Shown: positions 1 through 64,000 of the stretch, one piece after another
Numbering within the stretch: position 1 is the stretch's first letter
Layout of the letters: the number at the start of each line of letters is the position of its first letter
Assembly: GCA_030386875.1 (NCBI GenBank)
Contig: CM059566.1
Span: forward strand, 44,676,068-44,740,067
From: Morinoia aosen
Lineage: Eukaryota; Arthropoda; Malacostraca; Amphipoda; Talitridae
Direction: 5' to 3'
Length of the DNA: 64,000 nucleotides
Made by a program: the position numbers and the translations under genes
Notes under the pieces: generated by a model
Told to the model about the DNA's origin: nothing
What the model saw: only the letters and a program-made list of their open reading frames with translations
Databases searched by the model: none

Positions 1-240
1 AGTTGGATAAGCGTGTTATCCTTGTATCGGCATGACTCTCTTTCTGACCGGGAAAGCCGTAAGGCTCTAACTGTGAGCTTTGAGTCTAATATTGCTCTTG
101 TTAACTGGAAGTTATTTGTTTACGGAGAATGATCTAGCTAACTGGGAAGGCCCATTGATGTTGCTGGAACACTCCATTAAAGCTCGGAATTTCAAGGCAA
201 ACCAATCAGTGAATGACATGTGTGTGCATTATTCGAAATC

Positions 241-1509
241 GCAACACACGAATACAGGTTCCCATGCAGCACACGAGAATAGGGTCGCAACACACGAATA
301 CAGGGTCGCAACACACGAATAGAAGGTCGCAACACACGAATACAGGTTCGCAGCACACGAGAATAGGGTCGCAACACACGAATACAGGGTCGCAACACAC
401 GAATAGAAGGTCGCAACACACGAATAGAAGGTCGCAACACACGAATACAGGATCGCAACACACGAGAATAGGGTCGCAACACACGAATACAAGGTCGCAA
501 CACACGAGAATAGGGTCGCAACACACAAATACAGGTTCGCAGCACACGAGAATAGGGTCGCAACACACGAATACAGGGTCGCAACACACGAATAGAAGGT
601 CGCAACACACGAATAGAAGGTCGCAACACACGAATAGAAGGTCGCAACACACGAATACAGGGTCGCAACACACGAATAGAAGGTCGCAACACACGAATAC
701 AGGTTCGCAGCACACGAGAATAGGGTCGCAACACACGAATACAAGGTCGCAACACACGAGAATAGGGTCGCAACACACAAATACAGGTTCGCAGCACACG
801 AGAATAGGGTCGCAACACACGAATACAGGGTCGCAACACACGAATAGAAGGTCGCAACACACGAATACAGGGTCGCAACACACGAGAGTCAGGTCGCAAC
901 ACACGAATACAGGGTCGCAACACACGAATACAGGGTCGCAACACACGAATAGAAGGTCGCAACACACGAATACAGGGTCGCAACACACGAGAGTAGGGTC
1001 GCAACACACGAATACAGGGTCGCAACACACGAGAGCAGGGTCGCAACACACGAATACAGGGTCGCAACACACGAGAGCAGGGTCGGAACACACGAATACA
1101 GGGTCGCAACACACGAGAGCAGGGTCGCAACACACGAATACAGGGTCGCAACACACGAATACACAGTGGCAACACACGAGAGCAGGGTCGCAACACACGA
1201 ATACACGGTGGCAACACACGAGAGCAGGGTTGCAACACACGAATACAGGGTCGCAACACACGAATACAGGGTGGCAACACACGAATACAGGGTGGCAACA
1301 CACGAATACAGGGTCGCAACACACGAATACAGGGTCGCAACACACGAATACAGGGTCGCAACACACGAGAGCAGGGTCGCAACACACGAGAGCAGGGTCG
1401 CAACACACGAGAGCAGGGTCGCAACACACGAATACAGGGTGGCAACACACGAATACAGGGGGCAATTCACACGAATACAGGGTCGCAACACACAAATACA
1501 GGGTCGTAA
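241..1509. repeat. 21-bp minisatellite array, about 60 copies
   Basis: Tandem units of 21 bp built on GCAACACACGAATACAGGGT plus one base. Recurrent variants replace GAATACAGGG by GAATAGAAGG, GAGAATAGGG or GAGAGCAGGG. Runs of the same variant order recur (for example around 340-480 and 700-800), which points to duplication of multi-unit blocks. The unit is divisible by three, so several frames stay open on both strands, but the translations are simple repeats and I do not call a gene. The array joins a 31-bp array at its right end without a gap. Confidence 0.97.
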
Positions 1510-2541
1510 CACTAGGTGCATTGTATACAAGGCCCTGCAACACAAGGTGCGCTGTATACAAGGCCCTGCAACACAAGGTGCGTTGTATACAAGGTGCGTT
1601 GTATACAAGGCCCTGCAATACAAGGTGCGTTGTATACAAGGCCCTGCAACACAAGGTGCGCTGTATACACGGTCCTGCAACACAAGGTGCGCTGTATGCA
1701 CAGTCCTGCAACACAAGGTGCTCTGTATATACAAGGCCCTGCAACACAAGTTGCATTGTATACAAGGCCCTGCAACACAAGGTGCGTTGTATACAAGGCC
1801 CTGCAACACAAGGTGCATTGTATACAAGGCCCTGCAACACAAGGTGCATTGTATACAAGGCCCTCCAACACAAGGTGCGTTGTATACAAGCCCCTGCAAC
1901 ACAAGGTGCGTTGTATACAAGGCCCTGCAACACAAGGTGCTTTGTATACAAGGCCCTGCAACACAAGGTGCGTTGTATACAAGGCCCTGCGACACAAGGT
2001 GCAGTTTATACAAGGCCCTGCAACACAAAATGCGTTGTATACAAGGCCCTGCAACACAAGATGCGCTGTATACAAGGCCCTGCAACACAAGGTGCGCTGT
2101 ATACAAGGCCCTGCAACACAAGGTGCGCTGTATACAAGGCCCTGCAACACAAGGTGCGCTGTATACAAGACCCTGCAACACAAGGTGCGTTGTATACAAG
2201 GCCCTGCAACACAAGGTGCGCTGTATGCAAGGCCCTGCAACACAAGGTGCGTTGTATACAAGGCCTTGCAACACAAGGTGCGTTGTATACAAGGCCCTGC
2301 AACACAAGGTGCGCTGTATACAAGGCCCTACAACACAAGGTGCGTTGTATATAAGGCCCTGCAACACAAGGTGCGTTGTACACAATGCACCACAACACAA
2401 GGTGCGCTGTACACAAAGCACCACAACACAAGGTGCGCTGTACACAAAGCACCACAACACAAGGAGCGCTGTACACAAAGCACCACAACACAAGGTGCGC
2501 TGTATACAAAGCACCACAACACAAGGTGCGCTGTATATATA
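1510..2541. repeat. 31-bp minisatellite array, about 33 copies
   Basis: Units of 31 bp carry GCAACACAAGGTGCG followed by YTGTATACAAGGCCCT. GTATAC is palindromic. The last five or so units (from about 2385) form a subfamily in which CCCTGCAACACA becomes GCACCACAACACA and GTATAC becomes GTACAC. One short irregular unit lies near 1590-1600. The main recurrent difference is GTGCG versus GTGCA, a CpG transition. No coding function is supported. Confidence 0.97.
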
Positions 2542-2559
2542 TAATTATCTGTTCCTGTA

Positions 2560-2660
2560 ATTGAATACTTCATGGGGCTTCGTCATTATCCTCTTAGTAA
2601 CACCTTTCTTTGGAGTTTGAGAGACTTAAACTATCAAATCTAATCAATTGTCGAATGTTC
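2560..2660 (+). repeat. Family A dispersed repeat, 3' fragment
   Basis: The stretch TAACACCTTTCTTTGG, then GAGAGACTTAAACTAT and AATCTAATCAAT matches the 3' end of a dispersed repeat seen many times in the window (family A). Its usual ending is GGGAGGCTTAAACTAAC then AATCTAATC. The 5' part is absent here. Confidence 0.5.
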
Positions 2661-3098
2661 ATTCTATAAAGCCCATTAGCCACATCTAGTGTCCAAATTT
2701 CCACCATGCACTGCGTTTCTTGATCGTAATGATGTCGCGTTTACTTCTCAGAGCTTAGAATGAGGGAAGACGGGACTTTTATTGAAGGATCGAGCTTCAT
2801 CAGAGTAATTCCAGAGAGGGAATCTAGTGCCGAGTGTCGTGTCTGTTTATTGCATGCTGCTGAAACGTTGAGAGTCGTAAAAAAGCTGCCTGTCAAACCG
2901 TCGGCTTCTTCTTCACGAGAATTTTTCCCATTTTGTGCGCGTTGTACTTTTTGCTCTGCATTTTGCTCCGCTGTCGAAGAGTTCACTCAACCTGATGGAG
3001 GTATTGGCTTGGTGCGATTTTTGCATGCTTGCTTCCTGTGCTCCTGAAGTTGTGTGGGAGATGGGAGAATTGATTCTTAGGCGCGACTTGTGTCTCTT
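2661..3098. other. No recognisable gene or repeat
   Basis: Short open frames exist on both strands (about 80 and 95 codons around 2741-3047), but they overlap each other antisense and resemble no family I know. I see no tandem or inverted structure. Confidence 0.5.
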
Positions 3099-3216
3099 CC
3101 CAGTCTAACTTTTTCGCCGCCTGGATGCATGTTTTTCACCGCCTAAGCGATTTAATCGCTTCAATCGCTTAAATCGCAAAACACATGCATGAAGGCGGCG
3201 AAAAAGCTAAACTGGG
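3099..3216. mobile_element. Short foldback element (MITE-like palindrome)
   Basis: Left arm starts CCCAGTCTAACTTTTTCGCC and the right arm is its near-complement, ending GGCGAAAAAGCTAAACTGGG. Arms of about 50 bases surround a small core with repeated AATCGCTT words. No coding capacity. I could not fix a target-site duplication with confidence. Confidence 0.7.
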
Positions 3217-3256
3217 TTGGTTGTCTTAGGGCAATCGAGCACTTTTTACGGTGTTG

Positions 3257-3465
3257 TTAAGCACGTTGACCGCGGTGGGTTAAACTGAAGCTCAATGTTC
3301 ACCTCAAATTTGAAGTCCATTATAGTGAGCAATTATGAAAACTGCACGCATTAACTGAATCGCTTAGCATAGATTAATTATTTGTATAAAATTGAGTTTG
3401 TGACTTCCTGTTGGTCAGCAGCATTATGAAAATTCCCTCTGTGTACTCCGGCGGCTCACAAGAGA
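3257..3465 (+). mobile_element. Family B MITE (TTAA type), copy B1
   Basis: Starts TTAAGCACGTTGACCGCGG and carries the family's internal landmarks: GGTTAAACTGAAG near the left end, AAAATTGAGTTTGTGAC in the middle and GGTCAGCAGCATT near the right. The right terminal repeat has decayed, so the end is approximate. Seven family members are visible here; better ones begin and end in TTAA with inverted termini TTAACAC(T/G)TTGAC(C/T)GCG. Confidence 0.75.
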
Positions 3466-3935
3466 ACAATTTACTGTACTTCAATGCATTTCAAGAATTA
3501 TCGCTGCTAAATACTCTAACATTAAGCAGTAAATTGGAAACATTGTGAACTGACCTAGGCACAACTTGGTTAGCCGGCGTAGATGCAATTGTGTCTTTTA
3601 TACTCGAATCTTATTTGAAATTAGTCACTCGATACAACATGTGGCTGAGCCAACTCTATTTCGATGAACTCACGCTCCGTGCACATGTGACGACGTAAAT
3701 GGGTTCAAAACCCTTATAATCCAACAATCGTACCGTGTCCAACAATCCATTCAGGAGAAGGGACAGACATACGAGTACATTGATGCAAATGGTAGACTTT
3801 CTGAAAAGTTAACACGCTGTTCGATCAGTTAACACCCCTCCTCCCCTCCCAAAAAATATGCTTTTAATGCTTAGTACTTATGTATCCTATTCTGATTTTA
3901 CCCTAAATATACTTAATTACATAGATAATTATACA

Positions 3936-4020
3936 CTTAATGGTGCCTCGTTCCTTCCTTGCTATAAAACACCTTTGTTGCGGTAAGAGAGGCTTGAACT
4001 AACGTAAAATTTCATCTGTT
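3936..4020 (+). repeat. Family A dispersed repeat, 3' fragment
   Basis: Contains TGGTGCCTCGTTCCTTCC, ACCTTTGTTGCGGTAAGAG and GGCTTGAACTAACG, all typical of the 3' third of family A. The 5' part is missing. Confidence 0.55.
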
Positions 4021-4039
4021 GCACATTCGGGTTGCTGAA

Positions 4040-4240
4040 CAAGTGTTGCATCCCTATCCAAAAGCACTATGAAATGCCTTTGTTGCACTTAGCTCATTCC
4101 TGATGTTGAAAAAGCGCCGCATCCCTATCCAAAAGTGAACCTTTGTTGTGATTAGAGAAGCTTGAACAAACTTAGAATTTCATTTTCAGCTTATTTTTGA
4201 TGTTAAACAAGCGCCACATCCCTATCCAAAAGCGCTTAGG
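4040..4240 (+). repeat. Degenerate tandem repeat, three units
   Basis: The phrase CATCCCTATCCAAAAG occurs near 4048, 4119 and 4215, each preceded by a TTG(A/C)TGTT(G/A)AACAAGCG-like stretch and followed by CCTTTGTTG or similar. Spacing is irregular (about 71 and 96 bases). The unit incorporates the CCTTTGTTGCGGT word of the adjacent family A fragment, so it may have grown from it. Confidence 0.5.
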
Positions 4241-4817
4241 TATCATACATGTAACCCACATGCATCTATGCCTATTTGCTGCCACGCATCTGGCAGCAAT
4301 AACGCCAGGAAATACACGTCACTTTACGGAGTGAAGTTTTCCGCAGTCGCCTCGTTATAGCAGGCTGTCACCGCACGCATTTTTTGGCCGGGTTACTGCG
4401 TTCACTGCGTGCTCATTACCTCTCGTAATAAAGGCTTTCATTAAGACAAATGCACCGCTGAGCCGCGCACCGGACACGCTCTTGTCGTTGTCAAGGAAAC
4501 TGCAGGGGAGATGTGAGTTTTGAAAGAAACGAGGATTCATGGATCTCTTCTTCCAGTCACGCTGTTTCAGCTCGTCAACTTACAATGTCTTGCCTGTCGT
4601 GACCAACAGACAACGTGCTTAAATTTCAGCTAATTAGCTCACTTGGAACGGCATTTACGCAATGTGGAGCTGGAGCTGTGGTTGTGTGGTAGTGTAGGCC
4701 GTACTCTCAGGAAATGTGAACTGATTGTTGTGCAGAGAAGCTAGAGCTGATGGTGGTGTGTGCATCGGTGTGTAGGTGTGGGTACTGGTATGCAAGCGTA
4801 GGGTGTGGTGTATTTGG
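4241..4817. other. No recognisable gene
   Basis: Single-copy looking sequence. A 61-codon minus-strand frame (4355-4540) resembles nothing I know. Sequence becomes GT-rich towards the array to the right. Confidence 0.5.
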
Positions 4818-6275
4818 GTGCGTGTGTGTGGGCGTGAGTGTGTTACGGTGGGTGTTCGTGTATTGTGTGTGTGTGGGCGTGAGAGTGTGTTACGGTGGGT
4901 GTTCGTGTATTGTGTATGTGGACGTGAGAGAGTGTTACGGTGGGTGTTCGTGTATTGTGTATGTGGACGTGAGAGAGTGTTACGGTGGGTGTTCGTGTAT
5001 TGTGTGTGTTGGACGTGAGAGTGTAACGGTGGGTGTTCGTGTATTGTGTATGTGGACGTGAGAGAGTGTTACGGTGGGTGTTCGTGTATTGTGTATGTGG
5101 ACGTGAGAGAGTGAATTACGGTGGGTGTTAGTGTATTGTGTGTGTGGACGTGAGAGTGTGTTACGGTGGGTGTTCGTGTATTGTGTATGTGGACGTGAGA
5201 GAGTGTTACGGTGGGTGTTCGTGTATTGTGTATGTGGGCGTGAGAGTGTGTTACGGTGGGTGTTCGTGTATTGTGTATCTGGGCGTGAGAGTGTGTTACG
5301 GTGGGTGTTCGTGTAATGTGTATCTGGGCGTGAGAGTGTGTTACGGTGGGTGTTCGTGTATTGTGTATCTGGGCGTGAGAGTGTGTTACGGTGGGTGTTC
5401 GTGTATTGTGTATGTGGGCGTGAGTGTGTTACGGTAAGTGTTCGTGTATTGTGTGTGTGTGGGCGTGAGAGTGTGTTACGGTAAGTGTTCGTGTATTGTG
5501 TGTGTGGGCGTGAGAGTGTGTTACGGTAAGTGTTCGTGTATTGTGTGTGTGGGCGTGAGAGTGTGTTACGGTAAGTGTTCGTGTATTGTGTGTGTGTGTG
5601 GGCGTGAGAGTGTGTTACGGTAAGTGTTCGTGTATTGTGTGTGTGTGGGCGTGAGAGTGTGTTACGGTAAGTGTTCGTGTATTGTGTGTGTGTGGGCGTG
5701 AGAGTGTGTTACGATAAGTGTTCGTGTATTGTGTGTGTGGGCGTGAGAGTGTGTTACGGTAAGTGTTCGTGTATTGTGTGTGTGGGCGTGAGAGTGTGTT
5801 ACGGTAAGTGTTCGTGTATTGTGTGTGTGTGGGCGTGAGAGTGTGTTACGGTAAGTGTTCGTGTATTGTGTGTGTGGGCGTGAGAGTGTGTTACGGTAAG
5901 TGTTCGTGTATTGTGTGTGTGGGCGTGAGAGTGTGTTACGGTAAGTGTTCGTGTATTGTGTGTGTGGGCGTGAGAGTGTGTTACGGTAAGTGTTCGTGGA
6001 TTGTGTGTGTGGGCGTGAGAGTGTGTTACGGTAAGTGTTCGTGTATTGTGTGTGTGGGCGTGAGAGTGTGTTACGGTAAGTGTTCGTGGATTGTGTGTGT
6101 GGGCGTGAGAGTGTGTTACGGTAAGTGTTCGTGTATTGTGTGTGTGTGGGCGTGAGAGTGTGTTACGGTAAGTGTTCGTGGATTGTGTGTGTGGGCGTGA
6201 GAGTGTGTTACGATGGGTGTTCGTGTATTGTGTGTGTGGGCGTGAGAGTGTGTTACGATGGGTGTTCGTGTTGGT
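4818..6275. repeat. 45-bp GT-rich minisatellite array, about 32 copies
   Basis: Units of 45 bp (occasionally 43-49 through GT slippage) contain GTGTTACGGTGGGTGTTCGT then GTATTGTGT and GGGCGTGAGAGT. The plus strand is very poor in C. Two subfamilies occupy separate blocks: GGTGGGT on the left (to about 5420) and GGTAAGT in the middle (about 5425-6175), with GATGGGT in the last two units. Frames stay open because 45 is divisible by three; translations are low complexity. Confidence 0.97.
5425..6175 (+). other. Block of 16 consensus 5' splice-site words
   Basis: In this sub-block of the 45-bp array, 16 units read TTACGGTAAGTG and one reads ACGATAAGTG. G|GTAAGT is the textbook metazoan 5' splice-donor core. 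The sequence match is direct; any function is inference, since there is no evidence here of transcription. Confidence 0.6.
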
Positions 6276-6921
6276 GTGAGTGTGAAGATAATCACAAAAG
6301 GTCAACAGGTGATCGAAGCGTCCTGAGTCCTGACGGACCAGCAAGTTCTGTGGAGATATTTTTTTTTTACCACATTATCGTTTGTCGCTCAAGTAATGGA
6401 CATACAGATGGACAATTAGACCATAGATAAACACTAAACATACATAGTTTAAGGCTATAGAAAAAAAGCACATGCTTCAATTCGTCAACAATGCTCCTTG
6501 CTGTTTATTATCTCATTTGAACTCGAGTCTAAATTTGTATAGGGTATTAAGCACGTCTCCTGGACATGGCGAGTGTAGTGAACAGTACGTAGAATGAAGA
6601 GGGGTTGCGAACTTGACCTCAATCCCCGTTTGGGGATTTTACGGGTTGTTTGATTCCTCTGTGCTATGTCAGAACGCCCACCGAAGGTTTGCATATTGTT
6701 TAACAAGACTTCTGAAAGTACCAAGGTGTTATAGGACGTATAGTGCGTTATTGCTGCGAATTTCCGATATGTTCATGTCTCATGGTACTTGAGTCACCTA
6801 ACTGGGGGGGGGGGGGGGGGGGGGGGGTACTAACGTTTTCTTTACATTTCTTGTAAATTCCGTGTAAACAGTTGCCGAAGCTCTTTGTCTGTCTCACCAT
6901 ATTCTGTTCTCGATAGCGTTT
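6276..6921. other. No recognisable gene; includes G homopolymer
   Basis: Single-copy looking sequence with a run of T near 6360 and a run of G at 6804-6827. Two minus-strand frames of 75-79 codons (6485-6724, 6748-6975) resemble no known family, and the second reads through the G run as polyproline. Confidence 0.5.
6804..6827. repeat. Homopolymer of 24 G
   Basis: Uninterrupted run of 24 G on the plus strand after CACCTAACT. Such a run can form G-quadruplexes and is error-prone in sequencing, so its true length is uncertain. Confidence 0.9.
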
Positions 6922-7075
6922 GGCAGGCCGCCCACTGATGCGATGCGACTGGTGCGACGCCTTGCGAAATCGCACGGTTCATTTGTAGCACCGTAGGAAT
7001 TGCATTGTGTTGGCTAGCTCACCGATGACTTAGGCGAATCGCATCGAATCAAATCGCATCAGTGGGCGGGCTGCC
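6922..7075. mobile_element. Foldback MITE, about 154 bp
   Basis: Left terminus GGCAGGCCGCCCACTGATGC is mirrored on the right by CATCAGTGGGCGGGCTGCC. Subterminal GCGATGCGA and TCGCATCGAATC words extend the complementarity. No coding capacity. Flanks are TTT and TTA, which may be a worn 3-base target duplication but are not decisive. Confidence 0.75.
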
Positions 7076-7133
7076 TTAAGCCCTAGTGAACTTCAGTCTA
7101 CGTTGTCCCTTTATTTTCTCTCCCGCATAGACT

Positions 7134-7362
7134 CTGACACTTTGGCAGCGATGGGTTAAACTGTAATTCAATATTGAATTCAAAAATAAAGTTAATTGTA
7201 GTAAGTAACTTTTAAAATATCGACCATTAACTGGATCGTACCTTTATTTAGTTTTGTATTGAGTATTTATAAAAATTGAGTTTGTGACTGCTGGTCGGTC
7301 AGCAGCATTCTAAAAATTCCTTCCGTGTACACAGTCGGCTCACACCGCGACCAGCGTGTTAC
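7134..7362 (+). mobile_element. Family B MITE, copy B2
   Basis: Left end CTGACACTTTGGCAGCGATG, then GGTTAAACTGTAATTC; right end CTCACACCGCGACCAGCGTG then TTAC. Internal AAAATTGAGTTTGTGAC and GGTCGGTCAGCAGCATTC match other members. The flanking TTAA is eroded. Confidence 0.8.
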
Positions 7363-7845
7363 TGCAAAAAGTACTTGTTGAATACGTGAGCAGCTTTGAG
7401 TTATTCCTTCGACCGTTGAACTAGGGGTGAAACGCAGGTACACAAGCAATATTAGATCTTGTTACAGTGGCCTTACTAAAACAAAAATTTAACCGTGAAG
7501 CGCAAGCTTTCCTAGGTCGATCATCGCTTCGATTCATCGTCAGGTAAAAGACGGCAAACCGGAGTGGGAGTCATATTTCAAACTGCAGAGAAGTTTATTT
7601 TTTGTTGTAAAATGAAATAAAGCTTCGTCTAAGGTCAAACATAAAATTTTCACTCGTTTTCCTCATGAATTCATCACAGCCAGAGCTTAAAGTGAACTCT
7701 CACAATTGTTTCATGTGTAACATTTGAGAGAATGTTTCTTTACTTACTTCATTCATGAACATGAAAGATAAGCAATGCTCGACGCTAGAACCTCGAGGCT
7801 GGTAACTCATTTTGCATGATTATATTTCCGTGCATATCGCCTCCA
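7363..7845. other. No recognisable gene or repeat
   Basis: Single-copy looking, AT-rich. No open frame of note and no inverted structure seen. Confidence 0.5.
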
Positions 7846-8731
7846 TCGTAACTGGAAACATTGTCGTAACTGCTCATAGTGGACTCATGTCGTAACTGGT
7901 AACACTGCCACAAATGTAGAAGGTAGATTCCTGTCGTAACTGGCAACACTGCCGCAAATGTAGATGGTGGACTCATGTCGTAACTGGCAACACTGCTGCA
8001 AATGTAGATGGTGAACTCATGTCGTAACTGGCAACACTGCCACAAATGTAGATGGTAGATTCCTGTCGTAACTGGCAACACTGCTGCAAATGTAGATGGT
8101 GGACTCATGTCGTAACTGGCAACACTGCCACAAATGTAGATGGTAGATTCCTGTCGTAACTGGCAACACTGCCGCAAATGTAGATGGTGGACTCCTGTCG
8201 TAACTGGCAACACTGCTGCAAATGTAGATGGTGAACTCATGTCGTAACTGGCAACACTGCCACAAATGTAGATGGTGGACTCCTGTCGTAACTGGCAACA
8301 CTGCCACAAATGTAGATGGTAGATTCCTGTCGTAACTGGCAACACTGCCGCAAATGTAGATGGTGGACTCATGTCGTAACTGGCAACACTGCCACAAATG
8401 TAGATGGTGGACTCATGTTGTAACTGGCAACACTGCCGCAAATGTAGATGGTGGACTCCTGTCGTAACTGGCAACACTGCCACAAATGTAGATGGCGGAC
8501 TCCTGTCGTAACTGGCAACACTGCCACAAATGTAGATGGCGGATTCATGTCGTCACTGGCAACACTGCCGCAAATGTAGATGGTGGACTCCTGTCGTAAC
8601 TGGCAACACTGCCGAAAATGTAGATGGTGGACTCATGTCGGAACTGGCAACACTGCCACAAATGTAGATGGCGGATTCATGTCGGAACTGGCAACACTGC
8701 CACAAATGTAAATGGTAGACTCATGTCGTCA
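7846..8731. repeat. 45-bp minisatellite array, about 19-20 copies
   Basis: Units contain GTCGTAACTGGCAACACTGC then CACAAATGTAGATGG and a GGACTCCT, GGATTCAT or AGATTCCT end. The first two units (7846-7905) are degenerate. Late units show GTCGTCAC and GTCGGAAC variants. The unit is unrelated to the GT-rich 45-bp array. The minus strand stays open over most of the array, giving a repetitive translation that I do not regard as a gene. Confidence 0.96.
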
Positions 8732-9516
8732 CCGCCCCAAGTCCACTAGACTTGACTCGTTTCCAATCATAAAATAACCCCCGCGAGGACGTCGTTATTC
8801 TTTTTTGAAGAGCTTGCTGCCGTCTTTACTTGATCCATTCGTGCGATGAATTGAAATGGAATTGCAAAGCTTCCTACTCGCTCGAATTCGTTATTGAAAA
8901 GAAAGGAGACCGCAGCGAAGGATCGTACAACAATTTTGGCAAAAATACATGTGAGTAAATAAGAAATTTTGTGCGGGATTTTTAAAGCAACTGTCGCAGT
9001 TACAGAAGATCTTGTGTACAAAAAAAATGTTAAGCCGTTCAGGAGACAATTCCTTAATAAACAAATCGTAAATAAATCCATAAATTTTACGTTCGGTGAG
9101 TTTACAGCCATCGTTATTTATCGGTCTAAAGTTCATTTCGAGTCACGCGGGATGCTTCAATACCTCAGCTGCTGAATTTAATTATCAGAAAAGATGCTAT
9201 ATCCCAAATCTTGCTTTAAATTCCGCCACGTGGCGGCGTAGTGTACCGAACAGAAGTCGTCTTATCCCACATGCAGTCTCGCGCGTGTATCGCAGGTAAC
9301 ACACCGCGCCTGATGTCAACACAACCTCGAATATTTACCAAATTTATGCAAGCATACGCTTCCTTGTTCTCTGCCCGGCAGTCGAGGCACAGATCGGACA
9401 ATCATTCGTCACGATCTGCAGACAAAGGGAGATGAAAGCCGGCGGGTAGAGACTGTGCACCTGCGGCCCGGCAGCCTCCGATTCCGTGACTCCGCAGTGC
9501 AGGGATTCTCCACTGG
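8732..9516. other. No recognisable gene
   Basis: Overlapping short frames on both strands (60-114 codons) with no recognisable domain. GCCACGTGGCGGCG near 9224 is a short perfect-looking palindrome (CGCCACGTGGCG). Nothing else stands out. Confidence 0.5.
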
Positions 9517-10075
9517 AGACCAGCTCACGTTATAGGTTTGTTTGGTCCCGAGCTCAGGTTTAGGTTTGTACGGCCCCGAGCTCAGGTTTTAGGTTTATTT
9601 GGTCCCGAGCTCAGGTTTTAAGTTTATTTGGTCCCGAGCTCAGGTTTTAGGTTTATTCGGTCCCGAGCTCAGGTTTTAGGTTTATTCGGTCCCGAGCTCA
9701 GGTTTAGGTTTGTTTGGTCCCGAAATCAGGTTTTAGGTTTATTTGGTCCCGAGCTCAGGTTTTAGGTTTATTCGATCCCGAGCTCAGGTTTAGGTTTGTT
9801 TGGTCCCGAAATCAGGTTTTAGGTTTATTTGGTCCCGAGCTCAGGTTTTAGGTTTGTTCGGTCCCGAGCTCAGGTTTTAGGTTTGTTCGGTCCCGAGCTC
9901 AGGTTTTAGGTTTGTTCGGTCCCGAGCTCAGGTTTTAGGTTTGTTCGGTCCCGAGCTCAGGTTTTAAGTTTGTTCGGTCCCGAGCTCAGGTTTTAGGTTT
10001 GTTCGGTCCCGAGCTCAGGTTTTAGGTTTGTTCGGTCCCGAGCTCAGGTTTTAGGTTTGCTACGTCCCGCGCTGA
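9517..10075 (+). repeat. 29-bp minisatellite derived from family A, about 19 copies
   Basis: Units of 29 bp read GGTCCCGAGCTCAGGTTTTA then GGTTTGTTC or GGTTTATTC. Some units have 28 bp (one T fewer) or CCCGAAATCAGG. The unit closely matches the 5' motif of dispersed family A (GGGCCCGAGCTGAGAGTTAG then GTAGG), and the last unit leads directly into a family A body. The first unit (9517-9545) is degenerate. Confidence 0.95.
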
Positions 10076-10330
10076 GTGTTTAGGTTGACCTATTTTGTTG
10101 AAATGAAATCTGTTATCCGTTTAGTTTAGAACCATCTTTTTACGTTTACTGCTGTCCTGTTTTCACCACCTTTGACTTTGTTCTTTAACTTTTATCTCGT
10201 TTTCTAACCTTCCTTTTACACTTACTAATTCTAGGCGCAGGGCTTCATATACGGGAACGCAACTTGTATTCCGGGTCCCCTTAATTCCATAATAAATGGT
10301 AGCTACATTGTTCCTCCCTATGAACATCTT
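10076..10330 (+). repeat. Family A dispersed repeat, body adjoining the 29-bp array
   Basis: After the last array unit the sequence continues as family A: TTTTGTTGAAATGAAATC, ACCATCTTTTTACG, TACTGCTGTCCTGTTTTC, ACTTTTATCTCGTTTTC, CCTTAATTCCATAATAAATG and a CCTCCCTATGAACATC 3' part. Family A is noncoding, about 300-400 bp and unclassified (SINE-like in size; I see no clear tRNA-type head). Confidence 0.75.
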
Positions 10331-11030
10331 TGTTGTTGTGGGGGTTATGAACTTATATATAATTAATCATTTACCTTTGCTCGTTGTTTAAGATTCGACG
10401 TTTTTCTTTTGCAGCTGCCAGTGCTCTATTTTAGTGATTCTTGACTTAGATGTGTTTGACTTTTTTCTAGAGAAACCTCAGTTTTCTTTGGTATTGTAAT
10501 TTGTTGTGGAATTAACGAATATCTATGGAGCCGAAGTAAGAACTCGGCCAGTGTTCTAGCTATCAAACGCAATGTATATCAAAGAGTGGGAGAATTCGTT
10601 CAGACGGAGAAGAAGCAGGACGTAATTCGGCTGAGTCTTCTGATGTTAACGTCCATGCTTAAGTTCTGTGATCCAGAAACGAGGTAATATATAAACAAAC
10701 ACATTTTGAATGAAATTGGAAGATTCACCGAACAATTTACTGAAAACGATGGCAGTGATAGAGCACTTTACGCGTAGTTAAGTTGCTGCATTATTCCTCG
10801 GACAGATATTGAGGCGAAAAGTGGTAATGGAAGCATGTTATGAAATATTTGTTCATCCAACACTCATAAGCTCCTGTCTGAATTCAACAGCATGATGTTC
10901 TATCTTAAACTTGTGTACGGAGGTTGAGGTATGTCTCGTCTTTGGGAATATTTGGATCTAGTGGGATAGAGTTGGTGTATTGTACTTGGTGCACAATGTG
11001 GGCCGTCACGGTCGTTATTCTGACGAAGTG
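10331..11030. other. No recognisable gene or repeat
   Basis: Single-copy looking sequence. The minus-strand frame at 10900-11235 (111 codons) runs into a family A copy and is not recognisable as protein. Confidence 0.45.
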
Positions 11031-11178
11031 TATGGTCCTGAGCTGAGAGTTCGGCAGCATTCCTTTTGTTGAAATGAAACAGAATTTTGGTTTTGATGCG
11101 GATCATTTTTTTCGGTTTACTGCTGTGCTGTTTATCATCGCTTTTGGTGTTTTCTTCAGCTTTTATCTTAATTGTATG
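11031..11178 (+). repeat. Family A dispersed repeat, interrupted by a 44-bp array
   Basis: Starts GGTCCTGAGCTGAGAGTTC and continues CCTTTTGTTGAAATGAAAC, TTTTTCGGTTTACTGCTG and CTTCAGCTTTTATCTT. At that point, where other copies continue GTTTCATGAAC, the 44-bp array takes over. The 3' third is not recovered on the far side. Confidence 0.75.
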
Positions 11179-12473
11179 GCTCACCAGACAACAAACTATA
11201 GAGTTACGTATGTCTGTGTATCGCTCACCCAACAACTAACTATAGAGTTACGTATGTTTGTTTATCGCTCACCAAACAACAAACTTTAGAGTTAGTATGT
11301 TTGTGTATCGCTCACCCAACAACAAACTATAGAGTTACGTATGTTTGTGTATCGCTCACCCAACAACAAACTATAGAGTTACGTATGTTTTTGTATCGCT
11401 CACCCAACAACAAACTATAGAGTTACGTATGTTTGTGTATCGCTCACCCAACAACAAACTATAGAGTTACGTAGGTTAGAGTATCGCTCACCCAACAACA
11501 AACTATAGAGTTACGTATGTTTGTGTATCGCTCACCCAACAACAAACTATAGAGTTACGTATGTTTGTGTATCGCTCACCCAACAACAAACTATACGTAG
11601 AGTTACGTAGGTTAGAGTATCGCTCACCCAACAACAAACTATAGAGTTACGTATGTTTGTGTATCGCTCACCCAACAACAAACTATAGAGTTACGTATGT
11701 TTGTGTATCGCTCACCCAACAACAAACTATAGAGTTACGTAGGTTAGAGTATCGCTCACCCAACAACAAACTATAGAGTTACGTATGTTTGTGTATCGCT
11801 CACCCAACAACAAACTATAGAGTTACGTATGTTTGTGTATCGCTCACCCAACAACAAACTATAGAGTTACGTAGGTTAGAGTATCGCTCACCCAACAACA
11901 AACTATAGAGTTACGTAGGTTTGTGTATCGCTCACCCAACAACAAACTATAGAGTTACGTATGTTTGTGTATCGCTCACCCAACAACAAACTATAGAGTT
12001 ACGTATGTTTGTGTATCGCTCACCCAACAACAAACTGTAGAGTTACGTATGTTTGTGTATCGCTCACCCTACGACAAACTGTAGAGTTACGTAGGTTTGT
12101 GTATCGCTCACCCTACGACAAACTGTAGAGTTACGTAGGTTTGTGTATCGCTCACCCAACAACAAACTTTAGAGTTACGTAGGTTTGTGTATCGCTCACT
12201 CAACAACAAACTATAGAGTTACGTAGGTTTGTGTATCGCTCACTCAACAACAAACTATAGAGTTACGTATGTTTGTGTATCGCTCACCCAACAACAAACT
12301 GTAGAGTTACGTATGTTTGTGTATCGCTCACCCTACGACAAACTGTAGAGTTACGTATGTTTGTGTATCGCTCACCCAACAACAAACTGTAGAGTTACGT
12401 ATGTTTGTGTATCGCTCACCCTACGACAAACTGTAGAGTTACGTAGGTTTGTGTATCGCTCACCCAACAACTA
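11179..12473. repeat. 44-bp minisatellite array, about 29 copies
   Basis: Units carry GCTCACCCAACAACAAACTA then TAGAGTTACGTATGTTTG and TGTATC. Variants include TACGTAGGTTAGAG (recurring about every third unit between 11470 and 11890), CCCTACGACAAACTGTAG in late units, and one unit with a 4-base CGTA expansion near 11595. The early part shows a three-unit higher-order period. Confidence 0.97.
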
Positions 12474-13230
12474 ACCCTCACGTTTTGTGCGTGCGCTCGC
12501 AGCTTGTTGGAAATTTTCCCTCACACAAGTGATCACTGTAAAGCGCCTGTGTTACGCTGGAATTACCAAGCGTTGTTCTTCCCTGTTTGAACCTGCTGCG
12601 TCGGATCTTGGGTTGGTTCTAAATCACTGCTGTTGACTGTAATAGCATGCCAACTTTTGTCTGAAGAAACCTAAAGCTCGTTATTTAACAATCACAGCCG
12701 TTGACTCTGAATAGCATGTTAACTTTTGTTTGAAGAACCTAATTAAGCAAATTGAGCAAATAAACTTAACAATTCCTCACTTCAAGCATGTCAACATTGT
12801 GGGCTATTATTATCCAGATTAAAAATCAGTAATTCGCGTTACCGTTCTAACATATTGTCCCGAAGAAAATTCTCATCTTTTTGACATTTTACGACACACA
12901 AATGCCTCTCGTTAACATCCAGGCATTTCATGTCAGACACGAAGCTCGTATATGCCACAACATAATCCACGTAACTTCAAATTAACGGACAAAAAAGCCA
13001 CTTAATAATTTCATTCGTCAACTCGTCCTCGAAGTCTTCTGTCCAATCCAACAACATCACTGGCAGTTAAGAATTTTGAGTCGCTGAAGCTCACTTCGAT
13101 CATTGGACACGACATGACGCCTGGCTTATGGCATTGTGTTTGGTGTTGTAGCGGGATCTTGCCTGGGGGAGCGCGTGCTGGTTGATGTTCTTCTTTGTTT
13201 GTTTATACCGAGGTTATATGAGTGAACCTT
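12474..13230. other. No recognisable gene
   Basis: A small imperfect duplication is visible: GTTGACTGTAATAGCATGCC near 12632 and GTTGACTCTGAATAGCATGT near 12701, each followed by AACTTTTGT, TGAAGAA and CCTAA. No coding signal seen. Confidence 0.5.
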
Positions 13231-13605
13231 GGGCTCGTGTGACCCCTCACGGGGATACGACTGGTGTATCTGTGGGAATTGGAGCCCTCAGGTTGGAAAT
13301 GCGAAGTCCCGAACGGAAGGTCAGGTAGGACTTTTTTTTTTGTTGAATTAGAATAAGTTTTTATTTGTTACGGATTTTGTTTTTTTCCGTTCACTGTTGT
13401 TTTTTAGCACCTTTGAAATTCTTCAACTGTAATCTTTCCTTATAAATTTTTTCCTTAGCATACTATTCCTTAACATTTGGTTTAGCGTGGGAACACACCC
13501 CGTTCCTTTACTCCAATATAGATGAAGCCTTCCTCATTCCTCTATTTGGAACGCCTTTGTTGCAGTTGAGTCTTAACCTAACTTATCTAATCTAATCCGT
13601 TCTGG
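13231..13605 (+). repeat. Family A dispersed repeat
   Basis: A long copy: CCCCTCACGGGGATACGAC and ATCTGTGGGAATTGGAGCCC at the 5' end, then the CCCGAACGGAAGGTCAGGTA motif, TTTTGTTGAATTAG, a TTCCGTTCACTGTTG stretch, and a 3' end with GGAACGCCTTTGTTGCAG and TTATCTAATCTAATC. Confidence 0.7.
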
Positions 13606-15754
13606 CATGGGAGATTATAAGAACCTTTATTGCAGAAATAAGTTCCGTGTAGCAGGCAATTTAAATTGGCTGTTGAACAGATTTCAAACGATGAAACTCC
13701 GGTGTGTTGCATTGCTCGCAACTAAGTGTAACATGCGACAAATGCCTCATTAATGTAATTGAAAATCTAATTAGGGATTTCTGCGGGTACTGCCTAATTT
13801 AAAAATTTGTGCATATTGTTGGATTGTTGTAAGTGCCTTACCGAAATGTTACTTCTGTCCAACGCTTACTGTTTGTATGAACTGTTGCCGCGTGTGCATG
13901 AAAGAGTCTGCCTGCAAAGGTGAGGGCTTAAACACGTCGGTATAATTTCAAGCGCGCTGCATTTGAGCAAACGCCTTTAAAGTTTTCACTCCACATAGTA
14001 ACGAAATTAATATTAAAATTCCTAGTCTCAAATGCTAGAAGTCAAGAACAAAAACGGACCGTGAAGCCAATCTCAGATGCATTTGTGCGTTGCGAAACAC
14101 AGCGCTGGCAGTTCACGGACTCTGATCATTTGAGGCATTTCTATTTAAAGGCACCTTTTCATCTCCCTTTTTGCTCAACAAAAGCGGAAGTCAGTCAGCG
14201 GCTTCGATCGGCGTGCCGGTATTCAACCGAACAGCGTCGTGCCAAAATGCATTTCATACGGAATTTGGCTAGACGAGACGTCGTATTAGAAACTGCTGGT
14301 CGTGCCGACGTTCTGAGAACAAATTCTATGCATTCAACGCCGATCTTTGCGATGTAGTTGTGACATGTTCGGATTCGCAATTAATTGGCGCTGTAACTCA
14401 GCAATTTTTGCATTACCGAGCTGGTCATTTAACTTCATCTGAAACGACGCTCAGCATCTACTGCCTCACTGAATTAGTTTGTGAGGCAAAATTTGGCGCG
14501 ACACTGTTTCGGGTCCAACGCCGCTTCCCGATTTCGCCATTTCTAGGAGATTAATTTCCAGGTCTGATCAGAAAATGCTCCTTTTTAAACTGCGATGGGG
14601 ACGCAGATATCGTCCGTAGATTTTCATCGCTTCCAATCAATGGAATAGTTATTGTTGTAGACGCTGTTTTTATTTGCAACCAGTGTTAAGCGACGGAAGA
14701 GGGGAATTTTTTTTTCGATGGAGCGATCATTGGACGGTGCTGACTAGCAAGACGAGAGGTTGTCTACGCGCGCAGTTGCCTTTTAAAGTTTTTGTTAAGT
14801 TACAGACTGGAATCGTAGTGCAGCGTATTGAGTTCCAATGGAGGACTGGACGAAATTTTGCTCGTGCTGAGAAAATTAAACTTCTTTGAAATTCACGGCA
14901 CTGAAAAAATAGAAAAAAAGAGTGAAGTGTCTTCTGGTTTTCTGCGTAGACCTGACTTGTGTCACTACTCGTTATTGCCAAGCTGCGTACTCAGCAGTTT
15001 TATAAGCGCGTGATGAAGTGTTACGTCGCCCTGCGTAAATAATAGATCCTGCAATGACACGTGCTTGTTTTAGAAATGTTAGAACATCAAACTTCCCATT
15101 AACGCATTGAATGCACTTGCTCATGATTTTATACTTCATTCGACATTTTTAGCAATCTTCACATTGTAGCGTACATGCAGTAGCGGCTTTCGATGGCTTT
15201 TGAAAATTTGTTTATGTTACGTGGTTGCGACTTCCTAAACATGAATAGCTCGAGGCACAGGTGTTCTGACGCGCGGTGTAGAGAAAAAACTTTCGTCTTC
15301 ACTAGGGGACTTCCAAGATTTCTACGATTTATTTATCCCAAATTCAATTATGTGCTGCAACTTCAAAAGAGGAGTTGTAGAAGAGGTCACAATTGGAAAA
15401 TTTTTTAAAGTAATTTCTCTGGAGTGCTGAATGTTGCTTGTCTTGCATGCAGTGTTCTCGTATAGCGAACTAGATTGTTTTTACAATGTTTTTGTGAAAT
15501 GCTTCATTTGTTAACTTTTTCTGTATATTTTCCGCCTGAATATGATGTTGGTTACATAGAAATGTTGCTTTTTATAGACTTATGGTGATGTTGAATTTTG
15601 TAAATTAACAATTTGAATTTTGTCTTAGTATTATGATCAGGATTTTTTTCGTATTTTGACACATGATGAACTCGAACAATTTTATGAGGTTCAGAGTTTG
15701 GAGCAGAAAACATTCGTTCGCGCTTATTTTAGCTTTCTTTTTGCACATTTAAAA
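13606..15754. other. No recognisable gene
   Basis: Over 2 kb without tandem, inverted or family A structure. Frames of 60-98 codons occur on both strands (largest plus frame 14061-14357), often antisense to one another, and none shows a domain I recognise. A diverged exon cannot be excluded from sequence alone. Confidence 0.45.
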
Positions 15755-16065
15755 ATGTGCGAGGGCCCAAGCTGAGAGTTAGGTCGGCCGTCTTTTTGTT
15801 GAAATAAAATGGTTTTGTTCTGTTAAGGACCACCTTTTTATCGATTCACTACTGTCCTGTTTTTCAGCACCTACTACTTCCTTCTGCAACTTTTATCTTG
15901 TTTCATAATCTTCATTTTCAAATTACTGTTTCTATGTCCTTTCTGCATAAATTCCAGGCTTCATTAACTCCATACTAAACGATACCTTGCTCCTTCCTCT
16001 CTTTGGATCGCCTTTCTAGCGGATAGGGAGACTTAAACTAACTAATAATCTAATCTTTTGCTCAT
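15755..16065 (+). repeat. Family A dispersed repeat
   Basis: Begins GAGGGCCCAAGCTGAGAGTT and continues TTTTTGTTGAAATAAAATG, TTCACTACTGTCCTGTTTTT, TCAGCACCTACTACTTCC, a CTTCATTAACTCCATACTAA segment and GGGAGACTTAAACTAACTAA then TAATCTAATC. Confidence 0.8.
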
Positions 16066-16134
16066 TGAAATGTTCCTGTTGTGAGACTCGCGAAAATCAT
16101 CACGGTAATGACATGAAAATGAGACTGAATGATG

Positions 16135-16460
16135 ACCCTTCAGGGAGATGCAACTATTACATTACATCTATGAAAATTATGTGAGGCCCCGAGCTCGAGT
16201 TTATGTAGGAATTCCTTTTGTTGAAATAGAATAGTTTTTTCGGTGCACTGTTACCCTGTTTTTCAGCACCTACAACTCTCTTCTAACACTTTTTTCTTGC
16301 TTCATGAACTTCTTTTTCAGCTTGCTGTTTCAATACCCCTGCTGCAAAGATTTCCGTTCTCTTAATTCCACACTAAATGGTGTCTTCCTCCTTCCTCTCT
16401 TTCGAACGTCTTTGTTCGGGTCAGGGAGGCTTTAAACGAACATCTAATCTAATCCGACAG
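16135..16460 (+). repeat. Family A dispersed repeat
   Basis: Begins with the CCCTTCAGGGAGATGCAAC head, then GGCCCCGAGCTCGAGTTTA, CTTTTGTTGAAATAGAATAG, TGTTTTTCAGCACCTACAAC, CTTAATTCCACACTAAATGG and a GTCAGGGAGGCTTTAAACG end. It lies directly downstream of another copy in the same orientation. Confidence 0.78.
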
Positions 16461-17224
16461 TGAATGAAGTCCATTTGCTTCTACCACGAAACTCTCATAA
16501 TTTATTAGATATTCAAACACTGCAATGGTTTGGGCGCAGTTAGGCGTCGAGTTTCAATATGATAGCGTCACTAATTTTTTTTTTAAAGTTTTGTATTAAT
16601 TTGATCCGTAATTACAATATGAAGTGGGTTATAATTCAGGTTATTTTCTGAGCTCGGTAATGAAAGATTTGGCTGACTGTAAATGATATTTTGAGGTCCA
16701 AACATCTCCGTAGAGGCCGTTATGAAATTGAGCCTCATAATCAAAAGGTATTCTCAGCGTTCTTTTGGTCCCGTGCAGGCTATCGTCTAGCGGTCAGCTC
16801 GAGATAAAATTAGACGATGAACGCAAAATGATGGTCGGTTTTTCTGAGAACATTTCGTGAGAGTTTTCAGAAGAACATCGACATTGACGGGTAGCTTTCA
16901 CGTTACGTTCCAGGTTTCGTGAAATATTTGAAGCGATGGCATCTTGCTAATGACTTTTGAATTTTTTTTTAAACTTCAGGAATTTTGTAGCTCTAATTTC
17001 GCAATCTGAAGTTCTTGACCGAGCTGATTTTTTCACTTCGCTTTCTGTCATCTGTAACGAAGAGCAAATCTCGACTTCACTCGAAATTATACAATTCTAT
17101 TCGACTTCACGCTACAAACTTGAAGGTGTTCCATCTCAGAAGAATTTTCCCACTAATAAAAAAATGTTTTGACATGCAATAAGTTCTACCAGTACTTCAT
17201 TCGGTGTCTCTCATGGAGACGTGC
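16461..17224. other. No recognisable gene or repeat
   Basis: AT-rich sequence. A 71-codon plus frame (16957-17172) has no recognisable features. Confidence 0.5.
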
Positions 17225-17630
17225 CCTTAACGCAAGGCGGTGCCGTCGTGATGCCTCACGTTGGAGGAAAATGTGAGGTCATGAGCTGCGAGTCATGTGA
17301 GCTTTCTTTTTTGTATAAATGAAACATGTTTTTCGTTCTGCTAAGGATCATATTTTTCGGTTCACTGCTGTCTTGTCTTTAAAGCACCTCTGAATTTTTT
17401 CTCCAACTTTTATCTTGTTCCATAGCCTTCATTCTCAACTTTCTGAAATTAAATAAATAAAACTTTCTGAGAATTTTATGTGCAGGGTATCCTGTTCGGG
17501 AGCACACCGTCTGCGTAGATCACACGTTCCATTAACTAAGTATTAAATGGTGTCTTCATCCTTCCTCTCTTTGAACATCTTGGAAGGGAGACTGAAACAA
17601 ACTTATAATCCCCCAACCAATCAATTCAAT
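17225..17630 (+). repeat. Family A dispersed repeat, diverged
   Basis: Head with GATGCCTCACGTTGGAGG, then GAGGTCATGAGCTGCGAGTC, TTTTGTATAAATGAAAC, TTTTTCGGTTCACTGCTGTC and a 3' end CCTTCCTCTCTTTGAACATC. About 60 extra bases, including AATTAAATAAATAAAACT, lie in the middle compared with other copies. Confidence 0.7.
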
Positions 17631-17970
17631 CTCTAAGTTCACATTTCTAAGGACACGAGCAGCGTAAGTAATAACTTATTAACGTTGCTCATTCCTTCAA
17701 ATATGTACTTATTCGCGCAGGAAAATTTTTTGCCTTCAACCTCGTTCCGTGCAGTAGGTATCGAGTCGTATTTTGAATCGAGTGTAAGATGAATTCTATA
17801 ACTGTTATTTAGAAAAATGTGATCTTAGTAGCTTGATAATGTTACTTTCAGCTGTAAGCAGTTCTCACTTCATAATTATCGATCTTGGTCATCGAATGAA
17901 ATAATTTTCCTTTAAACATAATGAACGCACGGTAATCAACATAATTCATACGTTGATTACTTTCCATGTC
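17631..17970. other. No recognisable gene or repeat
   Basis: Single-copy looking, AT-rich spacer between two family A copies. Confidence 0.5.
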
Positions 17971-18335
17971 AACTGCCCCTCAGGGGGATACAACAATTTT
18001 ATCTATGGGAATTTGCACTCCCAGGGGGAAAATGTGTGAGCAAGCTGAGAGTTAGGCACGCCTTCTTTTTGTTGAAATAAAATGTTTTTTGCTATGTTGA
18101 GGACCATCTTTTTTCGGTTCACTGCTGTCCTGTTTTTCAGCACCTACTACTTTCTTCTTCAAGTTTTATCTTGTTTCATGAACTTTTTCTCAACTTACTA
18201 TTTCTATGCTCTTTCTGCATCGATTCCGCATTCCATTATCTCCATATTAAATGGTGCCTTCCTCCTTGCTCCCTTCGATACGCTCTTTTCTTGTAGCGGT
18301 TAGGGAGGCTTAAACTAACATATAATCTAATCTTC
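17971..18335 (+). repeat. Family A dispersed repeat, near full length
   Basis: One of the better copies: TGCCCCTCAGGGGGATACAA head, GAGCAAGCTGAGAGTTAGG, TTTTTGTTGAAATAAAATG, TTTCGGTTCACTGCTGTCC, TTTTTCAGCACCTACTAC, TTATCTCCATATTAAATGGT and GGGAGGCTTAAACTAACATA then TAATCTAATC. Confidence 0.82.
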
Positions 18336-18509
18336 CATATCAATGAAGCGAGGTTGGTTCATACATAGAATTTTAATTGCCGTGTTCATTACAAACATGG
18401 AGTTTTTAAATTTTATAGCCATAACGAGAAACATATGCTAAACGGTTTTGTTCAACACCGGGTGAAAACTAAAGGCAGTTTGTGGCTTATATAATTAGTT
18501 GAATTTCTA

Positions 18510-18890
18510 GGTGATTTCAGTCCTACAACCAGTAGAATATCTAGGCCGGATTCTGTCCTACAACGAGTAGAATATCTAGGCCGGATTCTGTCCCACAACC
18601 AATAGAATATCGAAGTTGAGATCTATCCCACACAAATCAAGCATAACACCTTGGTCGAGATCTGTCCTTCGTACATCACGTATAACACCAAGATTTTTTT
18701 CTGTTTACAAACAGCAAGTGGAATCTGGAGGTTAAGATCTGACCTACATCCATCAAGTAAAGTACTGAGGTCGATATCTGTCCTACGTACATCATGTGGC
18801 ATATCAAGACCGGCTTTTGTCCTACGCACACCATGCATGTATAATACCAAGACCGGCTTCTGTCTAAAAACAGCAAGTTACACCCAGAAC
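18510..18890. repeat. Degenerate tandem repeat of about 40-45 bp
   Basis: The phrase (G/A)ATCTGTCCTACG(T/A)ACA with AGTAGAATATCTAGGCCGG or ATAACACCAAGA recurs eight to nine times with drifting length and many substitutions. The first two units (TAGAATATCTAGGCCGGATT) are almost identical; the rest are old. It begins about 175 bases after a family A copy. Confidence 0.75.
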
Positions 18891-19501
18891 AAATTGCACA
18901 CAGCCGTCCTGCACAGCAGGGCATGCAGAACAGGCGGCGCAGCTCCCGTCCACAATTGTCTTCTCAGAAAAGGCCAAGCACTTTTCTTTTGATGAATAAA
19001 TGAAAGTGAAACTTCGGACAAGACGCAAACTGCAAAACTTTCTATTTATATTCACTTAGGCCCGAGAAATATCTCAAATGAAAGGAACTTCGTATTAATT
19101 ACAGGACGAAAGAACTGGAGTTTCCTTGCTATATAGAGCTCCTATGGAGCAAGTATGGCTCGAAAGTCTTCTCGCATGACGACAAGAGTTCCTTTTCTTG
19201 AGGTTCTTTCTCTAGTTTCATGCTTTTTCTGCGAAGCAATTAAAGCGCGAAGCATTCGTCCCTGAATTTTTTTTTTCGACTCAACGCTTGGAGGGATGAA
19301 TGCCTGAGTCTGGGAACGAATGAGGTTTTGTTGAGCTCGCTTCCGGTCGCCCTTGTCTCAAATGTTGCAGTTGAGGACCTGCATAACCTCGCAGCTTTTG
19401 TTATTTCCTTACGCTGGCTTCGCTCGTTTGCGTGAGTTGGGTCCTGCGAAATAATTACTCTGCATCGAGCGTGGTCACAGAGATAAATTTTGGAGGGTAA
19501 G
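18891..19501. other. No recognisable gene
   Basis: Frames on both strands (63-113 codons) overlap each other and the degenerate repeat; none is recognisable. Confidence 0.5.
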
Positions 19502-19758
19502 TTAACACGCTCCCCACGTATCGGGGTGTACCAGTCGGTAAATTGCTCATTCACGTACTAGTGACATATCTGTTTCGCGACCGCTTCAAGAAATAACTAT
19601 AATCATACCAGGTGAAATGTATCGTGCAATTGTATTTGCCATGTTTATTAGGAAGGATAAAAATGTATTCGAGCAGTGAAATCGATTTCCCTGTTTTGCT
19701 ACTCATAACCTAATTAAACCAACAGTTTACAACCGCGGAAACGCGGTGAACGTGTTAA
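19502..19758 (+). mobile_element. Family C MITE (TTAA type), copy C1
   Basis: Begins TTAACACGCTCCCCACGTAT and ends GGTGAACGTGTTAA. Internal landmarks shared with the two other copies are GTAAATTGCTCATTCACGTA and AGGAAGGATAAAAATGTATT followed by CGAGCAG. Noncoding, about 257 bp. Confidence 0.8.
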
Positions 19759-20685
19759 GCGAGAGACGGGCGTGTATGGGCTCCTGGCATGGGTTGTGGA
19801 TGACCTCGATAGCGAGAAGTAAACTTTGTGACAAAATATCGCTCATTTTTTGCTGGACAGTTTTACTTGAAAAGTTATGGCATAAAAGAACTTACGCCAT
19901 GTTTTACGCCATACGCGTAAAACTTCAGATTCGCTAAGTCAAATAAGAGGTAACTTATTGTAGTCTATCCCTTTTACGTTGTACCGAGGGCTGTGATGGC
20001 AGTAACATCACAATCTTGCTTCTTTTTTGTTCAAAAGAATGACGGTGCTTTGATCCAAAATCTACAAATAACGGATAACACATATTGTTTGAAAAATTGC
20101 TCTGGCAGCATTTCCAATTTGATGTGAGTGCATTTTAAATAAAGGACATTTTATTTTTCCCAGAGCGGGTACTTATTTTTTTGCTGTTTGATTTAGTTTT
20201 CAAAAGGCAGTGCTTTTATAAACGTCCACACCTTTATCCAGTCATTGGCAGTATAGGTATACATCTGCGCGCATTACACATGCACCACAGTTGTTTCGTC
20301 AATTTTTGCTATGAGCAAAAATTTTGTACATTTTGTTAATGATATCGCTTAGCACCCTTCTTCAGCACTAGCCCTTGATGTCGTTCAATAGGATTTTACT
20401 GGAAAAACTCTGCGTACGAGGCGCAAATTTTGGCTTAGTATCATCTTAGATGGTCAGGTTTCGTGCATGCTGAGAATAAGCAATCTTAAAAAAATGGGTT
20501 TTGTCTAAACTTCAAGCTAGAAAAAACACTCACGTAATTATTTGGCACCTTAGGTGGGCGGAAAACACACGTTCAGCTAAGTTTTGACCACAATTAAAAT
20601 TTTTTGTCATTGAGCTTCTGGTACACGAGAGCTAAATAAAGATACTATAAATGTTAAAATACCTACAGATATACGCATGGGATGG
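19759..20685. other. No recognisable gene or repeat
   Basis: AT-rich and apparently single copy; no frame or structure that I can support. Confidence 0.5.
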
Positions 20686-20689
20686 TTAG

Positions 20690-20876
20690 TTTTTACTGAA
20701 AGGAACTGTCGGGAGCTGAAGGCTAGAGATAGACCTTCCTTAGACGGATCGGATTTTTTTTTGCATTGCGGCGGACCACCTTTTATCTGTTCATTGCTGT
20801 CCTTTTTCCGGCAATCATTGCATTCTTCTTCAACTTTCGCCTTAATTTGTGAGCTTTGTTCTGATCTTTTGTTCTG
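20690..20876 (+). repeat. Family A dispersed repeat, partial
   Basis: GGACCACCTTTTATCTGTTC, ATTGCTGTCCTTTTTCCGG and CTTCTTCAACTTTCGCCTTA correspond to the middle of family A. The 3' third is missing and the 5' motif is unclear. Confidence 0.55.
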
Positions 20877-21570
20877 AAAGATTTATGTGACTATAGAACT
20901 CGGAGAAAAATCAACACAGTCCTTATCGCACAGTTCTTTAAAAATTGAACAGCTTTATTGAAAAATTTACTCTTTACTAAGAATTACTTACTGAAGTGAG
21001 AAATGACCATGTTTTGCAGTGTAGGTCTGAAGCACTGGTGTATCCGACCGTAAAATTCTTATTTAAGAAAACAGAATTGTGCTTCGTCCATGGAAACTTT
21101 TGCACTGGAGCTGAAGAACAACTCAAGCCTCATGAGACGAATTAAATCGGTAAAAATTTCGTTTTTAAGTACGATTGTTGTACTGCTGTTAGTGCGGTAA
21201 ATATTTTGCTCTGGGTCATAAGTAGTGGTTAATTAATAATAGTTCTTTTGTGACCACAAAATAACTCTTAGTTGTTTGGGAATTTTTCAATTTGAGATAA
21301 ATTATTTTCAAGATGTCAGTGAGTATTTACAATTGATGAAAAATCTTTATATTTCTGTCGACAGAGCACAACTTTACTGAATGAGGAATATTTGGTTACC
21401 AATCAATGAAGGAATGTGGGTTGATAAGGGAGCAACTTTTTCTTAATAAAAACAGCTTGCTGAAATTTCAAACAACATTTTGGACAGAAAACAGTGTGTG
21501 TTAAACTTTTAACTTTTAATGTTTAACTTTTTATGTATTTCAACGTAATTTAATTTTTTGCATTGGGAAC
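20877..21570. other. No recognisable gene or repeat
   Basis: AT-rich single-copy looking sequence. A small ACTTTTAACTTTTAATG repeat cluster (about 21505-21530) precedes the array. Confidence 0.5.
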
Positions 21571-24245
21571 AACTCTTTTCACCTGCTGAACGATGCTGCT
21601 TTTTACCTGCTGAACGATGCTGCTTTTTACCTGCAGAACGATGCTGCTTTTTACCTGCTGAACGATGCTGCTTTTTACCTGCTGAACGATGCTGCTTTTT
21701 ACCTGCTGAACGATGCTGCTTTTTACCTGCTGAACGATGCTGCTTTTTACCTGCTGAACGATGCTGCTTTTTACCTGCAGAACGATGCTGCTTTTTACCT
21801 GCAGAACGATGCTGCTTTTTACCTGCTGAACGATGCTGCTTTTTACCTGCTGAACGATGCTGCTTTTTACCTGCTGAACGATGCTGCTTTTTACCTGCTG
21901 AACGATGCTGCTTTTTACCTGCAGAACGATGCTGCTTTTTACCTGCAGAACGATGCTGCTTTTTACCTGCAGAACGATGCTGCTTTTTACCTGCAGAACG
22001 ATGCTGCTTTTTACCTGCAGAACGATGCTGCTTTTTACCTGCAAAACGATGCTGCTTTTTACCTGCAAAACGATGCTGCTTTTTACCTGCAAAACGATGC
22101 TGCTTTTTACCTGCAGAACGATGCTGCTTTTTACCTGCAGAACGATGCTGCTTTTTACCTGCAAAACGATGCTGCTTTTTATCTGCAGAACGATGCTGCT
22201 TTTTACCTGCAGAACGATGCTGCTTTTTACCTGCAGAACGATGCTGCTTTTTACCTGCAAAACGATGCTGCTTTTTATCTGCAGAACGATGCTGCTTTTT
22301 ACCTGCAAAACGATGCTGCTTTTTATCTGCAGAACGATGCTGCTTTTTACCTGCAGAACGATGCTGCTTTTTACCTGCAGAACGATGCTGCTTTTTATCT
22401 GCAGAACGATGCTGCTTTTTACCTGCAGAACGATGCTGCTTTTTACCTGCAGAACGATGTTGCTTTTTACCTGCAAAACGATGCTGCTTTTTATCTGCAG
22501 AACGATGCTGCTTTTTACCTGCAGAACGATGCTGCTTTTTACCTGCAAAACGATGCTGCTTTTTACCTGCAGAACGATGCTGCTTTTTACCTGCAGAACG
22601 ATGCTGCTTTTTACCTGCAAAACGATGCTGCTTTTTATTTGCAGAACGATGCTGCTTTTTACCTGCAAAACGATGCTGCTTTTTACCTGCAGAACGATGC
22701 TGCTTTTTACCTGCAAAACGATGCTGCTTTTTACCTGCAGAACGATGCTGCTTTTTACCTGCAGAACGATGCTGCTTTTTACCTGCAAAACGATGCTGCT
22801 TTTTACCTGCAAAACGATGCTGCTTTTTACCTGCAGAACGATGCTGCTTTTTACCTGCAAAACGATGCTGCTTTTTATTTGCAGAACGATGCTGCTTTTT
22901 ACCTGCAGAACGATGCTGCTTTTTACCTACAAATCGATGCTGCTTTTTACCTGCAGAACGATGCTGCTTTTTACCTGCAGAACGCTGCTGCTTTTTACCT
23001 GCAGAACGCTGCTGCTTTTTACCTGCAAAACGATGCTGCTTTTTACCTGCAGAACGATGCTGCTTTTTACCTGCAGAACGATGCTGCTTTTTACCTGCAA
23101 AACGATGCTGCTTTTTACCTGCAGAACGATGCTGCTTTTTACCTGCAGAACGATGCTGCTTTTTACCTACAAAACGATGCTGCTTTTTACCTGCAGAACG
23201 ATGCTGCTTTTTACCTGCAGAACGATGCTGCTTTTTACCTACAAAACGATGCTGCTTTTTACCTGCAGAACGATGCTGCTTTTTACCTACAAAACGATGC
23301 TGCTTTTTACCTGCAAAACGATGCTGCTTTTTACCTGCAGAACGATGCTGCTTTTTACCTGCAAAACGATGCTGCTTTTTACCTGCAGAACGATGCTGCT
23401 TTTTACCTGTAGAACGATGCTGCTTTTTACCTGCAGAACGATGCTGCTTTTTACCTGTAGAACGATGCTGCTTTTTACCTGCAAAACGATGCTGCTTTTT
23501 ACCTGCAAAACGATGCTGCTTTTTACCTGCAGAACGATGCTGCTTTTTACCTGCAAGACGATGCTGCTTTTTACCTGCAAAACGATGCTGCTTTTTACCT
23601 GCAGAACGATGCTGCTTTTTACCTGCAGAACGCTGCTGCTTTTTACCTACAAAACGATAATGCTTTTTACCTGCAGAACGCTGCTGCTTTTTACTTGCAG
23701 AACGCTGCTGCTTTTTACCTACAAAACGATAATGCTTTTTACCTGCAGAACGATGCTGCTTTTTACCTACAAAACGATGCTGCTTTTTACCTACAAAACG
23801 ATGCTGCTTTTTACCTGCAGAACGCCGCTGCTTTTTACCTGCAAAACGATGCTGCTTTTTACCTGCAGAAAGCCGCTGCTTTTTACCTACAAAACGATGC
23901 TGCTTTTTACCTGCAAAACGATGCTGCTTTTTACCTGCAAAACGATGCTGCTTTTTACCTGCAGAACGATGCTGCTTTTTACCTGCAAAACGATGCTGCT
24001 TTTTACCTGCAGAACGATGCTGCTTTTTACCTGCAGAACGATGCTGCTTTTTACCTGCAGAACGATGCTGCTTTTTACCTGCAGAACGATGCTGCTTTTT
24101 ACCTTCAGAACGATGCTGCTTTTTACCTGCAGAACGATGCTGCTTTTTACCTGCAAAACGATGCTGCTTTTTACCTGCAGAACGATGCTGCTTTTTACCT
24201 GCAGAACGATGCTGCTTTTTACCTGCAAAACAACTCTGCTCATTA
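21571..24245 (+). repeat. 24-bp minisatellite array, about 111 copies
   Basis: Units read AACGATGCTGCTTTTTACCT then GCAG, GCAA, GCTG or ACAA. GCTG units are concentrated at the left edge; ACAA and AACGCTGCTGC variants appear on the right. Very little length variation. Because 24 is divisible by three, frames remain open on both strands over hundreds of codons, but each translation is an eight-residue repeat with no flanking exon signal, so no gene is called. Each GCAG unit also matches a 3' splice-acceptor pattern. Confidence 0.98.
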
Positions 24246-24600
24246 CCAGGGGAGCATTTTTTGGCATGTTAAAAATGCTTTTTTCTTCATTTACAAAAAA
24301 CGCTCATTTGTGCTTCCGAACAATACTAAAAATAGAAATGAATGTTGTGAATAATGAAACTTTTTTCACCCGATATCAGTATTTTGGCCGGGTAGCCGAA
24401 CTTAATTTGCTATCCAAATCAATATTTTGCAAGTAAATAACAGGACAAAAATGCGAGCGCGTATGCCACGCAATTATTGCCGGCACAGCGCCTGTGATTG
24501 CGATAATTGGACGCCCGTACATGTTAATGAACGCGCCGCCTCATTATATGGCGCCTCTACCTGTTCTGTTATGATATGGCCATTGTCAGCCGGGCCCAGT
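24246..24600. other. No recognisable gene
   Basis: Spacer between two large arrays. Contains AT-rich sequence and a more GC-rich block near 24450-24600 with no coding or repeat signal that I can support. Confidence 0.5.
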
Positions 24601-26808
24601 TTTCTGGTCAGCAACATGTCCGTGGTGGCCACTTTTTAACTTAATTTCTGGTCAGCAACATGTCCGTGGTGACGAATTTTTGACTTAATTTCTGGTCAGC
24701 AACATGTCCGTGGTGACCACTTTTTGACTTAATTTCTGGTCAGCAACATGTCCGTGGTGACCACTTTTTGACTTAATTTCTGGTCAGCAACATGTCCGTG
24801 GTGACCACTTTTTAACTTAATTTCTGGTCAGCAACATGTCCGTGGTGACCACTTTTTAACTTAATTTCTGGTCAGCAGCATGTCCGTGGTGACCACTTTT
24901 TAACTTAATTTCTGGTCAGCAACATGTCCGTGGTGACCACTTTTTAACTTAATTTCTGGTCAGCAACATGTCCGTGGTGACCACTTTTTAACTTAATTTC
25001 TGGTCAGCAACATGTCCGTGGTGACCACTTTTTGACTTAATTTCTGGTCAGCAACATGTCCGTGGTGACCACTTTTTAACTTAATTTCTGGTCAGCAACA
25101 TGTCCGTGGTGACCACTTTTTGACTTAATTTCTGGTCAGCAACATGTCCGTGGTGACCACTTTTTAACTTAATTTCTGGTCAGCAACATGTCCGTGGTGA
25201 CCACTTTTTAACTTAATTTCTGGTCAGCAACATGTCCGTGGTGACCACTTTTTAACTTAATTTCTGGTCAGCAACATGTCCGTGGTGACCACTTTTTAAC
25301 TTAATTTCTGGTCAGCAACATGTCCGTGGTGACCACTTTTTAACTTAATTTCTGGTCAGCAACATGTCCGTGGTGACCACTTTTTGACTTAATTTCTGGT
25401 CAGAAACATGTCCGTGGTGACCACTTTTTAACTTAATTTCTGGTCAGCAACATGTCCGTGGTGACCACTTTTTAACTTAATTTCTGGTCAGCAACATGTC
25501 CGTGGTGACCACTTTTTGACTTAATTTCTGGTCAGAAACATGTCCGTGGTGACCACTTTTTAACTTAATTTCTGGTCAGCAACATGTCCGTGGTGACCAC
25601 TTTTTAACTTAATTTCTGGTCAGCAACATGTCCGTGGTGACCACTTTTTGACTTAATTTCTGGTCAGCAACATGTCCGTGGTGACCACTTTTTAACTTAA
25701 TTTCTGGTCAGCAACATGTCCGTGGTGACCACTTTTTGACTTAATTTCTGGTCAGAAACATGTCCGTGGTGACCACTTTTTAACTTAATTTCTGGTCAGC
25801 AACATGTCCGTGGTGACCACTTTTTAACTTAATTTCTGGTCAGCAACATGTCCGTGGTGACCACTTTTTGACTTAATTTCTGGTCAGAAACATGTCCGTG
25901 GTGACCACTTTTTAACTTAATTTCTGGTCAGCAACATGTCCGTGGTGACCACTTTTTAACTTAATTTCTGGTCAGCAACATGTCCGTGGTGACCACTTTT
26001 TGACTTAATTTCTGGTCAGCAACATGTCCGTGGTGACCACTTTTTAACTTAACTTCTGGTCAGCAACATGTCCGTGGTGACCACTTTTTGACTTAATTTC
26101 TGGTCAGCAACATGTCCGTGGTGAACACTTTTTGACTTAATTTCTGGTCAGCAACATGTCCGTGGTGACCACTTTTTAACTTAATTTCTGGTCAGCAACA
26201 TGTCCGTGGTGACCACTTTTTAACTTAATTTCTGGTCAGCAACATGTCCGTGGTGACCACTTTTTAACTTAATTTCTGGTCAGCAACATGTCCGTGGTGA
26301 ACACTTTTTGACTTAATTTCTGGTCAGCAACATGTCCGTGGTGACCACTTTTTGACTTAATTTCTGGTCAGCAACATGTCCGTGGTGACCACTTTTTGAC
26401 TTAATTTCTGGTCAGCAACATGTCCGTGGTGACCACTTTTTAACTTAATTTCTGGTCAGCAACATGTCCGTGGTGACCACTTTTTGACTTAATTTCTGGT
26501 CAGCAACATGTCCGTGGTGAACACTTTTTGACTTAATTTCTGGTCAGCAACATGTCCGTGGTGAACACTTTTTGACTTAATTTCTGGTCAGCAACATGTC
26601 CGTGGTGACCACTTTTTAACTTAATTTCTGGTCAGCAACATGTCCGTGGTGACCACTTTTTAACTTAATTTCTGGTCAGCAACATGTCCGTGGTGAACAC
26701 TTTTTGACTTAATTTCTGTTCCGTAACATGTCCGTGGTGAACACTTATTGGCTTAATTTCTGCTCCCTATCGTGTCCGTGGTGACCACTTTTTGACTTGT
26801 TCTAATTT
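24601..26808 (+). repeat. 44-bp minisatellite array, about 50 copies
   Basis: Units read TGGTCAGCAACATGTCCGTG then GTGACCACTTTTTAACTTAA and TTTC. Common variants are TTTTTGACTTAA, GTCAGAAACATG and GTGAACAC. The order of AACTT and GACTT variants repeats in multi-unit blocks around 25380-25980. The last two or three units (from about 26717) are degenerate. Part of the unit resembles the subterminal region of family B MITEs, one of which lies 80 bases to the right. Confidence 0.97.
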
Positions 26809-26887
26809 CTGTTCCGAAACTTCTGGTCCGTAATTTCTGGTCGATTTTAACCGTAATCACGCTAGTTTATACTACTTTTGACTAATC

Positions 26888-27147
26888 TTAACACTTTGAC
26901 TGCGAGGTGAGCCGCCCGTGGTCACGGAGAGAAGTTTTACAACGTTGCTGACTGACCAATAGTCGCGAACCTACTTTTCATAAATACTTAATCAAAATTT
27001 AATGAAAGTATGATCCAGTTAAATATTTTCAAAACTGCTCAATACAGATTTTTACGCTAGAGGTAGATCTATAGTACTGTATAATTAACTTTAAATTTAA
27101 GTCGATTAATTAAGTGCAGTTCAACCCATCACCGTAAACGTGTTAAT
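26888..27147 (-). mobile_element. Family B MITE, copy B3, containing an orphan satellite monomer
   Basis: Reverse-oriented member: TTAACACTTTGACTGCGAGG at the left and CACCGTAAACGTGTTAA at the right. Compared with other copies it carries about 39 extra bases between CTGCTCA and ATAATTAACTTTAAATTT. That insert includes GCTAGAGGTAGATCTA and TAGTACT, which is the monomer of the 5-kb array that starts at the element's right TTAA. Confidence 0.85.
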
Positions 27148-30100
27148 CTATAGTACTAGCTAGATGTAGATCTCGTGCTGTAGTGTGGTAGACCTCACGC
27201 TATAGTACTAGCTAGATGTAGATCTCGTGCTGTAGTGTGGTAGACCTCACGCTACAGTACTAGCTAGAGGTAGACCTCACGTTATAGTTCTAGCTAGAGG
27301 TAGATCTCGTGCTGTAGTGTGGTAGACCTCACGCTATAGTACTAGCTAGATGTAGATCTCGTGCTGTAGTGTGGTAGACCTCACGCTACAGTACTAGCTA
27401 GAGGTAGATCTCGTGCTGTAGTGTGGTAGACCTCACGCTATAGTACTAGCTAGAGGTAGATCTCGTGCTGTAGTGTGGTAGACCTCACGCTATAGCACTA
27501 GCTAGATGTAGATCTCGTGCTGTAGTGTGGTAGACCTCACGCTATAGCACTAGCTAGATGTAGATCTCGTGCTGTAGTGTGGTAGACCTCACGCTATAGC
27601 ACTAGCTAGAGGTAGACCTCATGCTGTAGTGTGGTAGACCTCACGCTATAGTACCAGCTAGATGTAGATCTCGTGCTGTAGTGTGGTAGACCTCACGCTA
27701 TAGTACTAGCTAGATGTAGATCTCGTGCTGTAGTGTGGTAGACCTCACGCTATAGTACTAGCTAGAGGTAGATTTCACGCTGTAGTGTGGTAGACCTCAC
27801 GCTATAGCACTAGCTAGAGGTAGATCCCATGCTGTAGTGTGGTAGACCTCACGCTATAGCACTAGCTAGAGGTAGATCTCATGCTGTAGTGTGGTAGACC
27901 TCACGCTATAGTACTAGCTAGAGGTAGATCTCATGCTGTAGTATGGTAGACCTCACGCTATAGTACTAGCTAGAGGTAGATCTCATGCTGTAGTGTGGTA
28001 GACCTCACGCTATAGCACTAGCTAGAGGTAGATCTCATGCTGTAGTGTGGTAGACCTCACGCTATAGTACTAGCTAGAGGTAGATCTCATGCTCTAGTGT
28101 GGTAGACCTCACGCTATAGTACTAGCTAGAGGTAAATCTCATGCTGTAGTGTGGTAGACCTCACGCTATAGTACTAGCTAGAGGTAGATCTCATGCTGTA
28201 GTGTGGTAGACCTCACGCTATAGCACTAGCTAGAGGTAGATCGCACGCTGTAGTGTGGTAGACCTCACGCTATAGTACTAGCTAGAGGTAGATCTCATGC
28301 TGTAGTGTGGTAGACCTCACGCTATAGTACTAGCTAGAGGTAGATCTCATGCTGTAGTGTGGTAGACCTCACGCTATAGTACTAGCTAGAGGTAGATCTC
28401 ATGCTGTAGTGTGGTAGACCTCACGCTATAGTACTAGCTAGAGGTAGATCTCATGCTGTAGTGTGGTAGACCTCACGCTATAGTACTAGCTAGAGGTAGA
28501 TCCCATGCTGTAGTGTGGTAGACCTCACGCTATTGCACTATCTAGAGGTAGGTCGCATGCTGTAGTGTGGTAGACCTCACGCTATAGTACTAGCTAGAGG
28601 TAGACCTCACGCTATAGTACTAGCTAGAGGTAGATCTCATGCTATAGTACTAGCTAGAGGTAGATCTCATGCTATAGTACTAGCTAGAGGTAGATCTCAT
28701 GCTATAGTACTAGCTAGAGGTAGATCTCATGCTATAGTACTAGCTAGAGGTAGATCTCATGCTATAGTACTAGCTAGAGGTAGATCTCATGCTATAGTAC
28801 TAGCTAGAGGTAGATCTTATGCTATAGTACTAGCTAGAGGTAGATCTCATGCTATAGTACTAGCTAGAGGTAGATCTTATGCTGTAGTGTGGTAGACCTC
28901 ACGCTATAGTACTAGCTAGAGGTAGATCTCATGCTGTAGTGTGGTAGACCTCACGCTATAGTACTAGCTAGAGGTAGATCTCATGCTGTAGTGTGGTAGA
29001 CCTCACGCTATAGTACTAGCTAGAGGTAGATCTCATGCTGTAGTGTGGTAGACCTCACGCTATAGTACTAGCTAGAGGTAGACCTCACGCTATAGTACTA
29101 GCTAGAGGTAGACCTCACGCTATAGTACTAGCTAGAGGTAGACCTCACGCTATAGTACTAGCTAGAGGTAGATCTCATGCTATAGTACTAGCTAGAGGTA
29201 GACCTCACGCTATAGTACTAGCTAGAGGTAGACCTCACGCTATAGTACTAGCTAGAGGTAGACCTCATGCTATAGTACTAGCTAGAGGTAGACCTCATGC
29301 TATAGTACTAGCTAGAGGTAGACCTCACGCTATAGTACTAGCTAGAGGTAGACCTCACGCTATAGTACTAGCTAGAGGTAGACCTCATGCTATAGTACTA
29401 GCTAGAGGTAGACCTCACGCTATAGTACTAGCTAGAGGTAGACCTCATGCTATAGTACTAGCTAGAGGTAGACCTCACGCTATAGTACTAGCTAGAGGTA
29501 GATCTCATGCTATAGTACTAGCTAGAGGTAGATCTTATGCTGTAGCGTGGTAGACCTCACGCTATAGTACTAGCTAGAGGTAGACCTCACGCTATAGTAC
29601 TAGCTAGAGGTAGACCTCACGCTATAGTACTAGCTAGAGGTAGACCTCACGCTATAGTACTAGCTAGAGGTAGATCTCATGCTATAGTACTAGCTAGAGG
29701 TAGATCTCATGCTGTAGTACTAGCTAGAGGTAGATCTTATGCTGTAGCGTGGTAGACCTCACGCTATAGTACTAGCTAGAGGTAGACCTCACGCTATAGT
29801 ACTAGCTAGAGGTAGATCTCATGCTGTAGTACTAGCTAGAGGTAGATCTTATGCTGTAGCGTGGTAGACCTCACGCTATAGTACTAGCTAGAGGTAGACC
29901 TCACGCTATAGTACTAGCTAGAGGTAGACCTCACGCTATAGTACTAGCTAGAGGTAGATCTCATGCTATAGTACTAGCTAGAGGTAGATCTCATGCTGTA
30001 GTACTAGCTAGAGGTAGATCTTATGCTGTAGCGTGGTAGACCTCACGCTATAGTACTAGCTAGAGGTAGATCTCATGCTGTAGTACTAGCTAGAGATAGA

Positions 30101-32166
30101 TCTTATGCTGTAGCGTGGTAGACCTCACGCTATAGTACTAGCTAGAGGTAGATCTCATGCTGTAGTACTAGCTAGAGGTAGATCTTATGCTGTAGCGTGG
30201 TAGACCTCACGCTATAGTACTAGCTAGAGGTAGATCTTATGCTGTAGCGTGGTAGACCTCACGCTATAGTACTAGCTAGAGGTAGATCTCATGCTGTAGT
30301 ACTAGCTAGAGGTAGATCTTATGCTGTAGCGTGGTAGACCTCACGCTATAGTACTAGCTAGAGGTAGACCTCACGCTATAGTACTAGCTAGAGGTAGACC
30401 TCACGCTATAGTACTAGCTAGAGGTAGACCTCACGCTATAGTACTAGCTAGAGGTAGATCTCATGCTATAGTACTAGCTAGAGGTAGATCTCATGCTGTA
30501 GTACTAGCTAGAGGTAGATCTTATGCTGTAGCGTGGTAGACCTCACGCTGTAGTACTAGCTAGAGGTAGACCTCACGCTATAGTACTAGCTAGAGGTAGA
30601 TCTCATGCTGTAGTACTAGCTAGAGGTAGATCTTATGCTGTAGCGTGGTAGACCTCACGCTATAGTACTAGCTAGAGGTAGACCTCACGCTATAGTACTA
30701 GCTAGAGGTAGATCTCATGCTGTAGTACTAGCTAGAGGTAGATCTTATGCTGTAGCGTGGTAGACCTCACGCTATAGTACTAGCTAGAGGTAGGTCTTAT
30801 GCTGTAGGACTAGCTAGAGGTAGATCTTATGCTGTAGCCTGGTAGACCTCACGCTATAGTACTAGCTAGAGGTAGACCTCACGCTATAGTACTAGCTAGA
30901 GGTAGATCTCATGATGTAGTACTAGCTAGAGGTAGATCTTATGCTGTAGCGTGGTAGACCTCACGCTATAGTACTAGCTAGAGGTAGACCTCACGCTATA
31001 GTACTAGCTAGAGGTAGACCTCACGCTATAGTACTAGCTAGAGGTAGATCTCATGCTATAGTACTAGCTAGAGGTAGATCTCATGCTGTAGTACTAGCTA
31101 GAGGTAGATCTTATGCTGTAGCGTGGTAGACCTCACGCTATAGTACTAGCTAGAGGTAGACCTCACTCTATAGTACTAGCTAGAGGTAGATCTCATGCTG
31201 TAGTACTAGCTAGAGGTAGATCTTATGCTGTAGCGTGGTAGACCTCACGCTATAGTACTAGCTAGAGGTAGACCTCACGCTATAGTACTAGCTAGAGGTA
31301 GACCTCACGCTATAGTACTAGCTAGAGGTAGACCTCACGCTATAGTACTAGCTAGAGGTAGATCTCATGCTATAGTACTAGCTAGAGGTAGATCTCATGC
31401 TGTAGTACTAGCTAGAGGTAGATCTTATGCTGTAGCGTGGTAGACCTCACGCTATAGTACTAGCTAGAGGTAGACCTCACGCTATAGTACTAGCTAGAGG
31501 TAGACCTTACGCTATAGTACTAGCTAGAGGTAGATCTCATGCTGTAGTACTAGCTAGAGGTAGATCTTGTGCTGTAGCGTGGTAGACCTCACGCTATAGT
31601 ACTAGCTAGAGGTAGATCTTATGCTGTAGTACTAGCTAGAGGTAGATCTTATGCTGTAGCGTGGTAGACCTCACGCTATAGTACTAGCTAGAGGTAGATC
31701 TCATGCTATAGTACTAGCTAGAGGTAGATCTCATGCTATAGTACTAGCTAGAGGTAGATCTCATGCTGTAGTACTAGCTAGAGGTAGATCTTATGCTGTA
31801 GCGTGGTAGACCTCACGCTATAGTACTAGCTAGAGGTAGACCTCACGCTATAGTACTAGCTAGAGGTAGATCTCATGCTGTAGTACTAGCTAGAGGTAGA
31901 TCTTATGCTGTAGCGTGGTAGACCTCATGCTATAGTACTAGCTAGAGGTAGACCTCACGCTATAGTACTAGCTAGAGGTAGACCTCACGCTATAGTACTA
32001 GCTAGAGGTAGACCTCACGCTATAGTACTAGCTAGAGGTAGATCTCATGCTATAGTACTAGCTAGAGGTAGATCTCATGCTATAGTACTAGCTAGAGGTA
32101 GATCTCATGCTATAGTACTAGCTAGAGGTAGATCTCATGCTGTAGCGTGGTAGACCTCAAGCTACA
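27148..32166. repeat. Composite 30/22-bp satellite array, about 5 kb
   Basis: Two unit types: a 30-mer CTATAGTACTAGCTAGAGGT plus AGACCTCACG, and a 22-mer CTGTAGTGTGGTAGACCTCA plus CG. They alternate as a 52-bp composite on the left (27148-28560), give way to pure 30-mers (28570-28870 and 29080-29530), then form irregular higher-order blocks to the right in which a TGTAGCGTGG unit marks block ends. Units alternate GACCTCACG and GATCTCATG. CTAGCTAG is palindromic. Stop codons are frequent; there is no open frame. Confidence 0.98.
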
Positions 32167-32641
32167 CCAGTACCGATAAGTTAGAGCGAGAAGAGCAGCG
32201 GTGCATGCTTTTCAAGTTTTGGCGTAACTAGCTCTAATTAAGAGCATTTCGTTTTCTTTGAGCATGATGATTCACATACTTGACGTACTAAATCGTAAAG
32301 GGTGTAGGCTTGTCACTAGTGTTTCGCGACAGTGATGATGTGTGGATGTTGTCTGGCGAACATACCAGTAATACAGTCTTGCACACATCTAAGTTTTGCT
32401 TTTTGCAAAGTCTAACAATAAATAAAATAGCAAGGATAGTCGCTTTTAAAGATCCATTATCAGTTAGTTGTTTAATAAATAGAATGACCTAAAATGATAT
32501 ATAAAATTGAACGTTTCGACTACAGGAGTCATCTTCAGCATTAACAAGATCTATGGAAGACAAAAAATACATTTTATTGAAAATAAGTGCAACAGTAAAA
32601 ACAAATAAAAATAAGTGGACGAAAAAGGATGGAGAACAATA

Positions 32642-33121
32642 CTAACATGCTATTAACAGAGGGAATGACGATTCAGTTTCATTTAAAATAGGTTTGTCTT
32701 TCATGATAAAAAGAGATTCTAAAATACGAAGGTCTGATTGACTAGATATGGTTCCTATTATCTGGAAGTTGTCCAAGCGGACTAACAGGTCGCACTTCTC
32801 GGCATGAGTGCGTACCGAAGAGTGAGGGGGAGAGGCAAGGGGATTATTGGTTCGGAAGCTCCTTCCAGCATGCTCCGCCACACGAATATGGAGGGCCCTT
32901 TTTGTGGACCCAACATATTCCGACGCACACAGTGCGCAACAGTATTTGTAAACGACGTGCGAAAGCAATGCTTCAGGGAGCTTATCTTCGTAGTGAAAAA
33001 AAGAATTAATTTTATATCTGTTCAACAATATAATCCGAAAATTGATATGCGTAAAATGTTTAGCTAACAATGAAAGTATCTCTTTCTTGAGTTTCTCGGA
33101 TTGGTATCCAAAATCGGGCAA
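32642..33121 (-). CDS. GIY-YIG endonuclease C-terminal part of a Penelope-like element (partial)
   Basis: A 159-residue open frame ends at a stop just after LLIAC. It matches the C-terminal endonuclease part of Penelope-like polyproteins, which nick target DNA for element insertion. Visible features: VVYKYCCALCASEYVGSTKR, with the family's cysteine motif directly before the YVG strand (the second half of GIY-YIG); RVAEH with the conserved arginine and histidine about residues 78-82; THAEKCD; and LESLFIMKDKPILNE near the end with the conserved glutamate and asparagine. The upstream reverse transcriptase is missing, so the methionine at 33121 is merely the first in-frame ATG of a truncated copy. 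The frame is unbroken, which suggests recent origin, but there is no sign that this fragment is expressed. Confidence 0.88.
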   Translation of the reverse strand: MPDFGYQSEKLKKEILSLLAKHFTHINFRIILLNRYKINSFFHYEDKLPEALLSHVVYKYCCALCASEYVGSTKRALHIRVAEHAGRSFRTNNPLASPPHSSVRTHAEKCDLLVRLDNFQIIGTISSQSDLRILESLFIMKDKPILNETESSFPLLIAC

Positions 33122-33124
33122 TCA

Positions 33125-33515
33125 TATATTGTTGAACAGATATAAAATAAATTCTTTTTTTCACTACAAAGATAAGCTCCCTAAAGCATTGCTTTCGCAC
33201 GTCGTTTACAAATACTGTTGCGCACTGTGTGCGTCGGAATATGTTGGGTCCACAAAAAGGGCCCTCCATGTTCGTGTGGCGGAGCATGCTGGAAGGAGCT
33301 TCCGAACCAATAATCCCCTTGCCTCTCCCCCTCACTCTTCGGTACGCACTCATGCCGAGAAGTGCGACCTGTTAGTCCGCTTGGACAACTTCCAGATAAT
33401 AGGAACCATATCTAGTCAATCAGACCTTCGTATTTTAGAATCTCTTTTTATCATGAAAGACAAACCTATTTTAAATGAAACTGAATCGTCATTCCCTCTG
33501 TTAATAGCATGTTAG
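33125..33515 (+). CDS. GIY-YIG endonuclease C-terminal part, second inverted copy (partial)
   Basis: The mirror copy of the frame on the other strand. Homology begins at about 33125 (LLNRYKINSFFHYKDKL) and runs to the stop at 33513-33515. The open frame extends back to an ATG at 33042, but those first residues read the opposite arm's central segment in antisense and are not element protein. Compared with the minus copy I see only a few changes: two glutamate-to-lysine replacements near HYKDKLPKA and one isoleucine-to-valine in LHVRVAEH. The cysteine motif, YVG, RVAEH and the final PILNE are intact. Reverse transcriptase is absent, so the copy cannot mobilise itself. Confidence 0.86.
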
Positions 33516-33616
33516 TATTGTTCTCCATCCTTTTTCGTCCACTTATTTTTATTTGTTATTACTGTTGCACTTATTTTCAATAAAATGTATTTTTTGTCTT
33601 CCATAGATCTTGTTAA

Positions 33617-33645
33617 TGCTTAAGATGACTCCTGTAGTCGAAACG
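33617..33645 (+). ncRNA. Possible hammerhead-ribozyme-like motif, right arm
   Basis: Reads GCTTAAGATGACTCCTGTAG followed by TCGAAACG. GACT and AGTC can pair around CCTGT and are followed by GAAAC, as after helix II of hammerhead ribozymes, which Penelope-like elements are known to carry. The mirror copy (minus strand, about 32511-32538) has GCTGAAGAT, closer to the CTGANGA core, but one extra base separates it from the stem. I therefore call it hammerhead-like or degenerate, not proven. Confidence 0.35.
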
Positions 33646-33754
33646 TTCAATTTTATATATCATTTTAGGTCATTCTATTTATTAAACAACTAACTGATAA
33701 TGGATCTTTTAAAAGCGACTATCCTTGCTATTTTATTTATTGTAATACAGTCTT

Positions 33755-34861
33755 ATTTTGCGAGTTTGAAATGCTCTGACGTTTCAATAATCCTAAATAT
33801 TCAAGTCGTTGGCAGCATAATCAAACGACTTGGATTAATGTAACTCGCTGAGAGTTAGGCTTTGTGCATCATCTTGAGCTGCTTTTGAATTCCTATAAGT
33901 CAGTATTTATAGAAGCTGAATATTATAGAACATTCTTAAATTTACTTTGAAATAATTTAGTTTAATTTTCAGGACCATTGGGATGTATAAGCGCTTTGTA
34001 ATTTTCGTCGAATAGCTTCTGAAAACATCAGGTCAAACATCGGGTCTCGAGTTTCATTACGAAAGCCTTCATGATTGGAGCTTCTAAACCGTTGTTTAAA
34101 TTAAATTTTCTGAGTCAATAAAGGCGATGGATTCTACTTTCATTCCTAGTTAAGGCAAACAAATTTGTCCATTCAAGCCAACTGAAGTCCGAAAGACTAC
34201 ACAAAATACATCCAGGGAAGCAGCCCATTTTTCTAGTGATGAAAGAACATTAATTAAATTTTGATCTGCCGGAGAGAATCGCACGAATGTAGCATCCCGA
34301 ACGAACAAAATACCTTAACAAATTTCAGTGAAGAGTCTTTTCTTCAAAACGCTTCCTTGCAGGCTTCAATAGCATCCACCTCCATTTGCAACTTTTCAGA
34401 TCGTATTTTCTGAGCGTATGAATGCACAGCCTTATTTTTAGCGGCGCAAATTAATCTGGACAGGTTCCCAGGCTTTTAACAAACACGCTCTCCAGTTCGT
34501 GTAGCGTAAAGAGGCGCAGGGAGGGAGGGAGGGAACGCTCGTCTTTCTTCTGGTCTTTTCTTCCGCTCCTGAATTATTTTAAACTCCGTAGCCTAATGAA
34601 ATCCTTTGGAGCTCCAGAGCAATCGGTGAAACGCGACTTTTCTGCGAATATTTTCTTACTCATCCAATACTGACGGAGGAAAGCGATGTTCACATTTTTC
34701 TGATGTTTCTGACGTTTATTTCTGACCAGAAATAATCTCGAGCTCTGCTATTTGGCGTGGTGTATTACTTCTGACATCGCTTCAGTTGTACATGATAGCG
34801 TAGTGGGGGAGTGTGTAGTACTGGAATACGCTGTATTTATGGTCACGTGTGCTGCTCAGAA
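33755..34861. other. No recognisable gene or repeat
   Basis: About 1.1 kb of apparently single-copy sequence; GGGAGGGAGGGAGGGA at about 34520 is a short purine microsatellite. Nothing else supported. Confidence 0.5.
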
Positions 34862-35122
34862 TAAGGCCCATTTTACACTGAGCTAGCAAAGCAGCATCTA
34901 GCAAGCTCGCATGAGCTATCTAGCAGATGGTCTGAGACTGGTTGGTAGGAATAGCATTTTCACCTCGCATGCTGGATGCTGGATAAAACGTGCGAGTTCA
35001 GTGTGAAGGCAACGGCTCGTAATAGTGCTATTCCTACCTACCAGTCTCGCAGACTATTTGCTAGATAGCTCATGCGAGCTTGCTAGATGCTGCTTCGCTA
35101 GCTCAGTGTCAAATGGGCCTAA
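34862..35122. mobile_element. Family D foldback MITE, copy D1, with TAA target duplication
   Basis: TAA at 34862-34864 and 35120-35122 flank a 255-bp palindromic element that begins GGCCCATTTTACACTGAGCT and ends with the complement. Arms of about 95 bp include GCAGCATCTAGCAAGCTCGC and ATGAGCTATCTAGCAGATGG. A 3-bp TAA duplication fits the PIF/Harbinger superfamily (TWA targets). A second copy lies at 52878-53134. Noncoding. Confidence 0.85.
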
Positions 35123-35239
35123 TGTGTTGAAGGTTGAGGTAAGCAGCTGGGGACCTCTTTCTCTGAACATTTTCTCATCATGCTATTTTTCTATTGTTTT
35201 CCATTATTCGTTTATTGTGAAAATTATTTCACATAAGGG

Positions 35240-35524
35240 GACAGTTTCCTTACGGAAAATGGTTGATCCGCTTCAAATGAATTAGCTGGAAATGTTCTTT
35301 TGCTGGAAATAATTTCTTTCACAAAAATGGTATGTTTTCTGGAAATGGTTTTTCTCCTAAAAATGATTTCTTTCCACGTATTCATTCTTTTATCGTGTTT
35401 CAGGCGCACCATGGTTTTCCAATTACAAATTAATTTTTTCAAGAGGGCTTCTCGTGTTTTTGCCTTACAGACGGTTTCTTTCTCGACAATATTTTCTTTC
35501 TGGTAGATGGTTTTCATCTCGAAT
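35240..35524 (+). repeat. Degenerate left shoulder of the 18-bp array
   Basis: Before the regular array, sequence repeats at 18 bp with many substitutions: CTGGAAATAATTTCTTTC, ACAAAAATGGTATGTTTT, CTGGAAATGGTTTTTCTC, CTAAAAATGATTTCTTTC follow each other, and the first regular units are TTGAAAACGGTTTCTATC. This is the same unit in decayed form. The minus-strand 97-codon frame here is a consequence of the period. Confidence 0.75.
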
Positions 35525-38500
35525 TATTTTTATTTTGAAAACGGTTTCTATCTTGAAGACAGCTTCTATCTCGAAGACAGCTTCTATCTTGAAGACGGCT
35601 TCTATCTTGAAGACGGCTTCTATCTTGAAGACGGCTTCTATCTCGAAGACAGCTTCTATCTTGAAGACGGCTTCTATCTTGAAGACAGCTTCTATCTTGA
35701 AGACAGCTTCTATCTTGAAGACAGCTTCTATCTTGAAGACGGCTTCTATCTTGAAGACGGCTTCTATCTTGAAGACGGCTTCTATCTTGAAGACAGCTTC
35801 TATCTTGAAGACGGCTTCTATCTTGAAGACGGCTTCTATCTTGAAGACGGCTTCTATCTCGAAGACAGCTTCTATCTTGAAGACGGCTTCTATCTTGAAG
35901 ACAGCTTCTATCTTGAAGACAGCTTCTATCTTGAAGACGGCTTCTATCTTGAAGACGGCTTCTATCTTGAAGACGGCTTCTATCTTGAAGACAGCTTCTA
36001 TCTTGAAGACGGCTTCTATCTTGAAGACGGCTTCTATCTTGAAGACGGCTTCTATCTTGAAGACGGCTTCTATTTTGAAGACGGCTTCTATCTTGAAGAC
36101 GGCTTCTATCTTGAAAACGGCTTCTATCTTGAAGACGGCTTCTATCTCGAAGACAGCTTCTATCTTGAAGACGGCTTCTATCTTGAAGACGGCTTCTATC
36201 TTGAAGACGGCTTCTATCTTGAAGACGGCTTCTATCTTGAAGACAGCTTCTATCTTGAAGACGGCTTCTATCTTGAAGACGGCTTCTATCTCGAAGACAG
36301 CTTCTATCTTGAAGACGGCTTCTATCTTGAAGACAGCTTCTATCTTGAAGACAGCTTCTATCTTGAAGACGGCTTCTATTTTGAAGACGGCTTCTATCTT
36401 GAAGACGGCTTCTATCTTGAAGACAGCTTCTATCTTGAAGACGGCTTCTATCTTGAAGACGGCTTCTATCTTGAAGACGGCTTCTATCTTGAAGACGGCT
36501 TCTATCTTGAAGACGGCTTCTATCTTGAAGACGGCTTCTATCTTGAAGACGGCTTCTATCTTGAAGACGGCTTCTATCTTGAAGACGGCTTCTATCTTGA
36601 AGACGGCTTCTATCTTGAAGACGGCTTCTATCTTGAAGACAGCTTCTATCTCGAAGACAGCTTCTATCTTGAAGACGGCTTCTATCTTGAAGACTGCTTC
36701 TATCTTAAAGACTGCTTCTATCTTGAAGACGGCTTCTATCTTGAAGACAGCTTCTATCTCGAAGACAGCGTCTATCTTGAAGACGGCTTCTATCTTGAAG
36801 ACTGCTTCTATCTTAAAGACGGCTTCTATCTTGAAGACGGCTTCTATCTCGAAGACAGCTTCTATCTCGAAGACGGCTTCTATCTTGAAGACGGCTTCTA
36901 TCTTGAAGACGGCTTCTATCTTGAAGACGGCTTCTATCTTGAAGACAGCTTCTATCTCGAAGACAGCTTCTATCTTGAAGACGGCTTCTATCTTGAAGAC
37001 GGCTTCTATCTTGAAGACGGCTTCTATCTTGAAGACTGCTTCTATCTTAAAGACGGCTTCTATCTTGAAGACGGCTTCTATCTTGAAGACGGCTTCTATC
37101 TTGAAGACTGCTTCTATCTTGAAGACTGCTTCTATCTTAAAGACGGCTTCTATCTTGAAGACGGCTTCTATCTTGAAGACGGCTTCTATCTTGAAGACGG
37201 CTTCTATCTTGAAGACGGCTTCTATCTTGAAGACGGCTTCTATCTTGAAGACTGCTTCTATCTTAAAGACGGCTTCTATCTTAAAGACGGCTTCTATCTT
37301 GAAGACGGCTTCTATCTTGAAGACGGCTTCTATCTTGAAGACTGCTTCTATCTTAAAGACGGCTTCTATCTTGAAGACAGCTTCTATCTCGAAGACAGCT
37401 TCTATCTTGAAGACGGCTTCTATCTTGAAGACGGCTTCTATCTTGAAGACGGCTTCTATCTTGAAGACGGCTTCTATCTTGAAGACAGCTTCTATCTCGA
37501 AGACAGCTTCTATCTTGAAGACGGCTTCTATCTTGAAGACGGCTTCTATCTTGAAGACGGCTTCTATCTCGAAAACAGCTTCTATCTTGAAGACGGCTTC
37601 TATCTTGAAGACGGCTTCTATCTCGAAGACAGCTTCTATCTTGAAGACTGCTTCTATCTTAAAGACGGCTTCTATCTTGAAGACGGCTTCTATCTTGAAG
37701 ACGGCTTCTATCTTGAAGACGGCTTCTATCTTGAAGACGGCTTCTATCTTGAAGACGGCTTCTATCTTGAAGACGGCTTCTATCTTGAAGACGGCTTCTA
37801 TCTTGAAGACGGCTTCTATCTTGAAGACGGTTTCTATCTTGAAGACTGCTTCTATCTTGAAGACTGCTTCTATCTTGAAGACTGCTTCTATCTTGAAGAC
37901 TGCTTCTATCTTGAAGACTGCTTCTATCTTGAAGACGGCTTCTATCTTGAAGACGGCTTCTATCTTGAAGACGGCTTCTATCTTGAAGACGGCTTCTATC
38001 TTGAAGACGGCTTCTATCTTGAAGACTGCTTCTATCTTGAAGACTGCTTCTTGAAGACTGCTTCTATCTTGAAGACTGCTTCTTGAAGACTGCTTCTATC
38101 TTGAAGACTGCTTCTATCTTGAAGACTGCTTCTATCTTGAAGACTGCTTCTATCTTGAAGACTGCTTCTATCTTGAAGACTGCTTCTATCTTGAAGACTG
38201 CTTCTATCTTGAAGACTGCTTCTATCTTGAAGACTGCTTCTATCTTGAAGACTGCTTCTATCTTGAAGACTGCTTCTATCTTGAAGACGGCTTCTATCTT
38301 GAAGACGGCTTCTATCTTGAAGACTGCTTCTATCTTGAAGACTGCTTCTATCTTGAAGACTGCTTCTATCTTGAAGACTGCTTCTATCTTGAAGACTGCT
38401 TTTATCTTGAAGACTGCTTCTATCTTGAAGACTGCTTCTATCTTGAAGACTGCTTCTATCTTGAAGACTGCTTCTATCTTGAAGACTGCTTCTATCTTGA

Positions 38501-39645
38501 AGACTGCTTCTATCTTGAAGACGGCTTCTATCTTGAAGACTGCTTCTATCTTGAAGACTGCTTCTATCTTGAAGACTGCTTCTATCTTGAAGACTGCTTC
38601 TATCTTGAAGACTGCTTCTATCTTGAAGACTGCTTCTATCTTGAAGACGGCTTCTATCTTGAAGACGGCTTCTATCTTGAAGACGGCTTCTATCTTGAAG
38701 ACGGCTTCTATCTTGAAGACTGCTTCTATCTTGAAGACTGCTTCTTGAAGACTGCTTCTATCTTGAAGACTGCTTCTATCTTGAAGACTGCTTCTATCTT
38801 GAAGACTGCTTCTATCTTGAAGACGGCTTCTTTCTTGAAGACGGCTTCTTTCTTGAAGACGGCTTCTATCTTGAAGACGGCTTCTATCTTGAAGACGGCT
38901 TCTATCTTGAAGACGGCTTCTATCTTGAAGACGGCTTCTATCTTGAAGACTGCTTCTTTCTTGAAGACGGCTTCTATCTTGAAGACGGCTTCTATCTTGA
39001 AGACGGCTTCTATCTTGAAGACGGCTTCTATCTTGAAGACGGCTTCTATCTTGAAGACGGCTTCTATCTTGAAGACGGCTTCTATCTTGAAGACTGCTTC
39101 TATCTTGAAGACTGCTTCTATCTTGAAGACTGCTTCTATCTTGAAGACTGCTTCTATCTTGAAGACGGCTTCTATCTTGAAGACTGCTTCTATCTTGAAG
39201 ACTGCTTCTTGAAGACTGCTTCTATCTTGAAGACTGCTTCTATCTTGAAGACTGCTTCTATCTTGAAGACTGCTTCTATCTTGAAGACGGCTTCTATCTT
39301 GAAGACTGCTTCTATCTTGAAGACGGCTTCTATCTTGAAGACTGCTTCTATCTTGAAGACTGCTTCTATCTTGAAGACGGCTTCTATCTTGAAGACGGCT
39401 TCTATCTTGAAGACGGCTTCTATCTTGAAGACTGCTTCTATCTTGAAGACGGCTTCTATCTTGAAGACAGCTTCTATCTCGAAGACAGCTTCTATCTTGA
39501 AGACTGCTTCTATCTTGAAGACTGCTTCTATCTTGAAGACGGCTTCTATCTTGAAGACGGCTTCTATCTTGAAGACGGCTTCTATCTTGAAGACGGCTTC
39601 TATCTTGAAGACGGCTTCTATCTTGAAGACGGCTTCTATCTTGGT
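35525..39645 (+). repeat. 18-bp minisatellite array, about 228 copies
   Basis: Units read TTGAAGACGGCTTCTATC, with GACAGC or GACTGC in place of GACGGC and CTCGAAGAC or CTTAAAGAC variants. GACAGC units dominate the left half and GACTGC units the right half. Four units share the same 4-base deletion (CTTCTTGAAG) near 38050, 38080, 38742 and 39206. GAAG and CTTC alternate, so neighbouring words can pair. The period leaves two plus frames and a minus frame open over up to about 860 codons (repeating ILKTAS, YLEDGF, or IEAVFK on minus); the deletions shift frames, so no coding selection is evident. Confidence 0.98.
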
Positions 39646-39965
39646 GATCTTGAACTTCAGGGTTGCTTTATTAGCGTGATTAAACTTCATGGTTACAACG
39701 TTGAAGAGACGAAACATACGTCGGAACAACTTACACGTCGAGTTGACTTTCGACGACGGGCTACATTTTCGATGTCGGGATGACTCAGACGTCGAAGTGA
39801 CTTCGAAGTCACTGGACTTTGATCGTAGGGATGATTTTGAACGTGGGGATGACTTAGACATGGGGATTATTTAGACGTCGGGGAGACTTGGACGTCTGGT
39901 TGATTTTAAAAGTCGGAGTAGCTTTAGAAGTCACGCTGACTTTGAATTGTAGGGATTACGTTCAT
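39646..39965 (+). repeat. Degenerate right shoulder of the 18-bp array
   Basis: Sequence with 17-18 bp periodicity: GACGTCTGGTTGATTTTA, AAAGTCGGAGTAGCTTTA, GAAGTCACGCTGACTTTG and similar, each alignable to the array unit. Divergence grows away from the array. The minus frame that enters from the array stays open across part of it. Confidence 0.65.
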
Positions 39966-40000
39966 ACGTCAGTGAACACGTCTGCTGTATTGCGTAACTC

Positions 40001-40263
40001 TTAACGCGTTCTCTACGTTTGCGCGGTTGTTAACGGTAGGTTTGGTTAGGTTGTGAGTAGCAGAATTGGGGAATCTACTTTACTGCTCGAATGTATTTTT
40101 ATCCTTGCTAAGAAATATTAAAAATATAATTGCACGCGATAACTTTTCACGTCGCATGATAGCAGTTACATTCTAAAATGGTCATGGAACAGATGAAATG
40201 CCGTTCACTTAATTTCACCGGTCCTTGAATGAGCAATTTACCCAGAGTAACACGTGTGTTTCA
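40001..40263 (-). mobile_element. Family C MITE, copy C2
   Basis: Reverse-oriented copy: starts TTAACGCGTTCTCTACGTTT, contains CTCGAATGTATTTTTATCCT and AATGAGCAATTTACCCAG, ends near AACACGTGTGTTTCAA. The far TTAA has mutated to TCAA. Confidence 0.72.
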
Positions 40264-40551
40264 ATACGTCGTGGTAATATCGCTACAACCTGTATCGCCT
40301 ACCATGCTATGCAGGCTGGCACAACATAGGACGCCGCTGTTATTGCTCTCAGACTGCATTCCTCTGAAAAATACACACATGGCAAAATGAAGGACGTTTT
40401 TCTGTGTTTTGTTGTGCTGCCTGCGTGGTATTGAAAATCTGTTTTCCTGACCTGGATTTATTTTAAATGGTGGGGTTGTTGTTGCGCGTTTTGCACTTGG
40501 TTGGGCTGAATAGATGTACCCCAAGGATTTTGATTCTTTATTGTTTCTGCT

Positions 40552-40746
40552 TTAACACTTTGACTGCGGCGTGAGCCACCGGTGGTCACTAGGAGAGTTT
40601 TTACAATGCTGCTGACCGCCCAGTCGTCACAAACTCAGTTTTCATGAACACTTAATCAAGACTAAATGGAGGCACGATCCACTTAATGTTTCCGATTTTC
40701 AATTGACTTTAAATTTGGAATTTACTCGCCGTAGTCAAAGTGTTAA
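40552..40746 (-). mobile_element. Family B MITE, copy B4
   Basis: TTAACACTTTGACTGCGGCG at the left and CGTAGTCAAAGTGTTAA at the right, both with TTAA. Internal TGCTGCTGACCGCCCAGTCG and CAATTGACTTTAAATTTGG match the family. It is the most compact copy, about 195 bp. Confidence 0.85.
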
Positions 40747-41033
40747 AATCGTCGTTTGGATTCACCAATATTGAGGTTTATAGTCTTTTTATTAATGGCT
40801 AGGTGGCGACCACAATACACAGGCTCCTCGGGTTCAGCCCGAGCAGTAGATTTCCTGAAAAGTACGGTTCTCTTATTGTAATATTTCTTTGTAGGAAAAG
40901 TAGCCTGTGCCTGAATGCTGTGCTCATGAGCCGATATCCAGGGAATTAATTATTTACGACGCTTTAGAAATAAGCCAGCTACGGCACCTAAAAAGCGCGG
41001 GAGTTTCGCCACCTACGAAACATGAGGTGAATT

Positions 41034-41915
41034 ACGATATTTGAATTAGAAGTAATTTGCAATAATTACGATGTTTTAGGCAGAAGTAATTTGCAATAAT
41101 TACGATGTTTTAGGCAGAAGTAAGTTGCGATAATTACGATGTTTTAGGCAGAAGTAAGTTGCGATAATTACGATGTTTTAGACAGAAGTAAGTTGCGATA
41201 ATTACGATGTTTTAGGCAGAAGTAAGTTGCGATAATTACGATGTTTTAGGCAGAAGTAAGTTGCGATAATTACGATGTTTTAGGCAGAAGTAAGTTGCGA
41301 TAATTACGATGTTTTAGGCAGAAGTAAGTTGCGATAATTACGATGTTTTAGGCAGAAGTAAGTTGCGATAATTACGATGTTTTAGGCAGAAGTAAGTTGC
41401 GATAATTACGATATTTGAGGCAGAAGTAAGTTGCGATAATTACGATATTTGAGGCAGAAGTAAGTTGCGATAATTACGATGTTTTAGGCAGAAGTAAGTT
41501 GCGATAATTACGATGTTTTAGGCAGAAGTAATTTGCAATAATTACGATGTTTTAGGCAGAAGTAAGTTGCGATAATTACGATGTTTTAGGCAGAAGTAAG
41601 TTGCGATAATTACGATGTTTTAGGCAGAAGTAATTTGCAATAATTACGATGTTTTAGGCAGAAGTAAGTTGCGATAATTACGATGTTTTAGGCAGAAGTA
41701 AGTTGCGATAATTACGATGTTTTAGGCAGAAGTAAGTTGCGATAATTACGATGTTTTAGGCAGAAGTAAGTTGCGATAATTACGATGTTTTAGGCAGAAG
41801 TAAGTTGCGATAATTACGATGTTTTAGGCAGAAGTAAGTTGCGATAATTACGATATTTGAGGCAGAAGTAAGTTGCGATAATTACGATATTTTAGGCAGA
41901 AGTAAGTTGCGATAA
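41034..41915 (+). repeat. 34-bp minisatellite array, about 26 copies
   Basis: Units read GAAGTAAGTTGCGATAATTA then CGATGTTTTAGGCA. Variants are GAAGTAATTTGCAATAATTA (first two units and two interior units) and ATATTTGAGGCA. Each regular unit contains TTTTAGGCAG followed two bases later by AGTAAGT, an acceptor-like plus donor-like combination. No coding frame. Confidence 0.97.
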
Positions 41916-42280
41916 AAAACACAGAAGTTACAAGATTTAAGAGGAAAACAAGAAATAAGTTTTTATTGGAAATTATGTCTCAATTTTCAAGAAGGAAGAA
42001 TCACAACACCTGGAAATGATGTGCATTACTTTACTTCTAACACAAATTACAGATTCCAGGAAAGGAAAGAGTTGCCACATCCGAGATGGATGTGACATCT
42101 ATAAATGATAAAAATGACATTCACTGAAATGAGCGCGTCACGTCGTACAAGAATAACGTTAGATTCTACAGGTTGAGGTAACACGGCGGATTAAGTAGGG
42201 AGAGCGCAGGGTCAAACTAATCTGTGGTCAATGCATGTCGTCACTGGAAATGAAGCAGCTAATCATATGCCGTAGGAACT
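41916..42280. other. No recognisable gene or repeat
   Basis: AT-rich, single-copy looking sequence between the 34-bp array and a family B MITE. Confidence 0.5.
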
Positions 42281-42506
42281 TTAACACTGTGACTGCGACT
42301 ACTAAATATTAAGTTCAATGTCAAGCTCAAATTTAATGTCAATTGTAGTAAACTATTTTGATAGCAAACATGAACTGGTTCGTGATTTCATTTAGCTTTG
42401 ATTGAGTATTTCTGAAAATTGAGTTTGCGACTACTGGTCGGTCAGCAGCTTTATGAAAATTACCTCCGTGTACCACCGGTGACGCACGTCCCAGTCAAAA
42501 TGTTAA
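42281..42506 (+). mobile_element. Family B MITE, copy B5
   Basis: TTAACACTGTGACTGCGAC at the left and CCCAGTCAAAATGTTAA at the right. Contains GAAAATTGAGTTTGCGACTA and CTGGTCGGTCAGCAGC. Length about 226 bp. Confidence 0.85.
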
Positions 42507-42745
42507 TCTGTTGTGCCTACTTCGCTTCTTTCAGTTTTTATGCCTTCTTCGCTATCTCATATTTGTTTTTTTCTTCCTTACTGACTCACTCTTTCCAGTA
42601 TGCAGTGTATCCTGTGTGGTAACACACTTCTTGCTTTGATACTCTATGTTCTACAGTCCATAATAAGTAGTCCTTTCTCTATATATTTCTCCTTAGATCG
42701 TATTTTATTTGGCCAGAGAGCCTCAAACTAACCAATAACAAAATA
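42507..42745 (+). repeat. Family A relative (subfamily A2), 3' part
   Basis: ACTTCGCTTCTTTCAGTTTT, CAGTGTATCCTGTGTGGTAA, ACAGTCCATAATAAGTAG and GAGAGCCTCAAACTAACCAA line up with the 3' half of the A2 copies at 51825 and 60690. It starts immediately after a family B element, which may have inserted into it. Confidence 0.6.
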
Positions 42746-43683
42746 AGAAAAAACTTTGAATTAAAAATACTTGAAACTCGTCCATCGGCGAAAGTGGTTT
42801 CCTCGCTACCCTTTTGAACCGTGCATGAAGCTGCGGTTTGCGTTCACCTCTACTGTAACAATAAGCAACAATAATATTTTTAATTAGTCGATCAGTTTTA
42901 CAGTAGGTGCTTAGTTACTAAATAACCCAAGTGTCACCATTTTTGTGTTTCTATATCATTTCAAACTTGCACGAATAATTAAAAGTTTATGATTAGTTTT
43001 TTCTTTTCGTGATCCGATTGAAACCATTTTCAGTGAGTTCAAAGGGTTTTGACATGACAAATCAAGCAGGAGTTTTTCAGTTCTCGATGTTCAAAAGTTA
43101 GAGTAAACGTGGGCATTTGCAGCAGCTGCATAGGCGGGATCTAGTTGTGAAAGGATCTGGCGTCAGATTTTTAGAACATATATTGTCGGTGCGGTATACC
43201 TAGCCGCGTTAGTTTTCAGTCGACTTGACTATACTTAGTATACTACTTACCTGAGCATCAAGCGAAACCAGGTCGACTAAGATGAATTGAGGCCGCCAAC
43301 TGTACTGAAACGACAACGTGAGATATTTTGAACATCTTGATTGTGAGCATACCTTCATATTTGTTCCTCAGGATACTTGAACATCTCTGCTTGGCGCTTG
43401 GGCTGATGCTACACGTTTTACTGTGCGTTATAACATACTGCCAGTATTTTTATTTTAATTCTTCGCTCCTTCATGAAATATAAGCTACTGAAAACATTAA
43501 CTCTCTAGGCCCTGACTCAAAAAGGAGTTTTTTTGCACTCGAAGAAAATATAACTGCGCCCTAGCGCTTCACTTGCAGTTGTGAGGAGTTTTTTCATCTG
43601 GAAAAATTACTAGGCCGAGAATAAATTTCCGCGAGCCTGGAAAAGTGGAATAATTTTATTCACGCAGCGAACAACTTCGTATT
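42746..43683. other. No recognisable gene or repeat
   Basis: Nearly 1 kb of apparently single-copy DNA. No open frame worth reporting. Confidence 0.5.
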
Positions 43684-44256
43684 TTAACCCTTTCGGTACT
43701 GACGGCTACTCCAGTGCCAAGTTTTCTAGTGCATTCAGTTTAGGGCGTTTAACATAATTTTGAAGTAACTCAACTAGTGAGGGAATATTTTGGAGTAAAT
43801 AACAAAATTTGGGAAATTACAAACATTCATTAAACTAGTTTTTAAACCATTCCGGAAGCCTGCACGCGTAAATTACCGTAGGTTACCATAGGATCCTGTA
43901 ACATAAGCACGCGTAAGTTGATGCTACAGGGTCCGTGCAACACATTCAATACCCATTCCATTTAACTTGAGCAAGTTTACTGAACTTTGTTTATTTTTGA
44001 TGAATTCGGGCAAGAACGTATAAATAATTTCTTCGTAAATACAAAAACTTAATTATCAGCATCAAAAATTTCTGTCGCCAAGCATACATACAACTTCAAA
44101 GATTAAAAAAAATGAATTAAAATAAAGAAGTATGCACTTGCTTAAGCTAAAAGCACCCATACTAGGACAATTTTACTGACAAATCAGGGTAATGACAACT
44201 TTTTCCCCTGGGAGTTTTTACTCAAACCATTTGAATTATCGTACCGAAAGGGTTAA
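43684..44256. mobile_element. piggyBac-type MITE, 565 bp between TTAA sites
   Basis: TTAA at 43684-43687 and 44253-44256 flank inverted termini CCCTTTCGGTAC and GTACCGAAAGGG. TTAA duplication and a CCC start are typical of piggyBac-superfamily elements. There is no transposase frame. The only other internal feature noted is an ACGCGTAA(A/G)TT word near 43866 and 43909. Confidence 0.85.
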
Positions 44257-44930
44257 ACGGTATCACACTCATCCTGATGCTTTGAAGGTGGAATAATTTT
44301 TCCCAAAGCGGACAACTTGGTATTTTAAAATAGGCTTGGATCTCGGCGCTATATTATTTGAGGACTATGCTTTCGAATTGAATTGGTGGAGCAGAAAGCT
44401 CGTTTCAGATATCGCTTCAAGTTCGATTAATTTCTGAGAGCTATTTTACTCAAGACCTGATCTCTCGCTTCTCGAGGGCAGTCATCAAAGCTGAGCCAGG
44501 CTTTCAATCAAGCGATGTTTTCAGTTCACTTTCCAGATATTTAGCACTGGCTTCGAAAATTCGTCTGAAGTGACTTATCAACATTCAGCTTCAGATGTCT
44601 AACATGTGAACTGTGACAGAAACCCTAGAACATTTTAGTCTCAAGATACTCGTTGAGTTCATTACTCATTGATACTCAAGTCATTACGCTATTGATATAA
44701 TTTGTCATCGTTTGGCCGCGACGCTCCTAATTTACGCGAGATTTTACGTGCAGTTTTGACCCTGTATGCACACAGCTTGCGTGCCAAGCTCGGTACTAAC
44801 ATGGAGGTCTTAATTTTGTACCTGGATTCTAGCATCGTATTCAACTAGAGATTTTAACTTTTCGTTCGTTAGCGTGGGGCATATTTAACTCAAAGTCCTA
44901 ACTTCACGGTTGACCGGATGTTTCACCTTT
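44257..44930. other. No recognisable gene or repeat
   Basis: Single-copy looking. The words GTGGAATAATTTT and AACTTGGTATTTTAAA echo sequence just left of the MITE (43647-43687: GTGGAATAATTTTATTCACG and AACTTCGTATTTTAA), so a short duplication flanks the element. Confidence 0.5.
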
Positions 44931-45240
44931 ATGGAAATGTGAGGGCCCGAGCTTAGAGTTAGGTAGGCCATCATTTTGATGAAATGAAATATTCTTGTTA
45001 TGTGTATAGGACCATTTTTTTCGGTTCACTGCTGTCCTGTTTTTCAGCACCTTCTACTTTCTTCTTTAGCTTTTATCTTGTTTCATGAACTTCTTTCTCA
45101 GCTTATTATTCCTATGCTCTTTCTGCATAGATTTCGCGTTCCCTTAACTCCATACTAAATAGTGCTTCCTTTCTTCCTCTCTTTGAATCTCATTTGTTGC
45201 GGATAGGGAGGCTTGAACTAACTAATAATCTAATCTTGAT
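44931..45240 (+). repeat. Family A dispersed repeat
   Basis: Near-consensus copy: GAGGGCCCGAGCTTAGAGTT, AGGTAGGCC, TTTTGATGAAATGAAATA, TTTCGGTTCACTGCTGTCC, TGTTTTTCAGCACCTTCTAC, TTAACTCCATACTAAATAGT and GGGAGGCTTGAACTAACTAA then TAATCTAATC. Confidence 0.83.
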
Positions 45241-48200
45241 CATTACGGGGTTAGTGATCCTCCAGTATTCTTAAGTACGAGGATTTACCGAAATACCACA
45301 TTTATTTCTAGAGAATAACTGCAAACGTATCTTGATAGGTAGTATCAGATGCTGTATTTTTTTCAGCATTATAATTGTGATTCTATTGGTAATGCCTCAT
45401 CAGATAGTAGCGACAGCGTAGCGTAAAAAAGAGGTGATCTAAGTACCTAATATTTCTAATGATGCGAAAAAATTGACCAGTCGTGAGACGACCACGTTGT
45501 GCGTAACGGCTGCATTAAGAGGCGTAGTGTTAACATGAATGTGCTGTTGCTTGTGTGTAGAAATTTATGGTTGTAAATTTTTCGTAGGTGCCTATCCGTG
45601 ATTGGTGTCTGACGGGACGAGACTTGGGGACAACTCGAGAATAAGCCTCTTGGCTATTGTTTGTTGCTATTTTCTTTTCTATTAAATCTTGACACTCTAT
45701 TTCTACTCTGATTTTGATTTCATGTTTCAGCTTAAGATTTTGGCTTTTGGTTTAACTTCAATTGATAGTGTAAATATTGACTTTGTTTATTTTGGAAAGT
45801 TGACTTTATTTTTAATCTGAAAAGATGACTCCACACCCAACATGAAACGTTTACGCCTTGTTTGTCCCAATTGTAAGTAGTCAGCGTCAGATATTTTTTC
45901 TGATATGTTAGATTTCAGATACTTCTATTCGCATATTGGCTCTCACATAACGCTCGAAAATTACTAATTCACGGCGACTTCAGCTTGTCGATTTTCTTTT
46001 GAAAAGTTAAACATTAAAAATCAAATGTTAAAAACTAATAGTTAAAAATTATAAAAGTTGATATTGAATGTTACAGATTACAAAAGTGAAAATAAAAAAA
46101 CTAAGAATTAAAAAGGTAAAAGGTAAAAGTTAAAAATTAAAAATTAAAAAGTTAATAATTGAATATCAATGATTACAAAACTGAATATTAAGAATAAAAA
46201 ATTGAAAAATTGAAAATTGAAAGTTAAGAAGTTGAAAACTTTTTCGCCCACTCTGGAAACGCAATCGATTGGCTGAGTGGCGCCGGAACCATCGTAGCTG
46301 ACGAGCTATATTTTGCAGCTTCGAATTCCTTCTCGTTAGCAATAGTATTTTCATCCCATTTTAGGTAGTGTTGTTTATTAAAAGCATTATCATCAATAAA
46401 AGAATGTTAACAGTTTAGGTTTTTTCTGCTGTAGCTCAAATGAGACTCATGGGTGTCATATGGCTGCCAAAGTGGTCATTTCCTTGCCGTTCCATGTTTG
46501 AATTCATGTACGTTATCACAGTATTTATTCTCAATGGGTTCCAATATTTCTAGTCGGTTTAATAGAGTAAAAATTTCCCCGCAGTGTTTCAAATATATTT
46601 CTTTAGTTAATCGCACGCGTTTCAGCGATGACATACGGGTAAAATCGTTCCCATCGATCACTATGTTATAATCACTGTTATAAGTTGACCGATCACTATG
46701 TTATAATACGGTCAACTTTGTTGAGCGCAATCCGATTATTTCGGACCAACGAATCGTGAACCTAATATCCCCATCACGAACCTAATATCGTTTTGCGCGA
46801 CGTGTAACCCAAGATGCTGAAGGTATCTTGCACTTGCCAGAGTGATTGTTTTGGAAAAGCTGAACTTGTTTTACTAGATTCTTATGGGTCACTATGAACA
46901 ACAAGAGAGGCCAAAGTAATTTCTAGTCGAATGAGTTTTTTGGTGACCGCACCAGTGAAAGTTGAAAGATCTGAAACCTGGAACTAAAAAATGGTGTGAT
47001 GACAAATTCATCAACTGTGCACGTATGCGTTATCGTTCTTGAGCATGGAGGTTATTGTCCAGTGAGAACGGAGCGAGTTGGAAGTTTTTCAGTTTCGGCG
47101 CTTAAAGGCTTGTCTTCGAATCAAGATAAAGGAAGTGTTCAAAGCGCTCGTAATCTACAACAGACGACAGGCAATTCAGTTACCAGGAAGGAAACAAATT
47201 CCTCCTCGAACGATCCTTCCGAATCCCAGGCCTTAAAAGAAACCTCTGTGCCAACGAGCTCTTGATTCGTTCTTTGAACACTTCAAAACGTCCTAGAATA
47301 AAATCATATAGCATCTATTCTCATGCCCAGAGCTTTGCAGGGCTCTTTTCGTGTCCGTACTACTCATTGCAAACCTTGCTCTCTGTTAACGTTATTTCAC
47401 AGACTCCTTTACTTGCAATTTCCACCAAGATCCCCTGTTGATTAGAGACAATATTGTGTGCATTGAGACCTCCAATAACCTGCTGTGCCACTGCTCAGGA
47501 CCGACTCCCCCAGAATTATTACTCGCAGCCGAAGTGTGTGATTGGTCGGTGCGCGGTGGTGAGGAAACCGTTACGCGACGCCAGCGTGGCCAGATTCATT
47601 TAAATTCAGCGCCAGTTGCGTTCTAACGGCCAAAATATTTTGTTTGAACTCCACGCTTGGGAGTTGAGGAAATACAGCAACAGCCGAGTAACTATAAAAA
47701 ACTATGAAATCTTGCGGATTACATTGATGTTGGGGATCTATTTTCATCTCTCTCCAGACACAATTCACGAAGAGAATCGTATGAGCTGAAGGTGTGTTAG
47801 TCTACATGAAAATATCATCCACGATTTGTCCAGCTAAGCTAATGGACTATTTCCGCTATTTCTCTCTGTATCGATTTCACTTTTTTTGTCTATACCACCG
47901 ATAACTGAAAGTGCGTACAGCGAAACAGATGGTCAATCAGCGCACCTTGGAACTGTTCTCGAAGATGAGATTTTTGCGTTCTTCTCATGGACGGTTGTTT
48001 TCATGGTATTTTTAAATCGTTCTAGAGTTTCTCACTTTTTTATGATCGCTGAGTGTGAAATTCACGCAAGTCTGGGAGGTTTAGTTTTAGAGTTTGGCGA
48101 GTTGTATTTCTTCTTATCTTTTTAATCCCGTGAAAATGAAGTTTCGACTTCTTGCTAAAGATTTCGCTTACACTTTTTTCTTTTTTTTCTTATTGTTGTG

Positions 48201-48869
48201 TCTTTGAGTTACCTTCACATCATGCTATGACCATGAATATACGATTCAGAATCCTTGTATGCTTTCGAACTCATAATTACCAAGTTTAAGAGTTTGATTA
48301 CCTCATCTGATCAGAAGCGTTTCTTGAACTATGAATGTGGTATCTCAGAAAGTCAAATGTAGTTTAAAAAGGCTTTGCAGTTCAGGTATTTCTCAATATA
48401 TGCATAGAAACTCACGTTAATATTTAAAATAAGCATTAATTTTGTTGCGCTAAAATGTTTATCTAAAGGCAAGTTTTTTGGAAAGCTTCTGTAGAAAAAT
48501 TGGATGCTTGAAAATGTTATACTTATGCCCTGTATCAATGTCTTTTCAATAAAGCCAACGAAACGTTCTTAACAGAAATCGGAAGTGAGAAAGAGGTTCA
48601 GAGAATAAGCATAGGTTGAAAAATGTGAACGTTGGGATGCTGTTGCAGGAAAAGACGGGCGGAGAACATTTTTTCTTTAAATATCATCTTTGCTGATCAT
48701 TTTTACAACGATTTCACACCAATGGGTTTTCGCCTAACGTTCTGAGGAGTGAGAGGAAAGCACGTTAAGTGGGAAAGTTCCTCCCGCTCAACACTATTTT
48801 TCTTCTCTTTTCCGTTGTATAATATCACCAAAGGAATTACTTGCTTTGCTTACGAAACATAACTCAGAG
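45241..48869. other. Long stretch without recognisable gene; A-rich patch inside
   Basis: At 46010-46245 the sequence is a low-complexity mix of TTAAAAATTAAAA and TTGAAAATTGAAAG words. Near 46655-46715 the phrase GATCACTATGTTATAAT is duplicated about 35 bases apart, and near 46760-46795 CACGAACCTAATATC is nearly duplicated. Plus frames at 46996-47265 (89 codons, serine- and threonine-rich) and 47886-48125 (79 codons) are not recognisable. A diverged exon cannot be excluded. Confidence 0.45.
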
Positions 48870-48871
48870 CA

Positions 48872-48950
48872 GTTGCAGGGACTGGATTCGAATCAGGATC
48901 TTCTTGGTGTAAATTGTCATGCTGGACACCTTCACCAAGGCACAGACCGA
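48872..48950 (-). other. Possible tRNA-derived relic
   Basis: On the minus strand the order GGTGAAGGTGTCCAGCATG, then AAGAAGATCC, then GATTCGAATCCAGTCCC recalls the D arm, variable region and B-box/T arm of a tRNA or tRNA-derived SINE head. The T stem is weak and the anticodon arm is too long by several bases, so this is not a functional tRNA call. Confidence 0.25.
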
Positions 48951-49474
48951 AGTGGTCGGCAAGATGCTTCGAGCACCTTCTGAATTTGAGGGATGATTTG
49001 GAGCGCAGTAGAGATAGCTTTGGTGAATGGCACATGTTGTTGCTGAGGTCGTTAATTAATTAAGGAAGCGATAAGCAGGGATGATTTGGGTGTGGGGTGG
49101 CTGAAATGAAAGCTTGGGTGGCCTTTGGGTTGGATGGTTACCCGATGCGTACACACAGAAAATAGAAAGTGCGGAGCGAGATTAATCTTATACTGAAAAA
49201 GGGAATTGGTTTTGATGGTTAGGGGCATTATTGAGTGCTGCGCAGCACCTAAACATGCGGTGATAGTTTGAGATGAAGAAGCCATTCCTCCACATCGAAC
49301 TTTCACTTTTAATTTTCGCGGAGGTTTACATTCTGAAAAAATGCGTAGTAAAAATGAGTCTTAGACTACATGAAAGAAAGCAGGATGAGAGCAGAAGAAA
49401 GTTGTGCTGATGCTTGTCAGAGTTACAGAAATGGGCGGATAACGTTCCAGTACCGATGAGATCTCTTCATGGTT
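48951..49474. other. No recognisable gene
   Basis: Single-copy looking sequence. Minus frames of 61-84 codons without recognisable features. Confidence 0.5.
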
Positions 49475-51745
49475 GTGAGGCCATGATTGTGACGTCATGG
49501 TAATGATATCATGGTTGTGCCATCGTGGTTATGCTAGTATGGTAGTGCTATCAAAGTAGTGCCATCAAGGTAGTGCTATCATGGTAGTGCTATCATGGTA
49601 GTGCTATCATGGTAGTGCTATCATGGTAGTGCTATCATGGTAGTGCTATCATGGTAGTGCTATCATGGTAGTGCTATCATGGTAGTGCTATCATGGTAGT
49701 GCTATCATGGTAGTGCTATCATGGTAGTGCTATCATGGTAGTGCTATCATGGTTGTGCTATCATGGTTGTGCTATCATGGTTGTGCTATCATGGTTGTGC
49801 TATCATGGTTGTGCTAGCATGGTTGTGCTAGCATGGTTGTGCTAGCATGGTTGTGCTATCATGGTTGTGATATCATGGTTGTGCTATCATGGTTGTGCTA
49901 TCATTGTTGTGCTATCATTGTTGTGCTATCATGGTTGTGCTATCATGGTTGTGCTGTCATTGTTGTGCTGTCATTGTTGTGCTATCATGGTTGTGCTATC
50001 ATGGTTGTGCTATCGTGGTTGTGCTATCGTGGTTGTGCTATCATGGTTGTGCTATCGTGGTTGTGCTATCGTGGTTGTGCTATCGTGGTTGTGCTATCGT
50101 GGTTGTGCTATCGTGGTTGTGCTATCGTGGTTGTGCTATGATGGTTGTGCTATCATGGTTGTGCTATCATGGTTGTGCTATCATGGTTGTGCTATCATGG
50201 TTGTGCTATCATGGTTGTGCTATCATGGTTGTGCTATCATGGTTGTGCTATCGTGGTTGTGCTATCGTGGTTGTGCTATCGTGGTTGTGCTATCGTGGTT
50301 GTGCTATCGTGGTTGTGTGGCCATGATTGTGACGTCATGGTAGTGCTATAATGGTTGTGCTATCATGGTTGTGCTATCATGGTTGTGCTATCATGGTTGT
50401 GCTATCATGGTTGTGCTATCATGGTTGTGCTATCATGGTTGTGCTATCATGGTTGTGCTATCATGGTTGTGCTATCATGGTTGTGCTATCATGGTTGTGC
50501 TATCATGGTTGTGCTATCATGGTTGTGCTATCATGGTTGTGCTATCATGGTTGTGCTATCATGGTTGTGCTATCATGGTTGTGCTATCATGGTTGTGCTA
50601 TCATGGTTGTGCTATCATGGTTGTGCTATCATGGTTGTGCTATCATGGTTGTGCTATCATGGTTGTGCTATCATGGTTGTGCTATCATGGTTGTGCTATC
50701 ATGGTTGTGCTATCATGGTTGTGCTATCATGGTTGTGCTATCATGGTTGTGCTATCATGGTTGTGCTATCATGGTTGTGCTATCATGGTTGTGCTATCAT
50801 GGTTGTGCTATCATGGTTGTGCTATCATGGTTGTGCTATCATGGTTGTGCTATCGTGGTAGTGCTATCGTGGTTGTGCTATCGTGGTTGTGCTATCGTGG
50901 TTGTGCTATCGTGGTTGTGCTATCGTGGTTGTGCTATCGTGGTTGTGCTATCGTGGTTGTGCTATCGTGGTTGTGCTATCATGGTTGTGCTATCGTGGTT
51001 GTGCTATCGTGGTTGTGCTATCATGGTTGTGCTATCATGGTTGTGCTATCATGGTTGTGCTAGCATGGTTGTGCTAGCATGGTTGTGCTAGCATGGTTGT
51101 GCTAGCATGGTTGTGCTAGCATGGTTGTGCTAGCATGGTTGTGCTATCATGGTTGTGCTATCATGGTTGTGATATCATGGTTGTGCTATCATGGTTGTGC
51201 TATCATTGTTGTGCTATCATTGTTGTGCTATCATGGTTGTGCTATCATGGTTGTGCTGTCATTGTTGTGCTGTCATTGTTGTGCTATCATGGTTGTGCTA
51301 TCATGGTTGTGCTATCGTGGTTGTGCTATCGTGGTTGTGCTATCATGGTTGTGCTATCGTGGTTGTGCTATCGTGGTTGTGCTATCGTGGTTGTGCTATC
51401 GTGGTTGTGCTATCGTGGTTGTGCTATCGTGGTTGTGCTATCGTGGTTGTGCTATCGTGGTTGTGCTATCGTGGTTGTGCTATCGTGGTTGTGCTATCGT
51501 GGTTGTGCTATCGTGGTTGTGCTATCGTGGTTGTGCTATCGTGGTTGTGCTATCGTGGTTGTGCTATCGTGGTTGTGCTATCGTGGTTGTGATATCGCGG
51601 TTGTGCTATCGCGGTTGTGCTATCGTGGTTGTGCTATCGTGGTTGTGCTATCGTGGCCGTTTGTGCTATCGTGGCCGGTTGTGCTATCGTGGCCGGTTGT
51701 GCTATCATGGTTGTGGTATCGTGGTTGTGGTCTCATGGATGTGCT
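49475..51745 (+). repeat. 14-bp minisatellite array, about 160 copies
   Basis: Units read GCTATCATGGTTGT. Variants form runs: CATGGTAGT (49510-49750), CGTGGTTGT, GCTAGC, CATTGTTGT and GCTGTC. A run of at least 14 variants starting at GATATCATGG occurs at about 49869 and again at 51171, 1302 bp (93 units) apart. The odd interruption GGCCATGATTGTGACGTCAT occurs at 49479 and 50319, 840 bp (60 units) apart. The right end degenerates through CGTGGCCGTTTGT and CGTGGCCGGTTGT units. Open frames are a by-product of a stop-free 42-bp super-period. Confidence 0.98.
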
Positions 51746-51824
51746 ACTATAGTTACGATACCATTGTACTGATATGGTTCAGGTGTTTTTATTTTATTAT
51801 ACCCTAACGAGGCATATGTAGTAA

Positions 51825-52185
51825 TGGCAACAGGCTTAGGTTAGCTAGGCTTGCTCATCCCAGCTATGAGAATTGGCGCCCATTGGTGACGACTGTGGCG
51901 TTACCTCAGCTATTGATGGGCCTTCGGTACTTCTATTTTTCGTGTTCACTTCGATTTTTTCAATCTAATCGCCTTACTTGCTTTCTCTTCTTCTTTTTCA
52001 TTGCATATTGCTTCTACTTGCAAGGTGACCTGTATGGGAACGTACCTCGTGCATTTCCCATCGCCCATTTCCTAGCTGTAGTCCATCCTCACTACATGGT
52101 CCCGTCTCTCCGCTCACTTGAAATGACCTATATTGAGGCTAGAGAGTCTTGAATCAACTAATGTGGTAATAATTCATTATTTTAC
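51825..52185 (+). repeat. Family A relative, subfamily A2
   Basis: GGCTTAGGTTAGCTAGGCTT head, then GGGCCTTCGGTACTTCTATT, CTTCTTCTTTTTCATTGC, GGGAACGTACCTCGTGCAT, TAGTCCATCCTCACTACATG and a GAATCAACTAATGTGG end. It aligns in order with the copy at 60690. The 89-codon frame within it (51883-52152) is not recognisable. Confidence 0.65.
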
Positions 52186-52377
52186 CTATATTTAATTACT
52201 TCTGATTTAATCGAGGTGTAACCTAAGTTTGATCACAACGCAAGGCTAGTTATGCTTTACAGGTATTGTTTGTATGAATGAAGTTTGTACACAATCGCTA
52301 TACGCAATAATTTTATATTTTGAGTCTGGAATTTCCGCCATGGTGTTGTAACATTTTAGTGCGTTTGATCTACTATT

Positions 52378-52478
52378 TATTTTGTTGGAGAATCGACAAA
52401 ATAATATTATTCAGAATATTTTGTCGGAGAATCGACAAAATAATATTATTCAGAACATTTTGTTGGAGAATCGACAGC
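52378..52478. repeat. 39-bp tandem repeat, 2.5 copies
   Basis: TTTTGTTGGAGAATCGACAA then AATAATATTATTCAGAA is repeated with 39-bp spacing, with one T/C change. ATAATATTAT is palindromic. Confidence 0.85.
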
Positions 52479-52632
52479 GCAATTGATTTAAGCTACTTCC
52501 AGTAGAACTAATTAGAGGCAGCAGAGCTCTTTGCAGCAGTGAAGTGAGTGGTTGCAGGTCCTGCTGATGCTCTAGGCCATATTTCCTGCCTACTTACGAC
52601 GTCGTAGCGGTACAGCTGGCAGCGTAAGTCCA

Positions 52633-52862
52633 TTAACACTTAGACCGCAATCGGTTAAACTGAAGTTCAATGTTCAACTGAATTTAAAATCTATTTAGTT
52701 TGCAATTTTAAAAATAGTAAACTTGAACGGGATCATACATTCACGAAGATTTAATTAGGATTTTATAAAAATTGAGTTTGTGACTACTGGTCGTTCAGCA
52801 GCGTTCTGAAAATATCTTCTGTGGCATCGGTGGCGCACGTTGCGGTCGAAGTGTGACGTTAA
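52633..52862 (+). mobile_element. Family B MITE, copy B6
   Basis: TTAACACTTAGACCGCAATC at the left, GCGGTCGAAGTGTGACGTTAA at the right in slightly lengthened form. Contains GGTTAAACTGAAGTTCAATG and AAAATTGAGTTTGTGACTAC. Confidence 0.85.
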
Positions 52863-52874
52863 CTAGGCTACGTG

Positions 52875-53137
52875 TAAGGCCCATTTCACGCTGAGCTAGC
52901 ATAGCAGCATCTAGCAAGCTCGCATGAGCTATCTAGCCGATGGTCTGCGACACTGTCAGGTACGAATAGCATTTTCACTCCCTATGCTGTATGCTGGATA
53001 AAACGTGCGAGTTCAGAGTGAATGCAACGGCTCGTAATAGTGCTATTCCTACCTACCAGTCTCGCAGACCATCTGCTAGATAGCTCATGCGAGCTTGTTA
53101 GATGCTGATTTGCTAGCTCAGTGTGATATGGACCTTA
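52875..53137. mobile_element. Family D foldback MITE, copy D2
   Basis: Same element as at 34865-35119: GGCCCATTTCACGCTGAGCT, GCAGCATCTAGCAAGCTCGC, the central ATAAAACGTGCGAGTTCAG, and the mirrored right arm. Left flank TAA, right flank TTA, so the 3-bp duplication is worn or mismatched. It starts 13 bases after family B copy B6. Confidence 0.85.
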
Positions 53138-56100
53138 GATTTGGAAGGCCTCACGCAGCGAGCTGGGATGTACTTCTTTTGAAAGTAAAACCCTGGTTTT
53201 ATTGAAGATTATGGAGAGTTAAGTCTTCTTTGTTATTCGACGAGAGGATGACAAAAACACAAATGGCAAAGCTATTTTATTCATACTTCAGTTTCTATGA
53301 ATAATGTTTATTTAGACGTTTGCTATCTACATCAAAACGCATTTTATGTACAGATCCGTAACATTTATATATATCTATATTTATACGTATTTAAATACCT
53401 AAATTTCTTTCACTTCCCGTCAAGTATCGCAGTATCGTATTTCCAATGTACAAATTACGTGATATGTACAGAGCTAAATCTGAGCTGATTTTCTCATTTG
53501 ATTATATGCGCCGTGCTATTTATTTCTTGTTCTATAAAGTTTTGGTGACATAATTTTTCAAATGAATCGAACTTTTACTCCATGATCTACACGATTTTAT
53601 CTGAAATTCCTAGTATTTATAGCATTGAAAACAGAGAAAAAAATTTTACTTTGAAGCATACATTTGCGTGGAACACTTTAACCATACCGGACTCGAGGCC
53701 CTGAGCTTAACTGTTTATGGTTAAATAACACACGGCCAACTCCAACACATGGGGGCAGACATTTGTAATAGTTAACCATGTGATTTGACCTCAATTGCCT
53801 CGTAATTTTTAGTTTGGGACGTATTTTTTCACTTACTAGGTAAGCACCGCAAATTAGGTATAGCGGCCTAGCCGCAGATTCGAAAATTGCCGAAAAATCG
53901 GTAGAGCAGTTTGGTAGAGTTAATTTTAATTAAATTCGAACAAGCTGATTGCAAGTATATAATTGTGAGCCCATCCTAGGCTTGGAACACTTTCTTACAC
54001 AGGTCACAAATTTTTCATTCTACGTAAATCAGTTACTGTATTTCCCGCAGGACGATTTCAACTATGTTTTTCATTAAAATAGTGACAATTTTCTGCACTC
54101 ATATTATATTTTTTGTTGAGTAAATGCATGACATTTACTTCTACAATGTTTTAAAGATTCTTTCAGAATTCAACAATAATAATCAATAGTCCTTGCTGCA
54201 TATTTAAATAATGCGATAACAAAAACATCCTGAAAGAGACACCGTTCATGCGAAGCATTCGGAGTGATATTGCTCTTGAAAATCCTAGTTTCAGTAATAA
54301 TAAAACGAATTTTCTGTCAAGTGAAATGGTCTTCGTTTTTTTGGTTGCAATGCACCAGGTGATAATAGCAGTTCAATAACTTATATTTTCGTCAGTGTTT
54401 TCCAATTAGAAATTATACATTGAAGGCATCTGAAGAGCGTTCACAGAAGCTGCATAAATATCACGCAAATTCTGAAGATAAAACATCGAATAAATTTTGA
54501 ATACATTCTGATGATCATTTTTGACAACCAAGTATGCGTTACGTGCGGTGATTTCAGAAGCTCGAGGAAAGTTGATACAACCTTTCTTATGACAGAGCCA
54601 TTCGCAAAGTGATGCACAGTTTGGCTTATCCATCGAAATTGATAAGATAATTGCAAATCGTACATTTCCTAGGCCTGAGAAGCTGGTGGCTATGTTACGA
54701 AGCTGCAAGTTAGTCTAAATATTGGTGATTACTAAGAGTTAGTTCATCTTTTGTTCATCTCTTACGCAAGTCGAGGACCACTCGTTTTTTGTTCTGAGGC
54801 TTGTGTTCGACGCTGATATCTTCGTTCCCGCTGATTTACCCACCATGGGAGTGGCATGTAGAAGGAATGCCTTATTCGAGAGTCGATGCGGTGTCTATGC
54901 GAAAGATATTGAATGGAGCTGATCAACTCGAATTAGATAAGATAAAGGCTGTCAGCGCATTACCGTTTTGTTCGAAATTTACGTGGCACTTTACTGAGTC
55001 AACGACGAAGATTTTAAGCTTAATCTGGGGAGATGAGGAGATTGACCACTGGAGCCACAGACATTCTGAATTGGCCAGCAATGTAAAAAGCATTCAGCAA
55101 ATGTAGTTCGGCGGCTTGTCAAGAGTGAAGCAGAGGTCTGGATCCGCTTCTCAAAACAACTTTTCTAAGGAGGTCCAAAGGAAGACTCTCTACACCGTCG
55201 ACTCCGTCGACGCGAATCTCTCACAGTTCGTAGGTACCTGGAAATAGATAGAAAGGTGTTAAACCATTTGGCATAAAGGACAAATGGTGAATTTCACACC
55301 GATTGATCTCTGTGCCTATTCTTATTAAATATATTTAATATTTAACTGTGGTCTGTGTTGTATGGTCATAGTGGGGGAAAATATTTTCCTTTCAAATGCT
55401 GATTAATTACTCGTATACCTGATAACATTTGAGCTGTTGTTGTGGTCTTACGGAAAGTTTTGCGCTATGTAACTCAATTCTAATGTTTGTTTCAATTCAG
55501 TGGCAGCATCATGGCACCTGAAATCAACAAATTTTAGTGATGGATGACCGTCCAGTTAAATTTCAGGCAAGCTCTATTCTCTAAACCTTTTGTATTCATG
55601 AACCACTCAGTGTTGCAGGAGTCTGCAAAGGGTCTGAAGAATTTTTTTAAAACACATTCCGTTATCTTTGTTGCTTGAAAGATTGATTTCTCTATAATAT
55701 TTAATTCAAACTTGACCTACAATCGACACAAGCTTACTCGATTCTGTTGCTTCTTTCTTCACTCTCCATCTATCGTCTCTCCACAGTGTTCGTGACACCA
55801 GAGGCCGTTTATAGCAGGCACAAAAATTCCGCGCTCATGATCTGTAGTTTTACCGCGTTTCTCGAGTTACTTTTTCTGTGCTTTAAAGAGAAGTTCATCA
55901 ATATTGAATACGATGCAAACCATATAATCTGTTCTATGATTTCACTACCAACTACACCCTGATTTATTCATCGTAGTTGGAGATAGATTCAGTTCGCTGC
56001 TCTCCCTTAACATTTCATCGTACATGATTTCACACCCATTTATTGATACGTCTCTCTGTACTTCACATACCGCGGCACATTCTGTTTGGATTGAGAGTGA

Positions 56101-56408
56101 AGTTGCTGGAAAATGAAATCAATTTCTCACATCAAAAAGAATTACTCTGAACCAACATATTTTTACCTTATGACTGAGGAACTGAAGACAAGCTCGTTTT
56201 TATAATTTTGTTTTCACTACTTAAATCAGCTCCAAGACTAGGCGAGTTATGCGTTCTACTAAAGCAAGTCCGGCGTACTGATTAGAACCTAAACAAATTT
56301 ACATCCACTCGAAAACACGAAACTTTTCAGTGTCTACTTTAAATTTTTGATACATGATGAAGCTTTCGCGTTAGTTGGTGCTGCAGTAAAGCCACGTCGC
56401 CCAGAAAA
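53138..56408. other. Long stretch without recognisable gene
   Basis: About 3.3 kb, AT-rich. A minus frame of 100 codons (54406-54708), a plus frame of 101 codons (54801-55106) and a plus frame of 71 codons (55747-55962) are the longest; none matches a family I know. No tandem or inverted structure seen. Diverged exons cannot be ruled out. Confidence 0.45.
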
Positions 56409-57315
56409 TACGGGGTGCGTAAGGTATCTGAGGACACCGTACGCAGTTTTATAAAAATAGAAAATTAAACTGTTCATCGTCAAAACATACAATTTTTGTA
56501 ACAAAAAAAAATAAACATAATATTAATCCACGTTTTATTCTATACATCCTCCTTGGGTTCTATCACCGACTCAACGCAAGTCCGAAAGAGACCTCAAGTT
56601 TCGATCCGGTGGTCTTTATTTGTGTCCTCCATAGCTCGAGCTATTGCTTCGCTCAGAGAGGGCTTGGTGTTATAGGGATGCTTATTAACTTCCTTTTCAA
56701 CGACTCCCCACACGTAATAATCCCAAGGATTATGGTCTGGTGAGTTAGGAGGCCATAAGTTTGCTGTGACATCATGAAAATTCTCGGCTCTCCAAACCCG
56801 GAGTTTGAAAGCTCTATGGGATGGAGCCGAATCTTGTTGGAATACATAGGCCCTTCCATTGGCTACGCTGTCTATCCAGGGCTTAACAATGGCTTGAAGA
56901 GTCTCAACGTAGAAATTTACATTGACTGTAAGGCCCTGTAGAAGAAAATGAGGAGGCATGATTTTCACTGCTTCACTGCTAACAACGCCGAAAACCATCA
57001 GTGTTTCTAGAAACTTCGTGTTCTGAGTGAGTTAGAGCGTTGACAATGCTGTTTTCTCCTGCTCGTGGCCAATTCCTCTCCATTGTTTTCGTTCAGCACC
57101 TTTCTAACTTAGCAAATGAAATATATGGAGATTGCTAGAAATCATGCAGTTTCTAAATTACTGTGTTTCGCTTGTATAGACATTATTTCAGCATGTCTTC
57201 TCATTTCATCAGTTATAGTAGTATCTGCCATGAGATCATCTGAAAAAAACATTATTACCGGGTTAGTTTAAAGTACAAAGATTTAAGTGTCCTCAGAGAC
57301 CTTACGCACCCTGTA
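56409..57315 (-). mobile_element. Internally deleted maT-like mariner element with inverted termini and TA flanks
   Basis: TA at 56409-56410 and 57314-57315 flank inverted termini CGGGGTGCGTAAGGTATCTG (left) and, read from the right end, CAGGGTGCGTAAGGTCTCTG; both continue AGGACAC. Length 903 bp, shorter than the roughly 1.3 kb of complete relatives, with the N-terminal half of the transposase gene missing or unrecognisable. The TA duplication is standard for the IS630/Tc1/mariner superfamily. Confidence 0.9.
56540..57033 (-). pseudogene. IS630/Tc1/mariner (maT-like) transposase, C-terminal remnant
   Basis: The main frame (56594-56998) encodes MVFGVVSSEAVKIMPPHF, then VKPWIDSVANGRAYVFQQDS with the second catalytic aspartate, and NLWPPNSPDHNPWDYYVWGV with the third acidic residue in the WDYYVWG motif. 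I count 36 residues between those two aspartates, close to the DD37D arrangement of the maT group. After HRIET the frame ends at a stop, but the typical C-terminus (FRTCVESVIEPKEDV, stop at 56540-56542) continues in a shifted frame, so a frameshift lies near 56594. An in-frame stop lies a few codons upstream of KFLETLMVFG, and the first aspartate and DNA-binding domain are absent. Dead transposase. Confidence 0.9.
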
Positions 57316-57597
57316 CTATTTGTTTGTTACTGATGGGAATCAAAATCCCTTCAATGTTTTTTTTTAAATAATTCGTTCACTGATCAACAGTGTTTCTAGA
57401 GTAGTACTCTCTCTATACTGAAGCCATCATATTACTACATATTCATCAATAAATTTAACATATACCAACATTCCTGAAAGGTTTTCAAAAACTGTAAGAG
57501 ACTTTGGAAAACACTCGTTGACTTAACATTACGTCTCTTATCATCATAACTTTTCTAATACAACTTTTGACAGGTACTTTAATTAGCCTTACTAATT
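57316..57597. other. No recognisable feature
   Basis: AT-rich spacer without visible structure. Confidence 0.5.
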
Positions 57598-58076
57598 AAG
57601 TAAACCCTACTTTGTTGGTTTAGGATTGTTACATCGGAACATTAATGCAACATTTAGAAGCAGCCGTCGTAAGCCTCTCATCGTCACAGCCTATAAAAAC
57701 ATTTAATCTGTCCTGTATTTTAGTAAGCGTAATAAACGAAAAAACTATTTTTTGTTGGTTTAGCATTATATGAGGGTAACTTCGAGAAACGGCTCCTCTT
57801 CCGTACTATACATTAGCCTAACAAATTAAGAAACTATTCTTTGTTAGCTTAAAATTACGTGTGAGTACATTGGGGAAACAGCTGCGATGGTGTACTCTAT
57901 ATAAGTCTAATAAACATAAACTATTTTTTGTTAGCTTAGGATTATGTGCGAGTACATTGGGGAAACAGCTGCCATGGCGTACTATACATAAGCCTAATAA
58001 ACATAAACTATCCTTTGTTAGATTAGGATTATGTGTGAGTAACTTTGAGAAACAGCCGCCATGTCGACCTATATTT
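57598..58076. repeat. 87-bp degenerate tandem repeat, about five copies
   Basis: The phrase AAACTATT(C/T)TTTGTTAG followed by TTAGGATTATGTG(C/T)GAGT and ACATTGGGGAAACAGCTGCC starts near 57742, 57831, 57918 and 58005 (spacing 89, 87, 87). An older unit is visible around 57600-57690. Frames of about 86-99 codons open here on both strands because 87 is divisible by three; I call no gene. Confidence 0.85.
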
Positions 58077-58974
58077 AACCAGAGTTGGGCCCTCAGCACA
58101 GGCCCGACCCCACCCATATGACCCTCGTCCCGCTGCTGCTTTCATCAGCATAATGATGCCAGAGCTCGTTATGGCTCACCCCTGGAATCTTATCGTATAA
58201 CATCCGGCCGGGATCTGCTCGCTCTTTGAATATATCACGTATGTTTGTCCGCGATAGCCGACCTCAGGGACTTGGCGATCTTGAAGTTTATTAGCTTGCA
58301 AAAAAAAAATGTAATCACTTTTCTTGTTGGCCAGGACCCTCGTATTGTCCGTCCCTCCTTGGTGACGGTCGGCCCCGGCACAACGGCTGCCTCCTGCTGG
58401 TGGTCGTGAGCTTTAGCTGCTTGCTTTTCGCTTTTCGTTTCGTTGCGAAGTTCGTTTCGGCAATTGTCGAGTTAAGTTAAGCGTCCATGTATCTAGAGTG
58501 AGGAATATGAATGGAACGAGAAATTGGATTAAAATAACAAGAGCTTCTGTACGAGTGGTGATGTGGTGTTTGCATATGAGGAAAGAAATAACCTTCAAGT
58601 TTAATTATACACGATCTTTTGTAAGCCCGTTTTAGCGACTAAGTTCAGAGTTTTCATGTACGCTTTTAGCTCTAAATTTATTTTTTCCAAATTCCTAGCT
58701 ACAATTGGTTACAATGTTGAAATTTTAAAATTAGGCAAGAATTCAGTGTCGTTTACGGTGGGTATCTTTTATTATGCGTTCGTAGCCAGTCTCTATAGCT
58801 AAATAATGCATACACATCGATTTCAGGAGTGCACCGCAATAGGTTTAAAGTAATGCTACCTGTAACGTCAGTACATTATGCTCTGGAGGCGTAAATTTAG
58901 CAGTCTGATGCATGAAAGCCTAACTACAGCGCACGATTCGCGCTTCAAGCCACGCAGCTAAATAAATAATGGAG
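58077..58974. other. No recognisable gene
   Basis: The first 350 bases are GC-richer than their surroundings, with no frame or repeat that I recognise. The rest is AT-rich. Confidence 0.45.
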
Positions 58975-59199
58975 TTAACACGTTGATTTCGATGGTTTAA
59001 ACTGAAGTTAAACATTCAACTTTAATTTAAAGTCAGAAGTGTTTAGAAAAATCATAAATACTAAACCTTAATCCAGTAAATACCATCAATTTGAAAGAGA
59101 TTGTGAAAAATTTGCAAACGACTCTTCGATGGGTCGTTACGCAGCAGGAAAAACCTAGGCGCGGGCCATCGGTGGGTCGTATCGCAAGCAGTTTGTTAA
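58975..59199 (+). mobile_element. Family B MITE, copy B7, diverged
   Basis: TTAACACGTTGATTTCGATG at the left with GGTTTAAACTGAAGTTAAAC; right end GCAAGCAGTTTGTTAA is poorly complementary. TTAA is present at both ends. The middle has GGGTCGTTACGCAGCAGG in place of the usual GGTCAGCAGC. Confidence 0.7.
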
Positions 59200-60421
59200 G
59201 CCACCCTGGCTAGTGGGTGTGTGACGGCGGATCTGAAGATCAGGTGGCTTCACATTCGAATTAAATTCCTTGTTGAAATGTCGTAGTGTTACTGCGATCA
59301 CCGTGATCACGAGTGATACTAGAGTTTGTAGTTTGTCGCGAAATTTCCATTAATATCACCGATAGTCTCGTGCGGAAAGCCAATTTACCAGGAGCAATTT
59401 TGGATTAGACAAATGGGCTATGCGCAGGACGTGGGGGCACGCTTTGTGCAAAGATTCCCTTAATTCCTTACTAATTGTTTCCATTTGTCACGAAACGTTA
59501 GTTCCCTCATTAATGTAAATTAACACACACACACTCTCAGTGCATAAGCACTACACAAGCGCAACACTCTTACACACACTGAGCACATACACTCGTTGCA
59601 CAAACACAGCACTTTACAAACGGCCGACACAAAAGCACATGACGTACAGAGACTATAGTGAGTTCTATTGTACAACCTAGAATTACACACAAATAACATT
59701 AAATGAACCTTAAACCAGAACAAAAATCATTGCAAAACAATGCATATAATCAATTTATAAATTATTCGTTACATATTCTTCCTCTCTTTGGTAAACTTTT
59801 GTAGTCGTTCGGGAGGCGTAAACTAATTTATAATTATAATTTACAAAAATTTCATGATAATGACTAGTTTACTAACTAGTTTTAACCAAGAGCCATTGTC
59901 ATAAAATAAATGTTTAAGAAGGATTCTTGAGAAGTGCTAAGTCGCTGGTGCTACTTCTACGGTGATTGCTGTGCATTCTCCACCGTCACTCCCCATTATC
60001 GGTTGGAAACCACTTGTCTTGTTCGAGTTTTCCCCTCAAAATTACAGGCCTCGCTGTGCTCTCTCCTCTGGATCAAATAGGGCAATACTGTGATTAAAAA
60101 CTGGGGAAAATTTTATCGAAGTGTTTATTTGTTGTTTATTTCACATTATAACCCAACCCTTAAGCGACCATGATGATACTAGTGTTGTTTCAAGAATCAA
60201 AATTAAAGTGCTTAATTTTTGGTTAAATTTTTGATTAATTTTTTAAGTTCGTAGCTGTATAGCAGTTCTACCTCATTCTGATGTTCAGTGACAACCTGAT
60301 ACCAGAGCTAGCCTGATGAAGGTGGTTGAATTAACGGAAATATGAGATATAAATTTCAAAATTAGGAAGTTTAGGAAATTCTAGAAATTTAAGATGAAGC
60401 ACACTACTGTGATTGTGGGTG
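59200..60421. other. No recognisable gene; CA-rich patch and a family A end
   Basis: At 59521-59635 the plus strand is rich in CA dinucleotides (ACACACACACACTCTCAG and similar words). Around 59768-59840 CTTCCTCTCTTTGGTAAAC and CGGGAGGCGTAAACTAATTT match the 3' end of family A. Nothing coding. Confidence 0.5.
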
Positions 60422-60663
60422 AATTTGAGGGATCTTTTCCAGATTAGCTTCGCCACTGATGCAACACATAAGTTCACCCACTTACAACTTTGGAAATAAT
60501 GCCCCTAACGACTTAAAATTACTCTCAAACGAAAGATTAAAACATTCTTACGTTTGAGAGTAGTAATTTGAAGTCGATAGGAGCATTATTTCGAAAGTTA
60601 CAAGTGGGTGAACTTGAGTGTTGCATTAGTGGCGGGGCTTATCTGTAAAAGATCCAATTTGAG
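60422..60663. mobile_element. Foldback MITE with 8-bp target duplication (hAT-type)
   Basis: AATTTGAG at 60422-60429 and 60656-60663 flank a 226-bp palindrome that begins GGATCTTTTCCAGATTAGC and ends GCTTATCTGTAAAAGATCC. Arms run about 95 bp, including AAGTTCACCCACTTACAACT. An 8-bp duplication is the hallmark of hAT-superfamily insertions; the termini do not match a hAT family that I can name. Noncoding. Confidence 0.88.
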
Positions 60664-60689
60664 AGCACGTACACACTGAGCGGACGCAG

Positions 60690-61045
60690 GATAGGCAATA
60701 GGTTTAGGTTCGTTAGGTTGCTCTAGCCTACGTTGTGGGGATTGGCAGCCGCAGGGGATACACTGTTATGTGTCGATAGGCCTTTGGGAATTCTGTTTTT
60801 AGTGCCCAATTTATTTCTCTCTGTTTTGTTACTTTCTTTGGTATCTCTTCAATGTTTTTTCTTCTTCTTTCCCAACGTGCTGTTTCTATGCGCAGGGGAT
60901 CCTACGTGAGGAAACACCTCGTGCATAGTTCCCAGTTTCTTAAAGTCCATCCTAGATGATCCCTTCTCGTCGCTGTTGTAAGATCGCCTTTGTTTCGATT
61001 AGAAAGTTTTAAACTACCAATATTGAAGTAATAATAAGTGCTCGT
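60690..61045 (+). repeat. Family A relative, subfamily A2
   Basis: TTTAGGTTCGTTAGGTTGCT head, CAGGGGATACACTGTTATGT, CGATAGGCCTTTGGGAATTC, TGCTGTTTCTATGCGCAGG, GGATCCTACGTGAGGAAACA, AAAGTCCATCCTAGATGATC and AGTTTTAAACTACCAAT. Shares order and landmarks with 51825-52185. Confidence 0.65.
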
Positions 61046-61240
61046 ACGTCCCACCTCTTCATCGTGTTACACTTTCTTGTTTCGGTCTTTTGCAGGATTT
61101 CTCATGCGGACATTGGTGTCACTTTTCACAACCCTGGACTTGAGGACAGAAGGAAGCGCGACAGCTGTTCGACAAGAGCCAAGTGAGTAGCGTTTCGCCT
61201 TCTCTAATACTGTTGTGCTGTCAACTTGAAGTTCTTTAGA

Positions 61241-61497
61241 GTGGAGCAAAAAGAACGCATGGATTTGACCGCTCTTTTTGCACCACTCTTAACAATCACT
61301 CGTGCAGTGAACAAAACTACTCGCTGCCAGAGTTTACTAAAGCAATTCTCGGGTTCAGGTAAGCAACAGAATAGGCCACAGCAGATTTTTGAAATAGAGA
61401 TTAGATTACAAGTTATGATAGTTTAAGCATCCTTACTTAAGACGGCCAGGGTGGCGCAAAAAGAACGGTCCCATCCATGCGTTCATTTTGCCCCGCC
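61241..61497. mobile_element. Inverted pair of self-complementary repeats (MITE-like)
   Basis: Left block 61241-61286 has GTGGAGCAAAAAGAACGCAT and ends GCTCTTTTTGCACCAC. Right block 61451-61497 has GTGGCGCAAAAAGAACGGTC and ends GCGTTCATTTTGCCCCGCC. Each block is itself an imperfect hairpin, and the right block is the reverse complement of the left. About 164 bases lie between. No target duplication identified. Confidence 0.65.
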
Positions 61498-61982
61498 CAT
61501 TAATAGCATTCATAATTCATTATTTTTCGGGCACGTAATTTCATTATTCATGAAAAAAATTTATAGACGTGCCCTATTGGTCAGCGTCGTAACGTTAATA
61601 TGTATTTGAAATACATTTGTTCCATGAGTTTGTACAGCATTCGGATAAAATTAATCCAAGTTATTCATCTAATACGATGTTATAGTTCCAAATAATAACT
61701 GGGGCTAAATTTATGTGTACAAGTTTAGATTCTCATTCAAGACAATGCAAAACGTAATGATTGACTATAATGGAAACGATTTCCTTGCACCAATATTCAT
61801 TGGATTGAATAGAAGAGGGTGAAGAAATCACCCAATACTGAGCTCATATTTCCACACTAATGACTACGCTCCGCACATTAGGTCGCCCTGTCACCTCTCT
61901 GGCTTGTTAAGATGGTTGGTACCAGATTGCTCACAGAGAGTGAGGCTTCTCGGCTCCTTTCTATCCTAAAGAGGTCCACCTT

Positions 61983-62258
61983 TCAACACGTTGACTCCGA
62001 TGTGGTACATATGTGTACCACTAGGTAAATTCCTCATTTACGTACCGGAATATGCAAATAACATTTCAACTTTTGTGCTACCTTTTCCGAAATAAATTTC
62101 AGAGTAAAAGGTAACACATTGTGGTTCAAGTGTATTCTTTACACTTTTCAAAAAGGATAAAAATGTATTAGAGCAGAAAAGCCGGTCTTTCAAAACGACT
62201 TCTTCTAGCCTAACCAAACTGACCGTAAGCAACCGCACAACCGGAGTGAACGTGTTAA
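61983..62258 (+). mobile_element. Family C MITE, copy C3
   Basis: Starts TCAACACGTTGACTCCGATG and ends CCGGAGTGAACGTGTTAA, giving terminal inverted repeats of about 18 bases. Contains GGTAAATTCCTCATTTACGT and AAAGGATAAAAATGTATTAG as in copies at 19502 and 40001. Confidence 0.82.
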
Positions 62259-64000
62259 TATCATCAGTGCGTTTTCGTCTACGCACCGAATGACTTTGAC
62301 ATCTGTTCAAAGCTCTTTTTGCTCAGCAAGCAGGTTTGTACTATTAGTTAGAACCACTAGTTTAAACTAGCCTCGCTTGTGTCAGTTTATAGCTTACAGT
62401 TCATACTAGTTTGTTACTAGTTCATATAACAATATAAGGATTAAGTACTGTACTTAGTTGCAGTGGAAACTTTATGTTCTATGTTTAGCTGTGTTTGAGT
62501 TTCCTTGAACATTTTCCGTCATTTCAACATTTTCAACTAATAATAGTGAGGAATGATTGAATTATCTCTCTGTATTTTCGCTAAAAATTTTCCAATAACC
62601 TTAGTAGCTGTTACTTCTCCCCCGTGAATTTCATGCATACTAAAATCCGTACTCCTGATTGCTTTACTCATGATTCAGTGCATGGTTGAGAGAGAACAAA
62701 GAGATTTCATCCCTTCGATTTCCCGAGCCGCTCGATGAGTATTGTTGACATTCACGATGGCAATTTCTTGGCTGGCATCGAACAATCCCCTTGAGTGCTT
62801 CCTGCTTGTCAGTCAATCACTTCTGTTCAATTCGGTCGCTGCAAAATGCCGCCGTTCGCTCCAAGCATCGTCCTGCCCAGACTAAAAATTCTGCTAAGTT
62901 CTTGAAGTCAGTCGAGCAATCGGCTTCTGGTCATCCATTTATGCATCGGTGCTGCCTCTTCTATCCGGTGCTCTTTCTCTTGGTGTTCATTGAATTAGAT
63001 TCGCTCGACTCAGTCGGGTGTATGTTTTGGCTCGTGTCGGCTTACTCTATAGGAATAACTCGGATGATGTCGTCTTTTTCTTTGTCGGGATTCTTGAAAT
63101 GGACGATAGGAAGGTGTTTTTCATTACTTTCCGTGCTGAGTTACGAGATTTTCTCTATCATAACTAAAATTAAATGAATTTTATGTGGGCGGAAATGACG
63201 TGACTCATGCTTTTTGAGTTGATGTGTGTTCGTAGAAATTTTGTATACCATGAGTATTATCGTTGTCTTATTTAGCTGCTTTGAAGTACAGTATTGGAGC
63301 TCAAGTGAACATCAAAAAATAAAACTTTTGTCTCTTAAGTTTCGACTTCCTTAACACCAAATCTCTATTTATCTTTGGGCGAGGGAACTTGACGTTTTAA
63401 GTCCTATTGACATCATTTAAAAAATGTCTAATACAGTATAAAGTTTGCGCACTAATTTCGTGTCTGGTAACAGATGCTAAAAAGTAAGATATCGGGCCTG
63501 AATGCGGCACTTGATTCTTGCTTATTTTCCTGGGCCAGTTATTTTTAGGTAGCTAAGTAGCTGATACATGTTGATATTTACATGAAAAGAGTGAAAACGA
63601 AAGTAGAACGGATTACTCGTGTAATTTTCATTCAACATGCGACTCTTTCGAAAGAAGAGGAAAGCCCTCGCTGAGCAATTGAACGTTTTATGGAGTTAAA
63701 AACAAGTTTGTTATTCGATAAAATTGTTATTATTCTTATTCTTACTAGACGTGACCACAGTGAGTGTAAATTTACTTTCTAGGAATTCTCAGAAAGCCGA
63801 ATTCGCAGATTGATTTCTGTATTGAGTATGAGGATTGATTGAAACAAGCTCTCGCTGTAGAAATCGTTCTTCGAATTCAGACTTTAAAAAAGTTCTTCAC
63901 CATTAGAAGGGAAGGCACAGAATGGATCAAGAAAAGCAATTTCCTCCGAGTTAGGACCTGGCGAAAGCTTGCGCTCTGTCAAGCACTCTCTAGTTTCTAG
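62259..64000. other. No recognisable gene to the window end
   Basis: AT-rich. The largest frame (62791-63177, plus, 128 codons) has a hydrophobic C-terminal half but no recognisable domain, no visible splice or promoter context, and could arise by chance. Confidence 0.45.

Follow-up and report, generated by a model that had tools for sequence, protein, structure and literature searches.

A 29-bp minisatellite of the amphipod Morinoia aosen that very probably grew from the head of an adjoining SINE-like element

The closest described counterparts of the array reported here are the SINE-derived satellites (sSats) of squamate reptiles, which involve several SINE families in 56 genomes (PMC10702118), and the tandem repeats of the human genome, where 23% of the minisatellites and satellites were assigned to TEs, with local expansion (PMC3389668). 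The human repeats include minisatellites derived from Alu (Jurka and Gentles 2006, as cited in PMC3389668). The sSats are tandem repeats of SINE portions in which the terminal unit at one end is longer and passes on into the remainder of the element, as in the 29-bp array, and different SINE portions were amplified at different loci, with independent origins, as in the arrays of family A, the SINE-like element concerned here. Unlike the 29-bp array, which occupies a single locus, has a short unit and lies 44.7 Mb along a contig of 67 Mb, some of the sSat arrays reach up to 1000 units and are repeated at many loci, and the sSats show a subtelomeric preference (PMC10702118).

The TE-derived minisatellites of the human genome resemble the 29-bp array in the local duplication of part of a TE, the expansion in place and the mostly single-locus occurrence, but they belong to another genome and to other elements, and the present genome looks far richer in arrays (PMC3389668). 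The Alu-derived arrays were also seeded inside a SINE, although the element there is Alu, and short direct repeats are reported to flank them in the passage that cites them (PMC3389668). SINE-derived minisatellites have been described already, then, in human Alu and squamate SINEs, and the 29-bp array is a clear but ordinary further example. The literature search met no invertebrate example of a SINE-derived minisatellite among the papers that it listed, which does not in itself establish that there is none.

The array was studied in a window of 64,000 nucleotides, that is, the whole stretch of DNA that was analyzed, and the features discussed below are collected in Table 1. TRF delimits the array at 9522-10086, with a period of 29, 19.6 copies arranged head to tail, and 91% matches. 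The division into units of 28 or 29 bp followed an eye rule, and the consensus of the unit is GGTCCCGAGCTCAGGTTTTAGGTTTGTTC. The eight units on the SINE side are the youngest-looking part of the array, whereas the units to their left vary, and the left edge is degraded. When the 29-bp unit was searched for throughout the 1.99-Gb genome with up to 3 mismatches, all 13 of the 13 matches fell inside the array itself and none outside it, with no match to the reversed-pattern control.

Table 1. Features of the window, and loci elsewhere in the genome at which part of the same SINE-like element is repeated. Positions without a contig name are those of the window.
Feature	Position	Strand	Details
Window	C11:44676068-44740067		in a eukaryotic genome assembled as 29 contigs, 1.99 Gb in all
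29-bp minisatellite array	9520..10062	+	18 units of 28-29 bp (9544 to 10062), preceded by a partial unit that is degraded (about 9520-9543); TRF and unit listing
Three-unit block of 86 bp, tandemly duplicated	9688..9859	+	9688-9773 and 9774-9859; 2 differences in 86
Eight SINE-side units	9831..10062	+	six identical, one with 1 difference, one with 2
Last array unit, also the SINE head segment	10063..10085	+	about model positions 71-92; phase match, profile alignment
Adjoining family A (SINE-like) copy	10062..10365	+	model positions 70-360; nhmmer, full model, E 1.2e-37
Second family A copy, incomplete	11026..11170	+	model positions 63-209; stops at the start of a 44-bp array (11173-12475)
Head duplication	C1:18.63 Mb		24 bp x 3.1; all identical
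Head duplication	C1:38.05 Mb		45 bp x 2.0; identical
Head duplication	C4:102.56 Mb		19 bp x 2.5
Head duplication (L085)	C24:18.44 Mb		26 bp x 3.4; SINE sequence joined to the duplicated segment
Head duplication	C9:38.74 and 39.67 Mb		49 bp; 3,060 bases compared are identical, counted as one event
5' part and array (L086)			SINE 5' part, then 27 copies of a unit of about 21 bp, then SINE sequence again beyond
Body duplication (L092)			42 bp x 2.2
3'-end arrays (L088, L089, L091)			SINE 3' end repeated as 35-, 38- and 39-bp units; SINE body runs in register into the array

Family A was characterized from the alignment of 36 copies with their flanks, and a model was built from 40 copies. The element is approximately 355 bp long, and its full copies start at CCCCTCAGGGGGATACAAC, directly after the target-site duplication, and end in the tail AATCTAATCT. 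The homology between copies stops at CCCCTCAGGGG at the 5' end of the full copies, so that this short dispersed element has a constant 5' end, and target-site duplications of 9-13 bp, read by eye in several copies (L003, L009, L011 and L028, for example), accompany the repeated 3' tail. Judged by this anatomy, family A is a SINE or a similar short retroposon. An exact 19-base motif of the head has 11,558 matches in the genome, and an exact 18-base motif of the body has 27,441, array units included, with no matches for either control; five copies lie in a 50-kb sample. These counts put the copy number in the tens of thousands. The initial annotation had placed copies near 15760 and 44945, and both are real, although the motif quoted for them, GGGCCCGAGCTGAGAG.TTAGGT, is a composite from which each copy differs at one base. 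This motif was also taken to be the 5' start of the family, but it sits approximately 60 bp inside the element, downstream of the start of the full copies.

A comparison with Rfam, made for a known structured RNA such as the tRNA, 5S or 7SL RNA from which a head with an RNA polymerase III promoter may derive, gave no relevant match, up to an E of 5, in three loci with family A copies. No published copy of the SINE came up when three of its stretches were looked for as text; most subscription journals lie outside the scope of that search, and the absence of a published copy does not follow from it. The 44-bp array that begins where the second copy in the window ends has a unit with no match to the SINE (P 0.37), and the remainder of that incomplete copy was not found beyond the array.

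The passage from the array into the adjoining copy of family A is unbroken, and the first 23 bases of the copy double as the final array unit. In the phase of the array, the 29 bases from 10058 fit the unit consensus at 22 positions, while none of the other 28 phases exceeds 12. When array starts from 9500 to 10058 are excluded, 10063 is the only position on either strand of the window with at least 17 matches to the 23-bp core of the unit (it has 18). The terminal unit runs in register into the body of the SINE, which is the arrangement expected of a SINE-derived minisatellite. A narrower model, built partly from the adjoining copy itself, places this copy at 10056-10383, and the copy contains an extra stretch of approximately 25 bp that is present, too, in some other diverged copies.

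The unit is homologous to part of the SINE, a relationship that is weak for the unit taken alone. Against the SINE consensus, the unit has a P of 0.012 in shuffles, which loses its significance once 35 tests are allowed for, and a single unit matches the family A model with an E of 1.2 at best; it is, therefore, the position and the phase, that is, register and contiguity, that carry the argument. When the heads of 56 SINE copies were compared with the core of the unit, the median score was 19, both with and without the copies that had been chosen for their head duplications, whereas random 26-bp windows drawn from the loci had a mean of 8.5 and a 99.9th percentile of 19. The adjoining copy scores 24, which ranks it second among the 56 heads, and first among the 49 that remain without the seven copies whose loci had been selected for head duplications.

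For seven of the 29 positions of the unit (TTTGTTC), the SINE offers no clear equivalent. An origin of these bases in a target-site duplication was entertained, as TTTGCT recurs in the 3' flank, yet no convincing target-site duplication was found for the window copy (P 0.27). An inspection by eye also suggested that a longer SINE copy might enclose the array, the 5' part of that copy lying to the left of the array, but three flank lengths gave no significant match to the SINE 5' part on that side (P 0.63-0.97), and this arrangement was rejected. Given these two negative results, the insertion of the SINE at this locus is deduced from what is seen in the family.

The array is, very probably, a locally born, SINE-derived minisatellite that grew in place from the adjoining copy of family A. 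A retroposon of this family would have been inserted at the locus long ago, as its relatives were elsewhere, and a head segment of approximately 29 bp (about positions 62-92 of the element, or 22 bp of the head together with the 7 bp that lack a clear source) would then have been duplicated in tandem. This pair may have grown in place to approximately 20 units through slippage or unequal exchange, with the last unit still attached to the body of the SINE, which would have acted as one seed among any local sequence rather than as a dedicated source. Growth in place is indicated by the duplication of the three-unit block, the uniformity of the right part of the array and the divergence of its edges. 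The first duplication is deduced from loci elsewhere whose units still number two or three, and the enzymes that would stand behind it are a matter of reconstruction. The slipped-strand mispairing model of minisatellite birth, reportedly set out by Taylor and Breden in 2000, provides a candidate mechanism for the first duplication. The array bears no sign of function, and is presumably functionless, as far as its sequence can tell.

The unbroken continuation of the array into a family A copy, which the initial annotation had noticed, is borne out by TRF, by nhmmer and by the phase test, and the seeding of the array by that dispersed repeat is well supported, in that the array ends, in phase, with the SINE head and its unit is unique in the genome. 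Identical arrays in places that lack family A, which would have spoken for another origin, were not found in the genome-wide search, which allowed up to 3 mismatches. The further statement that the repeat was caught in the act of seeding was too strong, as the units have diverged, a block of three units has undergone a duplication of its own and the array is degraded at its left edge; the copies elsewhere with two or three identical units are nearer to the birth of an array than the 29-bp array is.

Such copies were located by a pattern search of the whole genome for two head motifs 8-38 bp apart, which returned 46 matches, compared with 59 for the reversed pattern, so that the raw count of paired heads is at the background level. 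The 46 matches fall in ten places: 13 belong to the 29-bp array, seven lie in six other places within SINE copies and 26 are found in three arrays with a 31-bp period. Two or more head units do, then, occur in other copies of family A, as the proposal of seeding led one to look for, although their periods differ from that of the array (19, 24, 26, 45 and 49 bp; Table 1), and these different periods point to independent duplications of the same region of the SINE. The three arrays with a 31-bp period (on C3, at C11:38.69 Mb and at C17:49280264-49281049, with L048 and L058 among them) have different units and share CCCGAGCTNAG. No SINE was detected around two of these arrays (C3 and C11:38.69 Mb; L048 and L058) at an E of up to 0.01, and the 59 matches of the control make chance a plausible source of the shared motif.

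The same paired search returned 466 matches for a motif of the body of the SINE (control 6) and 390 for a motif of its 3' end (control 0), figures that count units rather than loci, and long arrays are included among the first 100 places listed for each motif. Eight loci were inspected, one from the head search and seven from among the body and 3' matches listed. In six of them, a segment of the SINE is duplicated and adjoins further SINE sequence; the segment is the head in one case (L085) and the body or the 3' end in five (L086, L088, L089, L091 and L092). At the other two, L087 and L090, only array units and no SINE body were found in the stretch inspected; at L090, the body is absent on its expected side, while the stretch of L087 covers only the 3' side of the array. 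The six loci, with their head, body or 3' segments, indicate that arrays are born from various parts along the length of this SINE, and the special role that had been ascribed to the head does not hold, as the body and the 3' end seed arrays too.

Arrays with many unrelated units occupy 24,151 of the 64,000 bases of the window (37.7%), and arrays take up 12,760 of the 50,000 bases (25.5%) in ten 5-kb samples from the genome, the latter being a rough figure, given that one of the samples is a single array and one has long repeats that may be coding. Seventeen arrays from the window and 18 from the samples were compared with the SINE, and only one of the 35, the 29-bp array itself, is SINE-like at P < 0.02, where approximately 2.2 would be expected from the SINE content of the non-array DNA (8.3% in the window and 4.3% in the samples). 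An 87-bp array at 57724 has a P of 0.03 against the SINE, which is at the chance level in 35 tests.

The main rival account is that the SINE arrived later, next to or within a 29-bp array that was older and unrelated to it, and that the unit resembles the SINE head by chance. The similarity of the unit on its own is modest enough for this, and with arrays making up so much of the sample and the window, a SINE next to one is often to be expected; short motifs do occur in unrelated arrays, moreover, as the 59 matches of the reversed-pattern control demonstrate. The late insertion is, even so, quite unlikely, as the match is in phase and lies exactly at the junction, with no other at 17 or more of the 23 positions in the window outside the array, and the adjoining head is nearer to the unit than the other 48 heads, from loci that were not picked for head duplication.

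The two other alternatives concern the choice of the seed. That SINEs are over-represented as array seeds in this genome might be supposed from the many SINE-derived arrays found genome-wide, but the comparison of 35 arrays gave no sign of enrichment, and this proposal, too, is considered unlikely, although the sample was small and units that are old and diverged would easily escape such a test. It is very unlikely that the SINE head is a special seed, with a sequence prone to duplication, such as a GC-rich, hairpin-like 5' part: at least five independent head duplications are known besides the 29-bp array, but the paired search exceeded its control for the body and the 3' end, and not for the head, in counts of units rather than loci, and the head accounts for only one of the six inspected loci at which the SINE is joined to its repeat. 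What stands out is how readily the genome, which seems unusually rich in arrays, forms them in general. It may tentatively be suggested, against somewhat better expectations to the contrary, that almost any local sequence, SINE or not, becomes a minisatellite at a high rate, and that arrays fill at least a quarter of the genome. If this is true, the dispersed SINE, which offers near-identical starting points by the tens of thousands, serves as a natural tracer of where, how often and by what steps arrays arise.

The locus provides a clear example of a minisatellite with its parent sequence still attached, and the SINE copies with two, three, eleven, twenty or dozens of units, at different positions of the element, represent a staged series that may be used to measure the start and the growth of tandem arrays in a genome seemingly so rich in them.

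Two further observations were made. The window contains an inverted repeat at 32444-33713, with arms of 589 nt that are 99% complementary and lie 92 nt apart. A search for COX1 recovered two kinds of reading frame. Several full frames on C27 contain no TGA, and C27 may represent bacterial DNA within the assembly. COX1-like frames with eight TGA lie on C26, C28 and C29; they are probably mitochondrial and suggest that TGA codes for an amino acid in the mitochondrion.
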